Shown here: positions 1 through 64,000 of the stretch, piece by piece | Layout: every line of letters starts with the position of its first letter | Numbering within the stretch: position 1 is the stretch's first letter | Assembly (NCBI GenBank): GCA_964017145.1 | Contig: OZ024845.1 | Location: 1,984,001-2,048,000, forward strand | Length of the DNA stretch: 64,000 nucleotides | Direction of reading: 5' to 3' | DNA from: Agrocybe praecox | Taxonomy: Eukaryota > Basidiomycota > Agaricomycetes > Agaricales > Agrocybaceae | Program-made: the position numbers and the translations under genes | Notes under the pieces: model-generated | The model's input: only the letters and a program-made list of their open reading frames with translations | Databases searched by the model: none | Told to the model about the DNA's origin: nothing

Positions 1-2457
1 AATCGGGTAGTACAACGCATGAAGTACTGCGGCGGCACCTTTTCAGGATTCAAATCGCTTCTATGTGCTGCAGAGATCACAGTACTCGGTCACCGATGCA
101 CTTACGAAGGACGACTCCCAGACCTCAAGCGTGTTGCAGTTATCGTGAATTGGGGTCCCTGTAAGACACTTTCTGACGTTCGATCATTCCTAGGTACCAT
201 CGGAGTATGTCGACTATTCATCAAGAACTTCGCTCATCGTGCACACCACCTCACCAAGCTCACCAAAAAGTCAATACCTTTCGAATTCGGACCCGACCAA
301 ATCGCAGCACAAGAAGACCTCAAACAAGCACTACTCACATCACCAGCACTTCGACCTCTCGACTACGACTCCGAAGCTCCAGTAATACTCTCGGTCGACA
401 CTTCATACATAGCGGTTGGATTCATTCTCAGTCAATGCGACTCCGACAACCCCAGACTTCGATATCACTCTCGATTCGGCTCGATCACACTCAACGAACG
501 CGAAGCCAGATTCTCACAACCCAAACTCGAACTCTACGGCCTCTTTCGATCGTTCCGAAGCCTCAAGCTATATCTCATCGGCCTTCGAAACCTCATCGTC
601 GAGGTTGACGCAAAATACATCAAGGGCATGCTCTCAAATCCTGACATCGCACCATCCGCAAGCATCAACCGATGGATCGTAGCTATACTAACCTTTCATT
701 TTACTCTCGTACATGTTCCAGGTGTCTTTCACGGTCCAGACGGCCTCTCTCGACGCACCCCGCAACCAGGCGACGAACCTGAAGAGGACGACGACTTCGA
801 CGATTGGATCGACAACCTTCATGGATTCATGCACATGATCAATCCGACAACTCCAGCCCGCATCGCTCAACCACCGCTTCTCATCTTCATCAACGACTCA
901 ATAACTTCGACATCGACTCCAGCAACTTCAGCACCACCAAATACAACTCCCGAAAGCATACTCGACCCCACAGAACACACTCCCAACACCACGAACGATA
1001 CCGAAACACCCCCAATCGACACAACATCACCATCGTACAGCATTATACCTCGATCTGAACATGCAATCAAGGCCGACACTCGACTCGATCACGTACAGCA
1101 ATGGCACAACACTCTCGAAAGACCCGAACACATGCCCGACTCCGAATACAACACCTTCGTTCGATATTGCACGGAATTCTTTATTAACTCGAACCGACTC
1201 TGGCGAAAAGACCCTCAAGGCAAACACAAGATAGTCATACCTCAAGAACGGAGACTCTTCATCATATCCTCGGCTCACAACGACGTAGGACATCACGGCT
1301 TCTATGCAACATCAGCACTCATTTCCGAACGATATTGGTGGCCTCATATGAGCTTCGACATCGGATGGTACATCCGTACCTGTCATATCTGCCAACTCCG
1401 ACGCACACAGAACGTGTTAATACCGCCAACCGTCGCCATGCCCGCACCCATCTTCTCAAAGGTCTATCTCGACACCATGCACCTACCCGTCTCAGGAGGA
1501 TTCAAGTACATCACCCAGGCTCGATGCTCACTCATTCATTACCCCGAATACGCAGCACTTCGACGTGAGACCAACCGAACGATCGGCGAATTCATCTTCA
1601 AGGATCTAATCTGTCGATATGGACTCCTTCTCGAAATCGTCACAGACAACGGACCACCGATCATCAAGGCATGCGAATATCTCACCAAGAAGTACGGCAT
1701 CAAGCACATTCGAATCTCCGGATATAACTCTCGAGCAAACGGTATCATCGAACGATCGCACTTCGACATTCGGCAAGCACTCTTCAAGGCAGCTGATGGA
1801 GACGAGTCAAAATGGCACCAAGTCGTAGCCTACATGTTCTGGGCCGACCGTGTCACTGTTCGACGACGCATGGGATGCTCACCATACTTTGGACTCACAG
1901 GAACGCACCCACTACTCCCATTCGACATCACCGAAGCCAACTACCTGCTACCACCACCAGATCAAGTGCTCTCGACGACAGACCTCATCGCTCGACGCGC
2001 CATCGCACTCCAGAAACGACGAGAAGATATCGAACAGCTTCGCTCAAAGGTCTATGAAGCTCGAGTCAAGGCTGCCATACAATTCGAACTCGACCATGCA
2101 AACACCATCAAATCCTACAACTTCAAACTCGGCGACCTCGTTCTCATTCGGAACACAGCAATCGAAAAGTCCCTCAACAGGAAGATGCGCCCTCGTTACC
2201 TCGGACCCCTCATAGTCATATCTCGAAACCGTGGGGGCTCATACATACTCGCTGAACTCAACGGATCTCTCTTCGACCGACCCATAGCCGCCTTCCGAGT
2301 CATTCCATACTTCGCACGAACCTCTATACCCTTACCACCTCTCGACGAACTACTCGACATATCCATCAACCGACTCCGACAGCTCGAAGCTTCAACATCG
2401 ACCGACCCTGAAGAAGACGATGAAGAAATCGAAGGACCGGAACCCGAAGATGACTGA
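1..2457 (+). CDS. Ty3/gypsy Pol polyprotein, C-terminal fragment (RNase H, integrase)
   Basis: The frame is open from the first base to a TGA at 2455-2457 (at least 818 codons); the true start is upstream of the window. Visible parts: the end of reverse transcriptase/connection (VRSFLGTIGVCRLFIKNF), an RNase H-like region (ILSVDTSYIAVGFILSQ, then LELYGLFRSFRSLKLYLIG and VEVDAKYIKGML), a His2Cys2 integrase zinc finger (GHHGFYATSALISERYWWP then CHIC), and an integrase core with the three acidic residues in YLDTM, VTDNG and IIERSH. A basic C-terminal region (KMRPRYLGPLIVISR) matches the integrase tail seen in fungal gypsy elements; no clear chromodomain was seen. The tail is rich in Asp/Glu. No internal stops, so it may still be functional. 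Confidence 0.9.
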   Translation, partial: NRVVQRMKYCGGTFSGFKSLLCAAEITVLGHRCTYEGRLPDLKRVAVIVNWGPCKTLSDVRSFLGTIGVCRLFIKNFAHRAHHLTKLTKKSIPFEFGPDQIAAQEDLKQALLTSPALRPLDYDSEAPVILSVDTSYIAVGFILSQCDSDNPRLRYHSRFGSITLNEREARFSQPKLELYGLFRSFRSLKLYLIGLRNLIVEVDAKYIKGMLSNPDIAPSASINRWIVAILTFHFTLVHVPGVFHGPDGLSRRTPQPGDEPEEDDDFDDWIDNLHGFMHMINPTTPARIAQPPLLIFINDSITSTSTPATSAPPNTTPESILDPTEHTPNTTNDTETPPIDTTSPSYSIIPRSEHAIKADTRLDHVQQWHNTLERPEHMPDSEYNTFVRYCTEFFINSNRLWRKDPQGKHKIVIPQERRLFIISSAHNDVGHHGFYATSALISERYWWPHMSFDIGWYIRTCHICQLRRTQNVLIPPTVAMPAPIFSKVYLDTMHLPVSGGFKYITQARCSLIHYPEYAALRRETNRTIGEFIFKDLICRYGLLLEIVTDNGPPIIKACEYLTKKYGIKHIRISGYNSRANGIIERSHFDIRQALFKAADGDESKWHQVVAYMFWADRVTVRRRMGCSPYFGLTGTHPLLPFDITEANYLLPPPDQVLSTTDLIARRAIALQKRREDIEQLRSKVYEARVKAAIQFELDHANTIKSYNFKLGDLVLIRNTAIEKSLNRKMRPRYLGPLIVISRNRGGSYILAELNGSLFDRPIAAFRVIPYFARTSIPLPPLDELLDISINRLRQLEASTSTDPEEDDEEIEGPEPEDD

Positions 2458-2484
2458 GGACAGTCAAGATTTCAGTAGGGAGGA
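2451..2484 (+). repeat. 34-bp direct repeat, copy 1 (PPT-like, at pol stop)
   Basis: Overlaps the pol stop codon. It differs from 4561-4594 at only two positions and includes the purine run AGTAGGGAGGA that just precedes the LTR in the second copy. It is probably a relic of an earlier polypurine-tract junction. Confidence 0.85.
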
Positions 2485-2956
2485 TATAGGCTCTCGATCA
2501 ACCCAATTTTTTCAATTTTCACATTCAATTCTGCGCTAGATGACTCATTTCTCTTCATTAACATTGTTTCTATATAGACTTCAAACCTTCGAACCATATA
2601 CACGCATTCACATCGGATCTTTAACATTTATGCTCTTTTATTTTGACTAATTACTTTTCCATTCGTATCATAGGCTCACTTTCGCACTCTATCCTCAATT
2701 TTATTTCTCCGACCCATAGATAGATTTTTACTTTCAATCCCATTACCTTTAGGGCTATGATGACGAACGCTCTGAGCCTCGAACCCTCTTTCAACATTTC
2801 CACTCCAATTTCATATGTACCTTACTCGTCCTTTTCAAACCATTCTTAGTAACTCTGTATATATTTGGACCCTTTATTCTTCTCACATTCACCCTGCGCA
2901 CGCTCAAGCACAAAAACATCGAATTAGAAACAAATAAGACAGCAAGTTATCGACAT

Positions 2957-4349
2957 TCAGTTTCCAACACCACCTTCAAGACGAAGAATTTCACCCATTA
3001 CACGGCCCGACAAACCTTCCAACACTCGGATCCGCTTCTTCATCACCGACAGATCATTCTCCATAGTATCGACACTCGACTTCACCTCTACAATGCCCGA
3101 GTCAAGAGATATCAGCGCCATCCGAAGTTTTGAAGTGTCCAAAGCAGGACCGACATTCGGCAACGGGGAAGGCGATGGAGACGGAATAGTAGAAGGTGGA
3201 CGGGAATTCAAAGGCGTGGAAACGGCTGACTGCACTCCACCACGAATCTGATACACCACAGAGGGAATGAATCTCGTTCCAGGATCGGGAAGACAAAAGA
3301 AACGAACCTGTAGATTCAGCCGCTTAGCAACAGGCCGCACTACATCGGATGGTGCGCTCACCATCGTCGGCCGTTCGGGAGAAGGATCGGATGCTCGAGA
3401 ACGCTTGGAACCACGGATACGTGACGATTGACGAGTACCGGACGCGCTGGAAGTGACAGGAGGTGCTGGTGTTTCAGCCTTTGCTCCCGACTGCGCTCGA
3501 AGGCGTAAAATAGCGTCATTCTTATCATCAAGGATGGATCGGTAGGGTTCAGGAAGACCACATGAATTGCCGCGGATACGACATGCAAAACATTTCAGTG
3601 TGACAAAAAGGCGCGTCCAAGAAGTCGAACAGTCCTTCGCAAGCTCGAGGTTGGCCTTCTCGAAGAAACATTCATCGCCAGTACTTTCGCATTTATTGCA
3701 CTTTCGAGAAGACTTCAGCCATATGGGGACATACAATAGGACATATAACTCACAGCGGTCGTGGCTCGAACATGGCATTCTTCATCAAAACTTTCCACCA
3801 ATCGCCCACTTGCCCTCCCAGCCCTCGGGATCTCGTTATCAGATGCTTCCTGCTTCACCACCACACTCTGGACGTTCGACGCGCCAGGAATGTATCCCGT
3901 AATCTCAAATGAACCATCACCATCGTCGTCGAACGGAGTACGGACCGGCAGAGCAAGTTTGAAGGATAGACCACCCTTCAAATCCACCAGCATTGACGAA
4001 GCAGCATGTCGTGCGGAGTCGGACAGACCAAGGGTACCAATCCAGGGTCCAAGGCGATCGTACTCGTTCTTGAACATTGAACAAGTCATAGGACCAACGA
4101 GCGAGCCAGCCTTCAAACGAGTGGATATGTGATAAACAAGCTTCTGCGAAGCGAACGGAGTCAGATAAGAGCTAAGCAATGGTTGATCAAACATACCATG
4201 GGGTCCAGGAGACTTCCTCGAATCTTGGCAGCCCCTCCAACAGCGTCAAGACCAGCCGGATAGTCCCGGAAACATTTCACAATTACGTCGAACGTGTTCT
4301 TGAAGGCCTCGAGTTCAGGTGCAGGAAGCTCAACAGCACGAACAGACAT
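2957..4349 (-). CDS. Antisense spliced gene inside the retrotransposon (Cys-rich, coiled-coil protein)
   Basis: Exons read on the minus strand join in phase. The start ATG is at 4349. Exon 1 ends at the ATG codon before a GTATGT donor near 4197 and resumes after CAG with KLVYHISTRLKAG. Exon 2 ends at CHVRATTA (donor GTGAGT near 3754) and resumes with SSRKCNKCESTGDECFFEK. Later reading continues to a TGA at 2957. A further intron around 3230-3310 is likely, since the sequence there is open but unlike the rest. The protein has a Cys-rich zinc-binding-like stretch (CNKC...C, then CFACRIRGNSC), a Ser/Arg/Pro-rich middle and a C-terminal heptad region (DTMENDLSVMKKRIRVLEG). No known enzyme domain was recognised. 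It lies between pol and the LTR, opposite to pol, so it would need its own promoter; a captured host gene or an accessory protein of the element are both possible. Confidence 0.6.
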
Positions 4350-4426
4350 GATGGGGGAAAGCAAGAAAGGCGACAAGCAACATCACTGGGGGCCCTCAAA
4401 AGCATTCGAAGCTCAGAAGCACACAC

Positions 4427-4494
4427 AATCGACAGCGCGGGACTGACAGCGAATCGACAGCGCGGGACCGACAGCGAATCGACAGCGCGGGACC
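4427..4494 (+). repeat. 25-bp tandem repeat, about 2.7 copies
   Basis: The unit AATCGACAGCGCGGGACYGACAGCG is repeated with one base change. It lies just upstream of the antisense gene start (4349, minus), that is in its likely promoter, and ahead of the polypurine tract. Function unknown. Confidence 0.85.
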
Positions 4495-4560
4495 ACCTAC
4501 TAGTGACCATGTGGATTCGACACCCACCTTCTCGCACATCGACAGGACCATACAGCCGTG

Positions 4561-4594
4561 TGACTGAGGACAGTCACTATTTCAGTAGGGAGGA
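4561..4594 (+). repeat. 34-bp direct repeat, copy 2 (polypurine tract next to 3' LTR)
   Basis: Second copy of the 2451-2484 sequence, 2110 bp downstream. It directly precedes the LTR start at 4597, so this one is the likely working plus-strand primer site. Confidence 0.85.
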
Positions 4595-4798
4595 GATGAT
4601 GCGCCCCGAGCCTTTCTAGGCTCTGAAAATTCGATTTCGAGCGTCTGGACCGAGTCCTATCGATCGGATGACCTCGAGAACGTTCGACAAGTACTAAGGA
4701 ACGTTCGGGGACATTCTACAAAGCACAACGAACGTATATTACATGCACCGAACCAACAGCGCCACTACCGAACGAGTCTCGAGGCTTGAGGCCTCAAA

Positions 4799-4806
4799 TG
4801 ACGTCA
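4799..4806. promoter_or_regulatory. CRE palindrome TGACGTCA in LTR
   Basis: A perfect 8-bp CRE site in the context GCCTCAAATGACGTCAT, which recurs at 5139. It is the binding site of CREB/ATF-type bZIP factors, which in fungi include stress regulators. Assignment is by motif only. Confidence 0.45.
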
Positions 4807-5138
4807 TTACCCGAGCTACACACCTTGGGAGCCTCACACCTATCCGCAGCGCGCTCCCCTCGGTTCGACAGTCTTAATGAGCATTCTAGGACATTCGACG
4901 AACCACAACGAACGTATTTCACGTCCACCGAACGAGTATTGACCCCAGCGAACGAGACTCGAGCTCCAGACGACTCTCCAGGCCTTAAGCGAGTTCAGTA
5001 CCATTCGGACAACTTCCTGGAGGTTCGGGAAGACTCGAGAACGTTCGAAGACACTCTACGAACACTAACGAACGTATTCGACACGCACCGAACGAGTAGT
5101 GGTACCACAAACTACTCTCGACGTCTCGAAGCCTCAAA

Positions 5139-5146
5139 TGACGTCA
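5139..5146. promoter_or_regulatory. CRE palindrome TGACGTCA in LTR (second)
   Basis: Second perfect CRE in the same GCCTCAAATGACGTCAT context, 340 bp from the first. The surrounding sequence is duplicated too, so the pair arose by internal duplication in the LTR. Confidence 0.45.
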
Positions 5147-6010
5147 TCACCGGGCTTGTGTCAACTTTGAATGTCTCTCGTTCATTCGGTAGTGATCCAC
5201 TGGGTTCGGCATATTGATAATATCGTTCGATGACCCTTCCAGGGTAGTAACGAACCATCCCAAGTCACCAGAACGTCGATCTTCGAGCTTGGAAAGCGCC
5301 ACCTGACCTCTCACGTTCGCCGGTCACTCGAACATCGCTTAATCGATTCCAAACTCTTTATAGAACTTCCTATACCTTACTATTCTGTTCGGGACACTTT
5401 AGTTCAGGGTTACGAACGTCAACGAACGTCAACGGACGAATTCCATGTGCTCGTATGTCTCTATTTCATTGTTTTATACATGTTGGACCCTTTGTTCTCG
5501 ACATTTTACGATACTTCTTTGGACTTGTCATTTATTTTGTTAGCTCCTATCTCTACTTTGCATATGGTTCGATTTTACTTCTTTTTCTTTATTCTACTAG
5601 TATAAAATCGACTGTATCTACCTACGAAAAACACAAGAAAGTTACATTCCCCACTCTCTTCAGCTCAGTTCACCCTCAGTCTCGACTCGGAACCCCTCGT
5701 ATCACTCGTATCTCGTCTCGTACTTCGTAACATCGTCTCGTCTCGTTGCGTATATCGTCTACGCACTCGTATTTCGTCTCCGACGTTCCGTGTAACGTCT
5801 CCTTCGCACTCGGCATCGTACTCATCGTCATCTCGCTCCCTCGAACCTCGTGTGAACGTATTCACCTCTGCTGGGACGCAGCCCGAACCTTGTCTCGCAA
5901 CCTCAGAGCACCTCACGACGATTTCTGAGTGTTCTTTTGTTTTGTTTTGTTTAGCTCGCGCTTCGATCCTCTCTCTTTCTCCTGCACTCAGCTCGTCGTT
6001 CGCACATCAC

Positions 6011-7420
6011 CGGCATATCAAAAGTTCGAGTTGCGTGAATGTGTGGTTGTAGTGGTTGTTAGAAAGGTGGATCGGAGATAGCATCGGCCCAACGTGCGTC
6101 ACTTTTTATGCATTCCCAATTCCCTTTGCCCACAAGCTCGAGCCACTTCCTTGACAACCTAGGGCATGTCCGATTGCCCATCCCAAAGATAGATAAAATG
6201 CGACATGAGAGTTGCCTAATGATTCTCCAAGTGGCTGGCCCGCCCTCGCTTGAACCGCCGTCATATTGATTGTATTTTGGACTAGACGCCCACATTTAAT
6301 TACGTTACATAGGGGCCTGATAAGAGAGAATCAACAATCGGTAGGAAGATACAGTCAGCTGGGGTCACTTCAATGAATCATATGAGGGCAAAAGACGCGG
6401 AAGAAGCGATGAACTGGGAAAGACTCTCAGAATATGTCCGCCTTCAACGGCAAGGTCGGTCCAGGTAGGCATATGTCTAGTCGCCGCTCAGAAAGCAAGA
6501 CCCATTTCGAGACTAATCGCAGGGTATTGTCCAGGACTCGCGAGATGCCGTGCGTTCTCAGCGGAGAAAAGACACGGCATATATGAATTGCGATTAATTC
6601 CTGTCCCTGATCGTCGTATATTGGATCACTGAACGCCCACCCGTCGTATGTCGTTTCCCCATGTCGTCGAGCTTCAAAAGTATTTTGAAGGCCGGTTATC
6701 GCAACTGAAGTGCGCATATGACACTCTCTGCCTCCGATATAAAAAGCCAGAGGGTTGTAAGATATTCTCTCATCATCATATCCAGTATTGTTGCGATATT
6801 GCATTGGAGACAGAGGATAAGATGCACCCCTAACTTTCACGATTCCACTAATGAGGCTCTCTAGGACCCTTAGTACTTGGCATTCAAAGATAGGCATACC
6901 TGTGGAGATTTGGAACAGGGTGAATGTATGTCAAGAGATAAGCCACGAATAAAGGACCCACTACAGTCATCCTGTACGAGATGTCGAGTTAAGTTTGACT
7001 CTGGAGCTATGCCAAAGTAGAGAAGACGTGAGAAGGCTGGGCTATATATCAGACTAATCCACGTACCCTTCTACTTCATAGATAATTTTCACAGGTTCTT
7101 CGACATAGAATACATTTCTTCACATTAGCACAGAGCGTGGCAGCGGCGTTTGATCACTAGAATTGCATAGTATGCAAGGCTTGCGGTTTGCAGTGCATTG
7201 CATTCAGTAGGTAAGAACCTCCTGATCACTGTCCCCTATGCAATAATGCACGACGTATGTACGTACAACCTTCGATCGAGGGAAATCAAATGTGCGTGCC
7301 TGTCGCGTTGACCACATATCTATCGATTAATGAGTGATCCACAAGCCTGAGAGAGCAACTCGAAAAAGCTGAGGACATCCGGAAATGGCGAAGTCAACGT
7401 CTGCCAGCATTAAGTTACGA
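6011..7420 (+). repeat. 1.4-kb host repeat, copy A
   Basis: Nearly identical over its length to 18391-19798, in the same orientation, apart from point changes, small indels and a 106-bp inverted internal segment. The left end is cut by the retrotransposon LTR. Homology fades after about 7420. The best minus-strand reading frame (6427-6897) is shared with copy B, but the two differ by an indel so that the B version stops early; no protein family was recognised. It may be decayed coding sequence or a shared upstream region of a duplicated gene (see 17931-18395). Confidence 0.85.
6194..6299. repeat. 106-bp segment inverted relative to copy B
   Basis: This stretch is the reverse complement of 18572-18677, while sequence on both sides is in the same orientation in the two repeat copies. 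Its ends are short imperfect inverted repeats (TAAAATG on the left, CATTTAA on the right). Confidence 0.85.
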
Positions 7421-8362
7421 GTCCTCCTAAGAGGACGAGTTCTTTTATCGCCAGGCTCGAAACCAGCCGTTATAGTGGCAGGATTCGGACAAAAAGAGAG
7501 AGAGAGAGAGAAAAGTGGGAAGGGAATTAGCCAATGTAACGGCTGGTACAACTTTACTTGTTTTGCAGGGCGGGTCTTTAATTATTATTGTTTGCTTTTT
7601 CTTAGTGGTGTAATATGTCGCGCTTACACTTGACGAAAATAGACACGGATATGTTTTTCTTTTCAGAGATGTGCGACAAGAAAAACAAGAATAATATTGA
7701 TAAAAAACAATATATATATATACATGTATTAACGATCACATTTAAGTACGTGAAGGGAAAGTAAGCACTCGATATTTTTTGAACGACAGCGCGCGAGTAC
7801 GTACCTTGAAACCATCATTCATTGACGCAAGTGGCCCTCCCGCACATATCCCTCCATACTACCGCAAAAAATATCTCGACCGTCGTACCTTCGTTGGAGT
7901 CGAAAATCTCGAAGACGAGTCGTTCGATTCCAGCGGCATCGTGTGCAATGACCAAAACGCGAAAGTCGTTGGCGGCTGCCGCGTACGCGCGCCTACGAAG
8001 TGTGAGTAAATATAACGTCGACTCGGAGTACAACGCAACTTACCGAATATGACAATCGTATCTTCCCCATTCCATGTCTTGCGTCCGGCTTCCGAGTGCT
8101 GTATGCATCAACTCCCGAGCAGCCAGTGATTCTGTCTTCAACCTTCAATAGCCAACCTTCGACCGGTCAACTCCCAGCTGGAAAGGAGTGGTGCATTTCA
8201 GACTCTGCATAGTTCACATGGAAAAGTGAATGTCTCTTAAACGGGGAGGTCAAGATCAAAATAGCGGAAGCACACATCCAACATACATCGACACTCTCCA
8301 CCATCTGCACATGGTGCACCATCCGCCGAACCACGAGCTCGCGGACCACCGAAAGGCCAAAA
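7421..8362. other. Intergenic, simple repeats
   Basis: No supported gene. It holds a (GA)n run at about 7497-7512 and an AT-rich (TA)n stretch near 7711-7722. Several short open frames occur around 7780-8050 on both strands, but none has a recognisable motif or a convincing exon structure. Confidence 0.5.
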
Positions 8363-9001
8363 TAAAGCGAACGCGAGAGGCTAGAAGGACAGTGTCAGGC
8401 CTCTGCGCGTGTTGCCGGTGGTGCTAGTAAGGGCTTGGGGTCTACTGTCCAAGCTTCCGTCGCGGAAATCCAAGAGCAAGCCGATAAACCGTATGAGAAG
8501 AGGAGTAGTGGTGGTAGTGGTGGGGTAGCGAGGGGTGATTCGAGTTCTGGGGGCACTCGAGCTGCTGCTGCCGCTGTGGGCAGCAGACCAAAGTGGATGC
8601 AAGAGGTGGTTCATTAGAGTGACGAGGAAAAAGAGGGTGTTGGGAAGGGACGATCCATGATGGAGAACATGGCCATGATGAACGTAGACGATGTTCTCAA
8701 CGACAGTGACAAAAATAAGAGCGGCAGCAAACACAGTCCAAGGTCAAAGAAGTCGACATTTGAATCGACTTATTCTCAACCTCCTGCTCGCTCTTCCGCA
8801 TCCCAACCACCACCACCACGATCCCTTTGTCAAACCGTCTCTAGCTCATCCACATCTTCGCAAAATGCCCGCACATCTCCCTTACGACCTGTAGCTCAAG
8901 CACCTGTCGTACTACCACGTTCGTTGATCACTGCATCTCCCTTCGCCCTCGCTCAGGCCCAAAAGCATAAAACGGATGGAACACAAAAGTTCAAGTTTTA
9001 A
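8363..9001 (+). pseudogene. Decayed low-complexity reading frame with internal TAG
   Basis: One frame is coding-like from about 8363 to the TAA at 9001, broken by a single in-frame TAG at 8615-8617. Before the stop it reads a Gly/Ser/Ala-rich stretch ending KWMQEVVH; after it, acidic (SDEEKEGVGKGRS) then Ser/Pro-rich sequence with a Pro run and ALAQAQKH near the end. The same composition on both sides of the stop suggests one former exon, perhaps the C-terminal part of a disordered protein. No start codon or upstream exon was identified. It could also be chance openness in low-complexity DNA. Confidence 0.4.
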
Positions 9002-9862
9002 ACACGAAGTCTGTATTCTTTTTGAGCGATGATAATCATGACAAGAATCGTATGAAACTTACAGGCCGTCTGACAGCATTCCAGAGACGCGAGAAGAATG
9101 ACATGCCCTTTTTTCACGGCGAGACTGTGGGGAGTATCTCAAATGTCGTCAGATTTGACTGTCGGTTCGCCGAATTTTTTCAAGTGCTAGGAAGATATAA
9201 AGGCCTGCATGTAAGACGTCAGCGACTCGAAAGGGTTGAAATAATTCAAAATGATAATTGGAAACGGCTTCGAGTCACATGACGTATATTTGCACTAAGG
9301 TTCACTCCGCGAAGCCGAGCGCCGAGCCAGGGAGCACCCTTACTTCGGCCGTGTGGTGAATATCCGCGTTCGCGTTCGCGTTAACGTCTAAACGTTCAAC
9401 GTTCAACACTGACCAGCAACCTTCATATCCATTCGTTCCTCACGTCTCTCCTGAATTTTCTCGTTTTGTATGAAATACTGAAAGTATTAATGTCTTAATC
9501 TCGGCTTTGAAATTATTCAAAACGGAATGTTGGAACCTGGGATTTGGGTTTTGAGAGTACGAGAACTTTCAACCCATGTCAAAAGCCTCATTTTACAGCG
9601 AAAAGCCACATGACTCCCACTATTCTGGGAATTTCTAGCCCTGCGGACTACAAACCAGAGCGCTCATTGGGGGGTGAAAAAAGAAAGTCCTCGAAGCAGG
9701 CACTAAACGTTCAGATTGACATCAACAAGCAGAGCTTTTGGCTTCCCGAACTCCAAATTTCAGCACTGCCTACACAGCGAAAAAAGGACATTGGGCGCTG
9801 CACTTATATTCATCAACTTTCGCTTGCTCTTTCCTCTTCATTTGTGGATACCTACGCACCTT
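9002..9862. other. Intergenic, upstream of the first WW-like gene
   Basis: No supported gene. A run of GTTCGCGTTCGCGTT-type sequence occurs near 9366-9385. The frame of the next gene is open upstream of its chosen start, but the sequence there does not match its paralogue. Confidence 0.5.
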
Positions 9863-12800
9863 ATGGTCACCACTCAACCTGCCCTACTCCATTCTCTGCA
9901 GAACCTTTTCCTGTGTTTGTTCAAGAAAACAAGGAATCTTCCTTTCCAAATATTGTCACGTTGTTTGAAGGTCGTCGCATATTTGATCTCCAAGTTATGC
10001 ATCTGGCGTAAAGCTATAGTCGAGGACGATAGGAAACCATCATTAAAGATTGACGGACCTGATAAGACAGTAGCACAAAGCAACTTGGGCACCGTCGACT
10101 ACCTCGAAGGCAAAAGTGGGATAGAGCCTCAAGAATGCGTTGAGTGGTCGGATTATTCATGGCATGAAACAATATCCCTCGACCCGGATGTTGCATATTC
10201 CTTTTTCCCCTACGCGTCTGGAGGGATCCCCAATGCATCTCGATCCTCCCAAAATTTGCGAAAGTCTCTGAAGGCGCATGATAGTCGCAATTCAGTTGGA
10301 CTCCAGCAAAGTACCACCGGCTTAGGTCACACTGCATCCCTTGATCCCGCCTCTGAGACAGCGCCAACGATTGCAATTCGCCGACCTACACTACCAAATC
10401 CACCAATGAAAACCATCCGTGTTTCTTCTTCAGGCCTCGATCGTATCCTCCTCCCAGACCAGAATGCGGTTGAACTGGAGCCGATCACCTCCGGATCTCC
10501 TCAGGAAATAAACCCGGATATGCTGGTCGCAACCGATCGCCCATCTTTTGCGAGACCATCTTCGTCTTATACGTCTTCAGCGTCGTCGTCACCTTCTTCG
10601 AGGAGCTCTTCACCCTCTCTAGGCAACGCTGGAAACCTGGATGATTTGGGTGCATACGCCTCGCATGCGATACAGCTGAATAATGATCGTATAGTGCCTT
10701 CCATGCCCGAATCCACCTTGCGATATGATGACAAACCTCGAATGTAAGGAATGATTATTTTAGCTGTAAAGCGTTCCGTTAATTCCTATGTTTTCCTTTC
10801 ATAGAAAAGACGAATCTGTTGATGTGACTCTCCCGTCAATGACAACAGATTACAGCAAGTGAGTCTTCAATTCGTATCTTGTGAATTTTGCCTGATGCCA
10901 GAGGCGTCAGGCCTCTACCTCCGAGTGACTGGACCAGGCTTATCCATCCAGAAGGTGCCCGATATTTTTCCAAGCAATCAACCAGCTTAGCCAGCATGGT
11001 CAGTAGTCGCGTATCTTTATTTTTCCTTGCATTGAATTTGTTGGTGCTAGACTATTTGGACGGAATCTGACATCCTGAATAATAAAATACTGGAAAGATT
11101 AGAGGATGATATTCTCACCATAGAACAATTTATTCTTGATAAACGAGTACACATACCTGCTCATTCCGATCTCATCGTCAATGTTCACGATGAACGTACC
11201 GTTTACTATTTTGCAAACCACCCAACACGGACAATCTTCTTGCTGGATGACTATAAAGCCGAGAACCTGGATGCTTGGTCGGAAGTTACAGGCGCCCAAT
11301 CGTTGTGCCACATTCGTACGTGACCGTCTCTGGTGTCGACAAAGTTTTCACTGACATTATTTTTCTCATCCAGGCTATGCGATTGAACACCAATACTGGT
11401 ATGTCATTCATCGAATTCTTCGTCCAACACATATCTTTTCTGATGAACTCGGACCCGAAGGTTTTTTATACTGCTTTTCCCACACGCCCTCAATGTCACG
11501 AAATCTACGGTCCAAGATCTCCGAGGAACCGTGCTTCATTTCATCGGAGGTACGCCTGCCTTATTTCAAGTGCTTGAAATTTACTCAATAGACTCGATAG
11601 ATTCCACGACGTCGCCGACTTCAAATGCTCCTTACTCTTTGGACGACCTTTACAAAGTATTGACTCTAGTAGATCATCTAGACGGTGAGAATCTATCACC
11701 AGTTGGTGCCCATTCGAGGCTGTAACCCAACTCTTCTCCAAAGAAAATGCCAACATTAACAATGCCGGAGCTGCGAGTCTTCTTGGTTAGTGAAAATAAG
11801 AAAACTAATAATAGACCGTATTAAACGCCTTCGATTATAGGCAGACTCATGTTTGTTTTTGGTAATGCAGCTGACTGTACAATGCATACAGAGCGCTAAC
11901 AATCCCGTTTTCGTCTCTACTAGCTAAGGAACGGTTCCTGAATTTTCATGGAGAGCCTCATTCGCGCCTTGAGAGGACATTTTCTGTCTATGGTAACGCT
12001 ACCCATCCACGCAGGTGGTTAGTCAAGACCCTGGCGCCACTACTGTTCTACGCCCCAGAAGTTCACTTGATAACACTGCAAAACATGTGGGTCGACCAAA
12101 TCATGCATAAAGCAGTGTTCGAAAGTCTGGTCCAAAAAATGAATGATGAGTGGCAACAATTCGTCCTATTCGTGAGTTTCCTTCTGCGATGGATATCCAG
12201 CTTCTCATTCTTCGATGATTTTATCACAGGCTACAGTCGTGTTGAACGCAAACGTTGCATTCTTGGCTATCCAAAGTGTGGACAACAATGATTCCAACGA
12301 TCCTCATCGTCTACCGGCCCAGATATGCAGCTATCTATCCGTTGTCGCCAGTGTGGGCAGTATCCTTCTCGGGCTACTCCTCGTCAGAGAATTCAAGACC
12401 AAAGATCGCGAAGCAATTTCTGAAATTGTTAGTTTTCTTTTTTGTTTCCATCACTCTCGACTATCCTTACTGACTGAAAAGTTCTTGCTGTACAGCAAAA
12501 TTATCTGTTCTCTCGCACTTCCTCTTCAATGGGTCTCGAAGTTCTAGCCATTTTATTCAGTCTACCATACGCCTTGCTTATGTGGGGGTGAGTTACTTCA
12601 TTCATTCTCATCCGTTATATCTTTAATAATCCTTCACTCTTCTGAAGCATGATTTCTTTCGTTGCTGGGTTCGCCTCTTTATGTTTTCAGACTTCCGACC
12701 TTTCTACCCGAACGATCGTCGGTTCTTCCTTCCTGGTCGTTGCTGCCCTTCTCATCTTGTGCATTTACACGAATTGGGATAAACGCAAACCATCACAACT

Positions 12801-12966
12801 TCATCCAAACGATGGTCCCCTCGAGACATCAGAGGATCGAATCAGCGTCCAGGGGTCAAAATTTTCTATCAAGACAAATTCTCGTTCATCTGTGCGACTG
12901 CCATCACTGAGTCTGCACCGTTCCTCCCCACCACAAACACTCGTCGGTCCCTTCAGTCACGCTTAG
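9863..12966 (+). CDS. WW-like domain multi-pass membrane protein, paralogue A
   Basis: Twelve exons sum to 2403 nt (800 aa): 9863-10743, 10805-10858, 10902-10998, 11051-11315, 11374-11398, 11461-11549, 11592-11684, 11744-11785, 11924-12171, 12230-12427, 12496-12587, 12648-12966. The start was chosen by match to paralogue B. The N-terminus (to ~45) is hydrophobic and basic (FQILSRCLKVVAYLISKL). A long Ser/Pro-rich linker follows. At ~310 comes a WW-like motif, LPPSDWTRLIHPEGARYFS, with the first Trp but no clear second Trp/Pro. A conserved region (VYYFANHPTRTIFLLDDY; NMWVDQIMHKAVFESL) leads to about four transmembrane helices near the C-terminus (ICSYLSVVASVGSILLGLLL, VGSSFLVVAALLILCIY). This architecture is common in agarics and of unknown function. 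All phases agree, so the gene looks intact. Confidence 0.82.
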
Positions 12967-13831
12967 ACTATCAAGGTGGTGAATACACGTAATACGGACG
13001 CGAATCGGGCTTTCGATAAGGGCTGTTTTAGATTCCTAAAAAATCTGTATTCTAACGTTCTATGGAATTTTCGAGTGTTCCACGTTCCTTGAGCCATCCA
13101 GATCCTTTCAATGATCTTGTCGTGGGAATTTGTGATCGCCGAATGCCGAAGATTTCAACATGATGGCGATGCGAATCGCGATGCCGTTGAGGACCCTGCC
13201 TCGCAATATCAAAGCACTTTTTGCACAGACGGTCACCAGTCACCTCCCGGATAAGATTCGGAATGCATCCAGGGATTGGTACAGAAATCCAGAGAGCCAT
13301 CAAGCACGACCGCGTTCATCATACGTCGTCTATCGTGGTGTATAGCTCCAAGAACCCATAGTTTAATGCTTTGCAGTACTGCTCCGCCAACAAAGGGACT
13401 CAGAACATCAAGATCTTTACTCTCGGACGTTTGTGGGCTTAGGAAGGAACTCGCGTCAAGAAGCACAGAGGACACATGATGAAAGCTATTATCGCTATCC
13501 CAGGGCCGTCGCCTCGAGGCTTTCCCTTCCTGGGAATTCAGCATTACATAGCACGTATCGAGAACGTTGGAAATCCCTCGCAAGCCCTCCAACAGCCCGT
13601 ATTGCTTTCAGTTCTTCGGTTCGACTTTATATTGGATGTTTGCACAAAGAAATCCATTCATTCGAGAAAGTCAACGGATCGTGTGTCCCATGTTTATTCC
13701 ATGTATAGTGATCGGCACTGCCATTACAGTGCACTTAACTCAAGTGCACAGACTTTTATATCGCCGCATTGCCAATTCTAACAGCTTTCCCATCTTTCTC
13801 TCCTTTCATCTCTACTGAAGGCTGCTGCAAG
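12967..13831. other. Intergenic between WW-like paralogues
   Basis: Contains overlapping open frames on both strands (about 13230-13600), none with a known motif. It is promoter space for paralogue B. It may hold relics, but none could be tied to a neighbour. Confidence 0.4.
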
Positions 13832-16800
13832 ATGGCTACCAGAAAACAACGACTTCTCTACTTCTTGCGCAATTTTGTTCGTTTTCTGTTACAGAGAGCA
13901 AGGGGCATTCGTCTCCAAGTTTTGTCACGTATCTGGAAGGTGATTACAGCTTTGCTGTCGAAGCTAGGGCTCTGGCGCAAAACCAAAATAAAGGACAAGG
14001 AGGATAGGGAACCGCCGTCGAAAATCGATGAGCTCGAAAAGACAATAGTTGCATCCACCCTCGACGCTGTTAAAGGCCTCCAAGACAAATGTGACATAGG
14101 ACCTTTGGAACGTGCTGTCGAGTATCAACACCAACCACGCCACCTCGAATCGATATCACTCGCTGATGCCGCATGTTCCCTTTATCCTTACCCGGCTGGC
14201 GGATTCCCTGCTGCATCACGATCTTCGCGAAATTTACAAGCGTCTCTATCGGCTCACAGCAGTCGATCGGCGCAAAGCAGTCGCACTTCCCTAAGACCTC
14301 CAGACAATCCTAGCTCGCGTAGCCGTATTTCCATCGACAGCACCGCCAATATGCCAAATCCAAGGATTGCTATTCGAAGACCGACTACGTTGAGCCCACC
14401 AGCCCAGGACACCACTAGCCCTCCAAATAGCAGTAGTATCTTGGATGTGGGAAATGATCAAATATGCTCGGAGCCAGAGCCTATTGAATTGCAAGAAACT
14501 ATCCCTGAACCATCTCGGGAAACAAATTTGGATAGGGAATACTTTCCTCGTTCCTTTTCTAGGGTTTCTGCTAGGTCGCCTATATCTAGAAACCCTTCAC
14601 CAATGCAGGTAGGCAACGTGGAAGTAATTACTGTCAGTGAACCGCAGTTAAACCGCCCGTGGATAATACCCGTCATGCCATCTGCTTCTCGAAGATATAA
14701 ACCCAAGCCTCAGAAGATGTAAACAATTATTTATTCTAGATTTCCCCCTACTGATTTGTCTTGTTATGTACAGCCAATGGGAGTTCAACGATGTTTGTCT
14801 CTCCGCCGGCAAAATGGATTACGATGAGTGAGTTTCTAATATTGAAAGCATCTTTATTTTTTTTTCAACAAGACCAATATCATTTTAGGCCCATACCCCC
14901 AAATAGATGGACCAGATATGTTAGTTTAGAAGGGGCACGATACTTCTCGAGAAAGGGGGAAGATATGGTAAGCAAATATCTGTTTCTCGGTTCCTCATTT
15001 TTTGCTTCTACTTGTCAACAGAACATTTGGACGGAAGCCGACATTTTCGATGATGGAATATTAGATCACCTAGAAGGAGACATAAGTGAAATAGAAATTT
15101 TCATTGCGGAGAACAATATATCTATCCCATCCAAATGTGACCTTGTCCTCGATAGCCTCCCCAATGGAGACACGGCCTACTATTTCGTAAACCATCCAAA
15201 ACAACTTATTTTTTTATTGGACGATTATCAGGCAAGAAACCTAGATGCTTGGACAGAAGCACCAGGTGCTGAATCAATGTGTCATATTCGTATGTCAAAC
15301 ACATATTATATGGTGGTTATGGTTTTTATATTCCTTTTTTTTCACCCACAGGTTATGAAATTGAAACCCAGTATTGGTATAGCATGTAAACTGTACACAA
15401 TCTCCTTCGAACTGACTTCTGCTGGAAGGTTTTTCGCCCTGTTGTTTCCACATGCACTTGATGTCACAAAACCTATGGTCCAAAACCTCAGAGGACAAGT
15501 ACTTCGTTGCCTTGGAGGTACATTCTTGTTTTTGATATGCAAGTGTTTACATTTACAACATCTCTCTAGACACCTTGACATCCTCGACCTCTCATGTTCC
15601 TTTCGCCTCGGACGATCTTTACAAAATGTTGAATTTGATTGATCATATAAATGGTAAGAACAAAAAAAAACCTGTTTTCCGTCGGAGTACGTCTAGATAT
15701 TGTTGTCCATTAGAGAATATCGATATTGACGACGATGGATCTGCGAGCATTATCGGTATGTTGAAGTATAGTCATCATTATGAAGCCATTTCTCATTCCC
15801 AGTTCCCTTACAGCTCGGTTCATGTATTTTTTTTGTATGTGACATATCTAAACTGCGCATTTTAAATGCTAATTTGTCCCCAAGCCCGTGAAAAGTTCCT
15901 CAATTTTCATGGTGAAGGCCATGCTCGTCTGGACAGAATAACTTCTCTCTATGGTAATCCGATACATTTGCGCACGTGGTTTGTGAGCATATTGTCCCCG
16001 TTTCTCTTCTACGCTCCCGACTTCCACTTGAGGACGTTGCAAAGAATGTGGGTCGACCAAATCATGCGCAAGGCAGTATTCAAGGATCTGATGGACAAGA
16101 TGATCGATGAGTGGCAACAGTTCATATTGTTCGTAAGTTTATTTTCTTTCTCTTTCAAATTTCAGTTTTCATTAGAGTAATGTTGTTTAATAGGCAACAG
16201 TTATGTTGAATGCAAACGTCGCCTTTTTGGCAATACAAAGTGTCGACAACGACAATTCAAGTGATCCACATCGTTCGCTAGCACAAATATGCAGCTATCT
16301 TTCTATCGTCGCCAGTATAGGTAGTATACTGCTTGGGCTACTTTTGGTCAGAGAATTCAAAACCAAGGATCGCGAGTCGATCGAAGAAATAGTCAGCTTA
16401 CTATGTTTCTCATATGATATTGTATGTCCTGATGTCCTTACATCTTGTTAGGGCGAGTTTGTCCGGTCGCGGTCACATCATCATTCCAAACTGGGTTTGG
16501 AGATTTTAGCAATCCTATTTAGTCTTCCATACGCTCTACTCACATGGGGGTAAGCTTATTCTTTTTGACGTCTACATCGTATCTGTTCTTATCGTTTGAA
16601 AAGTATGGTCTCCTTCCTTGCTGCCTTCTCATCTCTATGCTTCAAGACATCCAGCATCTTCGCTCGAGTCACTGTCGGTTCCTCCGCCGTGGTGGTTGCT
16701 TTATTGGTCGTCTTATGTGTTTCTACCAACTGGGATAAGCAGAAATCGGCCCAACGTCAATCCTCAGCTGATACCCAAAATACAGAAAATGCAGCTCAAC

Positions 16801-16910
16801 GACGATACCTCCCGGCTTGGCTTCCCAAAATGCCTCTGTTCCGCTCTCGCACTTCTTCCTCTTCTCAACGAACAGCTGTTGCCACCACCGCTGGTCACTA
16901 TACAGTCTGA
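13832..16910 (+). CDS. WW-like domain multi-pass membrane protein, paralogue B
   Basis: Tandem paralogue of 9863-12966, with the same exon order and phases. The start ATG at 13832 gives MATRKQRLLYFLRNFVRFLL. Exon 1 ends at 14718 and exon 2 begins at 14774; the WW-like motif (IPPNRWTRYVSLEGARYFS) follows the acceptor before 14889. Then come the acidic FDDGILDHLEGDISEIEIF region, TAYYFVNHPKQLIFLLDDY, RMWVDQIMRKAVFKDL, and the C-terminal membrane helices (ICSYLSIVASIGSILLGLLL; VTVGSSAVVVALLVVLCV). The stop is at 16908-16910. Splice sites were checked against A and no frame break was seen. Function is unknown; a membrane protein with a long cytosolic or lumenal head is the most that can be said. 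Confidence 0.82.
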
Positions 16911-17930
16911 TAACCGATTGTTGTGTCGGCAAACGCATACATAACCTGGGGATATCTCCCCAAGGTTCATTGCTCAAGGTACCTAGATATTTAGATTGTT
17001 TCACCTTGCTACTTGTTTTTATGTGATCAACCAGAAGATAATCGGATCGCCCATTTTAATTTCGCTTCCTCGAATTTGTTGCGAATTTGAAAGACTTACT
17101 TGTATCACGTGGAAACCTTTCCGTGTTACACGACCTTACAAGTAACAAAACTTCCAGGACTTGAACCAAAGACCGAAAGCACTGATACTGCCTTCGTTTC
17201 CTGTTGTCCTGGCTCAAGAGAGCGGGCACACAAATGTCTAAATGTTCTATAGGCATGTCTGAGTCGTCAACTCATGAAACGAAGAGCTCGCGTATGAGCT
17301 CTGTCCGTGACTTATAACACCTTTTTTATTGACGTTTTGTCCCTCTGGTTTCACTGCGGCGGATCTTTAAACTAGGACTCTGGAAATACCGAACAGCAAA
17401 GTCGCCTATGCGACTACGGATGCCACTGCTCAAGCTACTCGGTACTCGGGATCTTTGAGAAACGTTATAACCTTTGACCAATGCCGGTCCCGCAATCAGA
17501 TCTGTTTCTTCTCGCCATGAAGACTGTGCTGATGTGGTGGCCCTTCTATCGAGATGTCTCCCGATAGCTCTGCAGATATCGATGAATTGATATAAGACAT
17601 CTTTCTCAAAGCATATGTACTTATACATAGTGTGCGGAAAGACCAGATGCCCAGTTTTTTATTATCAAAGGGAATGCCAGATCCAACTGAAATATACCTG
17701 AAATAACTGCAGAGGTAGAGACCGAAGTTCGTATTTACTCTTATTTCTTTCTGATGTGGCGAGAACTATGTTTGGAGCCAACCAACCACGCACTTAACGT
17801 TGATAGACGTGAGTGTATACCAGACTTCAAGGAACGAGTATTGGTAGCATTTATCTTCTCCTACAAACTTTATGATCGTATATTGTACATTAAAACACCA
17901 AGACTGTCATTGTTATCTCTATTAACGTGT
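16911..17930. other. Intergenic
   Basis: Two minus-strand open frames (17056-17256 and 17326-17628) have no recognisable domain and no supporting splice structure. A tRNA-like T-arm at about 17155 was examined and dismissed. It is probably 3' flank of paralogue B plus unassigned sequence. Confidence 0.4.
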
Positions 17931-18395
17931 TTAATTCTTCTTCTGGCCTTGCTGATCCTGCCCTTGACCTTGCGCCGGTGGCCTAAGTGACTTGCCCTCA
18001 CCCAATTTCTGCCCTTGCCCTTGCGTACTCGACGCGCCCTTGGTTTGTTTGTCTGGGTTACCACGAGGAATGTAGCTAGAGGGTTGAGATTGGTGCTGAG
18101 TGCTGAGTCTCGACAATGATTGTAAAGTACACTAACTCGTCACGGTCATTCTCAACGCTGTGAAAATATATCAGGTAAACCACGGATTCCAGACAATGGT
18201 GACAGCATAGAAACGTACTTTGACGGAGTGTAAGCAGGAAATCCTAGGGCGCTAAGAACGCCGTCTCTATTTAGAAACCAAGTACAGGTGTAGTTGGAAA
18301 CAGAAGAACGTCAGTCTTCCGATATGGTAGAAGTATCTCAATGGGGACACAGACTGTGACTTCTTCAAGCCTTCCACGATATTATTCTTCGGCAT
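17931..18395 (-). CDS. Small Gln/Gly-rich protein, four exons (hypothetical)
   Basis: Exons 18355-18395, 18219-18266, 18137-18157 and 17931-18102 sum to 282 nt (93 aa), with every phase agreeing. The product starts MPKNNIVEGLKKSQ, has GVLSALGFPAYTPS in the middle, then SSYIPRGNPDKQTKGA and a low-complexity GQGQ tail ending GQKKN. No family was recognised. Weak point: the third intron is only 34 bp, unusually short, so exon 3 may be wrong. Exon 1 begins exactly at the edge of the 1.4-kb repeat copy B, so its upstream region is the duplicated one. In copy A the same ATG CCG is present, but the retrotransposon follows at once. Confidence 0.42.
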
Positions 18396-19798
18396 ATCAA
18401 AAGTTCGAGTTGCGTGGATGTGTGGTTGTAGTGGTTGAAAGGTGGATAAGAGATAACATTGGTCCAACGAGTATCTCTTTTTATGCATTCCCAATTCCCT
18501 TTGTCCACAAGCTCGAGCCGCTTCCTTGACAACCTAGGGCATGTCCGATTGCCCATCCCAAAGATAGATAATTAAATGTGGGCGTCTAGTCCAAAATACA
18601 ATCAATACGACGGCGGTTCAAGCGAGGGCGAGCCAGCCACATGGAGAATCATTAGGCAACTTTCATGTTGCATTTTACGTTACACAAGCGCCTGATAAGA
18701 GAGAATCAACAATCGGTAGGAAGATATGGTCACCTGGGGTCACTTCAATGAATCATATGAGGGCAAAAGAAGTGAAAGAAGCGAGGGAATGGGAAAGACT
18801 CTCAGAATATTTCCGCCTTCAACGGCAAGGTCGGCCCAGGGAGGCATATATCTAGTCGCCGCTCAGAAAGAAAATCCCAATTCGAGACTAATCGCAGGGT
18901 ATTTTCCAGGACTCATGAGATGCCGTGCGTTCTCAGCGGAGAAAAGACACGGCATGTATGAATTGCGACTACTTCCTGTCCCTGATCGTCGTATTTGGAT
19001 CAGTGAACACCCACTCGTCGTATGTCGTTTTCCCATGTCGTCGAGCTTCAAAAGTATTCTGAAGGCAGGTTATCGCAACTGAAGTGCGCACATGACATGC
19101 TCTGCATCCGATATAAAAAGCCAGAGGGTTGTAAGATATTCTTTCATCATCATATTCAGTACTGTCGCGATATTGCATTGGAGACAGAGAATAAGATGCA
19201 CCCCTAACTTTCACGATTCCACTCATGAGGCTTTCCAGGACCCTTAGTGCTTGGCATCCAAAGATAAGTATACCTGTGGAGATTTGGAACAGGGTGAATG
19301 TATGTCAAGAGATAAGCCACGAATAGAGGCCCCACTACAGCCATCCTGTATGAGATGTTGAGTTAACTTTGACTCTGGAGCTACACCAAAGTGGAGAAGA
19401 CGTGAGAAGGCTGGGCTATATATCAGACTAATCCACGTACCCTTCTACTTCATAGATAGTTTTCACAGGTTCTTCGACATAGAATACATTTCTTCACATT
19501 AGCACAGAGCGTGGCAGCGGCGTTTGATCACTAGAATTGCATAGTATGTAAGGCTTGCGGTTTGCAGTGCATTGCACCCAGTGGGTAAGAACCTCCTGAT
19601 CACTGTCCCCTATGCAATAATGCACGACGTATGTACGTACAACCTTCGATCGAGGGAAATCAAATGTGCGTGCCTGCCGCGTTGACCACATATCCATTGA
19701 TTAATGAGCGATCCACGTCGTACGAGCCTGAGAGAGCGAGAAAAAACTTTTGGACGTCCGGAAATGGCGACGTCGACGTCTGCCAGCATCAAGTAACC
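18391..19798 (+). repeat. 1.4-kb host repeat, copy B
   Basis: Direct copy of 6011-7420, about 12.4 kb away. Together the pair bracket the two tandem WW-like genes. On the minus strand this copy is the upstream region of the small gene 17931-18395. A shared minus-strand frame (18969-19226) is shorter here than in copy A because of an indel, which argues against a conserved protein. Confidence 0.85.
18572..18677. repeat. 106-bp segment inverted relative to copy A
   Basis: Reverse complement of 6194-6299, bounded by TTAAATG and CATTTTA. The flanking repeat sequence on both sides keeps the same orientation as in copy A. Confidence 0.85.
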
Positions 19799-20826
19799 GA
19801 CACCTGCGTGGTACAATATTCAGTGGGTGTCGAAATGCTGCTTTACACTTTAGATGAAACGATAGCACACCTTTCAACGCCACCAGTTTCAAGTACGAGA
19901 TATGTATGAGTGTAATAGTGTACTTGGAACTGATTTCAAGTGAGCTTGGTGTCATAACTTGTCTTCAAAATATATTTCTAACCAGCGTGACTGTCAAGAT
20001 TTGATTCAACTCTGGGTGTGCTTGATCGACCCAAGGTACTTATAAATATATTGGTCTGTGTGACTTATTTAGACTCGGTTTCCTGACAAAATGCGAAAAA
20101 GTGGTACTTACGGATGCTACAACTCATTGAGACGGGGACAAAAACATTTCTGTTCATAATTTTGGCTGCAGTCTTGACAAAATGATAAGTTGATAACCCT
20201 CTGTACTCACTCTGAGCTAATACCCACTGAAAGATATTTTTCACTCGAAATTCCATTTTCTATTTTTAGCATACCCCTCAAAGGCCATGACCCTCATAAA
20301 CCCTATTCTGGGCCGTCCACCGACAAGTATGGGTTAAGAGGAGTCGACTGTATATACATAGGGCTATAGCCGTCAGTATGATCAAATACCTGGTGGAAAG
20401 GGAGCGAGCAAAACTGAAGTTGTAGGGGATCACAAACCCGGTAAAGGATCGCGGAAGTCGGAATCTGGCCTTCATCGAGTCGCCACAAGCGATCAAGGGT
20501 CCGGTGGTAGAATTGCCTACAATCATTTGGCCGGTAGCGCAGGAAGCGCTCAGCATGCCGACCGGAACATGATAACTCCTCGATTTGACAGGATTTATGA
20601 GTCGCAGGAACCCGGAGAGTCATCGTACACGATGTCGAACGTAAAATGCAAGAAACGGAGTATTATTTCGTCCATTTGATTTTTTACACGGACACCGAAA
20701 GAGATGACTATTTAGGCTTTGGTTTGGGTTTTTGACCGGCTACAGGTCCGACGATGCGACCTTTGGGCGTACTGTTGAGGCAATTAAATCAGTTTGTCGT
20801 TTTAGAGAGGGAAAAGGTAAGAGGGG
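19799..20826. other. Intergenic with a transposon relic
   Basis: No gene supported. Contains the right-hand end of a TIR element at 20262-20350 (listed separately). Short open frames on the minus strand at 20278-20623 overlap that relic and are not credible. Confidence 0.45.
20262..20350 (+). mobile_element. Truncated TIR element, right end only
   Basis: Matches the last ~90 bp of the 571-bp element at 24734-25304: TATTTTTAGCATACCCCTCA, GTCCACCGACAAGTATGGG, then a terminal repeat reading CAGTCGACTCCTCTTAACCC on the other strand, followed by TA. The outermost bases differ from the intact element (CAGTCGACTC versus CAGTTGTCTC), so it is a different subfamily. No left end was found. Confidence 0.65.
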
Positions 20827-21254
20827 CTACTCTTCGAATTTGGGGAAATCTGGGTCAGAATCTTCAGAGTCTTCGTCAGAGTCTTCGTCTTCGTCGTCTT
20901 CATCAACATCTTCGTCGTCTGGGGCGCCTATTCAGACACAATGTTAATATGATCAATACTCATATTAGATGGACTGAACCGTTTTTATTCTGGGACCCAG
21001 AGCTTTTACTAGGATTTTCATCCGACTCTGGTCCATCTACTGTCTGGTCCTCATCTACAGCTCCAGAAGCGTCTACAGCTTTACTAGGGTTCTGGGTAAT
21101 GACATTGTTGATCACAGTATTAGGGGAGTTGGACAGTGCTGATGGTTGCGCCTCTTGCACTCTATTGCAACGAGCATCAGGTTACATTGTGTATTCTGAA
21201 CTGATTTACTTACGGTGTGGAAGTATCTGGGAGTGGTGCTGCTTTTTCAGACAT
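20827..21254 (-). CDS. Small acidic protein, three exons (hypothetical)
   Basis: Exons 21214-21254, 20980-21161 and 20827-20927 sum to 324 nt (107 aa) with good donors (GTAAGT, GTTCAG) and agreeing phases. The product starts MSEKAAPLPDTSTPVQEAQ, has an Asn/Ser/Asp-rich middle (SPNTVINNVITQNPSKAVDA), and ends in an Asp/Glu/Ser run closing DPDFPKFEE. No fold or family was recognised; it is predicted disordered and very acidic. The repeated TCTTCGTC on the plus strand is the shadow of the acidic tail. Low complexity means the model rests mostly on splice sites and phase. Confidence 0.55.
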
Positions 21255-21877
21255 GGAGGATGGTTAGACGATTAGAATCGATGAGATGGGGCGCATCGTT
21301 AGTTTGAACGTGACCCAATGACGAATGGGGTCGGTATCCATTAAACCCAAACATAAGCAGGCTCGGCCAATAGATACTATCAGGAATCGCATTTACGCGC
21401 GGCGGTACATCCTGGTACATCTCAGTACATACATACGGCCTCTTCAGCAACAATGCATCACTTTCGCGAATATCTTGGAAATTGACAGTTTCTGTCCAAG
21501 TGCATTAATGTGGGTTGGCTGTGGGTGCGATGAACGAAAGAAGTTTCCTAGAGGTTGGACCCTGGAACATATTCCATATACTAAGTATTGTCTCCAACAC
21601 CCCATTATCATGCACCGCAGGCTCAAGCCCCGAAATGGAGTGACAGGAGATTTATAGACATACAAATGGGTTGATGGCCCAATGCCGTGGCCATATCGGG
21701 ATTCGGATTAAGTATAAATGGGCACTGCGCTCAAACTGCACTGCACAAGGCTGTATTCAGTTATGTGACCATTGTCACGTCTTTGAACCTGTGTCTTGCG
21801 TCTAACCTGTGTCTTGCGGTGCTTATAAGAACTCGATGGGCAGTTTGACTTCCACCATAATCCTAACGTCAAGCACA
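21255..21877. other. Intergenic between divergent genes
   Basis: Lies between the acidic-protein gene (minus) and WW-like paralogue C (plus), so it should hold both promoters. No further gene supported. A short duplicated TAACCTGTGTCTTGCG occurs near 21788-21818. Confidence 0.4.
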
Positions 21878-23625
21878 ATGCCACAAACGAGCAAAATTCA
21901 AGGTACCCTCTTCCCCACTGTCCCACAATATACAGGTCGCTATGAAGTTGCAAAGCAGTATGTACCTTCAATCCTTAACCTCCGCCGTCTTCTTACCCAC
22001 TAGCATTTTCTAGGGTCCAACGAAATCATCTTGTTATTGAGGCGGGAATGTTCACCTCCTCCCGTGACGCATCGTCAGTCCTCTCATAATTGTTCTACGT
22101 GCCACGCGCTCACCTGCCAGCATAGGCCCACATATTTGCCACCTCAATGGACCTCTGCCACTCACCCGGAGGGCAAAATCTACTTTTACAGGAATAGTGG
22201 CTTGAAAATGGTTACGGAAGCGTATCTTTATACCCCAGAAATTTGCGAGACAGTTCTTGCTTGGGCAGAAGAAATTGAGAGGCAATTCGAAGACAAAGGC
22301 TTCGTTGCGACCGATGCAATTGAAGCCTTTTTGCAGCTATCAGGAGACGATTGCAACTACTACTTCGTTGACAAGGATACACAAGTACTTTTTTGGCTAG
22401 AAAGCTACGAAACATCAGATCTCGGACTTCTCCCTGCCGTTTCTTCTTCTCATTTAAGTAAGAAACCCTGGTCCATTTTCCGTTGCATCTAGATCTAATT
22501 AAATCTATAGAGGTAATCTTGGAGGCTCAATACTGGCAACACACCGAGAGCTTCTCAATGCACTTCGGCGGTCTCCCTCAGAAAGCAATGGATGATTTGA
22601 TTCTCGTTATGTCCCATGCTCTCGCTGGTAAGTCAAGTTAACTACTTGTGACTGGGTGAAATACTAATAATGACAATAGACAACATCACATCTTCTCTTT
22701 CCACTTTTCCTTTCGACACTGCATCTTGCGAGAAATTCTTGGGACTCCTTCAATCTTCCCGCGATCGCATCAATGACGGGCATATCGTAACATTCGTGGC
22801 TCGAATCTGGGGAATGATATGTAAGCAGGGCGGTGTACGACGGACAAGCAAATTATCTGACAATCCCGTAGTATACAACCGATATGAAACGCACTACGGA
22901 CAAGAACAATCCCGGCTTTCCCGGGATACCTCCATTATAGTCGACGACGAGGTCGAAATTCAGTGGACCAAACCTCTATTTTCGCTTGCTTCATTCTACA
23001 CTGCGGATCTCTACTTGAAACGTTTGAACAGCATTTTCGTCGACAAATACATCTACACTGTCGACTGGGATGCTCTTATGGGCCAATGTATCACAGACTG
23101 GAAACAAACTGGCATCATGTCTTCCATTTTACTCTTGTAAGCATCTCTGCACATGAACCCTCATACCCAGACACTGATATATATTATAGCTTGCATGTTT
23201 TCTGCTTCTACTTCAACGTCTCTCCTCTGTTGGCTTATATTTCTGGCTCTCTGTCTATTCTAAGCATCATTACATGTGTTCTCACAATCATCCGTCATGA
23301 ACCCTTGCAGAAGGCTGGTGCAGGTGTAGCACACGACTACCTCACGGTTGTCTCTGGCTCGCGACTCAAGTTCCAAGGAGTAGCATTTGCGTACGCCCTT
23401 CCGAAGACCCTATTCATGTGGGGGTCCATCGCGTTCGTCCTCCAAGGAGCTGGAATGATATACCAGAACACCCCTTTCATCCCTGCATTCCTCTGTATTG
23501 GTGCTCTTTCTGCTGTTCTCATTGCCTTCCATTTCACCACTTCCATGACTTCATTCCCTCGCCCATCATGGTCGTGGAGTTGGAGAAAGAACATGGCCGA
23601 GAAAGATGAACAATATCAAGTATAA
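21878..23625 (+). CDS. WW-like domain multi-pass membrane protein, distant paralogue C
   Basis: Same plan as A and B but shorter and diverged. Clear exons: about 22013-22456 (WW-like LPPQWTSATHPEGKIYFY, then CNYYFVDKDTQVLFWLESY), 22512-22629 (LEAQYWQHTESFSMHFGGLP), 22680-23137 (LYLKRLNSIFVDKYIYTVDW) and 23191-23625, which carries the membrane helices (ISGSLSILSIITCVLTII; FLCIGALSAVLIAF) and ends SWRKNMAEKDEQYQV. The 5' end is uncertain: the ATG at 21878 begins a plausible exon, but its best donor (GTATGT) gives the wrong phase for the WW exon, so another donor or start must be used. The long Ser/Pro linker of A and B is missing here. Confidence 0.7.
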
Positions 23626-24733
23626 CAACCTCCGCCGACCGTCACGGTCGGTTAGCAATGGAAGGCATTAGGACCCACTCCTTCCTCACTGTGATTGCTA
23701 GACCACTGTCAACTATTTATCGCCCAACTTCTTCTGTAATTGTATCATCCTAAAGAGGTGATTGGGTGCTATCACACTTCGCAATGGATCTACCTGGGCC
23801 GGTAGATGCCATGCTTGTATTTCTTGGGAGGGTATTTGGCCATCACCCGCGCGGCACAGTCCAAAACAAAGCTGCGCAGAAAACCCTCGCAGAATCTGCC
23901 TGACGGGGATTTCACTCCGTCACATTACACGCGCAAAATACTCCCTTATACCCCAATTGCAAGTATAATACCTATGAAGCAAAAATAATTGTACCACCAC
24001 ATTTATATCACATCCAAGTACCACTGTATCTATACTAGCATGGGCGTACTGTATACAACTAGATAAATACCTTCTAGCATCATTTTGTTTGTTTTCAGAC
24101 CACAAGTCATTCATCAATAATTTATTTCTATTTTTATCTCACCCGATGATCGAAAGCCTAATCTGCTATAAATAATGTGATAATAGCGTACTAAAGTGAC
24201 ACTGCCTGATGGCACTGCCTTGTGAAATTCAAGTGCCCACTTTTAGTCAATAGATATATCGTTACTTGGATTCTACGACGTGGCATGATATCAGGTAAAA
24301 GTGCTCAAATAAACTCTCTTCAGTCAATCTTCAGTGACATATATACTTGTCTCGTTGTCCTCAATTACAATCCGTGTGCCGACAGTGTCAGTGTCTGCAT
24401 CCTACTGACTCGGGGTAGTCATTACGCTATGATCACTACCTTCGACCGATGGACACACACGGGCACCGCTATGGATAGTATCAACGGTGTCCGTGGGTCC
24501 ACATCTATTATGGGTGCGGTGCGCAATTGACTTTGAAAATGGACAATGAAAATTTGGAGCCCAACCATTTCATCTTGACATTTTCACAAAATGTTCCTGT
24601 GTTCCTGTGCACCAAATGAATCACCGAGTATAAACGTAATGTAGATAATGGTATGTAAGTACTATTTTTGTAAGTTAAGTATATATTTAGCGATCGTTAG
24701 TACATGCCGTCATTCCAAATAAAAAAGCCATGT
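23626..24733. other. Intergenic, gene-poor
   Basis: 3' flank of paralogue C, then AT-rich sequence. Short open frames carry no motif. Nothing else supported. Confidence 0.45.
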
Positions 24734-25304
24734 ACAGTTGTCTCCCTCTTAACCCATACCCCTCATAACCCATAACCCCTTCTAACCCATACTTTTTTCG
24801 ATCCACCAAGTTGGTTCGCAGGGAAAACCGACCCATAACCCATAAACCCCTCATAACCCATAACCCATACCCCTTTTGGAAAAAAAACCCATAGGTTTTG
24901 CCCTAAAAAATAACGTATTTATGCTACATGAGCAACATTTAGGATGAATCTAACATGAGATTGTGTCATGAAACACCTTTTTTTTAAGCTAGTTTATATG
25001 ATCAAATGAAAGAAAAGTACTGGTCCAGATGCCCAAACACCTTCAACATGCGTGAGAACATTCAATTCAAGGATCAAGACGACGTCGGCAATACTTTTAT
25101 TAGCATATATGGTTCATATTGTCGTAAAAATACAAATTTCCGGCCATTAACCATCTATTTATGACTAACTGTAACATGCTAAAGATTTGTTTTCTCTAGA
25201 TTTTTATGTTTCTATTTTTAGCATATCCCTCATACCCCATGACCCCTCATAACCCATACTTTCAGCCGTCCACCGACAAGTATGGGTTATGAGGGAGACA
25301 ACTG
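24734..25304 (+). mobile_element. 571-bp non-autonomous TIR element with TA target site
   Basis: The ends are inverted repeats: left CAGTTGTCTCCCTCTTAACC (continuing CATAC) and right the same with one change, read on the opposite strand. It is flanked by TA on each side (24732-24733 and 25305-25306). TIRs starting CAGT with a TA duplication fit the Tc1/mariner superfamily, including fungal Fot1/pogo elements. There is no transposase frame inside, so it depends on an element elsewhere. The subterminal parts carry many copies of AACCCATA/CCCCTCATAACCCATA in both orientations. A truncated relative is at 20262-20350. Confidence 0.82.
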
Positions 25305-25306
25305 TA

Positions 25307-26264
25307 TGTCAACAGTCAATGGCTGTGCAGTAAGTACCGCCATCAATAGACTCTCACATCTTCCCCATCATGATAATTGGGCTGGCCTAATTTATTCCAA
25401 TGTATTACATAACATATGTAGGATTACAGTGGGTTAACAACTCACCACCATTAAATAATACAAGGTGCGGCCTCGCTCCGCTTCGGCTTAGGAGGATACT
25501 GTACTTTTCTAGAAATTTTGTAAAGGTTTGAATAGGGAAAATTGGAAGATGAGGAAAGACAGATGGTCACAGTCTTCGGGTTCATAATTCCATGAAAGGA
25601 TGCAAGGCCCAGGCGAACACCAATGAAATTGAAATGAACTCCGGAGAGAATTGCATTGCCATTTGCACAGACTCAAGAACAATAAGGATAGAAACCAAAT
25701 AAATGTACACAAAAAAACTGCGTTTGCTTAATTATAGAGTGATGGTATTACATCAACGTTGACGATTTCTGACGGTGAATATTCGACCAACGAAGTCTAG
25801 TTGCTATAAGCGCTAGCAATCATGTAATAGTGATACATGAATAGGTTGTACTAGGCTATACATGAACCCATTACAGGAGGTAGATATTCAACTAGCGGGA
25901 ACATTTGGGTTCATGAGATAGGCTCCAAGATATATTATGACGGGAGAAGATGGTCACTATACGGAGTCAAATCCGAATAAGACCTATTGTTAAATCTCCC
26001 GAGAGACCGAGAGAGACGAGTATTGCGCAATTTCCGATATCTTCTGGCCAAGTAGATAACGTTATACCCGACATGTACTGGGACCCTTGGGTTTTCGAGT
26101 AGAGTGGTAATACGCCAACCTCATTGTATGATGATGATGATGATGATGATCAATGCTTGTGTACACAACCACGTTCAAGTGCATCTAAAAATACTGAACA
26201 TCATTCATCTAGCGCCTAGCCGAGCATTTACAGACGCCCACTGCTAATGCTGGGCAAGTGTTCG
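25307..26264. other. Intergenic with a short ATG microsatellite
   Basis: No gene supported. An (ATG)n/(GAT)n run lies at about 26128-26151. It is the 3' flank of the minus-strand nuclease gene that ends at 26265. Confidence 0.45.
26128..26151 (+). repeat. ATG/GAT microsatellite
   Basis: About eight trinucleotide units (TATGATGATGATGATGATGA) in intergenic DNA. Confidence 0.9.
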
Positions 26265-28009
26265 TTATGGAGGAGGGAGTTGCAATGAGATGGATGCGAA
26301 TATCTCGTTGACAGTCGGTGGAATGTAGGCAGGAAACCCATTAATGCTGCTCTCCGACTTCTTGGCAAGTTTGGATTGTTTTAGGTAATATTCCTGAAGT
26401 GCGTTAACCATCCTAGGTTGTGGACCGAAGCGGGGTATAGAAGGTACTGGGGGTAGAGTCCCATAGGCTATTCTGGCGGCAGAAAGTTGGTCTAAATCCA
26501 AATAGTTATGTTTTATGTACATGGCATCCTTGACAGGACGCTCCATGAGGCCGCTTTCCAGAATGTTTTCGATAGTTCCATATTCTTTGATTAACTCGTA
26601 CACGTTTTTAGGAGAACGTGAAAGTCGAAGACCAAAATGACCTCCCAGTATGATTGCTAGGTCCGTAAAGGCTTCGCGACTGAGTCCTAACGCTGTATGT
26701 ACGTGGATTTCAGGATTCCCGATCGTCACAAATGGACCGCCGCTTTGGCATAGACCGGTCAACATAGGAGCCCCAAGGGCTATTACGTCCTATAAATAAT
26801 ACGAAAAGTGAGCATATGAATCTTGGGAACACAAAATGTTACATACAGTATCACTCGTAGCTACGAAATCAGCATGTCCGTTTGATACAAGTGATGCAGC
26901 CAAAGACTCGGCTTCTATTGGGCCAGTTGCATCTATACACGGAATCCCAGCAATTCGAAGCAATTCCCGGCAGTGGTCAAAAGTTTTGCGACCAGGTTTG
27001 TGGCTACGTCGATAAAGCTTTGTCTGGACGCCATCGCTTTTGCAGAGTTGGTTCTTCAAAGATCGCAGAAGATTTTCATTGTTCAGCCCGGGGTTCGATT
27101 TTACAGCCTCCAGAATCCGACTCCATGTATTTTTTTCGTGTTCTTCCGCATCTTGTTGTGGGGACCGAAGGCGTGGGTGGTCATCAATTCCGACGGGGTT
27201 ACTGTTGTCTTCTTTCAAGGTCAGACGATCAAGCCTTCCGTAGGATGCATTGTAATCTGCATATACGGCCGCAAGGCGGATCGCTGCCCACGCCGAAAAC
27301 CTTTGAATATGAGTGTCATCCAGTGCTTGTGTGTCCAAAGTAAATGCTTTTAGTGAATTGTCGTCTTGGTTGAGGAGCCAGTCGAGTGTCGAGCGATGCT
27401 TGGACATAAAGGAAGGCAAATCGGACACCGCCTCGTCGATCGTTTGCATTTCTTGAGGTGGCAGGCGAATGCAATCTCTTAAAATATCCCGTAGAATGAG
27501 TAGGCGCCTGCACCGGTCTTGTTCGTGCAGACATCGTTGCTTCACACGTTCGCGGGTGGCTCGCGTCTTTTCTTTCTGTTGATAATGGTTCATTATATCG
27601 CTGGTATCCCAGAAAAATATCTTTCTTCTACTCACCAATCTAGTCTTGAGGATGTCCCGTCCTTTCCCATCAAATACACATATTGCAGATATATTATGTT
27701 TATCCAGCTCTTTGACTAACGTCATCCACCCTTTGATATGCCTACATGCATCATTTTGTTTTCTATGGTGAAACGCCATCATGAAGAAGTTTCCATCCCT
27801 ATCCAATTTATTATTATTTAAAGCCCGAAAAGCTGCATTGAAATTGACTTACAGGACAAGTCTCTTGCCCCGGATTGAGGCGAATCGGGTGGGGAAGCTC
27901 CTTAGAAGATCCGGGCTATTTGATAGAGCATAAATATTCTATCGTCATCCAGAAGAAATGCATATTACGCGTGCCGTTCAATGATTCGTGTCAGACCTTT
28001 AATCCCCAT
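26265..28009 (-). CDS. XPG/FEN1-like PIN nuclease paralogue with altered active site
   Basis: Exons 27969-28009, 27853-27915, 27636-27798, 26847-27575 and 26265-26789 sum to 1521 nt (506 aa). The first three have exactly the lengths (41, 63, 163 nt) of those in the paralogue at 28803-31205. N-region: MGIKGLTRIIERHA, LDGNFFMMAFHH and AICVFDGKGRD. I-region: GIPCIDATGPIEAESLAASL and ATSDTDVIALGAP, so the Glu-x-Glu and Asp-x-Asp pairs are kept. The helix-hairpin region has LAIILGGHFGLRLS where the paralogue and FEN1 have LGxDF/Y: a metal-binding Asp is replaced by His. Catalysis may be weakened or lost. The intron at 27576-27635 is 60 bp and in frame, so its retention would also give an open product. 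Substrate is unknown. Confidence 0.82.
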
Positions 28010-28802
28010 TCTGGCGTGCGTTTGTAGACTGCACCACTAGCTGAGAGGGATTATATGCTTGTTATGATCCCAAACTCGAATAACATGGACGAAAGCCAGG
28101 GAATGGCGAGTAATAAGATTCAAGAGGTTAAGAAGAGGTTCACGACAAATCGAGGTCCTTGTATGACATAGGTCACGCCCCCAGCTCAACCGGTCCGCCC
28201 ATCCGTGTGATCTAAAATTCCCCTTTTCAGATATTGAGCGCTTGAGCCTGCGAACCGTCGCAGGGTGGAACGGCGAGATATGCCTCAGTCTCTGCTTGTA
28301 CTATCAAGAACTGTAAAAATTTCTCATTAGGAAAAATACTTCCCTAACGGTCCACGGGAAAGCATTTTGAAGAGACTTGCGTTAAAAACGTAGTTGGAGC
28401 TGCTGAGCAGCAGTAAAAATACATTATATTACATACCGAAAGTACATTGTGCGCGAGATATTAATTTTATGCTGGTACGAAGAAAATACTCAGTTACTTT
28501 TAACAATATCGTGTATAACACCAGTGAGGTGAATCGTAAGTGCTGGAATGCCGGCTAACATGAAAGGGAGCCATAAAGGCGTTTAAATGGAAAACGTAGA
28601 ATGTCATCATTGAGAGGTGGGTGAGAGGTTCCAATCATAGGGCTTGCAGCCCATGTTTGCTTCATCAACGAGTATTCGCCTTCAACTGACAAAGAATTTA
28701 GCCACAGCTGAGATCGTCCGAGGTTGCAAGTATGGCATAAGGTGTGTAAGTGCAAATGATCACGGCAGGCCGCAGGAGGCGTCGATCACGGATGGTCGAC
28801 GA
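28010..28802. other. Intergenic between the two nuclease paralogues
   Basis: Promoter space for the gene starting at 28009 (minus) and 3' flank of the one ending at 28803. No other gene supported. Confidence 0.5.
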
Positions 28803-31205
28803 CTACGCCTCAGGGTTGTCACCGAAGACGCTCTGTCCGAGAACCATTTTATGACCGGATTCATGCCCCAAGTAGCTGTCGTTCGTCAATGCATGAGTTA
28901 GATTATAGCGTTCGAGAACCTCTGCAACTTGTTCATCGTCCTTTTCATTCGATTGCAAGAATTCTTGAGGGGGAATAAGAGGGGGCGTGTTGAATATCTT
29001 TCTAGCGATGTTGACCTGAGCGAGGTAAGCATCGACAGGTATTTTGAGTTTATATCTCTTGCTGTCTTCGATGGCCGTAAGAATATCTTCTATGCAGCTA
29101 TGATCCTTAATAAACTGATAGGCCCGCACTGGACCCACGTTACTTATACGCTCCGTAAAATCGGTGCCAAGAAGTAAAGCAAAATCTATGAAGGCTTCCC
29201 GGTCCAGGTCGAGCGCATTGCGGATTTCTGGACCTGATACCGTGACGAGTGGTTCACTACCACTAACGCCCCTTATTAATGGAGCATCGTAGATCAACAC
29301 ATCCTGTCAGATAAATTGCTCAATTGGACGGAATATGGGAATAGGAAGAGGGGTCTTTACCGTGTCTTCACTGGCTACATAGTCTGCGAGGCCTTCTAAA
29401 ACTATGCTCGATGCTAACCCCTCGGCTTCAGCCGCGCCCATTGCATCGAGACAAGGTATACCCATAGCCCGCAGAATTTCTTTACATTCTTGGTACGTTC
29501 GTGGAGCTGGAGCATTACTACGATGCTCGAAATTTTGAGCCATAGTGAAACTCTGATCCAAGAGGCCGTCAACATCTTCATCAATTTTCTCTTCAAGCTC
29601 CGGGGCAGAAGGCTCAAGAGAGGAGACGAATTCGGTCCATAACTTGTCTTCTTGGATTGCAAGTTCGGTCTGTGATTTTGTCAATAGCTGATCAACGTTC
29701 ACTTGTTCGAGTGGTGTTTCTTCTGCTAGTCCATCTGTACCAGGTGTGAGAGTTGTGAGACTGGCCACTGCTGCCTCATAATCCGTTTTCAAAGATTCTA
29801 TGCGAGCCACAAGCTTGTCGAGGTCAATGGTTTGCACCGGAATTGGGATGTTTTTCGCGTTTTCCTCGACAATCGTTTCCTCCATGGGTATGGGTATCTG
29901 CTCTGCGGGATAGTCCATGGTTTCCTGCTCCGTCGGTATTGGTTCTCCGGGAATAATTTCTTCAGGCGCTAGCTCAGTAAGCCGTTCTTCCGGGAGTTCT
30001 TCTATGATCGGCTGTTCTGCAAAGACTGGCACCATGGGTACTTCATCAAGTATTTCTTCTAGCAAAATTGGCAACATGGGGCTTTGTTCCACTTCCGCGG
30101 ACACTTCGTCTATGAAAGTTTCTTCGTCGGGCGCGTATACTGCTTCCTGAAGCTCCTCTTCGCCGGAATATGGCTCCGCAGAAATCGGTGACGCAGGAAA
30201 CACTGATGATAAAGACACGTCTTCTACGGATATAGCTTCCACAGGGACCTGTTCTGGATACAGTGATTCTTCAAGCACATCTTCTGCTTGTAGTGTCTCC
30301 GGTGAGATTTGCTCTGCAGGCATCAAATCCGCAGGAACCTCTGGCTCAGGTACGGGTTCCGTAGGCAGTTGCTCTACATTACTTGGTTCCTTGGGTGTAG
30401 TTTCCGGTAGAGTTGACGCTACGGGTAACTCTGTAAGAGTTAATTCCTCGAGTGGCAATGTCTCTGTGGGTACCTCCTCTGCAAGGATTGGCTCGAGTAC
30501 CTGTTGCTCAGGAATTGATGGCAGAGTTTCTTCCTCTTCTGAGACGACCAGATCAATCCCTTGTTCCTGCCCTTCCAAAACATTGGGTTGCAAAAGTACC
30601 TCTGTATCCTCCAAGTTAGTAAATGGCGTCTTCTTGAGCCTTTTCAGGACTTCCTCCTTGTCGCTCTGGGTTAGGACTTGAAGTATGCGAATGCTTTCCT
30701 GAAGCCTATGAAGACGATCAAAGCGGTGCTGTTCTATAGATCCCCGGACCCTTGCTAATTGACGAACTGCATGCCTTCGTTCAACCTGCAAAATTTCAGC
30801 CTTGCTATTAAGGTACCGATTATGTTATAACTCACCTCTCGTGCCTTGGCCGCGCTGCGATCTTTTCCATCAAAGATACATATTGCTTTGACATCGTGCT
30901 CCTTCAGCTCCTGCGCAAGCTTAAACCACCCGAGAATGTGTCGGTAAGGATGCTCAATCCGTGCAAAGTGAAATCTCTGAGTAAGTAGTGTCCCGTCACT
31001 TTACACCATAGCATTCAGACGCGCAGAAAGGAAAGTGAATATAGATACTTACATGACAATTTTCTTCCCCTTAAGAGCTTCGAATCGATTTGGTAACTCC
31101 TTGAAGATGTTTGGGCTGCAAGTCTTGTTAGCCAGAATTACTATAGACAGAAATAAGCATTTACTGTATCTTCTTGAGAAATGGTGTAAGTCCTTTAACT
31201 CCCAT
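28803..31205 (-). CDS. XPG/Rad2-family 5'-nuclease with long acidic spacer
   Basis: Exons 31165-31205, 31053-31115, 30836-30998, 29361-30785 and 28803-29303 sum to 2193 nt (730 aa). The XPG N-region has MGVKGLTPFLKKI, PNRFEALKGKKIVIDGTLL, TQRFHFAR and AICIFDGKDRSAAKAREVER. The I-region has GIPCLDAMGAAEAEGLASSI, VASEDTDVLIYDAPLIRG and DFALLLGTDFTERI; all acidic metal ligands expected for FEN1/XPG nucleases are present, followed by a helix-hairpin-helix-like VGPVRAYQFIKDH. Between them lie about 350 residues of Glu/Pro-rich degenerate repeats (for example EQLPTEPVPEPEVP), as in XPG/Rad2, where a long disordered spacer separates the nuclease halves. It lacks an obvious PIP box at the C-terminus. 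A DNA-repair or structure-specific nuclease role is inferred; which one is not clear. Confidence 0.85.
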
Positions 31206-31706
31206 AGGCAGAAGTAGATGCCAATAGAAGCTGGATGTGATGTAAATTATAAATGGTTCAGGTCCAAGTGGAGGTGCAATGTGGCTCTCCAGCGCGACGC
31301 GTTTTGAAATGAATCGCGCACGTGACTTAAATAATATGACCCTTGGCCTCAAATTGTGGCTCGGATGCATCAGAAGCCAGAGGCCTGTGGCTGAAAGGCC
31401 ATAGAAAGAACAAGGAAGGAAAACAATGAAAATAAAAATGAGCCAGATAACCTACTTCTCATAGGACATGCGGTTTGCCTCAAGTCGGACAGTACCCAGC
31501 CAAGGCCCAGCGAAAGGTTTTCAATCACAATCGGCATGGGAAGCTCAATAGTATTACCGTAATACTCACCTGAGATGGCTTGTTTTTATTAAGCTCCCAT
31601 AAGAGCACCCAAATCAAAAGACGAGAAAAAATAAAATAATTTTTTGTTACAAAACAATCCTCCAGTATCAAAGCTATAAAGTATCTCGAATTCCTCCCTA
31701 CCCAGT
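31206..31706. other. Intergenic (nuclease promoter, coatomer 3' flank)
   Basis: Both neighbours are on the minus strand, so this holds the promoter of the gene starting at 31205 and the end of the coatomer transcript. No gene supported. Confidence 0.5.
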
Positions 31707-34700
31707 TTACCATGAAGCTGGTAGACCAGTCGCAGAAGCACCAATTTCAATGACTTGGACGAGAGGATCCAAAGTACCTTTGAACTGAGGCAGGTATGCC
31801 GCGTCAGTGTATGGGCAATGGACAGACGGCGATCCCTTGTAAATGGGAGTATAAGTTGCAGCGCAAATCTCGAATGGGCTGAATTCGTCGTAGGCAATCT
31901 CCACTGCGTTACGTGGGTTACGATCACCAGCAGCTATCCGCTGTCTTGCCTAAAGTGGAGAGAGTTTTGAGTATAAATCATAGTATCAACAGAAACTAAA
32001 ACATACCTGAGCAGCAATCTTGGGATCAGGCTTCAACTCGAGCAGACGCCTCGCAAATCGGGCAGCATGAGCTTGGTTGTTGGCCCTTGCAAACGCTCCA
32101 ATAGCACTTCTCAGTGCAATTTGCATGTGTGGAGGTTGAAGTTGGCACTGGGTGAAGTACGCTGCGAGCTCGAGGTTACGCGCAACATTTTCGGGTTCTT
32201 CCTCGACAACGCGTCTACGCTCTAACTCGATGGAGACTCCAAGAAGGTATTCCCTGGCTGAAGTAACAGTTTCTCTCCACTAAGATCTCATTATCAGCAT
32301 AATGCAGATAAACGAACGAAGCTAAATGCCTACCAGTTTCGCTTCATCGTCTGAAGAAAGAACAACTAAGAGTAAACCTTGCAACACTGAGCGGAACGTT
32401 GTCTGCGCATCGGTCAACTTATTTTGAGCGACAAATCGATAACCCTCTGTCAGCTCAGAACGAAGGGCCTGGAGAGATCGGAAGATGACAGGCAAGACAC
32501 GACTGGGCGCCGTTTCGCTTGGATTGCGACGGACATGCAGTTTTAGAGGTGGGAGAGAAGCATAGGTGGAGAGATAGGTATGCGAGGATCGGTATATTGA
32601 TAAGAAAAGTGGTTTGAGCAGAATGAAGTTGACAACACCAAATTGACGGTTGAGAAGCTAAGACATTTATTGGTAAGGGAAACACAGTGACTCTGGATAA
32701 AATAACAACACACCTGCATAGCTGTCTCGAACGATCCTGCGGCAACGTGATCCACTGCCAGCGGTGAATTTCGTACCCAAAGTTCTGGTTCAGCAGGGCC
32801 AGGTGTAGCACCAGCACCAAGTTCTTCTTCTGCAGCAGCGGTCTCCTCGACAGCTGCATGGAATTCACCTCCATCCGCATCGAGTTCCCAGCCACCTTCT
32901 TCCGGATCAATGTCTTCGTGTTCTTCCTCTTCCTTGGCCCAAGCATCTAAAGCAGAGTGTCCTGCTGTAGCCGCATCGCCGTTGACATAAGCAGGTTCCA
33001 CACCGCCCTCTAATTGACCATTGACAAGCGCACGATCGAAGAAGTTCTCTCCTGCCGCTAGCGAGGGCCAGAGTAAATCCGTAGTGGGAGTTACGATAGG
33101 TGGGGGTTTCAAGGTAGAAATTCCAAACGATGGCACATCGTCAACATCAGCTTCGGTCAGCCCAGCTGATTCCAGGATTTCGGCAGCCAGATCATCCAGA
33201 GAGTTGGTTTTTGCGGTCAAATACGCCAAAGGATCTACACAATCGGTCAGAAAAAATGGTAAATGACTATGTGTAAAGGATACTCACGTAGACCAACATC
33301 TCTCAGAACTGCAATCCTAGCGTGCACATCTCCTGCATAAAGTGCATTATGGAAGCGCGACATGGGATCCCCACGCGCATCAGCAATCTTCTGCATTTTG
33401 GATAACTTATCCTGGCTACCGGTCGTCAGGTATAGGAAAGACAACTTATCAAAGTTCTTCGTTTGCTGGTATGCCTTTTCAACAACCTGTTGAAAATAAT
33501 GAGCTATAAATTCCACAATAAAGACAAAATGAATGCCGCATACTTTGTGATTACCTTGCTTCAAGGCTTGCTGTGCAAGCCTTTCCCAGCAGTCTGGGCG
33601 GTTAATAGTCTTTGCTGTTTCCATTGCAACGTCGAGGTTTCCGCATTCAATAGCAAGCTCGAATCTGGTATTGGTATCTTGAACGAAGTGAAGGGCGATC
33701 TGGAAGCAAATTTGGATCAGCTCAATTAAAATACTAAAACTTGTGGTAATGAATTACTTCAGGGAATCCCTTCTGTTGCAAGTATGCAATAATGCTTTGG
33801 CCCAGAAGCGTCGACGTCTTGATGATATAAAGCATTTCTTCATAATTGTTCTTTAGCAAAGCCAGCTTGAATCTGTACTCTGTGGGATCGAAGGTGATAG
33901 TGCGAGGACGAGCAGAACGGTCCAAACAGTGAACAGTCTTGCCCTTGACTCGGGTCAAATACACTGGGTTGTCCAAAGTGCAAATGACACCATGGTCACT
34001 AGAAAGATATTTATCAGTATGCGAAACGGACGCATGAAATAATTATACATACCCTTGAGCCAAGCAGTATTTAACATGGTTCAACGTCGAGTAAATGAAA
34101 ACACCAGCATCATCCCAAGCGCCTGACTTGATTCGGATGGTTTCATGGATCAAACTATGCTGCGAGAAGTTCTTGTTGGCAATAGTGATTGCTAATGTCA
34201 CAAGTATGAGCAAGTAAACTTGAAAGAATATCGCAAATACGCACTGTGCTTGCTCATCAAGGCCACCAAAGACGAGTCGTTGCTCCAGACAACGTATTTC
34301 ACTGGAGGACTGCTAATCTCGGCAATCGTCTTTTGTTGTTGGATGTCATACAGGATGACTGCAGTCGGAGAGCTCAAAATCAAGCAAGCCGTTCCGCCGT
34401 AGAAAATCTCGTTGGTTTGGACAGGAGGCTTGATTGATTTCACGACAGAATTCGACAGGTCGCGTACTTCAATAAGCTTAATAAAATATTAAGTGCCTTC
34501 GCAAGTTAAAGAGTAAAAGGTCCTGTAGTATGCGTACCTGCGTGGTCTTGTTCAAAATAGCGAACCTATTCCTAGCAACAAAGATAGCACTTTGACCAGC
34601 TCCCTTCTTCCCATCAACGGACGAGTCTTTCACTTCACCCTGGGCCTGCTGGGGAAGATTTGCGAGTTCGTACAGTCCATTGTCTGAGCTAATGGTCAAG

Positions 34701-36059
34701 ATGACAGCTCTCTCAGCAGGGTTGAAACTGAGAGTTCGAGGAGGGACATAAGGGCTTCCAAACTTGCGCACGCTGAGTAAACCAATATCGGCACCGGTGT
34801 TAAAGTCGTATGAGCGAACGTATTTATCGCGAACATAGTAGAGGGTATCCTGGTGAACGGCGAAAGCGGGGCGTTCACGTTCCAACTTGAAAACAATCAA
34901 TCCACTGTCGTGGCCGGCAGCGAACAGGTTGAGGTTAGGATGGGCAGCCAGAACCCAAAAGCGATCTTGTTCTCGGCGGAACGTCTGAATAGCAGTACGT
35001 TTAGCTAAATCCCACACCCTGACCGTCTTGTCCTCTCCGCACGATACGATTAATTCGTGCTTAGGGTGGAATAGAGCATTGGAGACGTTGTTGAAATGAC
35101 CACGGCAAGAATCTACCTCCCAAGCCTTCGTCTCGCTCATTCGCCAAATCTTGATGACGCGGTCATCTCCAGAAGATATAATCAATGGGAGGGTTGGATG
35201 GAACATGGCATAGTTGACACCACGATCGTGACCTTCGAGAACATGCTTGACGGTGGAGAACGTATCGAAAGTCTCAAAATTGCCTGGTCCATTTCCACTC
35301 GAGCTTCCAGGTCCTCCAGAGTTGGGTGAGCCCTTACGAAGTCCTGATATGTCCCAAACCCTCACAGTTTGATCCATTGACGCGGACACGATTAAGTCTT
35401 CCTTGGGATGGAATTGGACCGACATAACGTAGTGAGAGTGTCCTGTAAGAACGGCGATACATTGTCGGGATGTGCTGTTCCAAATTCTGATCGTTTGGTC
35501 GTCCGAAGCTGAAATCTACCAAAGGGTTAGGAGTTGGAGATGGATGCAAGAACAGCATAGCAAGCACGCACAATCCATGGCATCTCGTGATGGAACTGAA
35601 CGGTGCGAATGTAGTCAAGATGGCCACGTAGTGTGAAGAGACAGCGCCGGTTCTGAGGTCGGATATCTAAAGTGTCATGGTAAGCTTATGTGCAACATTT
35701 AAAGTGAAATCTACGTACCCCAGACCTTGATGAGGTAATCATCCCCTCCAGTAGCCAGTAGAGCACGAGTAGGATGGATAGCAACGGCTCTCACAGGTCC
35801 TAGGACAGGGATCAGCCTTCAGATACAAATACGGAGGGTCGACAACGCACCTTCATGTTCCTCAAATCTATCCACCAAAACACCCATACGATAGTTCCAC
35901 AGCTGTACACTGCCATTATGAAGCGACGCCGCGAGAAGAGGTTGCGTTGGATGGAATGCAAGGCCTACAACGCTATGTCAGGCATGTCGATTTGGATAAG
36001 AATGCATACACGGACAGACCCTTTACGCGGTTGCTTTTGGATTCGAATTTTGTGAGCAT
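31707..36059 (-). CDS. COP1: Coatomer subunit alpha (COPI)
   Basis: Multi-exon gene for the alpha subunit of the COPI coat, which buds Golgi-to-ER vesicles and binds KKXX cargo through its WD40 head. The start at 36059 reads [19 protein letters not shown], the conserved N-terminus; an in-frame ATG three codons upstream (36068) is possible. WD40 repeats include [29 protein letters not shown] and [15 protein letters not shown], then the coatomer WD-associated region ([20 protein letters not shown]) and an alpha-solenoid. An acidic stretch (about 32800-32960) precedes the C-terminal domain, which ends [20 protein letters not shown]. Allowing for about a dozen introns, the length of near 1,200 aa matches the family. 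Single-copy housekeeping gene; no breaks seen. Confidence 0.93.
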
Positions 36060-36537
36060 AACAGACATGCTCGCAACTTATTGTGGGTCGTGTATCTAGA
36101 AAGAGTTTTTAAGGGGCCAAGAGGTCTAAGAAGGGGAAGAGACGGGTATTAAGAAAAAGGATATACAGGCAAGCACTGATATTCTCTGGAGAACGCGCCT
36201 GACGATGCAAAGACGTGGCTAGTGAGCGTGGGAATATGCTTTTGGATCACGTTTCTCGTAGCCAGAGCGCTCTCTCAGTACTGCAATGGAAAGGGTAGAG
36301 AAACTTGAGAGAAACAGACTCTAGAAAACCATCTATCTTAGCGTGGTTGGTCTGAATTTTTATTATTTTCTAATCACATGTAAAGGTCATTGTAAGTGCT
36401 GCTAATGCATATTTGGTTAAAGGAAGCACCAGATACTAATAACGAGGCCATATTTTACAATTACAATGAACACAGAATTTCAGCGATTTTGAAAGGACAG
36501 TGTATGTGATATCTCAGACGTAGAGAAAAGGCAGCTA
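36060..36537. other. Intergenic (coatomer promoter)
   Basis: Upstream of coatomer alpha and downstream of the small gene at 36538-37332. No gene supported. Confidence 0.5.
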
Positions 36538-37332
36538 TCAAAAAGCAGCCCCTGTAAGTGCAGCCAGCGCCTTTTTCATCCTGTTAACGAATTCTCCGAG
36601 CCTCTGTCGAGTTTGTTCTATAAAAAAGAGCCAATGGATGCGTCAATTCCTCGGATTCTAACTGCAAGGAAGAGAAATGTAGCATCGAACAAGTACTAGT
36701 CACAAAGTGAGGCAAGATAGGACGAGGCATACCAACGAAAGCGAAGCGAAACGAAGATGATGAAGGTGTCGGTGAACACATGCCTTGTTCTCTCTCCGTA
36801 TCCATAATCTGTGCGATCTGGTCTTCAAGAAGCCGTCCTTCCAGTGCAGCTTCGTGTTTCGGACGGGCAGACGCCCAAGCATGCGTCTCCAAAAGAACAT
36901 TGAGCAGCATACCACAAAGTTCTAAGCACCAAAGAGTCAAAACAAGCCAATCAGTCAGCCAGTCGTCGGTAGGTAAAGATAATTTCGATAGTCGAGTGTC
37001 TCATAAAAAGTTCAATTTTAATTTTCGAGCGCATATATGCGCCTTTTCCGAACGTCGGTAGCATCAAAGCAATAGCTCAACACACCTTCCTCGAACTTGG
37101 CACTCCTACCAGCCTCGTTCTCAAAAGGTTGAGCAATCAGAGTCTGCGCATCAAAAGGAGCGAATCGCTCTGATATTATATCAGTAAGTGGCCTGTCCAT
37201 GCTCGTAGATGATTTCATTTTGAGGTCAGCAGAGCCAGGCTGTTGCTTGTCGGCAAAACATGTTTTTTGACTAGTAGGACTCGACTCCACCGCGACAGAC
37301 GTAGAATTCACATCAGATGAGCTGCTTTCCAT
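36538..37332 (-). CDS. Unknown 171-aa protein, three exons
   Basis: Exons 37086-37332, 36733-36921 and 36538-36617 sum to 516 nt, with phases agreeing throughout. The N-terminus is Ser/Thr-rich (MESSSSDVNSTSVAVESS), followed by PLTDIISERFAPFDAQTL and a helical middle (MLLNVLLETHAWASARPKH, RLLEDQIAQIMDTEREQG). The last exon ends in an amphipathic helix, TRQRLGEFVNRMKKALAAL. The final acceptor was chosen because this reading gives a helical end and a stop in phase; a nearer acceptor gives a short unrelated tail. No family recognised; the helix-rich pattern could suit a small coiled-coil subunit of a complex. Confidence 0.62.
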
Positions 37333-37611
37333 GTTGTACGTTGGTTGTTGTACGAAGTCAATAGGCAAGAGGCAAGAGCAAAGCACGCACAAATGTTTGT
37401 CCCTGCATCACACTTCGCTTATAATTAACCTCAGATGATCTCAAGCACAAATTATAGAACGAAAACTCGATAGCAAAGTATTAATATTACAACGCGTACA
37501 TGCCCGTACGATGGTATGCTAGTAATGACAACACATCAGAATATATAATGTATAGAACAACCTGTGTCGACGCATGCGACCAGTATTGCTCCCGCCTCTC
37601 CCGGGCACCCC

Positions 37612-38959
37612 CTAATTTGACGCCACACCAAGGGTACTCTTCACCGGTACCCAACTTGGCCCGAAGTGCTTTTGGAAAATATCTTTCATAGATTCCACAC
37701 CCGTCAATCGACACCTCTGCCGTGTCCTCCACCACTCCCAGTTCCCCCATGAAGTCCAATTAAGCCATATTTCTCTCATTTGATCCCGAGTCGAGCGATC
37801 CGACAACCAAAACTGGTAATACCACCAATCGTTTCCACAGGCACCGAGATATCCGGAATCGAGGCCAGGAATAATCCCCGCGTGGGCAGGTGCATCTGGG
37901 TCTTTATAGAAGACGGTAATGAATCGTTCCGGAAAGAGGAAGAAAATAGAATTCATGAGCGTTTGGTCCTTCCCCACGAATAGTCCAAGGGAAAGATAGT
38001 AGTCGTGGTATGCATAGTACACATTCGCCCACCAGGTTATAGTTTTTGGCGAGCCTCCGAAGAATGATCCTGAAACAACGGGATCATAAATGAGATGTAT
38101 CGCCATTGTAAAAACCTCGAAACGAATTTAACGCACCTTCGCTAACTTCATAATCCACAGGCCCCATGTCTTCCCTCCAGCTCCTCATTTTGCGCGCAGG
38201 TAAATGTGTAATAGGAATGAATAACAAATCCTCCTTATCACGTCCTGCCAACTCGCTTCCGTTCGCCCATATCTGATCGACCCTCCGTGGATCTGGCCAC
38301 GTTTTATATCTGTGTTCATTGCGAAAGCTACCGGCGTCGTTCCAAAATGCGTAGTCGTAGACTTTGCCCGTCTTAGCGAGGTTCTCAACAGCAAGATTCA
38401 GGAAGAATGGTTTCGCATTCCACACGGCGTAGAGTTCTGGCGAATGTATCCGTTTCTCCCTGTCCAGATTATGCATCGCTGCGTAAGTTCCTTCCAGTCC
38501 CTTCAGCGGCGGTGTATCAAATGGTGACGGGTATGAGGTATCGATGGTAATGGGATATTCACTCCCCCGAGCCGCGCGGACAACGTTGGCGAATTCTGGA
38601 GTGGTGAAGAAGTATACGTCCGTGGTGATTTGTCTGAGGAAATTTGAAAGCCAGTACGCATATTCCTCATGGGTATGTTTTGACTTTTTGAGTGGGTACA
38701 TGGCTGACACGAGTAGAATGCGCGTTGTATTAGTAGTAGTCTCGGGCTGCGAAGCCGGCGGTGTTGGGTGGTTGACAGCCTCGAGGCTTCCTGGGTCGTG
38801 CATCTCTTCCAGAGAGATGGTCATAGCTGGAAAGGATGATAGCTGGTGGTTCACCAAAGACACAAAGGAAAGGACGAGGAACGCAGCGATCACAATGATG
38901 AATTTGCGATTCGCAAAACCCCCCGCTGGCCATTTTGTTCTGAGCATGAATTTTGACAT
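37612..38959 (-). CDS. HtrL/YibB-type glycosyltransferase-like type II membrane protein
   Basis: Two exons (38137-38959 and 37612-38069; 1281 nt, 426 aa). A single N-terminal membrane anchor (RKFIIVIAAFLVLSFVSLVN) is followed by a lumenal domain. Family-like segments include RILLVSAMYPLKKSKHTHEE, DVYFFTTPEF, YDYAFWNDAGSFRNEHRYKT and TLMNSIFFLFPERFITVF, then GCGNDWWYYQFWL-like GACGNDWWYYQFW. These are features of the HtrL/WlaTC family of putative glycosyltransferases found in agarics. The anchor suggests a Golgi location, acting on glycans or the cell surface; donor and acceptor are unknown. The intron starts GTGCGT and ends TTTCAG. Confidence 0.78.
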
Positions 38960-40549
38960 AATAGTAGTAGAGTGTTCCTACTCAATCCCCCGTGGATTGG
39001 TTGGAAGGACCAGAAGAAGAAGAAAAGAAAAGATTATGCTGCGGAAGGTTTAAATCATCAGGTCATCCAAGGACCGAGTTGGAGTTGGAATGGCCTGTTG
39101 CTCGTTACTGTGCTGTCAGTGAAACAATGTGGCAGTGAATCAATGACGGCATGGGCGGCCTTTAAAGCCCACCGCGTAATTTCCACTGCACTGAAGGCCG
39201 TTAGCGCCAACTACCAGAAATATCAATCCACTTCAAACGCGATCTCCCTGCTTCTCGGTATACAACTCAATTATAATGTCATCAGTGAGTGAAGTGTCGA
39301 GGATTATATTTATGTTTTGAGTGACATCTGATCATAGTTTATTTTCAGCGACATGTTGCCGAGACTCAAAAGTGTGCGTATTTGGACTGTGAGCACTATC
39401 AAGTTATTTTAGTTTCATGGGCCTTCCACGTCTGACACTTTCTCTCAGCAATAATAGACGCTGCGCATTACATAGACTTTGAATATCTACTGCGGGAATA
39501 CCCTATGCGTCACGCGGACAGCAGTCAGCCGGCGCCAGCGCTCTCACTTTGAACATCCCATTCGTGTTCTTGGGGGTAATGTATGAGATACTAATGAACG
39601 CTGTCAATGTCATGGGGAGACCGGCGTCGCGCCCACCTTTCCGGATATACAGTAAAAATTGTGGGAAGTTGGCTACAAATCGAACGTGAAAGCTATGGTA
39701 AGAGCTCCCTTTTGAGCTTGAGATGCATGAACACGGAATGCATACCATCAACTCATTATTGAGTACAGAAACCCAAAGGATGAACACATAGGTACCGAAG
39801 ACATATGTTCCTTTGACTTTTCTCGATTCCACGGCAATGCGACATCACAGCATCGTTTGGCAACATATGGGATTTGATCTGATTTGATAATTAACGATAA
39901 ACCCTGCTTACAGCCTTACACTTACTCTGACTAAGTCGAGCTTAATTGTCTTTCTCTATGTGCTAGATAGAAAACTACAAAATGATGACTATCCATAGAG
40001 TTTAGGTATTTTGACTTGTATTCGCTCGAGAATGGGTATGTAAGGACTGAACTACTGAACAGTTCTCGCTCGGGAAAAAAACAAGAGCAAACCTTGGTTG
40101 CAATTAATTCTCTTTCACGACGCATTAAACGCATATACACACATCTATCATCACCTCAATATGCCCCTAGTAAGTAAGCAATTCGAAATCAAATGGTGAC
40201 GATCTATTTTTGAGCCTCGCGGAGAGTAACTATTTATAGACCCATACCTCTCGGCGCCTCTTTATCCCTCCCCGATCATTGTCCGTGACCGACCTTGGAG
40301 TACATATGATGCTCATGGGCGAATTTCGTCGTTTCGATGTCACATTCGGTGCTCAGCGCCCACAGTGATTTTGGTCGTCAGGGTTGGTGGAGCACAAGGG
40401 AAATTGTATGTACACCGGGTGCTACGGATCTTGCAGTGTTTATTAATATTCCTGATCAGTTATTTTATTTTTATTCACTCTTTTCCCAACGATGCGCTCT
40501 TGCTTGTCAGTCTAATGCCAGTGGAGGTCGTTCAGATATCTAGCATTTT
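38960..40549. other. Intergenic
   Basis: The 5' flank of the glycosyltransferase and a gene-free stretch before the hydrophobin array. A minus-strand open frame at 39503-39832 has hydrophobic segments and two possible introns but no recognisable family. Nothing else supported. Confidence 0.4.
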
Positions 40550-40720
40550 GGGGAGCTCATATATTTATTATGTAGCACCATGTTGAATGGTGCGGGGGCT
40601 CGTTTGTGGATTTAGAGATCGGCATTCTGGATGGGATCGAAATATGCCGAACTGTGTTTATATTGTAGGATTTTTTGGGAATATTATTGAATCGTGAACT
40701 GTGTGACCGTGTACGTATAT
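40550..40720 (-). repeat. Hydrophobin 3'-flank repeat, copy 1
   Basis: Shared with about 41770-41990 and 46120-46320 (CACCATGTTGAATGGTG, GGCTCGTTTGTGGATTTAGA, ATCGTGAACTGTGTGACCGT). Each copy lies downstream of a minus-strand hydrophobin, so it was duplicated with the genes. Confidence 0.8.
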
Positions 40721-40755
40721 ACATATACTATATACCACGAATTGTAAATCTCTCC

Positions 40756-41295
40756 CTACAAGTTGAAGTTGATCGGGAAGCATCCAAGTGCAACAGCACC
40801 CCCTGTAGCATCATATGATAGCCATTGAGTACATAGAGAGCGTGAAGAGAGGCATTCAAAATTCACCAAAAGTATTGTTGGAGCAACAAACGGCCTGTGC
40901 GGGGCTACAAAGTATCGATGTAGTTGTCAGCAAGTGACTTGAAGGCAGTGATGTTACCGGAGAAATAACTCACCAGGTGTTTCCGGAAACTCCACCTCCA
41001 CTGGCGGGGCTGGGGCTGCAGGCTACACCAATTAAGCCCGGAGTGAAGGTACCGACACGAATGCCTAGTAGGCCAAGGAGGCTAGAAACGCTCGCGTTAC
41101 TGGCGGCCAAGACAGCGTTACCTGTAAGCAAAAATATTATTGAGTTATCTGCTCCGCTTGTACAATAGAGCGAGAGTACTAACATCATAGGAGTTCCCCG
41201 GTGGCGCATGGGGGATCGTCGTTCCTGCGAACAGGAGCAACTGTGGCAATAACAAGGGTAGCGAAGGCGAGAGCAGAGATGAGATTGAATTGCAT
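40756..41295 (-). pseudogene. Class I hydrophobin H1, TGA at the second cysteine codon
   Basis: Exons 41184-41295, 40974-41121, 40867-40904 and 40756-40802. It has the signal peptide MQFNLISALAFATLVIATVA and first Cys (PPCATGELL), but the codon for the first Cys of the CC doublet, TGC in the four paralogues, is TGA (41187-41185). Downstream exons remain fully in phase with intact splice sites and Cys codons (GVACSPSPASG, AVCCSNNTF, ALGCFPINFNL). The break is therefore a single nonsense change in an otherwise well-kept gene: a recent pseudogene, a readthrough case or a sequence error. H1 is also the most diverged member of the array. Confidence 0.72.
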
Positions 41296-41373
41296 GTTGA
41301 ATGAGAAGGCTTGTGGTATTTGAACTTGAGGGCCAAATTGAAACTTATAAGTTCCAAGTCTCCAGGATATGGC

Positions 41374-41553
41374 GTGATGTGCGCGAAAATAAAAGTTGCG
41401 CAATTTACCCAAAATCGCGCAAGTTTGAAATTTAATCCTCACATCTTTTATGATTTAAGTTAGGTGATGTGCGCCGCCGGCTGATATTTAAGTGCAGCGC
41501 ACACTTTTCTGCAAAAAAATCGTGCACAACTTTTGAGGTGTGTGCGCATCACA
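41374..41553 (-). repeat. 180-bp element with GTGATG(T)GCGCAC inverted ends, upstream of H1
   Basis: Ends are near-inverted repeats (GTGATGTGCGCG at one side, GTGTGCGCATCAC at the other). A copy in opposite orientation is at 45763-45943. Homology between the two loci runs a little past the inverted ends (CTTATAAGTTTCAATTTGG), so it may be part of an H1-type promoter rather than a mobile unit. Confidence 0.6.
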
Positions 41554-41769
41554 TCGCACGCAATTCTGTGTAAGTACTTAGTATGCCGACATGCCGGCAC
41601 TTGACTTCTGTGATCCATGATGCGGCACATCCTGAGTGTCTCGGCATGTCATTGCAACCGTGGTTTCTACCTCTCAGAGATGACAATGTTCTATTAGATA
41701 ACTGGTAATACATATGTATGCTTTCCCTTTTTATTTTTGAAAGATATTTTTTCATATTCAGCATTAACA

Positions 41770-41990
41770 TTGTCAGCACCATGTTGAATGGTGTAGAGAG
41801 GCTCGTTTGTGGATTTAGAGATTGGTATTCTGGATGGGATCGAAATATACCGAAATTACTTGAACAAATTCAAAGCTTCGAAGGCACATAAGATACAATC
41901 TTTCACTTTGGATAGAGGCTCAGAGTATCATGTTTATATGGTAGAATATTCTGGGGAGATTATTGAATCGTGACCTGTGTGACCGTGTAC
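41770..41990 (-). repeat. Hydrophobin 3'-flank repeat, copy 2
   Basis: Downstream of H2. Shares ACTTGAACAAATTCAAAGCT and the following ~80 bp with the copy below H4 (46195 onward), and the CACCATGTTGAATGGTG segment with both other copies. Confidence 0.8.
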
Positions 41991-42036
41991 AGTACGTATA
42001 TACATATACTATATAGTACGAATTGTAAATCTCTTC

Positions 42037-42590
42037 CTACAAGTTGAGGTTGACTGGGGTGCATCCAAGTGCAACGACACCATCTATAGCACATTGAGCA
42101 CATGAAGAGAGATAGCGAGAGCAGAAGAAGATTAAAACTCACTAAAGGTATTGTTGCTGCAGCAAACGGGCTGTGCAGAGCTACAAAATATCGATGTAGT
42201 TATCAGCAAGCGATTCGACCGATGCAGCGATGTTGCCGGAGAAATAAACTCACCAAGAGTTTCCTGAAATTCCAATGGCAGAGATGGGGCTGCAGGTCAG
42301 ACCAACCAAGCCGGTGACGCTACCAATAGGGATGCCCAAGGCAGTGAGGATACCAAGAAGGGCAAGGTTCGAGCTGCTGGCCGTCTGTGAGCTGTTACCT
42401 GTAGGGGAAAATATTATTGAGTTATCTACCCCGCTTGTACAATAGAGCAAGGGTACTAACAGCATTGGAGGTCGCCGGTGTTACATTGGCTAGCAGGGGT
42501 GGTAGGGGGGAAGCTGGTCCTGCGAACAGGAGCAACTGTGGCAGCAGCAAGGGTAGCGAAGGCGAGAGCAGAGATGAGAGTGAATTGCAT
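42037..42590 (-). CDS. Class I hydrophobin H2
   Basis: Exons 42461-42590, 42254-42398, 42143-42180 and 42037-42083 (360 nt, 119 aa). Signal peptide MQFTLISALAFATLAAATVA is followed by PVRR. Eight cysteines in the class I pattern: CNTGDLQCC, VGLTC, NSC, AQPVCC and ALGCTPVNLNL. Two Cys codons (third and fifth) are split by introns. Hydrophobins are secreted, self-assemble at air-water interfaces and coat aerial hyphae and fruit bodies. A TATA-like TATAAAA (minus strand, 42669-42675) lies about 80 bp upstream of the ATG. It is head-to-head with H3 across a 1.0-kb spacer. Confidence 0.93.
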
Positions 42591-43602
42591 ATTGAATTAG
42601 AAGGCTTGTGGTATTTGAACTTTGGGTAGTTGTTCGAATGAATGATAGAATTAGGAGGGACTCCTACCTTTTATACCTTTATCGATAACAATGTAGAGCG
42701 TCATGATTTATAAACGAACAACGTTTAGAGAGACAGAGGGTCATCGGCGTCACCATTTTCATTTGACTCTTCTGAATTTCCGTGATGAAGGATGTGCGGA
42801 AGTGCTATATCGTAGTGGAGTACAAGTCAAAGCGGTGTGTTGAAAAAGGCGAGAAATATCTTTTTTTAGCGACACACAGCCTAACGGACATGGAACAAAT
42901 TGATTGAATACCAAAATTTCTCACCATTGTTTGTGTAGGCCTCTCTACGTCGTGGAGTATCAGTCAAACCGGAGCCTTAGAAGAGATGACGGACATGTAA
43001 AGAAAACGAATGAATACATGTATGTGGCAGCATCTGTGCTGTCCTCTCTAAACCCTTGTAATAGAAGCTTCGAATCATCGTGGAGTATAAGTCAAAGGGG
43101 AGACGTGAAAAAGATGAACAATGTTCGCCGATCTCTATTTTTGTCGGCCCACAGTCTAACTTACTTGGTAAGAAAAGGATGTATACATCTGAAAAAGGAA
43201 AATACGCGCCCGCTTGAGCATGCAGATATCAATGAATTCAAAGTGCCCAAGACGCAACACACAGAATAAATAGGGCTGATGCATCAAGAAACGTCCGTCG
43301 AAGAGAATGCAATCACACAGACCATATTCTCTCAGACCGCGGACATCTTCATCAACCGGTTCAAACATAAGCTTAACTCTCTCATCTCCGGACATGATCG
43401 TCATCAGGTGAAGGGGCCTAAACGCTAAACGTAAATGCCTTGACAAGTAAGTAGATATTTATAGAATTGAGCAGAGCATGACATCATCATGCAGTTAAAT
43501 AAAATAAAATACGGACATGTATAAAAACTTTGAGGTTTCTACTGATATTATTCATTCGAACAACTAACCATAGTTCAAATACCACAAGCTTTCTTACTCG
43601 AC
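42591..43602. promoter_or_regulatory. Bidirectional hydrophobin promoter spacer S1
   Basis: Divergent promoter of H2 (minus) and H3 (plus), with a TATA-like box about 80 bp from each ATG (42669-42675 and 43520-43527). It is the reverse complement, with scattered changes, of the spacer 46933-47963. Inside are three imperfect direct repeats of GTGGAGTACAAGTCAAAGCGG at 42815, 42952 and 43080. A 121-codon open frame (42904-43269, plus) is kept open in both spacers; whether it is translated is unclear. Confidence 0.75.
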
Positions 43603-44149
43603 ATGCAATTCACTCTCATCTCTGCTCTCGCCTTCGCTACCCTTGCTGCTGCCACAGTTGCTCCTGTTCGCAGGACCAGCTCCCCCCCTACCACCCCTGC
43701 TAGCCAATGTAACACCGGCGACCTCCAATGCTGTTAGTACCCGCAATCTACTGTACAATCGGAGTAGATAACTCAATAATATTCTTCCCTTCAGGTAACA
43801 GCGCACAGACCGCCAGCAGCTCGAACATTGCCCTACTTGATCTCCTCACCACCTTGGGCATCCCTATTGGTAGCGTCACCGGCTTGGTTGGTGTGACCTG
43901 CAGCCCCCTCTCTGTCATTGGAGTTGGAGGAAACTCTTGGTATGTACTCAGTGGGAATGGCTACTCTTTTCATTTTACTAATTTTCGCGGCCTTGAATTT
44001 ACAGCTCTGCACAGCCCGTATGCTGCTCCAACAACACCTTCAGTAAGTACTTCTCTCTTTCCGTTCGATTTATTCATTCTCATGTATCTTGCCGCATTGC
44101 AGATGGAGTCGTTGCCCTCGGATGTACCCCAGTTAATATCAATGCTTAG
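43603..44149 (+). CDS. Class I hydrophobin H3
   Basis: Exons 43603-43732, 43795-43939, 44005-44042 and 44103-44149 (360 nt, 119 aa). Same signal peptide as H2. The mature part has CNTGDLQCC, NSAQTASSSN, VGVTCSPLSVIGVGGNSC, AQPVCC and ALGCTPVNINA. The 5' half (NSAQTASS and intron 1) matches H4; the 3' half (SPLSVIGVGG, intron 2 and 3' flank) matches H5. This chimeric pattern is part of the inversion described in the findings. Confidence 0.93.
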
Positions 44150-45762
44150 TAGTGGACTTACAATAATTACATTTCCATAGTCTCTGAGTACTGCACGATC
44201 AAATTAATTATACTCAAGAATTGACTGGTAATAAAGTCACTCTACACATTCATTGTCCCGTTGCACGCCGAAGAACTAGTGTCCGAGAATTTTTACACGG
44301 AGAACTTTTATGAATAAAATGAGCTCAGAGAGATCAAATCTTCAGTCTTTATCTTGGAAATTCACCTGAGCATTCTGATTCATGATCGATTCCGTCCCCG
44401 TTATGACCGAAGGCTTATAGACTAGACATATAAGAAAGCACATTAAACTCTGAGAGGCGATAGAATTAAATCATACAAAATAGGAACAAAATTCTGGACG
44501 TGTCGATAGCTTTACAAAGTGGGGCAGTGATGGTATTACGCGGCGCATCGATGTATCTGTCAATATAGAGATCTAGAAAAAACACAGCGCAACAGCATAC
44601 TCACTGTTAATATGTACAGTTTTGCCTATGGTAGCTGCACAATCATCCTAAAATATTATGAAAAGATAAGGCAACAACACGAAATGCAGAGCATCACATC
44701 GCGGTTCACCAATTGGGCGTTATGGGGTCCTGAACATATAATAATATGTATACCAAGGTGGAAGCAGTGGCCAGGAGGCCCCGAGTTACAACATATCCAA
44801 TGATCCTTTCCACAATGCTAATTGTGCTGCATATAATTCAGCACTGACTCGCAATTTTGGAAAGGGTGAGCAGAGAAATATACATACGACCTGACATTGC
44901 TCTCTGATCGGGCGGCATGAAACGCACAGTCAGAACTACAGTCATTGTAGGAAGAGAGCACACGATAGGAAGATGGTGACGACTAGTGCACTGCTGGTGT
45001 TGGTCGGTCGACTATTGGAGGCTCACGATTTCTTTGAGCTGGGTTTATATAAACCCCTTGCTTCTCAGATATTCATTAAGCACACCGCCCGTCGCTACCT
45101 GAACGACGACAGGATGTTCGGTCTCCCTACACTTCCTACATTGATACAATCCACTTTCGGTGGAGCAGTCCAGAGCGCAGCTAGATGTCGAGGTAGGGCT
45201 CGGAAGCGCGTCGAGCAGCCTCGCAAGGTGGCAGTTGCGGTCAAAGTAAGCTGTATTCGGTTATGGACGCGTCGCTGTCATACATCATACAAATGATGTA
45301 TCTAATCTGATCTACGTGTACGGATTAGGCAATCGTCCAGAGTGCACTGCCACACCGGTCATGCCAATAACGCGCAGCGGTCTTCACATCGCTGCAACTG
45401 TTGTCAATTCTGTTCTAATCCATATATAACTTCAAACTTGGATGGCTTGGAGAATATCTGAGAAGAAATGGGTCCATATAACCCAACTCGAAGGGATCGT
45501 GAACTTTCATATTCAGCATTGATACCCAGTGACTTATATTGAGTCTTCTTAAACATATGTACATTTTTCACGGTCTGTCTAATTGTATAGAGTGAGTAAC
45601 GTATCAGATTTACGACGTATATCATATACGGCCTGTAGGCAAGTCGACGATAAATGAATTAAAATTAAATCAGAGAAATCATACGGATGAAGGCATGGCC
45701 CTCCACCTCGGCAAGGTTCGTACTTACACAGAACGGATTCAACGGAGTAGATTGCGTGCGAA
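44150..45762. other. Intergenic between hydrophobin blocks
   Basis: Begins with the H3 3' flank (TTGTCCCGTTGCACGCCGAA, shared with H5 at about 48590). The rest has no supported gene; an open frame at 44973-45296 has no recognised motif. Confidence 0.45.
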
Positions 45763-46010
45763 GTGAAATGTGCGCACACCTCAAAAGTTGTGCGCGATTT
45801 TTTCGGAGAAAAAAATGCGCGCTCGACTAATATATCAGCCAGCGCACATAAATTAACTTGAACCATAAAAGGTGTGCGAATTAAATGACAAAGTTGGGCG
45901 TTTTTGGGTATATCCCACAACTTTTTCTTTTCGCGTACATCACGCCATATTTCGGGACTTGAAATCTATAAGTTTCAATTTGGTCCTAAAGTGATGCGGT
46001 TCGGTTTAAT
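45763..46010 (+). repeat. Orphan H1-type promoter segment with 180-bp element
   Basis: 45763-45943 is an inverted copy of 41374-41553, and the homology continues to about 45995 in the direction where H1 has its start codon. No hydrophobin exon follows; instead the sequence passes into a fragment like the H2/H5 promoter (CTCCTACTTTTTATACCTTT at 46048-46067). It looks like the remains of a deleted or rearranged hydrophobin gene. Confidence 0.6.
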
Positions 46011-46119
46011 TTTTGTACAGACTGACCGCCATACATTGGGACGGGCTCCTACTTTTTATACCTTTTATCGCAAGGTAAAATATTGTGAACAAATTATCTT
46101 CCGAGCATTTCGGGGTGTA

Positions 46120-46320
46120 CTCATATATTTGTTAGCATCATGTTGCATGGTGTGGGGGGGCTCGTTTGTGCATTTAGAGATGGGATCCGAAAATGACTTG
46201 AACAAATTCAAAGCTTCGAAGGCACATAAGATACAATCTTTCACTTTGGATAGAGGCTCAGAGCACCGTGTTTATATTGTAGAATTTTAGGTGAGATTAT
46301 GGAATCGTAAACTTTGACCG
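46120..46320 (-). repeat. Hydrophobin 3'-flank repeat, copy 3
   Basis: Downstream of H4; shares long identical stretches with the copy below H2 (GATACAATCTTTCACTTTGG and neighbours). Confidence 0.8.
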
Positions 46321-46366
46321 TGTACGTATATACATATACTATATCGTACGAACTATAAATCTCTCT

Positions 46367-46932
46367 CTACAAGTTGAGGTTGACTGGGGTGCATCCAAGT
46401 GCAACGACACCATCTATAGCACAGTAGTATACACATTGAGCACATGAAGAGAGATAGCGAGAGCAGAAGACGATTAAAACTCACTAAAGGTATTGTTGCT
46501 GCAGCAAACGGGCTGTGCAGAGCTACAAAATGTCAATGTAGTTGGCAGCAAGCGATTCGACCGAGGCAGTGATATTGCCGGAGAAATAAACTCACCAGGA
46601 GTTTCCTGAAATTCCAATGGCAGAGATGGGGCTACAGGTCACACCAACCAAGGCGGTGACGCTACCTATAGGGATCCCTAGGAGGCCGAGGAGAGCAAGA
46701 AGGGAGGTGTTGTCGCTGCTGGCGGTCTGTGCGCTGTTACCTGTAGGGAAGAATATTATTGAGTTATCTGCTCCGCTTGTACAATAGAGCGAGGGTACTA
46801 ACAGCATTGAAGGTCGCCGGTGTTACATTGGCTAGCAGGGGTGGTAGGGGGGGAACTGGTCCTGCGAACAGGAGCAACTGTGGCAGCAGCAAGGGTAGCG
46901 AAGGCGAGAGCAGAGATGAGAGTGAATTGCAT
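46367..46932 (-). CDS. Class I hydrophobin H4
   Basis: Exons 46803-46932, 46596-46740, 46485-46522 and 46367-46413 (360 nt, 119 aa). It has the signal peptide, CNTGDLQCC, NSAQTASSDN, VGVTCSPISAIGISGNSC, AQPVCC and ALGCTPVNLNL. The 5' half and promoter match H3, while the 3' half and 3' flank match H2. A TATA-like box (minus) lies at 47009-47014, about 77 bp upstream of the ATG. Confidence 0.93.
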
Positions 46933-47963
46933 GTTGAGTAAGAAGTCTTGTGTTATTTGAACTTTGGTTAGTTGTTCGAATGAATAATATCAGTAGAAAC
47001 CTCAAAGCTTTTATACATGTCCGTATTTTATTTTATTTAACTGCGTGATGATGTCATGCTCTTCCCAATAGCGCCCGGAGGGGTCTATAAATATCTACTT
47101 TCTTGTCAAGGCATTTACGTTTAGGCCCCTTCACCTGATGACGATCATGTCCGGAGATGAGAGAGTTAGGCTTATGTTTAAACCAGCTGATGAAGATGTC
47201 CGCGGTCTGAGTGAATATGGTCTGTGTGATTTGCATTCTCTTCGACGGACGTTTGTTGATGCATCAGCCCCTATTTATTCTGTGTGTTGCGTCTTGGGCA
47301 CTTTGAATTCATTGGTATCTGCATGCTCAAGCGGGCGCGTATTTTCCTTTTTCAGATGTATACATCCTTTTCTTGCCAAGTAAGTTGGGCCGTGGACCGA
47401 AAAAAATAGAGATCGGCGAACATTGTTCATCTTTTTCACGGCTCCGCTTTGACTTGTACTCCACGATGATTCGAAGCTTCTATTGCAAGGGTTTAGAGAG
47501 GACAACACAGATGCTTCCACATACATATATTCATTCTTTTTCTTTACATGTCCGTCATCTTTTCTAAGGCTCCGTTTTGACTTATACTCCACGACGTAGA
47601 GAGGCCTACACAAACAATGGTGAGAAATTTTGATATTCAATCATTTTGTTCCATGTCCGTTATGCTGTGTGTCGCTAAAAATAGATATTTCTCACCTTTT
47701 TCAACATTCCGCTTTGACTTGTACTCCACTATGATATACCACTGCCGCACATCCTTCATCACCGACTCAATTCAAATTCAGAAGGGTCAAGCAAAGATGG
47801 TGACGCCGATGACCCTCTGTCTCTTTAAATGTTGTTCGTTTATGAATCATGACGCTCTACCTTGCGATCGATAAAGGTATAAAAGGTAGGAGTCCCTCCT
47901 AATTCTATCTTTCATTCGAACAACTACCCAAAGTTCAAATACCACAAGCCTTTCTTACTCAAC
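46933..47963. promoter_or_regulatory. Bidirectional hydrophobin promoter spacer S2 (inverted copy of S1)
   Basis: Divergent promoter of H4 (minus) and H5 (plus). Read on the minus strand it matches S1 (42591-43602) end to end: the side next to H4 corresponds to the side next to H3, and the side next to H5 to the side next to H2. The 121-codon frame lies on the minus strand here (47275-47640), with about 15 amino-acid differences and no stop. Confidence 0.75.
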
Positions 47964-48506
47964 ATGCAATTCACTCTCATCTCTGCTCTCGCCTTCGCTA
48001 CCCTTGCTGCTGCCACAGTTGCTCCTGTTCGCAGGAACGACGCCCCCCCTACCACCCCTGCTAGCCAATGTAACACCGGGGACCTCCAATGCTGTTAGTA
48101 CCCTCGTTCTATTGTACAAGCGGAGTAGATAACTCAATAATAATTTTCCCTATAGGCAACAGCTCAGGGACCGCCAGCAGCTCGAGCATTGCCCTTCTTC
48201 TCACCGGCTTGGGCATTCCTATTGGTAGCGTCACCGGCTTGGTTGGTGTGACCTGCAGCCCCCTCTCTGTCATTGGAGTTGGAGGAAACTCTTGGTATGT
48301 ACTCAGTAGTAGAAATGGCTACTCTTTTCATTTACTAACTTTCGCGGCCTTGAATTTACAGCTCTGCACAGCCCGTATGCTGCTCCAACAACTCCTTCAG
48401 TGAGTACTTCTCTCTTTCCGTTCGTTTTATTCATTCTGATATATCTTGCCGCATTGCAGATGGAGTCGTTGCCATCGGATGTACCCCAGTTAACGTCAAC
48501 TTGTAG
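47964..48506 (+). CDS. Class I hydrophobin H5
   Basis: Exons 47964-48093, 48156-48294, 48362-48399 and 48460-48506 (354 nt, 117 aa). Same signal peptide and eight-Cys pattern (CNTGDLQCC, VGVTCSPLSVIGVGGNSC, AQPVCC, AIGCTPVNVNL). It starts with VRRNDAPPTTPAS and NSSGTASSS, and has a loop two residues shorter than its paralogues. TATAAAA at 47878-47884 is about 80 bp upstream. The promoter matches H2; the 3' half matches H3. Confidence 0.93.
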
Positions 48507-49245
48507 TAGTGGACTTATTATAATAATTACATCTTCGTAGTCTGCACGTACACGATCATAGTTGTGATTAACTATACTCAAGAAATTCATTGTCCCGTTG
48601 CACGCCGAAGAACTAGTGTCCGAAAAATTTTACACTGAGAACTTTCAAGAAATTCCATTTCTGAGATTATGCACCGCCGAACAGTCTCCATCATTGTCCC
48701 TTGGGACTCTTTCTAACGGGTCATAATAGCAGGACATTACAGGGGGGCTGCTAGCAGTGGAATGAAATGAACCTCTAAGCCCTTAAATTTAACTCGGATT
48801 TTACATGGCAAAAAGGCTCTGTTTCGGGACCGAGTGACGTAGTGAATGAAATGAATGTGCCTGTGTGTATTCATCGTTCGCTTCGTTGAAGTCGCCCCAC
48901 TAAAAGGCTAAACATTCGTTCCCTGTCATGACGTAGCGAATGTGCACATACGGTTCTTTTTGGCACACCAAATACTGGCCCGATTGAATCTTTAGGATGC
49001 GCTTTGGGTATAGAGCTGCCCAAGAGCTGCCAGCTAAGAGCTTGTTGAACGAAAAGCAAAGGACGGAAGCAACCCGATATGGAAAGCTCGGTGACCTGGG
49101 GGCAGCATCACGTGAAAGATAGATGATCGCGTTCGTTTCCTCGCGGTTCGAATTGCATCGTCGCTCTTATCTCATCTGCTAAAAGGTTCATATCTCCCTG
49201 TCTTTATGAAATACCCACTGATCCTCTTCTCTAGGGATCGCCTCG
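48507..49245. other. Intergenic (H5 3' flank, LIM gene promoter)
   Basis: The H5 3' flank is shared with H3 to about 48650. The rest is upstream sequence of the LIM gene. No gene supported. Confidence 0.5.
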
Positions 49246-52200
49246 ATGGCGCACAATTCTGGATACTATCAACAGCCTCAGGGACAACAGCAGCAGCAGC
49301 AGTATCCCCCTGTATTCCAGCAGCCACAAAATATATATCAGCAGCTCGGGAAACCACAGCCGCAGCCTCATCTTCAAAGACAACCAACATATACCGTCCA
49401 GCAGCCACAACAGCAGCAGATCCAGTCTCAAGGATTCCAGTATACCCAGCCACAGTATGCTGCTCAGGGAATTCCACAACCAACCCAGACGCCATATCCT
49501 CCCAGCCAGACTCCGTATGCTCCCCCTCAACCACAATATCAGCCCTCCCCAACTCCTTATCAGGCTCAATTTACACAGCACACTCCAACGTATGCTTTAT
49601 CTCAACCAGTCTATGCTCCTCCTGCTCAGGTCCAATATTCCCAGCAGCAACAACAACCCGCTGTTCAATACCCTGTACAGCAGCAGCAACAACAACCCGT
49701 GTATTCCCCACAGACGATCCAGAATCCTACATATTCTAATCAAATACCCAACCTGCCGACCTCATCTTTCCCTAACCAGGTGACATCGCTGCCTACAAGT
49801 ACACCCCCTTCCTGGAGAGTTGCTTCAACAAAACCTCCTCCTATCTCACCCTCTGCAGCCATTGCTCAGCAGAAGCTCATTCAAAGACGGTCAATCACTG
49901 TTCCACCCGTACAGCAACCCGTACAGCAGCAGCCTGTACCACAACCATCGACTCCACAGACTACAGGCAGGCGACCCCTTCCTCAACCCGCTGGAGGAGT
50001 AAACACCGCACCGCCCGCTTTGCCTCCTCCAAATGCACCAAAACGTATTCCAGTTCTCTCTCCATCAAGCCCTTCCAAACCGTTTCCCGTACAGGTTCAA
50101 CCAATCCAGACGAACTTGCCACCTTCGTCAAAAACCCCTTCACCGACGCGTCGGCCGCTTCCTACGCCAACAGAAAGCAATGATAATAACAACAAGCGTG
50201 CTACTGTCGATTTGGGTAGATTGCCTCATCAAACGAATGGATCGGCATTTTCAGCTACGGGCTCGAATTTCTCTACGCCTTCATCATCATCTAGCCCGAC
50301 AAAGTCCGTCTTTCCTTCTATAGCGGATAGGAAAGCAGGACTTGGGGTTGGACTCTCCAAAACGTCTAGTTATGCGGTTAGTCTTACCTCTCCGGCAGAG
50401 GAGACGGACATGCCCAAGAGGCGAGCGAGTCCCCCGAAATTCCAATCGCAACCAAGCTCGCAATCTAACAGTCCTCTCAAAGAAACTCCTCCGTCAACTT
50501 CGTGGAATAGATCGGATAACAATGGTGGTGGTGGTGATTTCTACAATAACAACGCCCCTACTACCCAACCCCAACCACAATCAGCAAAATCCACTTCTTC
50601 TGGATTCCCACACCCCCAAAACCCAAACGTATCCGCACCCCCGATGATGTCGAAGACCTCGACGAGTTCTGCGTCCGAGAGCTTCGTGTCTGCAGCTAGC
50701 ACCACGAATAACAGCAGCAGCAGTAGTAGCTCAACAGCCGCGCCGCCGCCTCAGAAGTTCACCCCGATGTGGAAACGCACGATTCCTGAGATGCCAGCGC
50801 CTGTGTGGGGGTATGCAGCGGGGATGGTGGCTGAGCCTCATCCGAAGCCTAAGCCGCCGCCGCCTGTGGTTGCTGCGCCAGTGCCACCAGCTGCTGTTGC
50901 TGCTGCTGTCGTTCCTCCGCCTAGCAGCAGTAGCTCGAACAAGTGGGGTAAATTGTTGAAGAAGAAGAAATCGGCTGCCCCTATTCCTGTTGCTGCACCT
51001 GTGCAGCCCCCAGCGCCTGCGCCTGCACCTACAGGCCCCGCACCGAGCTTGGCACAGCAGTATCAGCAGTACCAGCAATCGCGCGCTGCGGCGATGGCGA
51101 ATGCGGGGTATGTGTCGGCGAGTCCGCCGAAGCCTGGTGGGTATGCGGGGTATCAGGCTCAGGCTGCTGGTGATGTTGATGGTTCTGCGGGAGGGTATTT
51201 GAACCAGGGGTATCCGAGGAGTAGTCAGGTGGTGCAGCAGCAGCTGCAACAGGCTCAGTATCGACAGGCGCAGGAGGAAGAGGAGGGGGAGACGGAGGAG
51301 AGCGAAGAGACGGAGGAGACGGAAGAAGAAGATGATGATGAGGAGGAGGAGGAGGAAGAAGAGCAAGCCCCAGTCATCGTCACTCGTTTCCACGGACGGG
51401 GTAAAGACGCTCGATCCTCTTCTCGCGGTGCACATGCACGAGAAGTACTGGAAAGCACACCAACACCTCGCAGCAGCAGCAAAGTCCTTCGACCAAAGGC
51501 GAAGACGAAGAACGACCCGTATACGTATGCGGAGACACCGTCGCCTACTAAAGTTGGCCGAGCAGGGAAGAGCAGGGAGGCCACCGCGGAAGAGCCTTAT
51601 GCGGTGGCGATACGACAATCGCCTACTAAGCTTGGTTTGAGGAGAGTTCGGAATCCGCCTTCGGAATTTGATGATGATGATGAAGATGAAGAAGAGGAGG
51701 AGGAGGATGATCGGCGACGGGCGCCTATTGTGAAGAAAAAAGTTGCGCCGCGTTCGCAGTCCCTTGGAAGGAAACACGAGAGGTCGAAGAGTGCCTTTGA
51801 GGAAAGGGAGATAGGTGGACATAGACGCGAGCCTAGCGAGCGGGAGAGAGTGAGGCCTGGATCGGCGTTTGCGAGCCAACATCAGCGGAGGCGGACGTAT
51901 GAGGAGGAGGAAGAAGAGGAAGAGGAGGAAGCGAGGTTGGCGTATGATGATGATGATGATGAGGAGGAGGAGGAGGAAGAAGAAGAGAGCGAGATGGAGT
52001 GGCAGAAGAGGACGCCGAAGAAGAAGGGTTATAGTGCAAAGGCGATTATGCCTCCGCCTGGTCCTGGGCCTGCTTCGAGTCGAAAGGTTGATGTTGAGCG
52101 AGAACGAGATGCGAGATTCGATAGACGCGGAGGACCTGGTCCTCAATATGGGATTCCTGATATGAAGTCGACGGGGAAGAGGTCCAAGTCGGCTGTGGGT

Positions 52201-54663
52201 GCTAGGAGGCGGTATGAGGAGGAGGAGGAGGAAGAAGAAGAGGAAGAGGAGGATTATAGGCAGCGAGCTGTTGTTACTCCCAAGCAGAGGAAACAGGATC
52301 GTGGTTATCGGGAACGTGGAGAGCAGGAGTGGGAGGAAGAGTATGATTCGAGGCAGCAGCAGCAACGGATTACGGGCAGAAGTGCAAAGGCAGGGACAGG
52401 GCTTCCCCAGCCTCCTGCGATGGTTCGAGAGACAGGTGCTTCTGCTTCCGCATCATCGGAGCAGGACAGTAGGAAGGTGCGCGGAGGTCCTAGACTAAAG
52501 AGCGCGCCTATTAAATTTGACGATTACGATGAAGAAGAGCACCGGCGTAAGGTCGAGCAGAATAATCGCAAAGAGGGTCTGAACGGCAGATTCTCTGCGA
52601 TGAATGTTAATGGCCACAACAACAACAGCAGCAGGAGCGAGAGCCGGGGCTCTGCGAACTCGTCGTCGTTGTCGAATGCGTGGCCTGCGGATTTACCACG
52701 TCTTCCGAGGACACCTGGGTCGATTTCGAATGACGCGCAGGATTATTTCGATATGGATATGAGGCCTCAGTCTCAGGCATCTACGAGTACAAACATGTCT
52801 TCGTCGTCGAATAATTATGGAGGCGCGCAGGTCTTGGCACACAACCAGGTGATGAGGAACTCGCGCATCGAGAACCATAAATCGAATCTTAACTTGGACG
52901 ACCCGCCGCCGCGCGGTGCTACTGTACGTACGCCATCCCCAGGTCCTTCTGGTTCTGGTTATACGGTGACGTTGCGGAGGGAGCTGCCCCAGCCGCAAGG
53001 ACGTCCACAGTCGCAGATTAATCCTGTGCCTGCTAATAAAGCGATGGAACAGTTGGCGCGACGACGGTCGTTGTATTCGGCGCCTACTGCTCAGCAGGAT
53101 ATTCCTTCTGAGAATTTGCAAAGAAGACCGCAGAGCCAGATTTATAACATGGCACATGTCCCACCGCCTCCGTCTGCGTTTGCTCAGCATATGCAACAAC
53201 ATGGAGGAGGGTCGAACACGTCCAATTTTTCTGATAAGCTTACTCAACAATTGTCCAATGTCAGGAATCAGCCGCAGACACCAGCGCCTCCGCCTACGAT
53301 TGGGATTGAATCTCCTCATCCTGTTGGAGGCAGGAGCAAGATGGCGGATATACCCAAGCTAGAGGAAGATAGCAATCATGGAAGTGACACTGAACGACGA
53401 CAGCCACCTCGTATTCAGGTCGGTCCTTCAGGTGGCTCGTCGAACGTACAGAGGATAAGACATGGACATGGACATGTCGAGGCTGCGTCACGACCTCCGT
53501 CAATTCCTGCTATCAGCGTCAATTCGCCGCCGATGGGGAATAACATACCTATGATTAACATAGGCATGGACGACTCGCCGCGTCAGCAGCAGGAGCATGA
53601 AGGACCTAAGATCCAAGTTTATGAAATTCCGGGCATAAGTGTCTCAGGACCTGGGTTCGACGATCAGGGTCCGAGTATCAATGTCTCTGGTCCTGAAGAC
53701 CATAATGGCCAGCATCAGCACCATCAGCAGCAACAACAACAACAGCGCCACCACCAACAGAGACCTCCATCTCAAGGACAGAATTACGGCAGACAATCAC
53801 GCGTTGGAGGAGGTCTTATCTGTGGTGGGTGTCATGGATCGATCTCTGGCCGGATTGTTAGTGCGATGGGCATGAGATGGCATCCCGCGTGCTTCAAGTG
53901 TACCGTGTGCAATGAGTTATTGGAACATGTCAGCTCGTATGAGCATGAAGGTCGTCCGTATTGCCATCTTGACTACCACGAGGTAAGCGACGATTTTTTC
54001 CTATTACAAACCTTCTTTTTTCTCCAGAACCTTCCCCAACTAATGTGATTTCATGTTTTTCTCGAAACGTGGTAGAACTTCGCACCGAGGTGTTATAGCT
54101 GCAAGACGGCGATCATAGAAGAGCAATTTATTAGCTTGGATGATCCAGCTCTGGGAAAGAGAGCTTATCACACACAACATTTCTTTTGCGCTGAATGTGG
54201 CGATCCGTTCCTTTCGCCATCTGGTGCCCTTCCCACAGATTCCAAAGGTATGTTTCTTTTTTCGCCAGGTATTACTATCCCCTTACTCAATAATCGCCCA
54301 TCACAGGAGAACTTGCCTTGAGCGGTGATGGTGAATTTGAAGGATTCACAGTATACAAAGGTTACCCGTATTGTGAAGCATGTCACGTCCGCCTGAGACT
54401 GCCAAAATGCAAGCGATGCAAGAGGTCCATCCGCGACAATGATGAAGCGGTGGAGGCCTTGGGAGGGAAGTGGTGTTGGAGTTGTTTCGTGTGTGCGGTC
54501 AGTCCTTATTCGTGAATAACTTTTCTTAAAAGTTAAATCTGATATATTTTCGCGTGCAATATAGAGCTGCGAAAAACCGTTTGATGACCCATCCTTCTTT
54601 CAACGTGGGGATCAGCCATATTGTGAACATTGCTTCAGCGTCATACTGCGGAACGAGATCTGA
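49246..54663 (+). CDS. Large LIM-domain scaffold protein (paxillin/Pxl1-like)
   Basis: Exons 49246-53982, 54076-54247, 54307-54497 and 54565-54663 (5199 nt, 1732 aa). The first ~1500 residues are disordered: Gln/Pro-rich at the start (QQPQGQQQQQQYPPVFQQPQ), Ser/Pro-rich, then long Glu/Asp runs alternating with basic stretches. Three LIM zinc-binding domains close the protein: CGGCHG...WHPACFKCTVC...YCHLDYH at ~1525, CYSCKT...HFFCAECGDPF...YCEACH, and CKRCKRS...CWSCFVCASCEKPF...YCEHCF near the C-terminus. All zinc ligands appear present. C-terminal LIM repeats behind a long disordered head fit fungal paxillin-like proteins (Pxl1), which act at the actin ring and polarity sites; the match is by architecture. 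Acceptors and donors are standard. Confidence 0.85.
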
Positions 54664-57094
54664 TTCGACTATTTTATTTTTGATTATATTTATATTTATT
54701 CCTTTGGGTGGATGATTGACACTATGTATATATGTAACAGGAATACTTAAAATCTATCTACAACTTGCTCTTATGGGGTTGGTTAATTGACAAGAACCGT
54801 GAAATCAAGGTAGGTACAGTGAGAAGCTTCATGTCGAGCGACTAAACATTTAAGCGGGAAAGACGCGTCTATCCCAGCGCCACAAAACCAAAAAAGCCAC
54901 AGGAAACTAGACGTGTTTGTGGCTAACACCTTATGGAAACCGAAATTCATTCACTCATCGGGTGCTCTCGATGGTGTGTCTGGAAGTCATTCTCATTCTC
55001 GTGGAACAATCCCAGAGTTGATCGGTAGACACTTGACCAGAGGATATTGCTCGGTCGATCGACCGTGTAATCCAAGTGTAAGCCATCATCGTAATGGTTG
55101 CTGACGGTCCGGCATAGGAGATAAAGAATATGTTCCTGGAAAAAGCACTGGAGAAACGGCTCCGCTTAGCCCTGTGCGTTAAAAATAGGCACGTACTCTC
55201 TTTACTTGCGAGCGCTGGGGTATGTGTGTACACGATAAATCCGGACTTCAGACAATCCGGAAGGTTTTACGGTTTATACGTTATTAGAAACTCACAGGGA
55301 TCCTTAATGACTGCATCTCACATTCTGAAAGGCGTAGGAATGAAGGAGATTTTATGAGTCTGTTCCCGCTATTAGTTCCAGCGTTCGCATTCGCGGGAGT
55401 ACAAATTGCTCCAGACTTCTTCTCATTTACCATGTTGAAAGATTGAGGCCGATAATTGAATTCAAACCCACGGTCTAGGCGTAAGAGATAAAACAGAACG
55501 GGTCCTTAATCGAAGAGCAGGCTCAAAATGGAATAACATAAGGTAGATGTGCGATTGGGCTTACTCATACCGATAACTGATTAATTTTATACGCAGAACA
55601 CGCTGAACGTCCGAGCCAACCAGACGGTCACACCACATTCACAAGAAAGGGCTCCAGTAAGCACAGGATAATTCTATCATGTATATGTTAAGATATGTCA
55701 GAAGAAACTCATTCGCAAGGTACCGAATGGCGGATGTTTCCAGATAGCTGGGTTGACAGTTTTTGTCTGAAATAGACCGGAGATGAAAAAAAGATATGTT
55801 CAACTTTTTCACGGAGACAAGAAAAGACTCGATTCGTGTCTTCCGGAAGCGCAAGAAAAATCCAAGGGGACGGCGAGACATTTTAAGTTCAGGCTGCGAT
55901 GTCTAGAGTTATCCGCGTATGAAAACATCGAGCCAGTGAGGTGGTAAGCAGTTGTATCAAATGACTGAACCCAACTCATCTAAAGGCTTCCCGTCCTTCG
56001 GGAGATAAGGACCAAACATAACATGCCACGACAAGTCAACGTCGACGTGCAAGATCTCCAACAGTCCAGCAAGTACCAAGAAGCGCTGCTTTGCCTGCCA
56101 TTTGTCACTATGATATAGTTTCATTTTGGTTGGCAGAACATTAAAATAAATGTTTGCCATGAAAATTTAACAGATGAGATCCGCTTCCGCGTCTCTACTA
56201 TATGTCCGACACTTCCACGAGGATTCCACTGGAAAACATACCCATTTCGAGTATCCCCAAAATGACGCTGATGAGTAAGATGGGTGTTTTCCATCTTTCT
56301 GTAAGAACAGGAAATTCGCATGTCTAAAAATACGTATACACATGATAGTCCGTGTCGATGGTTTGCGCAGAACCACGGGAGTATCTTCGGGTCAGTGAAA
56401 AAGTAGCCTTGTATAGACGATGAGCGCCTTGCGGAGATAATGCCCAGAGTAATCGGGCTTCAATTAATTTGTGACTGGCTGTGGCAGTCAGTAAGTTCCC
56501 TGTGAAATTGTCGAAGACAAGCCAAGATGAACGTCGAACAGAGGCGGTGTAAGTAGAGACAGCATGCTGAAGCGCTGATCGATGATCGCCGGACAACCGG
56601 TCACTAGCACTTGAGACGTGACGCAGTCGAAATATTTTACTAGACGTCCAACAATTGTCTGCAGTATATCGATGAGATTCATCATGCTCGGAGGAAAAGA
56701 AAACGTACTGGTCGCCACGAACCATACTTAGCCGGACAGAATGCAGAAAAACGATAGAAAAATGACTATTGGGGGACAGCGTGATAACAAGCAAAACAAA
56801 ACATTGAATAGGGCGACTTGCGAGGACTCAAAAAAAGGATGATGCAATAAGCAGATCGGTATTTTTGGAGGCAAGACGACGTGAGCGAAAGACGAGACAG
56901 CAAAGAAAAAGAATGAGAATGGACGAGGACAAGTAAAAATCGGAAAACCAGGCCTGAAAAAAATCCGTTTTCGCTCCGTTTCTCTTTTGATCCTCATTCG
57001 ATAACACGTTCACCAATACATCCATCAGTAAAAAATCCTCCCTCCTCCAACATTCTCCAAAGACGAATCGTACACCAGCGACGCGCTTAATCGA
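54664..57094. other. Intergenic, 2.4 kb without a supported gene
   Basis: 3' flank of the LIM gene and 3' flank of the NAC beta gene. Open frames at 55957-56376 and 56324-56794 (minus) have no motif, no clear start context and no splice pattern. A decayed or lineage-specific gene cannot be excluded. Confidence 0.45.
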
Positions 57095-57793
57095 TCAGTC
57101 AAGGCCAGCTGCTTTGGCTTCCGCCTCAACGTCAAAGTTTTCTACGAGATCAGGGACATCGTCGTCATCGTCTTCCTCTGCAGCACCGGCAGCTGGTTGC
57201 CTCTGTTGGCCCTGTTGGATGGCCTGGTATGACTCAGCAAGTTTGCGGAGGGATGCCAGTGAGTCGGGGCCCAGTTGGTTCAAGATACCGGGAACGAGCT
57301 CTGTGAGCTCCTTCACATGCCCTGTACCGTAGATGGCAAAGGTGTTTGCTGAGACAGCAGCATGCACTGGAAGAAATCCACATCAGCAAAAGTTGACCCT
57401 TGAGAATAGGAGCTTCCTGCGACTCGAAACGAAAAACCACGTTTCAAGTCGATTTCAAAGCCTCACCTTTTGGTGCGGTGAAGTGGAGGACATTTCCGTC
57501 TTCTCTGAACATGTTAACCTCCTCAACGCCGGGAATAGGTTGCACATTCAATTTCTTGAGTGCGCCTTGGAGTTTTTTGTCATCTTGAGCCGCAGAGGGC
57601 TTGGTTTTCCTCACAACCTTTCTGCGCACAGTTCCCTTTCCACCTGAAATCAACGAATTCGCGAGAATAAGCCACTGTTTGGTTAAAAAATAGGCCAAAA
57701 GTCGCGAACTGAGCCGCGTAAGTGCAGCAAACACTTACCGATCCTGTTTGCTGCCGCGGCGGCCTGAAGTTTTGCCAATTTTGCGGGGTCCAT
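57095..57793 (-). CDS. EGD1: Nascent polypeptide-associated complex subunit beta (BTF3/EGD1)
   Basis: Exons 57739-57793, 57467-57643 and 57095-57366 (504 nt, 167 aa). Begins [20 protein letters not shown], then [14 protein letters not shown] (the basic ribosome-binding motif RRKxxRK), the NAC domain ([54 protein letters not shown]), and an acidic tail ([20 protein letters not shown]). NAC binds nascent chains at the ribosome exit tunnel with the alpha subunit and guards against mistargeting to the ER. The length and motif order match the family. The gene diverges from the acetyltransferase at 57997 across 203 bp. Confidence 0.95.
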
Positions 57794-57996
57794 GGTCGTT
57801 TAAGTCGTGGATCAGGGAAGCCTGAGAAATGAACAAAAGTTTGTGGCCGTTGTCGAAGGTGGTGATGAGGACGAAAAGTGCAATAAGGTTCAGAAACAAA
57901 CAGATGTATACAAACGATTCAAATTCAGCCACCGCTTAAGGCTATCAGTAATCGGAACCAGTTTCTCCTTCTCTTATTATTCATATTATTACTTCA
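57794..57996. promoter_or_regulatory. Shared divergent promoter of NAC beta and GNAT genes
   Basis: 203 bp between two start codons pointing away from each other. Such a short gap must serve both genes; no specific motif is claimed. Confidence 0.5.
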
Positions 57997-58905
57997 ATGG
58001 CCTCCGTATTTCATATCAGAGAGGCAACTCCAGATGATGTGGTATGCAAGCGTCGCTGTACGGAGTCAAAAATCAAAAAAAAAAATCCGAATCGCTGTAT
58101 TATTCAGGATATCATCTTGCAATTGATCATCGATCTCGCAAGTCCCTGCATTTAATGTATATAAATTTAAATAAAATCTTACTGGATAATTATCTAGGCC
58201 ACATACGAAAAAGAACCCGAATCCGTAAAGGCAACTCCAGAGCTCGTGCGTTAATTTATATTCACTCTACGCATTGAGGCTAATCAAAGGTTAGCTTCGC
58301 AAAAATCTATTCGAAACGCCGTTCGCTCATGCTCTCCTCGCGTTTACCGGTACCGCCGAGTCCGCTGGCGAGCCTATAGGTCTGGCGTTGTATTTCTTCA
58401 ATTATTCTACATGGACTGGGAGACCAGGATTATATGTAAGCTTTTAGGCCACGCGCGCGCGGAGAAATCCTTCCGAGGGTGCCAAGCTCCTGTTGGGAAT
58501 AGCTAATAACGTATTCAAAAAGCTCGAAGATTTGTACGTGAAGACAGAGTACAGGTCTTTAGGCGTCGGCAAAGCCTTCTTCGGCCAGCTGGGAAAGAAA
58601 GCTCAAGAGAAGGTGAATATTTCTATATCCTCCACTTGCTTTTCCGAGGCCATGTATTCCCTAACGCTAACATTTTCTTCGCTTCTGGAGAATTGTGCGA
58701 GACTTGACTGGTCCGTCCTCAAGGTAAGCTTGTTTGAAACACGGTGTCATGGTGAACCCTCTGATTTGCTTTCACACCCTGCACGTAGTGGAATCAGCCT
58801 TCGATCGATTTCTACGAGAAACGGCTCGGTGCGAAGCCCATGTCTGAATGGATGGGTATGAGGCTTGAGGAGGAAGGCATAGAGAACCTTAAAAAGTTCC
58901 CTTGA
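57997..58905 (+). CDS. GNAT-family N-acetyltransferase (diamine acetyltransferase-like)
   Basis: Seven exons (57997-58041, 58108-58137, 58198-58245, 58295-58435, 58523-58612, 58691-58723, 58789-58905) sum to 504 nt (167 aa). MASVFHIREATPDDV opens a classical GNAT fold. Then come ATYEKEPESVKATPEL, FAHALLAFTGTA, PIGLALYFFNYSTWTGRPGL, the acetyl-CoA-binding motif A (LEDLYVKTEYRSLGVGKAFF), CARLDWSVLKWNQPSIDFY and LGAKPMSEWMGMRLE. This matches the spermidine/spermine-type (diamine) acetyltransferase group; the true substrate is unproven. The second intron (58138-58197) starts GCAAGT and ends AG: reading it as a GC-AG intron is the only way found to keep the frame. Every other intron is GT-AG. Confidence 0.85.
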
Positions 58906-59156
58906 TAGTCAAGCACCACCTTCATACAAGGACGCTTTGTAGGGTGGCCGTAACCGAAAGGATCAGCCCTTCGCAACGGAGCCCACTACCAGAATGTTAG
59001 CCTTTGCAAGGAGTACAATAGTTGGATGTTATGCCTTGGTTTCCGATTGGTATTACACTCTATCGATGCTGTCTCAAAACGAATTATCATTAAACGCCGT
59101 CGTAACTTGCGCCCCCAGCCTATTGGAAGGAAATGAGTCTTTGGTACATGAACACT

Positions 59157-59849
59157 TCAGCTATAATCCAATGCACGTACTTTCCGCAATCGAACAACAA
59201 TCGGATTCTCGTTGAGATCATCTTTCTCGCGGGCGGCCACCTCGATAGAATACACCCGAAGGACGTTCTTGACGTCGGCAGTATGGACGGAGATCTATGA
59301 GGGCGTCAAGCAATCAGAATTGAATGAGGATCGCTATGGGAACCACGGAAGGAAGCCATGTTTCGCAACGCAAGGGAATTTCACCTTTGCTCTTCGCATG
59401 ACTTTACAGTTCGGTCCTATCCAAACCTGTCAAAAGAGTACACAAGTAAGAAAGAAGGCAATAAGTAATGCGAGCCTAAGGGTCAAATGAATCAAATACG
59501 GACCACGAGGATGAACTTCTCACGCGTGGACTCTTTATCATTGGAGTAGGAGACACGCACGTAGGCGTACGATGCCTTAGAGTCGTCTAAAGCTTCCTTG
59601 AGTTCAGTTAAGCCGCCAGTTCCCGTTTGAGCGACCTTCAGCTTGTCAGATCGCTCGGCCTCGTAATCAAGTAAAAGCCAGTTGGTATCAGACTTGTCAT
59701 TTCTGACTTCCAGGTAAGCTACGAAGAAATACCAGTCAGATCCATAATGATGACCCAGGGTTGAATGACCATGAGGCCCTAGGTAGGGATGAAGTATGTG
59801 TTGTAATCAACCGACCTTCATTGATGTTCGTGTCCGAGAGATCTGCCAT
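59157..59849 (-). CDS. Coactosin-like actin-binding protein (ADF-H domain)
   Basis: Exons 59816-59849, 59504-59718, 59385-59426 and 59157-59294 sum to 429 nt (142 aa), the usual coactosin length. MADLSDTNINEAYLEVRNDK, DTNWLLLDYEAERSDKLKV, GTGGLTELKEALDDSKASYA, YVRVSYSNDKESTREKFIL, VWIGPNCKVMRRAK and SVHTADVKNVLRVYSIEV match the single ADF homology domain of coactosin, which binds F-actin and limits capping. Exons are short, so the gene is easy to miss from long open frames. It diverges from the Rrg9 gene at 60058 and converges with the acetyltransferase. Confidence 0.88.
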
Positions 59850-60057
59850 TACTGTCCAGTCTAGGGATGGATCCAAAGCCAAATAATTCACAGAGAAAGA
59901 AAATATGTCGAGCAAGTAGGAAATAAGGAGGTAACTATTTGGTAACTATCATCTTGGGCGCCCACCAAGTTTAACGGGTCTTGCCGAGCACGTGAGGCTA
60001 ATATTTTGCTTTGCGCGTCGGACTCGGTTCTAGTTTGCAATACCCGTTTCTTTACCC
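59850..60057. promoter_or_regulatory. Shared divergent promoter of coactosin and RRG9 genes
   Basis: 208 bp between divergent start codons. No specific motif is claimed. Confidence 0.5.
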
Positions 60058-60726
60058 ATGGCATCATGGCCCAGTTTTGTTATTCGTCGTAACTTCTGCA
60101 TCAGAAGTACCACTTCTCGCTACTACAGTGACATATCGTATCAGAAAGCCGCGAAGAAATGGCAACTAGCCGGCATCCCAAAACCCAAGTCCATTCTTGA
60201 GGACGATGACGCCGTGATAGATCTGACAGAAGACGACGACGCCGTCAACGGAACGTCTCCAAATGTTGTGCCAGTTCATCTCCGTACACCTCCTGCGAAG
60301 CCTACGCCAGTAGAATACCGGGCGCATCGCGAGACGATGCAAAAAAAGTTTCCTGAAGGCTGGGCCCCTCCTCGAAAATTGTCGCGAGAAGCTATGGATG
60401 CACTTCGGCAGCTGAACCGCATGGAACCACAAACATTCACCACCGCTGTTCTAGCCGATAAATTCAAAATCAGTCCCGAGGCAGTGCGCAGGATCCTGAA
60501 GAGTAAATGGGAACCCAGCGTGGAGAAGCGCACACAGATGGCCATGAAGGAGAGAGTGTTCCGTCAGGCCTTTATGAAAGAGAGGAGGGAGAAAGAAATG
60601 CAAGAAACAGAAAATATGCGACAATTACAGAAGATCTTCCGCAAACAAAGACCAGACGATTTGGATCCCCATGAAAATGCGAGCGAACGAGGTCTGGATG
60701 CCAACGACACATTTACGTTTCGATAA
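60058..60726 (+). CDS. RRG9: Required for respiratory growth protein 9, mitochondrial (neugrin family)
   Basis: Single exon, 222 aa. The N-terminus is rich in Arg/Ser/Tyr with no acids (MASWPSFVIRRNFCIRSTTS), as expected for mitochondrial import. The Rrg9/neugrin core follows after an acidic linker: FPEGWAPPRKLSREAMDALR (about residues 99-118) and FKISPEAVRRILKSKW (about 140-155), then a long charged helix. Rrg9 is needed for respiration and upkeep of mitochondrial DNA or its expression in yeast; neugrin acts in mitoribosome rRNA maintenance in animals. The start is the first ATG in frame. Confidence 0.88.
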   Translation: MASWPSFVIRRNFCIRSTTSRYYSDISYQKAAKKWQLAGIPKPKSILEDDDAVIDLTEDDDAVNGTSPNVVPVHLRTPPAKPTPVEYRAHRETMQKKFPEGWAPPRKLSREAMDALRQLNRMEPQTFTTAVLADKFKISPEAVRRILKSKWEPSVEKRTQMAMKERVFRQAFMKERREKEMQETENMRQLQKIFRKQRPDDLDPHENASERGLDANDTFTFR

Positions 60727-60943
60727 AATCATTCGCGAACTTTCAAGGTTCTTCATTCCTCGCTTCCGCACTGTCGCTGCCGTCGGCGAATCATTTGGGT
60801 AATCGTCGTCGATACTTGACTTGTTGGTGCTCTTACGTAGATCCTCACCACACCTCATGCCTTGCTCTCACTTCGGTGCCAATGAGGATCTTAGGTGATA
60901 GGGTCGTTCACTGTGAGAGACCTTTTTGCATTTTGACTACATA
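60727..60943. other. Intergenic
   Basis: 3' flank of RRG9 up to the left terminal repeat of the next DNA transposon. Nothing supported. Confidence 0.5.
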
Positions 60944-62007
60944 GTGGATGACTTTCCTTAACGGTTTAGAATTCTAAACCCAGTTGTAAACCTTAATTAT
61001 TTGTAATTGAGTCATTTTTAGAAATTAGAAAAAAAAAGTAGAAAACCGTAACACATTTCGACGCGCGTATTTCTCCAAACATGCCAAGACATATTGTAAG
61101 CTTGATGTGTACGATCTTAGATAAGATAGGTGATCACTTTGTGATCATCAACAATTCTCTTATTCCTTTACACTGCTACAGCCCGTAAGATGGATCAGCT
61201 TGAAGCGATTTACCTGGGCATCCTCGAGGATGATGTGGCCGACGAGGAGCGAGAGGAACAAATTCAAAATGCTGTATTGACCGCAGGTGTCATCATCTTG
61301 GAATCACTGGAAAACCGTCGGCTTCGTTCAGCCAATCGACAACGGTTATATCTTGTACGCAACGAATTGCTACCAAATCCTCGTGTCGGCACTCCGTGGC
61401 AGCGTCTTCTTGCTAGTAATAGTGACAGGGCATTTATTACTACCATGGGAATCGATGTGGCCACCTTCCAATATATTCTCGACTCCGGTTTTGGATCAAC
61501 ATGGGAAATTACTCCTATTCCACGTCCCAACCAACCTATGACTGCAGCACCACGCAATAATCGACGATCTCTTGATGCAGCTGGGGCATTGGGATTAATT
61601 CTCCACTGGTTAAGCTCGACAATGCATGATGTCAGTCTCATGCAGATCTTTGCATTAATTCCCTCAACGGTATCACGATATATTGATTTTTGCCTTTCAA
61701 TTCTACTTTCGGTTTTACGGTCCAAAGAGTCGAAATTACACATCTTTGGCGCGTTTTTGCTAAGCGGCGCGTTTTGCTTGGGTTTGAGCTTGGCCACCCA
61801 AATAAGGAAGGTGAAATGTGTTTAGAACGCAGTTTATTGTCTAGGAAGGGGGGGGAAGGCCCCTTTCTAGACGATGGTTTGAAAAGAGGTCGTCTGAGTT
61901 TGAATTCTAAATTTTTGATGTGCCTGACACGCGGCATCTCGGCTTTTTGGTTTAGAAATGTAATCTGTAACTAGAAACGTTCTAAATCGTTAAGGAAAGT
62001 CATCCAG
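60944..62007 (+). mobile_element. Truncated TIR DNA transposon (PIF/Harbinger-like), about 1.06 kb
   Basis: The ends are inverted repeats: TGGATGACTTTCCTTAACGG at 60945 and its near-perfect partner read backward from 62006 (TGGATGACTTTCCTTAACGA), with the similarity fading after about 30 bp. The flanks read ATA...TAT, compatible with a TA duplication, but a 3-bp site as in Harbinger elements cannot be ruled out. Inside is the N-terminal part of a transposase (61190-61825) without the catalytic domain, so this is a deletion derivative that depends on an intact relative. Confidence 0.75.
61190..61825 (+). pseudogene. Harbinger-type transposase, N-terminal fragment
   Basis: Opens MDQLEAIYLGILEDDVADEE and contains PWQRLLASNSDRAFITTMGI, PRNNRRSLDAAGALGLILHW, LSSTMHDVSLMQIFALIPST and VSRYIDFCLSILLSVL, as in agaric DDE-superfamily (Harbinger/DDE_Tnp_4) transposases before their catalytic domain. 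The DDE core that should follow is absent; from about KESKLHIFGAF the frame runs through unrelated sequence to a stop. The internal deletion therefore lies near 61730. Confidence 0.7.
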
Positions 62008-62383
62008 TATCTAGTTATAGTATATACAGAATATCGGGACAATTACATGGACTGTAGGAATATACGGTTATAATTACAACTGGGTCGCGCTGTATCTAAC
62101 AAGTGCGTCATGTGGATTATGTGCCTGAGCAGTGATACGAGGATAGATAGTCATAAATATATATATATAACTCTCCCCGTGGTCTGGATTTTTGTGTTGC
62201 AATACATTGATTGGGTTTGAATTGAAGCGAAGAGGAATAAAAAATCTGCCAGTGACGAAAGGTCAATCCAGAAGAGAAACGAAAGGAAAGTAAGACCGTG
62301 GGGAAGAAAAATATGAATAAATCATGATTGCAAGAGAGAAAGAGAGAAAATGTTGCAAGAAAGGGGTCGATGAACCGTTCAGC
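62008..62383. other. Intergenic
   Basis: Contains a short (TA)n run at about 62157-62168. It is the 3' flank of the P450 gene. No gene supported. Confidence 0.45.
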
Positions 62384-64000
62384 CTATAGCGGTGTGGATG
62401 TTCTCTCGTACTTCAATTTGAATGAACCGACAGGGGGTCGGCAGAGAAGAATGTCGTTCCAATTAGGGACGGGTAGAGGATTCGATGGCTGCCCATGCTG
62501 GTCAACGACAGAGTGTTGGAAACCCAGTACGAACATGGCGGTCACGAGCTTCAGTTCTACTTTCGCGAGTCGCGTACCGAGGCAGGTAGTTTTACCTACA
62601 ATTGATGTCAGCTTTAAGAAACGCGTGTACAAAATAGAAAGTTCTACGAACCTCCACCCCATCCAGTATAAGCGAAGGGTATATGGCTGGGTTCTTTTCT
62701 TCCTGGGTCGAACTTCCAAGGATCGGGATATATTTCAGGATTCAAGTGAATGTCACTAAAAGGATAAATAACATAGGCCCCGGTAGGTATTATTCTGTTG
62801 TTGATATAAAGTTCTGGACCAAGGTTGCGTCTCATGGCGGTATGAGGTTGGGCTACGCGGGTCGTTTCTCGGATAAGCGCATCAATAACTGGGGTCTCGT
62901 TCTCCCAAACTTCAAGAGGAATGGCACTTAAGCGTGCAGCAAGAGATGATGATGACGGCGGAAAGGTTGGAGAAATAGGAGAAAAGGGCGATTCCGTTGT
63001 CGTCGAAGTAGGAGAACACGGTGGAGAATATGACCTCGATGTCAAGAGGAATTCAACCTCTGCAGCAGCCTTCGCCCGCCATTCCGGATGTCCTCCCAGA
63101 TATGTCACGAGCCATGATGCTATTGAAAAGAACTCGGTCATTCCAAGTCTAATACCTCGGTAAAGGTTTGGTAATACTCACCTGTGGTTCCAGTCGCTCT
63201 GGCTCCGGCAATCAATAATCCCATGATGAACTGTACACATGGAATTGTAAGTGGAAATCCAGCGGTGAGAAGCCCGTCTAAGGCAATTTGGGAACTTACC
63301 CCCACGACCACAAGTTTCTCGTCGCCTGAATCCAAAAGCATTTGCAGGGTATCATCGCGCGAAATGCCGCTTCTTTCCCTATCATTAATAGCTTTGATGA
63401 CGATTTCGTAAATTTCCTTAGTGGCCCATAATTTTTGGATCATAGCAGGGGTGGGAAGCCATGGGAGGAGTACGGTGGCCGGGGTTGTACCAGTATCGAG
63501 CGTGTCGTACAATTTCTTCAGGCGTGCGACGAGGACTGGATCATCAGATATTTCAACGCAGGATAGACTGCGGATAGTGAATTGAAATAACAACTATGTT
63601 AAGAAACGTAAGTCTGGGAAACATGTTGAGTGAGAAAAATAAGACTGACCTCATAGACATTTTCGAATGGATCAAGTTGTCCGGAAGAGCCCCAACCTGC
63701 CATCATTTTACTAGCATCTTGTAGTAAGAGCGGTATTACTGTAAAGGATCATCTGTCAAAAACATACAAACTGGACTGGAGTAGAGCACCACATACACGA
63801 AGACAGGGACGCGTTTCGTTGAACATTCGCAAGACGTTTGTGGATGAGAGCTATCCTTCGTGTCTGCAAGTCAGACGTTACACCTTTTACCATGGGAATC
63901 TATAGGAAACGCATGGATTAATGGGGTAAAAATTATCCAAAGAAAAGTATTTACAGCGCCAGAAAGAATTTTGAATCCTTCGGTGAGATCCAGGCCTTTG
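62384..64000 (-). CDS. Cytochrome P450, C-terminal part (5' end outside window)
   Basis: Runs off the right edge; the visible part covers about the last 400 residues in several exons. From the window edge: GLDLTEGFKILSGA, then IPMVKGVTSDLQTRRIALIH, MMAGWGSSGQLDPFENVYE, FQFTIRSLSCVEISDDPVL, TLQMLLDSGDEKLVVVG, the I-helix (FIMGLLIAGARATGTTASWL), the ExxR motif (IRETTRVAQ), and the heme loop WGGGKTTCLGTRLAKVEL with the thiolate Cys. Introns were placed so that VVVG joins FIMG, GTT joins ASWL and WGGG joins KTTC. A Ser/Pro-rich insert follows EVEFLLTS. The I-helix has ARATGTT, without the usual acidic residue of the (A/G)Gx(D/E)TT motif. Family and substrate are not assigned. Confidence 0.85.

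What the first reader, a model, noticed from the sequence alone, without database searches (positions are those of the whole stretch)
42037..48506. Flipped bidirectional promoter between two head-to-head hydrophobin pairs
Seen: block I (H2 minus, spacer S1, H3 plus) and block II (H4 minus, S2, H5 plus) agree outward from mid exon 2: H2 and H4 share SPISAIGISG, similar 3' introns and 3' flank; H3 and H5 share SPLSVIGVGG and theirs. Inward, pairing is crossed: the H2 promoter matches H5, the H3 promoter matches H4 (with NSAQTASS and ATAATATTCTTCCCT in intron 1), and S2 is the reverse complement of S1. Inference: inverted paralogous exons acted as recombination sites and flipped the ~1-kb promoter cassette with the first exons, so the two secreted coat proteins exchanged promoters. 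If it still happens it would be a eukaryotic promoter-inversion switch; if old, it is a record of one event.
Basis: partly seen in the sequence, partly recalled or inferred. Interest (0 to 1): 0.85.

Follow-up and report, generated by a model that had tools for sequence, protein, structure and literature searches.

The report
Flipped promoter between mushroom hydrophobin genes
In a mushroom genome, two neighbouring copies of a pair of surface-coat protein genes share the same two-sided promoter in opposite orientations, so an old DNA flip seems to have made the two coat proteins trade promoters; it looks like one past event, not a working switch.

Summary
Blocks I (H2/H3) and II (H4/H5) are duplicated head-to-head hydrophobin pairs. 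Their 3' halves and flanks pair straight (H2-H4 'X', H3-H5 'Y'). Their unrelated promoters 'a' and 'b' pair crosswise (H2/H5 = a, H3/H4 = b), and the ~1-kb spacers match end to end only when one is reversed (94%). The exchange zone lies between -36 and +305 of each gene. It holds the signal-peptide stretch, identical in six paralogues at all 18 fourfold sites, so the inverted arms look homogenised. That exon 1 and intron 1 moved with the promoter is not shown.

New here is the polarity. Of five other clear X genes, four carry promoter a and one neither. In a third block about 95 kb away a Y flank lies on the b side. So block I is unflipped and block II flipped.

Best reading: one past inversion by recombination between inverted exon-1 arms, leaving all four promoter-protein combinations. 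A working switch is unlikely: the arms are short and about 91% alike. Reads and other strains were not available.

The parts
40756..41295 (-). H1, decayed X-type hydrophobin copy next to H2; TGA at codon 37; its promoter is neither a nor b
   Evidence: stop codon read from the sequence
41770..42036 (-). X-type 3' flank of H2, matches 46129-46360 (26 differences in 232 sites)
42037..42590 (-). H2 (block I): promoter a + X body; exons 42461-42590, 42254-42398, 42143-42180, 42037-42083
   Evidence: PF01185
42591..43602 (+). S1, divergent promoter region of block I, order a (H2 side) to b (H3 side); taken as unflipped
43603..44149 (+). H3 (block I): promoter b + Y body; exons 43603-43732, 43795-43939, 44005-44042, 44103-44149
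44150..44943 (+). Y-type 3' flank of H3; the near part (to 44314) repeats after H5; 44239-44943 also occurs, in pieces and inverted, beside block III (C6:2119165-2120151)
45751..45992 (-). inverted copy (80%) of the H1 promoter region (41324-41564) in the left flank of block II
46129..46366 (-). X-type 3' flank of H4
46367..46932 (-). H4 (block II): promoter b + X body (recombinant); exons 46803-46932, 46596-46740, 46485-46522, 46367-46413
46627..46968 (-). left exchange zone of the inversion (-36 to +305 of H4)
46933..47963 (-). S2, divergent promoter region of block II, order b (H4 side) to a (H5 side); 94% identical to S1 when reversed
47927..48263 (+). right exchange zone of the inversion (last crossed promoter site to first straight site in H5)
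47964..48506 (+). H5 (block II): promoter a + Y body (recombinant); exons 47964-48093, 48156-48294, 48362-48399, 48460-48506
48507..48651 (+). Y-type 3' flank of H5, 22 differences in 138 sites to that of H3

Best explanation
An ancestral head-to-head pair X(-)-[a...b]-Y(+), with a ~1-kb divergent promoter region, was duplicated into blocks I and II (shown: both blocks share the X flank on the left and the Y flank on the right). The signal-peptide exons of these paralogues were kept alike by gene conversion, so each block carries two inverted homologous arms (shown: inverted arms, signal-peptide stretch identical; gene conversion as the cause is inferred). In block II one crossover between the arms turned over the 1.0-1.6 kb between them (inferred). 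The X body in H4 thereby came under promoter b and the Y body in H5 under promoter a; block I keeps a-X and b-Y (shown as arrangement; that a and b are promoters rests on position, TATA boxes and conservation, and the effect on expression is not shown). The flip is most likely a fixed or segregating past event of the flip/flop type, not a programmed switch.
For: Straight pairing of the 3' halves (delta lnL about 145 against either alternative; bootstrap H3+H5 100, H2+H4 84) and of the flanks. Crossed pairing of unrelated promoters and end-to-end reversed identity of the spacers. One ordered change of pairing: 6 crossed sites, then 90 straight. Inverted arms at the exchange zone: in block II 248 nt at 91% (I5) with an 85-bp exact run, in block I 403 nt at 91% (I3) with 79 bp. 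Arm homogenisation: 0 of 18 fourfold columns vary in codons 1-24 of H2-H7 against 18 of 31 in the rest of the gene (Fisher p 2.7e-5). Polarity: of five other clear X genes (H1, H6-H9), H6, H7, H8 and H9 have promoter a and H1 has neither; in block III the spacer runs b-to-a towards H7, and a Y 3' flank lies, rightly oriented, on the b side. S1 and S2 are separated from S3 and S4 with 100% bootstrap in an unrooted tree. Divergence between blocks is of one order in the parts (spacer 5.7%, X half 7.6%, Y half 9.7%), as for one duplication followed by a flip.
Against: The exchange zone is almost without informative sites, so crossovers are bracketed, not located. Divergence differs somewhat between parts (chi-square p 0.034; spacer vs Y 0.015, vs X 0.20), which a later transfer of the spacer could also give, though constraint fits as well (spacers S1/S2 vs S3 10-11%, X genes vs H6/H7 15-20%). 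In mid exon 2 (+205..+304) H2 resembles H3/H5 (8/99, 9/93 differences), not H4 (22/99), so extra conversion tracts blur the picture. Over about 115 sites of near Y flank the block III remnant is closer to H5 (13/114) than to H3 (26/117), which a plain I/II duplication does not predict. In block III the body next to b is gone (a 42-bp exon fragment is left) and H6 (an inverted a-X copy), a 3.4-kb stretch with inverted repeat ends and an 885-bp repeat lie between it and the Y flank. Weaker X matches elsewhere (C6:2300492, C3:415703, C6:2352644, C6:2297929 and others) were not tested for promoter type; H10 (C6:2279608), of unclear body type, has weak promoter-a similarity (53 and 45 against a shuffle best of 26).
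Confidence: 0.7

Rival explanations
1. Gene conversion in inverted register: repair of block II copied the spacer from block I through the exon-1 homology, in the opposite orientation, without a crossover.
For: The same arms would serve. The spacer differs less between blocks (5.7%) than the Y half (9.7%, p 0.015). Conversion-like tracts occur in these genes.
Against: Like for like, the spacer is not the youngest part: spacer I-II 0.057 against 0.10-0.11 to block III (ratio about 0.5), X gene part 0.036 against 0.15-0.20 (ratio about 0.2). A ~1-kb tract with both ends in short arms is needed.
Confidence: 0.12
2. The inversion took place in block I, and block II keeps the ancestral b-X/a-Y arrangement.
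For: The two blocks alone are symmetric. The near Y flank of block III is closer to H5's than to H3's.
Against: a-X in H6, H7, H8 and H9 and the Y flank on the b side of block III would need further independent changes.
Confidence: 0.08
3. Block II is an inverted duplicate of block I whose two gene 3' halves and flanks were each replaced later (two separate conversions).
For: 3' replacements seem to happen here: in block III a Y body looks replaced by an inverted a-X copy.
Against: Needs two independent replacements of about 0.4-0.8 kb, in both genes, with exactly reciprocal outcome; one inversion explains both.
Confidence: 0.05
4. Misassembly at the near-identical exon-1 arms.
For: Exact arm matches of 79-85 bp in inverted orientation could mislead a short-read assembler. 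No reads could be examined.
Against: No N in the window. Contig C6 is 3.8 Mb and the window lies inside it, which suggests long reads (inference). The spacers differ by 6% and the arms are short against any long read.
Confidence: 0.05
5. A working promoter-inversion switch: the cassette still flips often and both orientations coexist among nuclei or strains (not exclusive of the best explanation).
For: Inverted homogenised arms exist in both blocks; the first 134 bases of H2 and H3 differ at one site, so the arms may have interacted lately.
Against: Arms are about 250-400 nt at about 91%, against 2 kb identical in Hansenula (PMC4238957, passages) and 4.2 kb in Saccharomyces, where no flip was seen in about 53,800 mitoses and 950 meioses (PMC9731477, passages). 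The assembly shows one orientation per locus.
Confidence: 0.05

Closest known systems
Saccharomyces chromosome XIV flip/flop region (Salzberg et al. 2022, PMC9731477; abstract and passages seen)
   Same: Inverted paralogous genes kept alike by gene conversion; occasional crossover inverts what lies between; the authors see inversion as a by-product of homogenisation.
   Different: There the 4.2-kb arms hold whole genes with their promoters, so genes keep their promoters and 24 kb with 15 genes turns; here the arms are exon-1 stretches and what turns is the promoter pair itself.
Mating-type switching by inversion in Hansenula/Ogataea polymorpha (PMC4238957, passages seen; PMC5720833, start of abstract in the listing)
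   Same: Inversion between inverted repeats in a fungus changes which gene is expressed.
   Different: Induced by starvation, 19 kb, identical 2-kb repeats, works by moving genes to or from a repressed position; here no regulation or recurrence is shown.
Recurrent inversion on the mammalian X chromosome (Caceres et al., known here only as cited in PMC9731477)
   Same: Same proposed conversion-crossover mechanism.
   Different: Does not exchange promoters between paralogues, as far as I recall.
Bacterial invertible promoters (for example fimS; recalled)
   Same: A promoter segment turns between outward genes.
   Different: Site-specific recombinase and short defined sites; here two promoters trade targets, apparently by homologous exchange, and both genes keep a promoter.
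Hydrophobin family evolution (PMC3879219 and PMC2253510; passages seen)
   Same: Duplicated hydrophobin genes, in basidiomycetes partly clustered.
   Different: Trichoderma class II genes were judged free of recombination and concerted evolution; here exon 1 is homogenised and a promoter exchange is recorded.

Membership tests
Hydrophobins (PF01185), class I | Pfam hydrophobin domain and eight-cysteine pattern | tested here: met
   H2-H5 score 85.7-87.8 bits against a cut-off of 23; eight Cys in all four models; all five solved-structure sequences matched by H3 are hydrophobins
Hydrophobins (PF01185), class I | Class I rather than class II | tested here: inconclusive
   Inferred from names of some relatives and spacing; no class-specific test made
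Inversion by recombination between inverted paralogues (flip/flop type) | Inverted homologous arms flank the turned segment | tested here: met
   I3, I5, I12, I17; exchange zone -36..+305
Inversion by recombination between inverted paralogues (flip/flop type) | Arms homogenised | tested here: met
   0 of 18 vs 18 of 31 variable fourfold columns, for the first 72 bases; the rest of the arms differs more, and selection on the DNA of exon 1 is not excluded
Inversion by recombination between inverted paralogues (flip/flop type) | Both orientations exist | tested here: inconclusive
   Between paralogous blocks yes (I vs II); within one locus among strains not testable
Inversion by recombination between inverted paralogues (flip/flop type) | Recurrence of the inversion | not testable with these tools
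   No relative held for this genome
Regulated promoter-inversion switch | Reversible flipping with change of expression | not testable with these tools
   Needs reads, PCR and RNA
Regulated promoter-inversion switch | Dedicated recombinase acting on defined sites | not tested
   No search for one was made; the arms are ordinary coding exons

The most novel reading that the evidence does not exclude
Gene conversion that keeps hydrophobin signal-peptide exons alike turns head-to-head pairs into slow flip/flops: promoter cassettes invert repeatedly in populations and dikaryons, so which coat protein is made in which tissue or stage is polymorphic, and one duplication plus one flip gives all four promoter-protein combinations.
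Probability: 0.13. Interest if true: 0.85.

Novelty: new variant of a known kind. Interest (0 to 1): 0.52.

Why it matters
Promoter exchange between neighbouring paralogues by inversion is a neat route to new expression patterns: nothing is lost, both genes keep a promoter, and the unflipped copy next door keeps the old pairing. The locus is a natural experiment (a-X, b-Y, b-X, a-Y side by side) for separating what a hydrophobin's promoter does from what its protein does, and its arms can be tested for flipping by simple PCR. No title listed in nine searches of the held open-access library (one search listed 20 of 721 papers and one search listed 12 of 18) reports a hydrophobin promoter inversion; most subscription papers are not held.

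Tried and rejected
A tree for the 5' gene part (-50..+204) was meant to test whether exon 1 and intron 1 travelled with the promoter; it leans to the crossed pairing without significance, and differences over the first 134 bases are even, so that claim was dropped. The intron-1 and NSAQTA markers were set aside because H6 (promoter a) shares them. Divergence per segment was tried to tell inversion from spacer transfer; it does not decide. A short core seen in several hydrophobin promoters (CTCCRCTTTGACWT) had 13 hits against 3 in the reversed control; 7 lie upstream of hydrophobins, but 5 of these are in this family's own spacers and I had seen the other two promoters before choosing it; the remaining 6 are not near any hydrophobin listed. 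It is only a lead. Paper searches for promoter exchange by inversion gave nothing relevant: searches found no paper, one unrelated paper each. Rfam on the whole window gave no match at the gathering score. The species could not be named: the 16 best of 120 listed protein hits are 65-76% identical and come from Galerina, Agrocybe, Psilocybe and Crassisporium.
Full report
WHAT IS THERE. The window is C6:1984001-2048000 of a 59-Mb genome in 347 contigs. By its hydrophobins it is a mushroom near Galerina, Agrocybe and Psilocybe; no close match was listed (16 best of 120 listed hits, 65-76% identity). Two blocks lie about 4.3 kb apart, start to start. Block I is H2 (minus), spacer S1, H3 (plus); block II is H4 (minus), spacer S2, H5 (plus). 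All four genes give intact four-exon models of 117-119 aa with eight cysteines and match PF01185 at 86-88 bits.

STRAIGHT OUTSIDE. From mid exon 2 outward, H2 goes with H4 (type X) and H3 with H5 (type Y). A constraint test on +300..+545 in ten genes gives delta lnL about 145 against each alternative (AU p below 1e-39). The X flank left of both blocks (41770-42036 and 46129-46360, 26 differences in 232 sites) and the Y flank right of both (44149-44314 and 48507-48651, 22 in 138) agree with this. So the two blocks are direct duplicates in their outer parts.

CROSSED INSIDE. Two unrelated promoters exist. In local alignment of -300..-51, H2-H5 scores 359 and H3-H4 372; H2-H3, H2-H4, H5-H3 and H5-H4 score 20-23, under the best of 50 shuffles. 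S1 and reversed S2 align end to end with 60 differences in 1005 sites. Both promoters have TATAAAA 83-86 bases before the ATG. The spacers carry repeats of a motif whose ten exact hits in the genome all lie in spacers or promoter pieces of this family (the motif was taken from these spacers, so this says only that it is specific).

WHERE THE PAIRING CHANGES. Among H2-H5, 97 informative sites lie between -60 and +640: six crossed (-59 to +200), then 90 straight (+305 on), and one that joins H2 with H3. The robust exchange zone is -36..+305, so the inverted stretch is about 0.96 to 1.64 kb (46968-47927 to 46627-48263). Only +181 and +200 place it inside exon 2. A tree of -50..+204 leans to the crossed pairing without significance (delta lnL 1.1, AU 0.65 vs 0.35 and 0.35), and over the first 134 bases crossed pairs differ at 6 and 2 sites, straight pairs at 3 and 5. 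Thus the promoter exchange is firm, but that exon 1 and intron 1 moved too is not.

THE ARMS. Codons 1-24 are identical at every base in H2-H7. All 18 fourfold-degenerate columns are invariant there, against 18 variable of 31 in the rest of these genes (Fisher p 2.7e-5). H1 and H8 differ from this stretch at 4 and 3 of 73 bases. H6 and H7 lie about 93-102 kb from blocks I and II and differ by 15-20% from H2/H4 in the X body, so this identity is best explained by gene conversion between paralogues; selection on the DNA of exon 1 is not excluded. H2 and H3 differ at 1 of the first 134 sites. In mid exon 2 H2 looks like H3/H5 (8/99, 9/93) and not like H4 (22/99), a further probable tract. Within each block the arms are inverted: in block II 248 nt at 91% with neighbouring pieces at 82-85%, in block I 403 nt at 91%; the longest exact runs are 85 and 79 bp.

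WHICH COPY IS FLIPPED. The spacer has two more copies. In block III (C6:2124.8-2128.2 kb) it runs b-to-a towards H7 (plus), which has an X body and promoter a. H6 (minus), an inverted duplicate of the same a-X unit (1.4 kb, 84%), lies to its left. The b side ends in a 42-bp exon-1 fragment, then an 885-bp repeat that has four further near-full copies elsewhere. Further left, C6:2119165-2120192 matches, in pieces at 87-89%, the Y flank of blocks I and II and the 600 bases beyond H3's (to 44943), oriented as if a Y gene on the minus strand had stood on the b side. On C9, H8 has promoter a and an X body; the b end is lost. On C7, H9 has promoter a (proximal part) and an X body. Of five clear X genes outside H2/H4 (H1, H6, H7, H8, H9), four have promoter a and one (H1, a pseudogene) has neither. 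Weaker X matches were not tested, and H10, of unclear body type, has weak promoter-a similarity. Only H3 and H5 match the Y query over most of its length. Parsimony then gives a-X/b-Y as the old state, block I as unflipped and block II (b-X, a-Y) as flipped.

MECHANISM. One crossover between inverted exon-1 arms in block II after the duplication explains the map with one event. Inverted-register gene conversion of the spacer would give the same map. Segment divergences (spacer 5.7%, X half 7.6%, Y half 9.7%; chi-square p 0.034, spacer vs X 0.20, spacer vs Y 0.015; X gene part alone 3.6%) do not settle it. The Saccharomyces flip/flop region is the nearest precedent: homogenised inverted paralogues, with crossovers as a by-product (PMC9731477, abstract and passages). 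There the promoters lie inside the arms, so genes keep them; here the arms begin close to the start codon, so the promoters are what turns over. In Hansenula polymorpha an inversion between identical 2-kb repeats does act as a switch (PMC4238957, passages).

SWITCH OR RECORD. Arms of a few hundred bases at about 91% are poor substrates compared with the 2-4 kb repeats of both precedents (inference), and even the Saccharomyces region showed no flip in about 53,800 mitoses and 950 meioses (PMC9731477, passages). I read this as a past event with a standing, low chance of recurrence. No reads, strains or relatives were held, so polymorphism, expression and misassembly were not tested directly; the window and the block III and C9 loci hold no N.

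LOOSE ENDS. The near Y flank of block III is closer to H5 (13/114) than to H3 (26/117). The H1 promoter region (41324-41564) occurs inverted at 45751-45992 (80%), and a promoter-a core lies at 46035-46107 that also matches H8's, so the left flank of block II was rearranged too.

LITERATURE. In Trichoderma class II hydrophobins no recombination or concerted evolution was found (PMC2253510, passages). In two wood-decay basidiomycetes the genes are partly clustered (PMC3879219, passages). No title listed in nine searches of the open-access library (one search listed 20 of 721 and one search listed 12 of 18) reports hydrophobin promoter inversion or exchange; one more search (8 of 19 listed) was for the yeast precedents.

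Noticed in passing
window 40756-41295: H1 is an X-type hydrophobin with a TGA at codon 37, apparently a pseudogene, with a promoter unlike a and b.
   Followed up: partly
window 45751-46107: Left flank of block II holds an inverted copy of the H1 promoter region and a decayed promoter-a core: a second rearrangement, unexplained.
   Followed up: partly
L009 (C6:2118001-2128000), about 2120845-2124245: 3.4-kb stretch flanked by 31-bp perfect inverted repeats, lying within the inverted copy of H7's outer flank: probably a DNA transposon insertion.
   Followed up: partly
L009 C6:2125625-2126509: 885-bp repeat with four further near-full copies (86-99%) and several partial ones in the genome, between H6's promoter a and the orphan exon fragment.
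   Followed up: partly
C9:241306 (L011), H8: H8 reads PVYC where the others have PVCC, so one conserved cysteine seems lost; the script found no eight-cysteine model.
   Followed up: partly
genome, from the list by eye: Seven neighbouring hydrophobin pairs within 6 kb are head-to-head (one on C4, five on C6, one on C8), so the same flip could be looked for elsewhere.
   Followed up: no
upstream of C4:2398398 and C6:2274102 hydrophobins, and in the spacers: Core CTCCRCTTTGACWT recurs in promoters of distant hydrophobins (7 of 13 genome hits upstream of hydrophobins, 5 of them in this family's spacers; control 3), a possible shared activator site.
   Followed up: partly
window 45081-45098: 18 bases CACACCGCCCGTCGCTAC recall the 3' end of 18S rRNA (recalled, not looked up); Rfam reports no match in the window at the gathering score.
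   Followed up: partly
window 19-2457 and 49246-54048: Reverse-transcriptase RNase H and integrase zinc-binding domains (Pfam) at the left end, a retroelement; a 1600-aa ORF with a LIM domain right of block II.
   Followed up: partly
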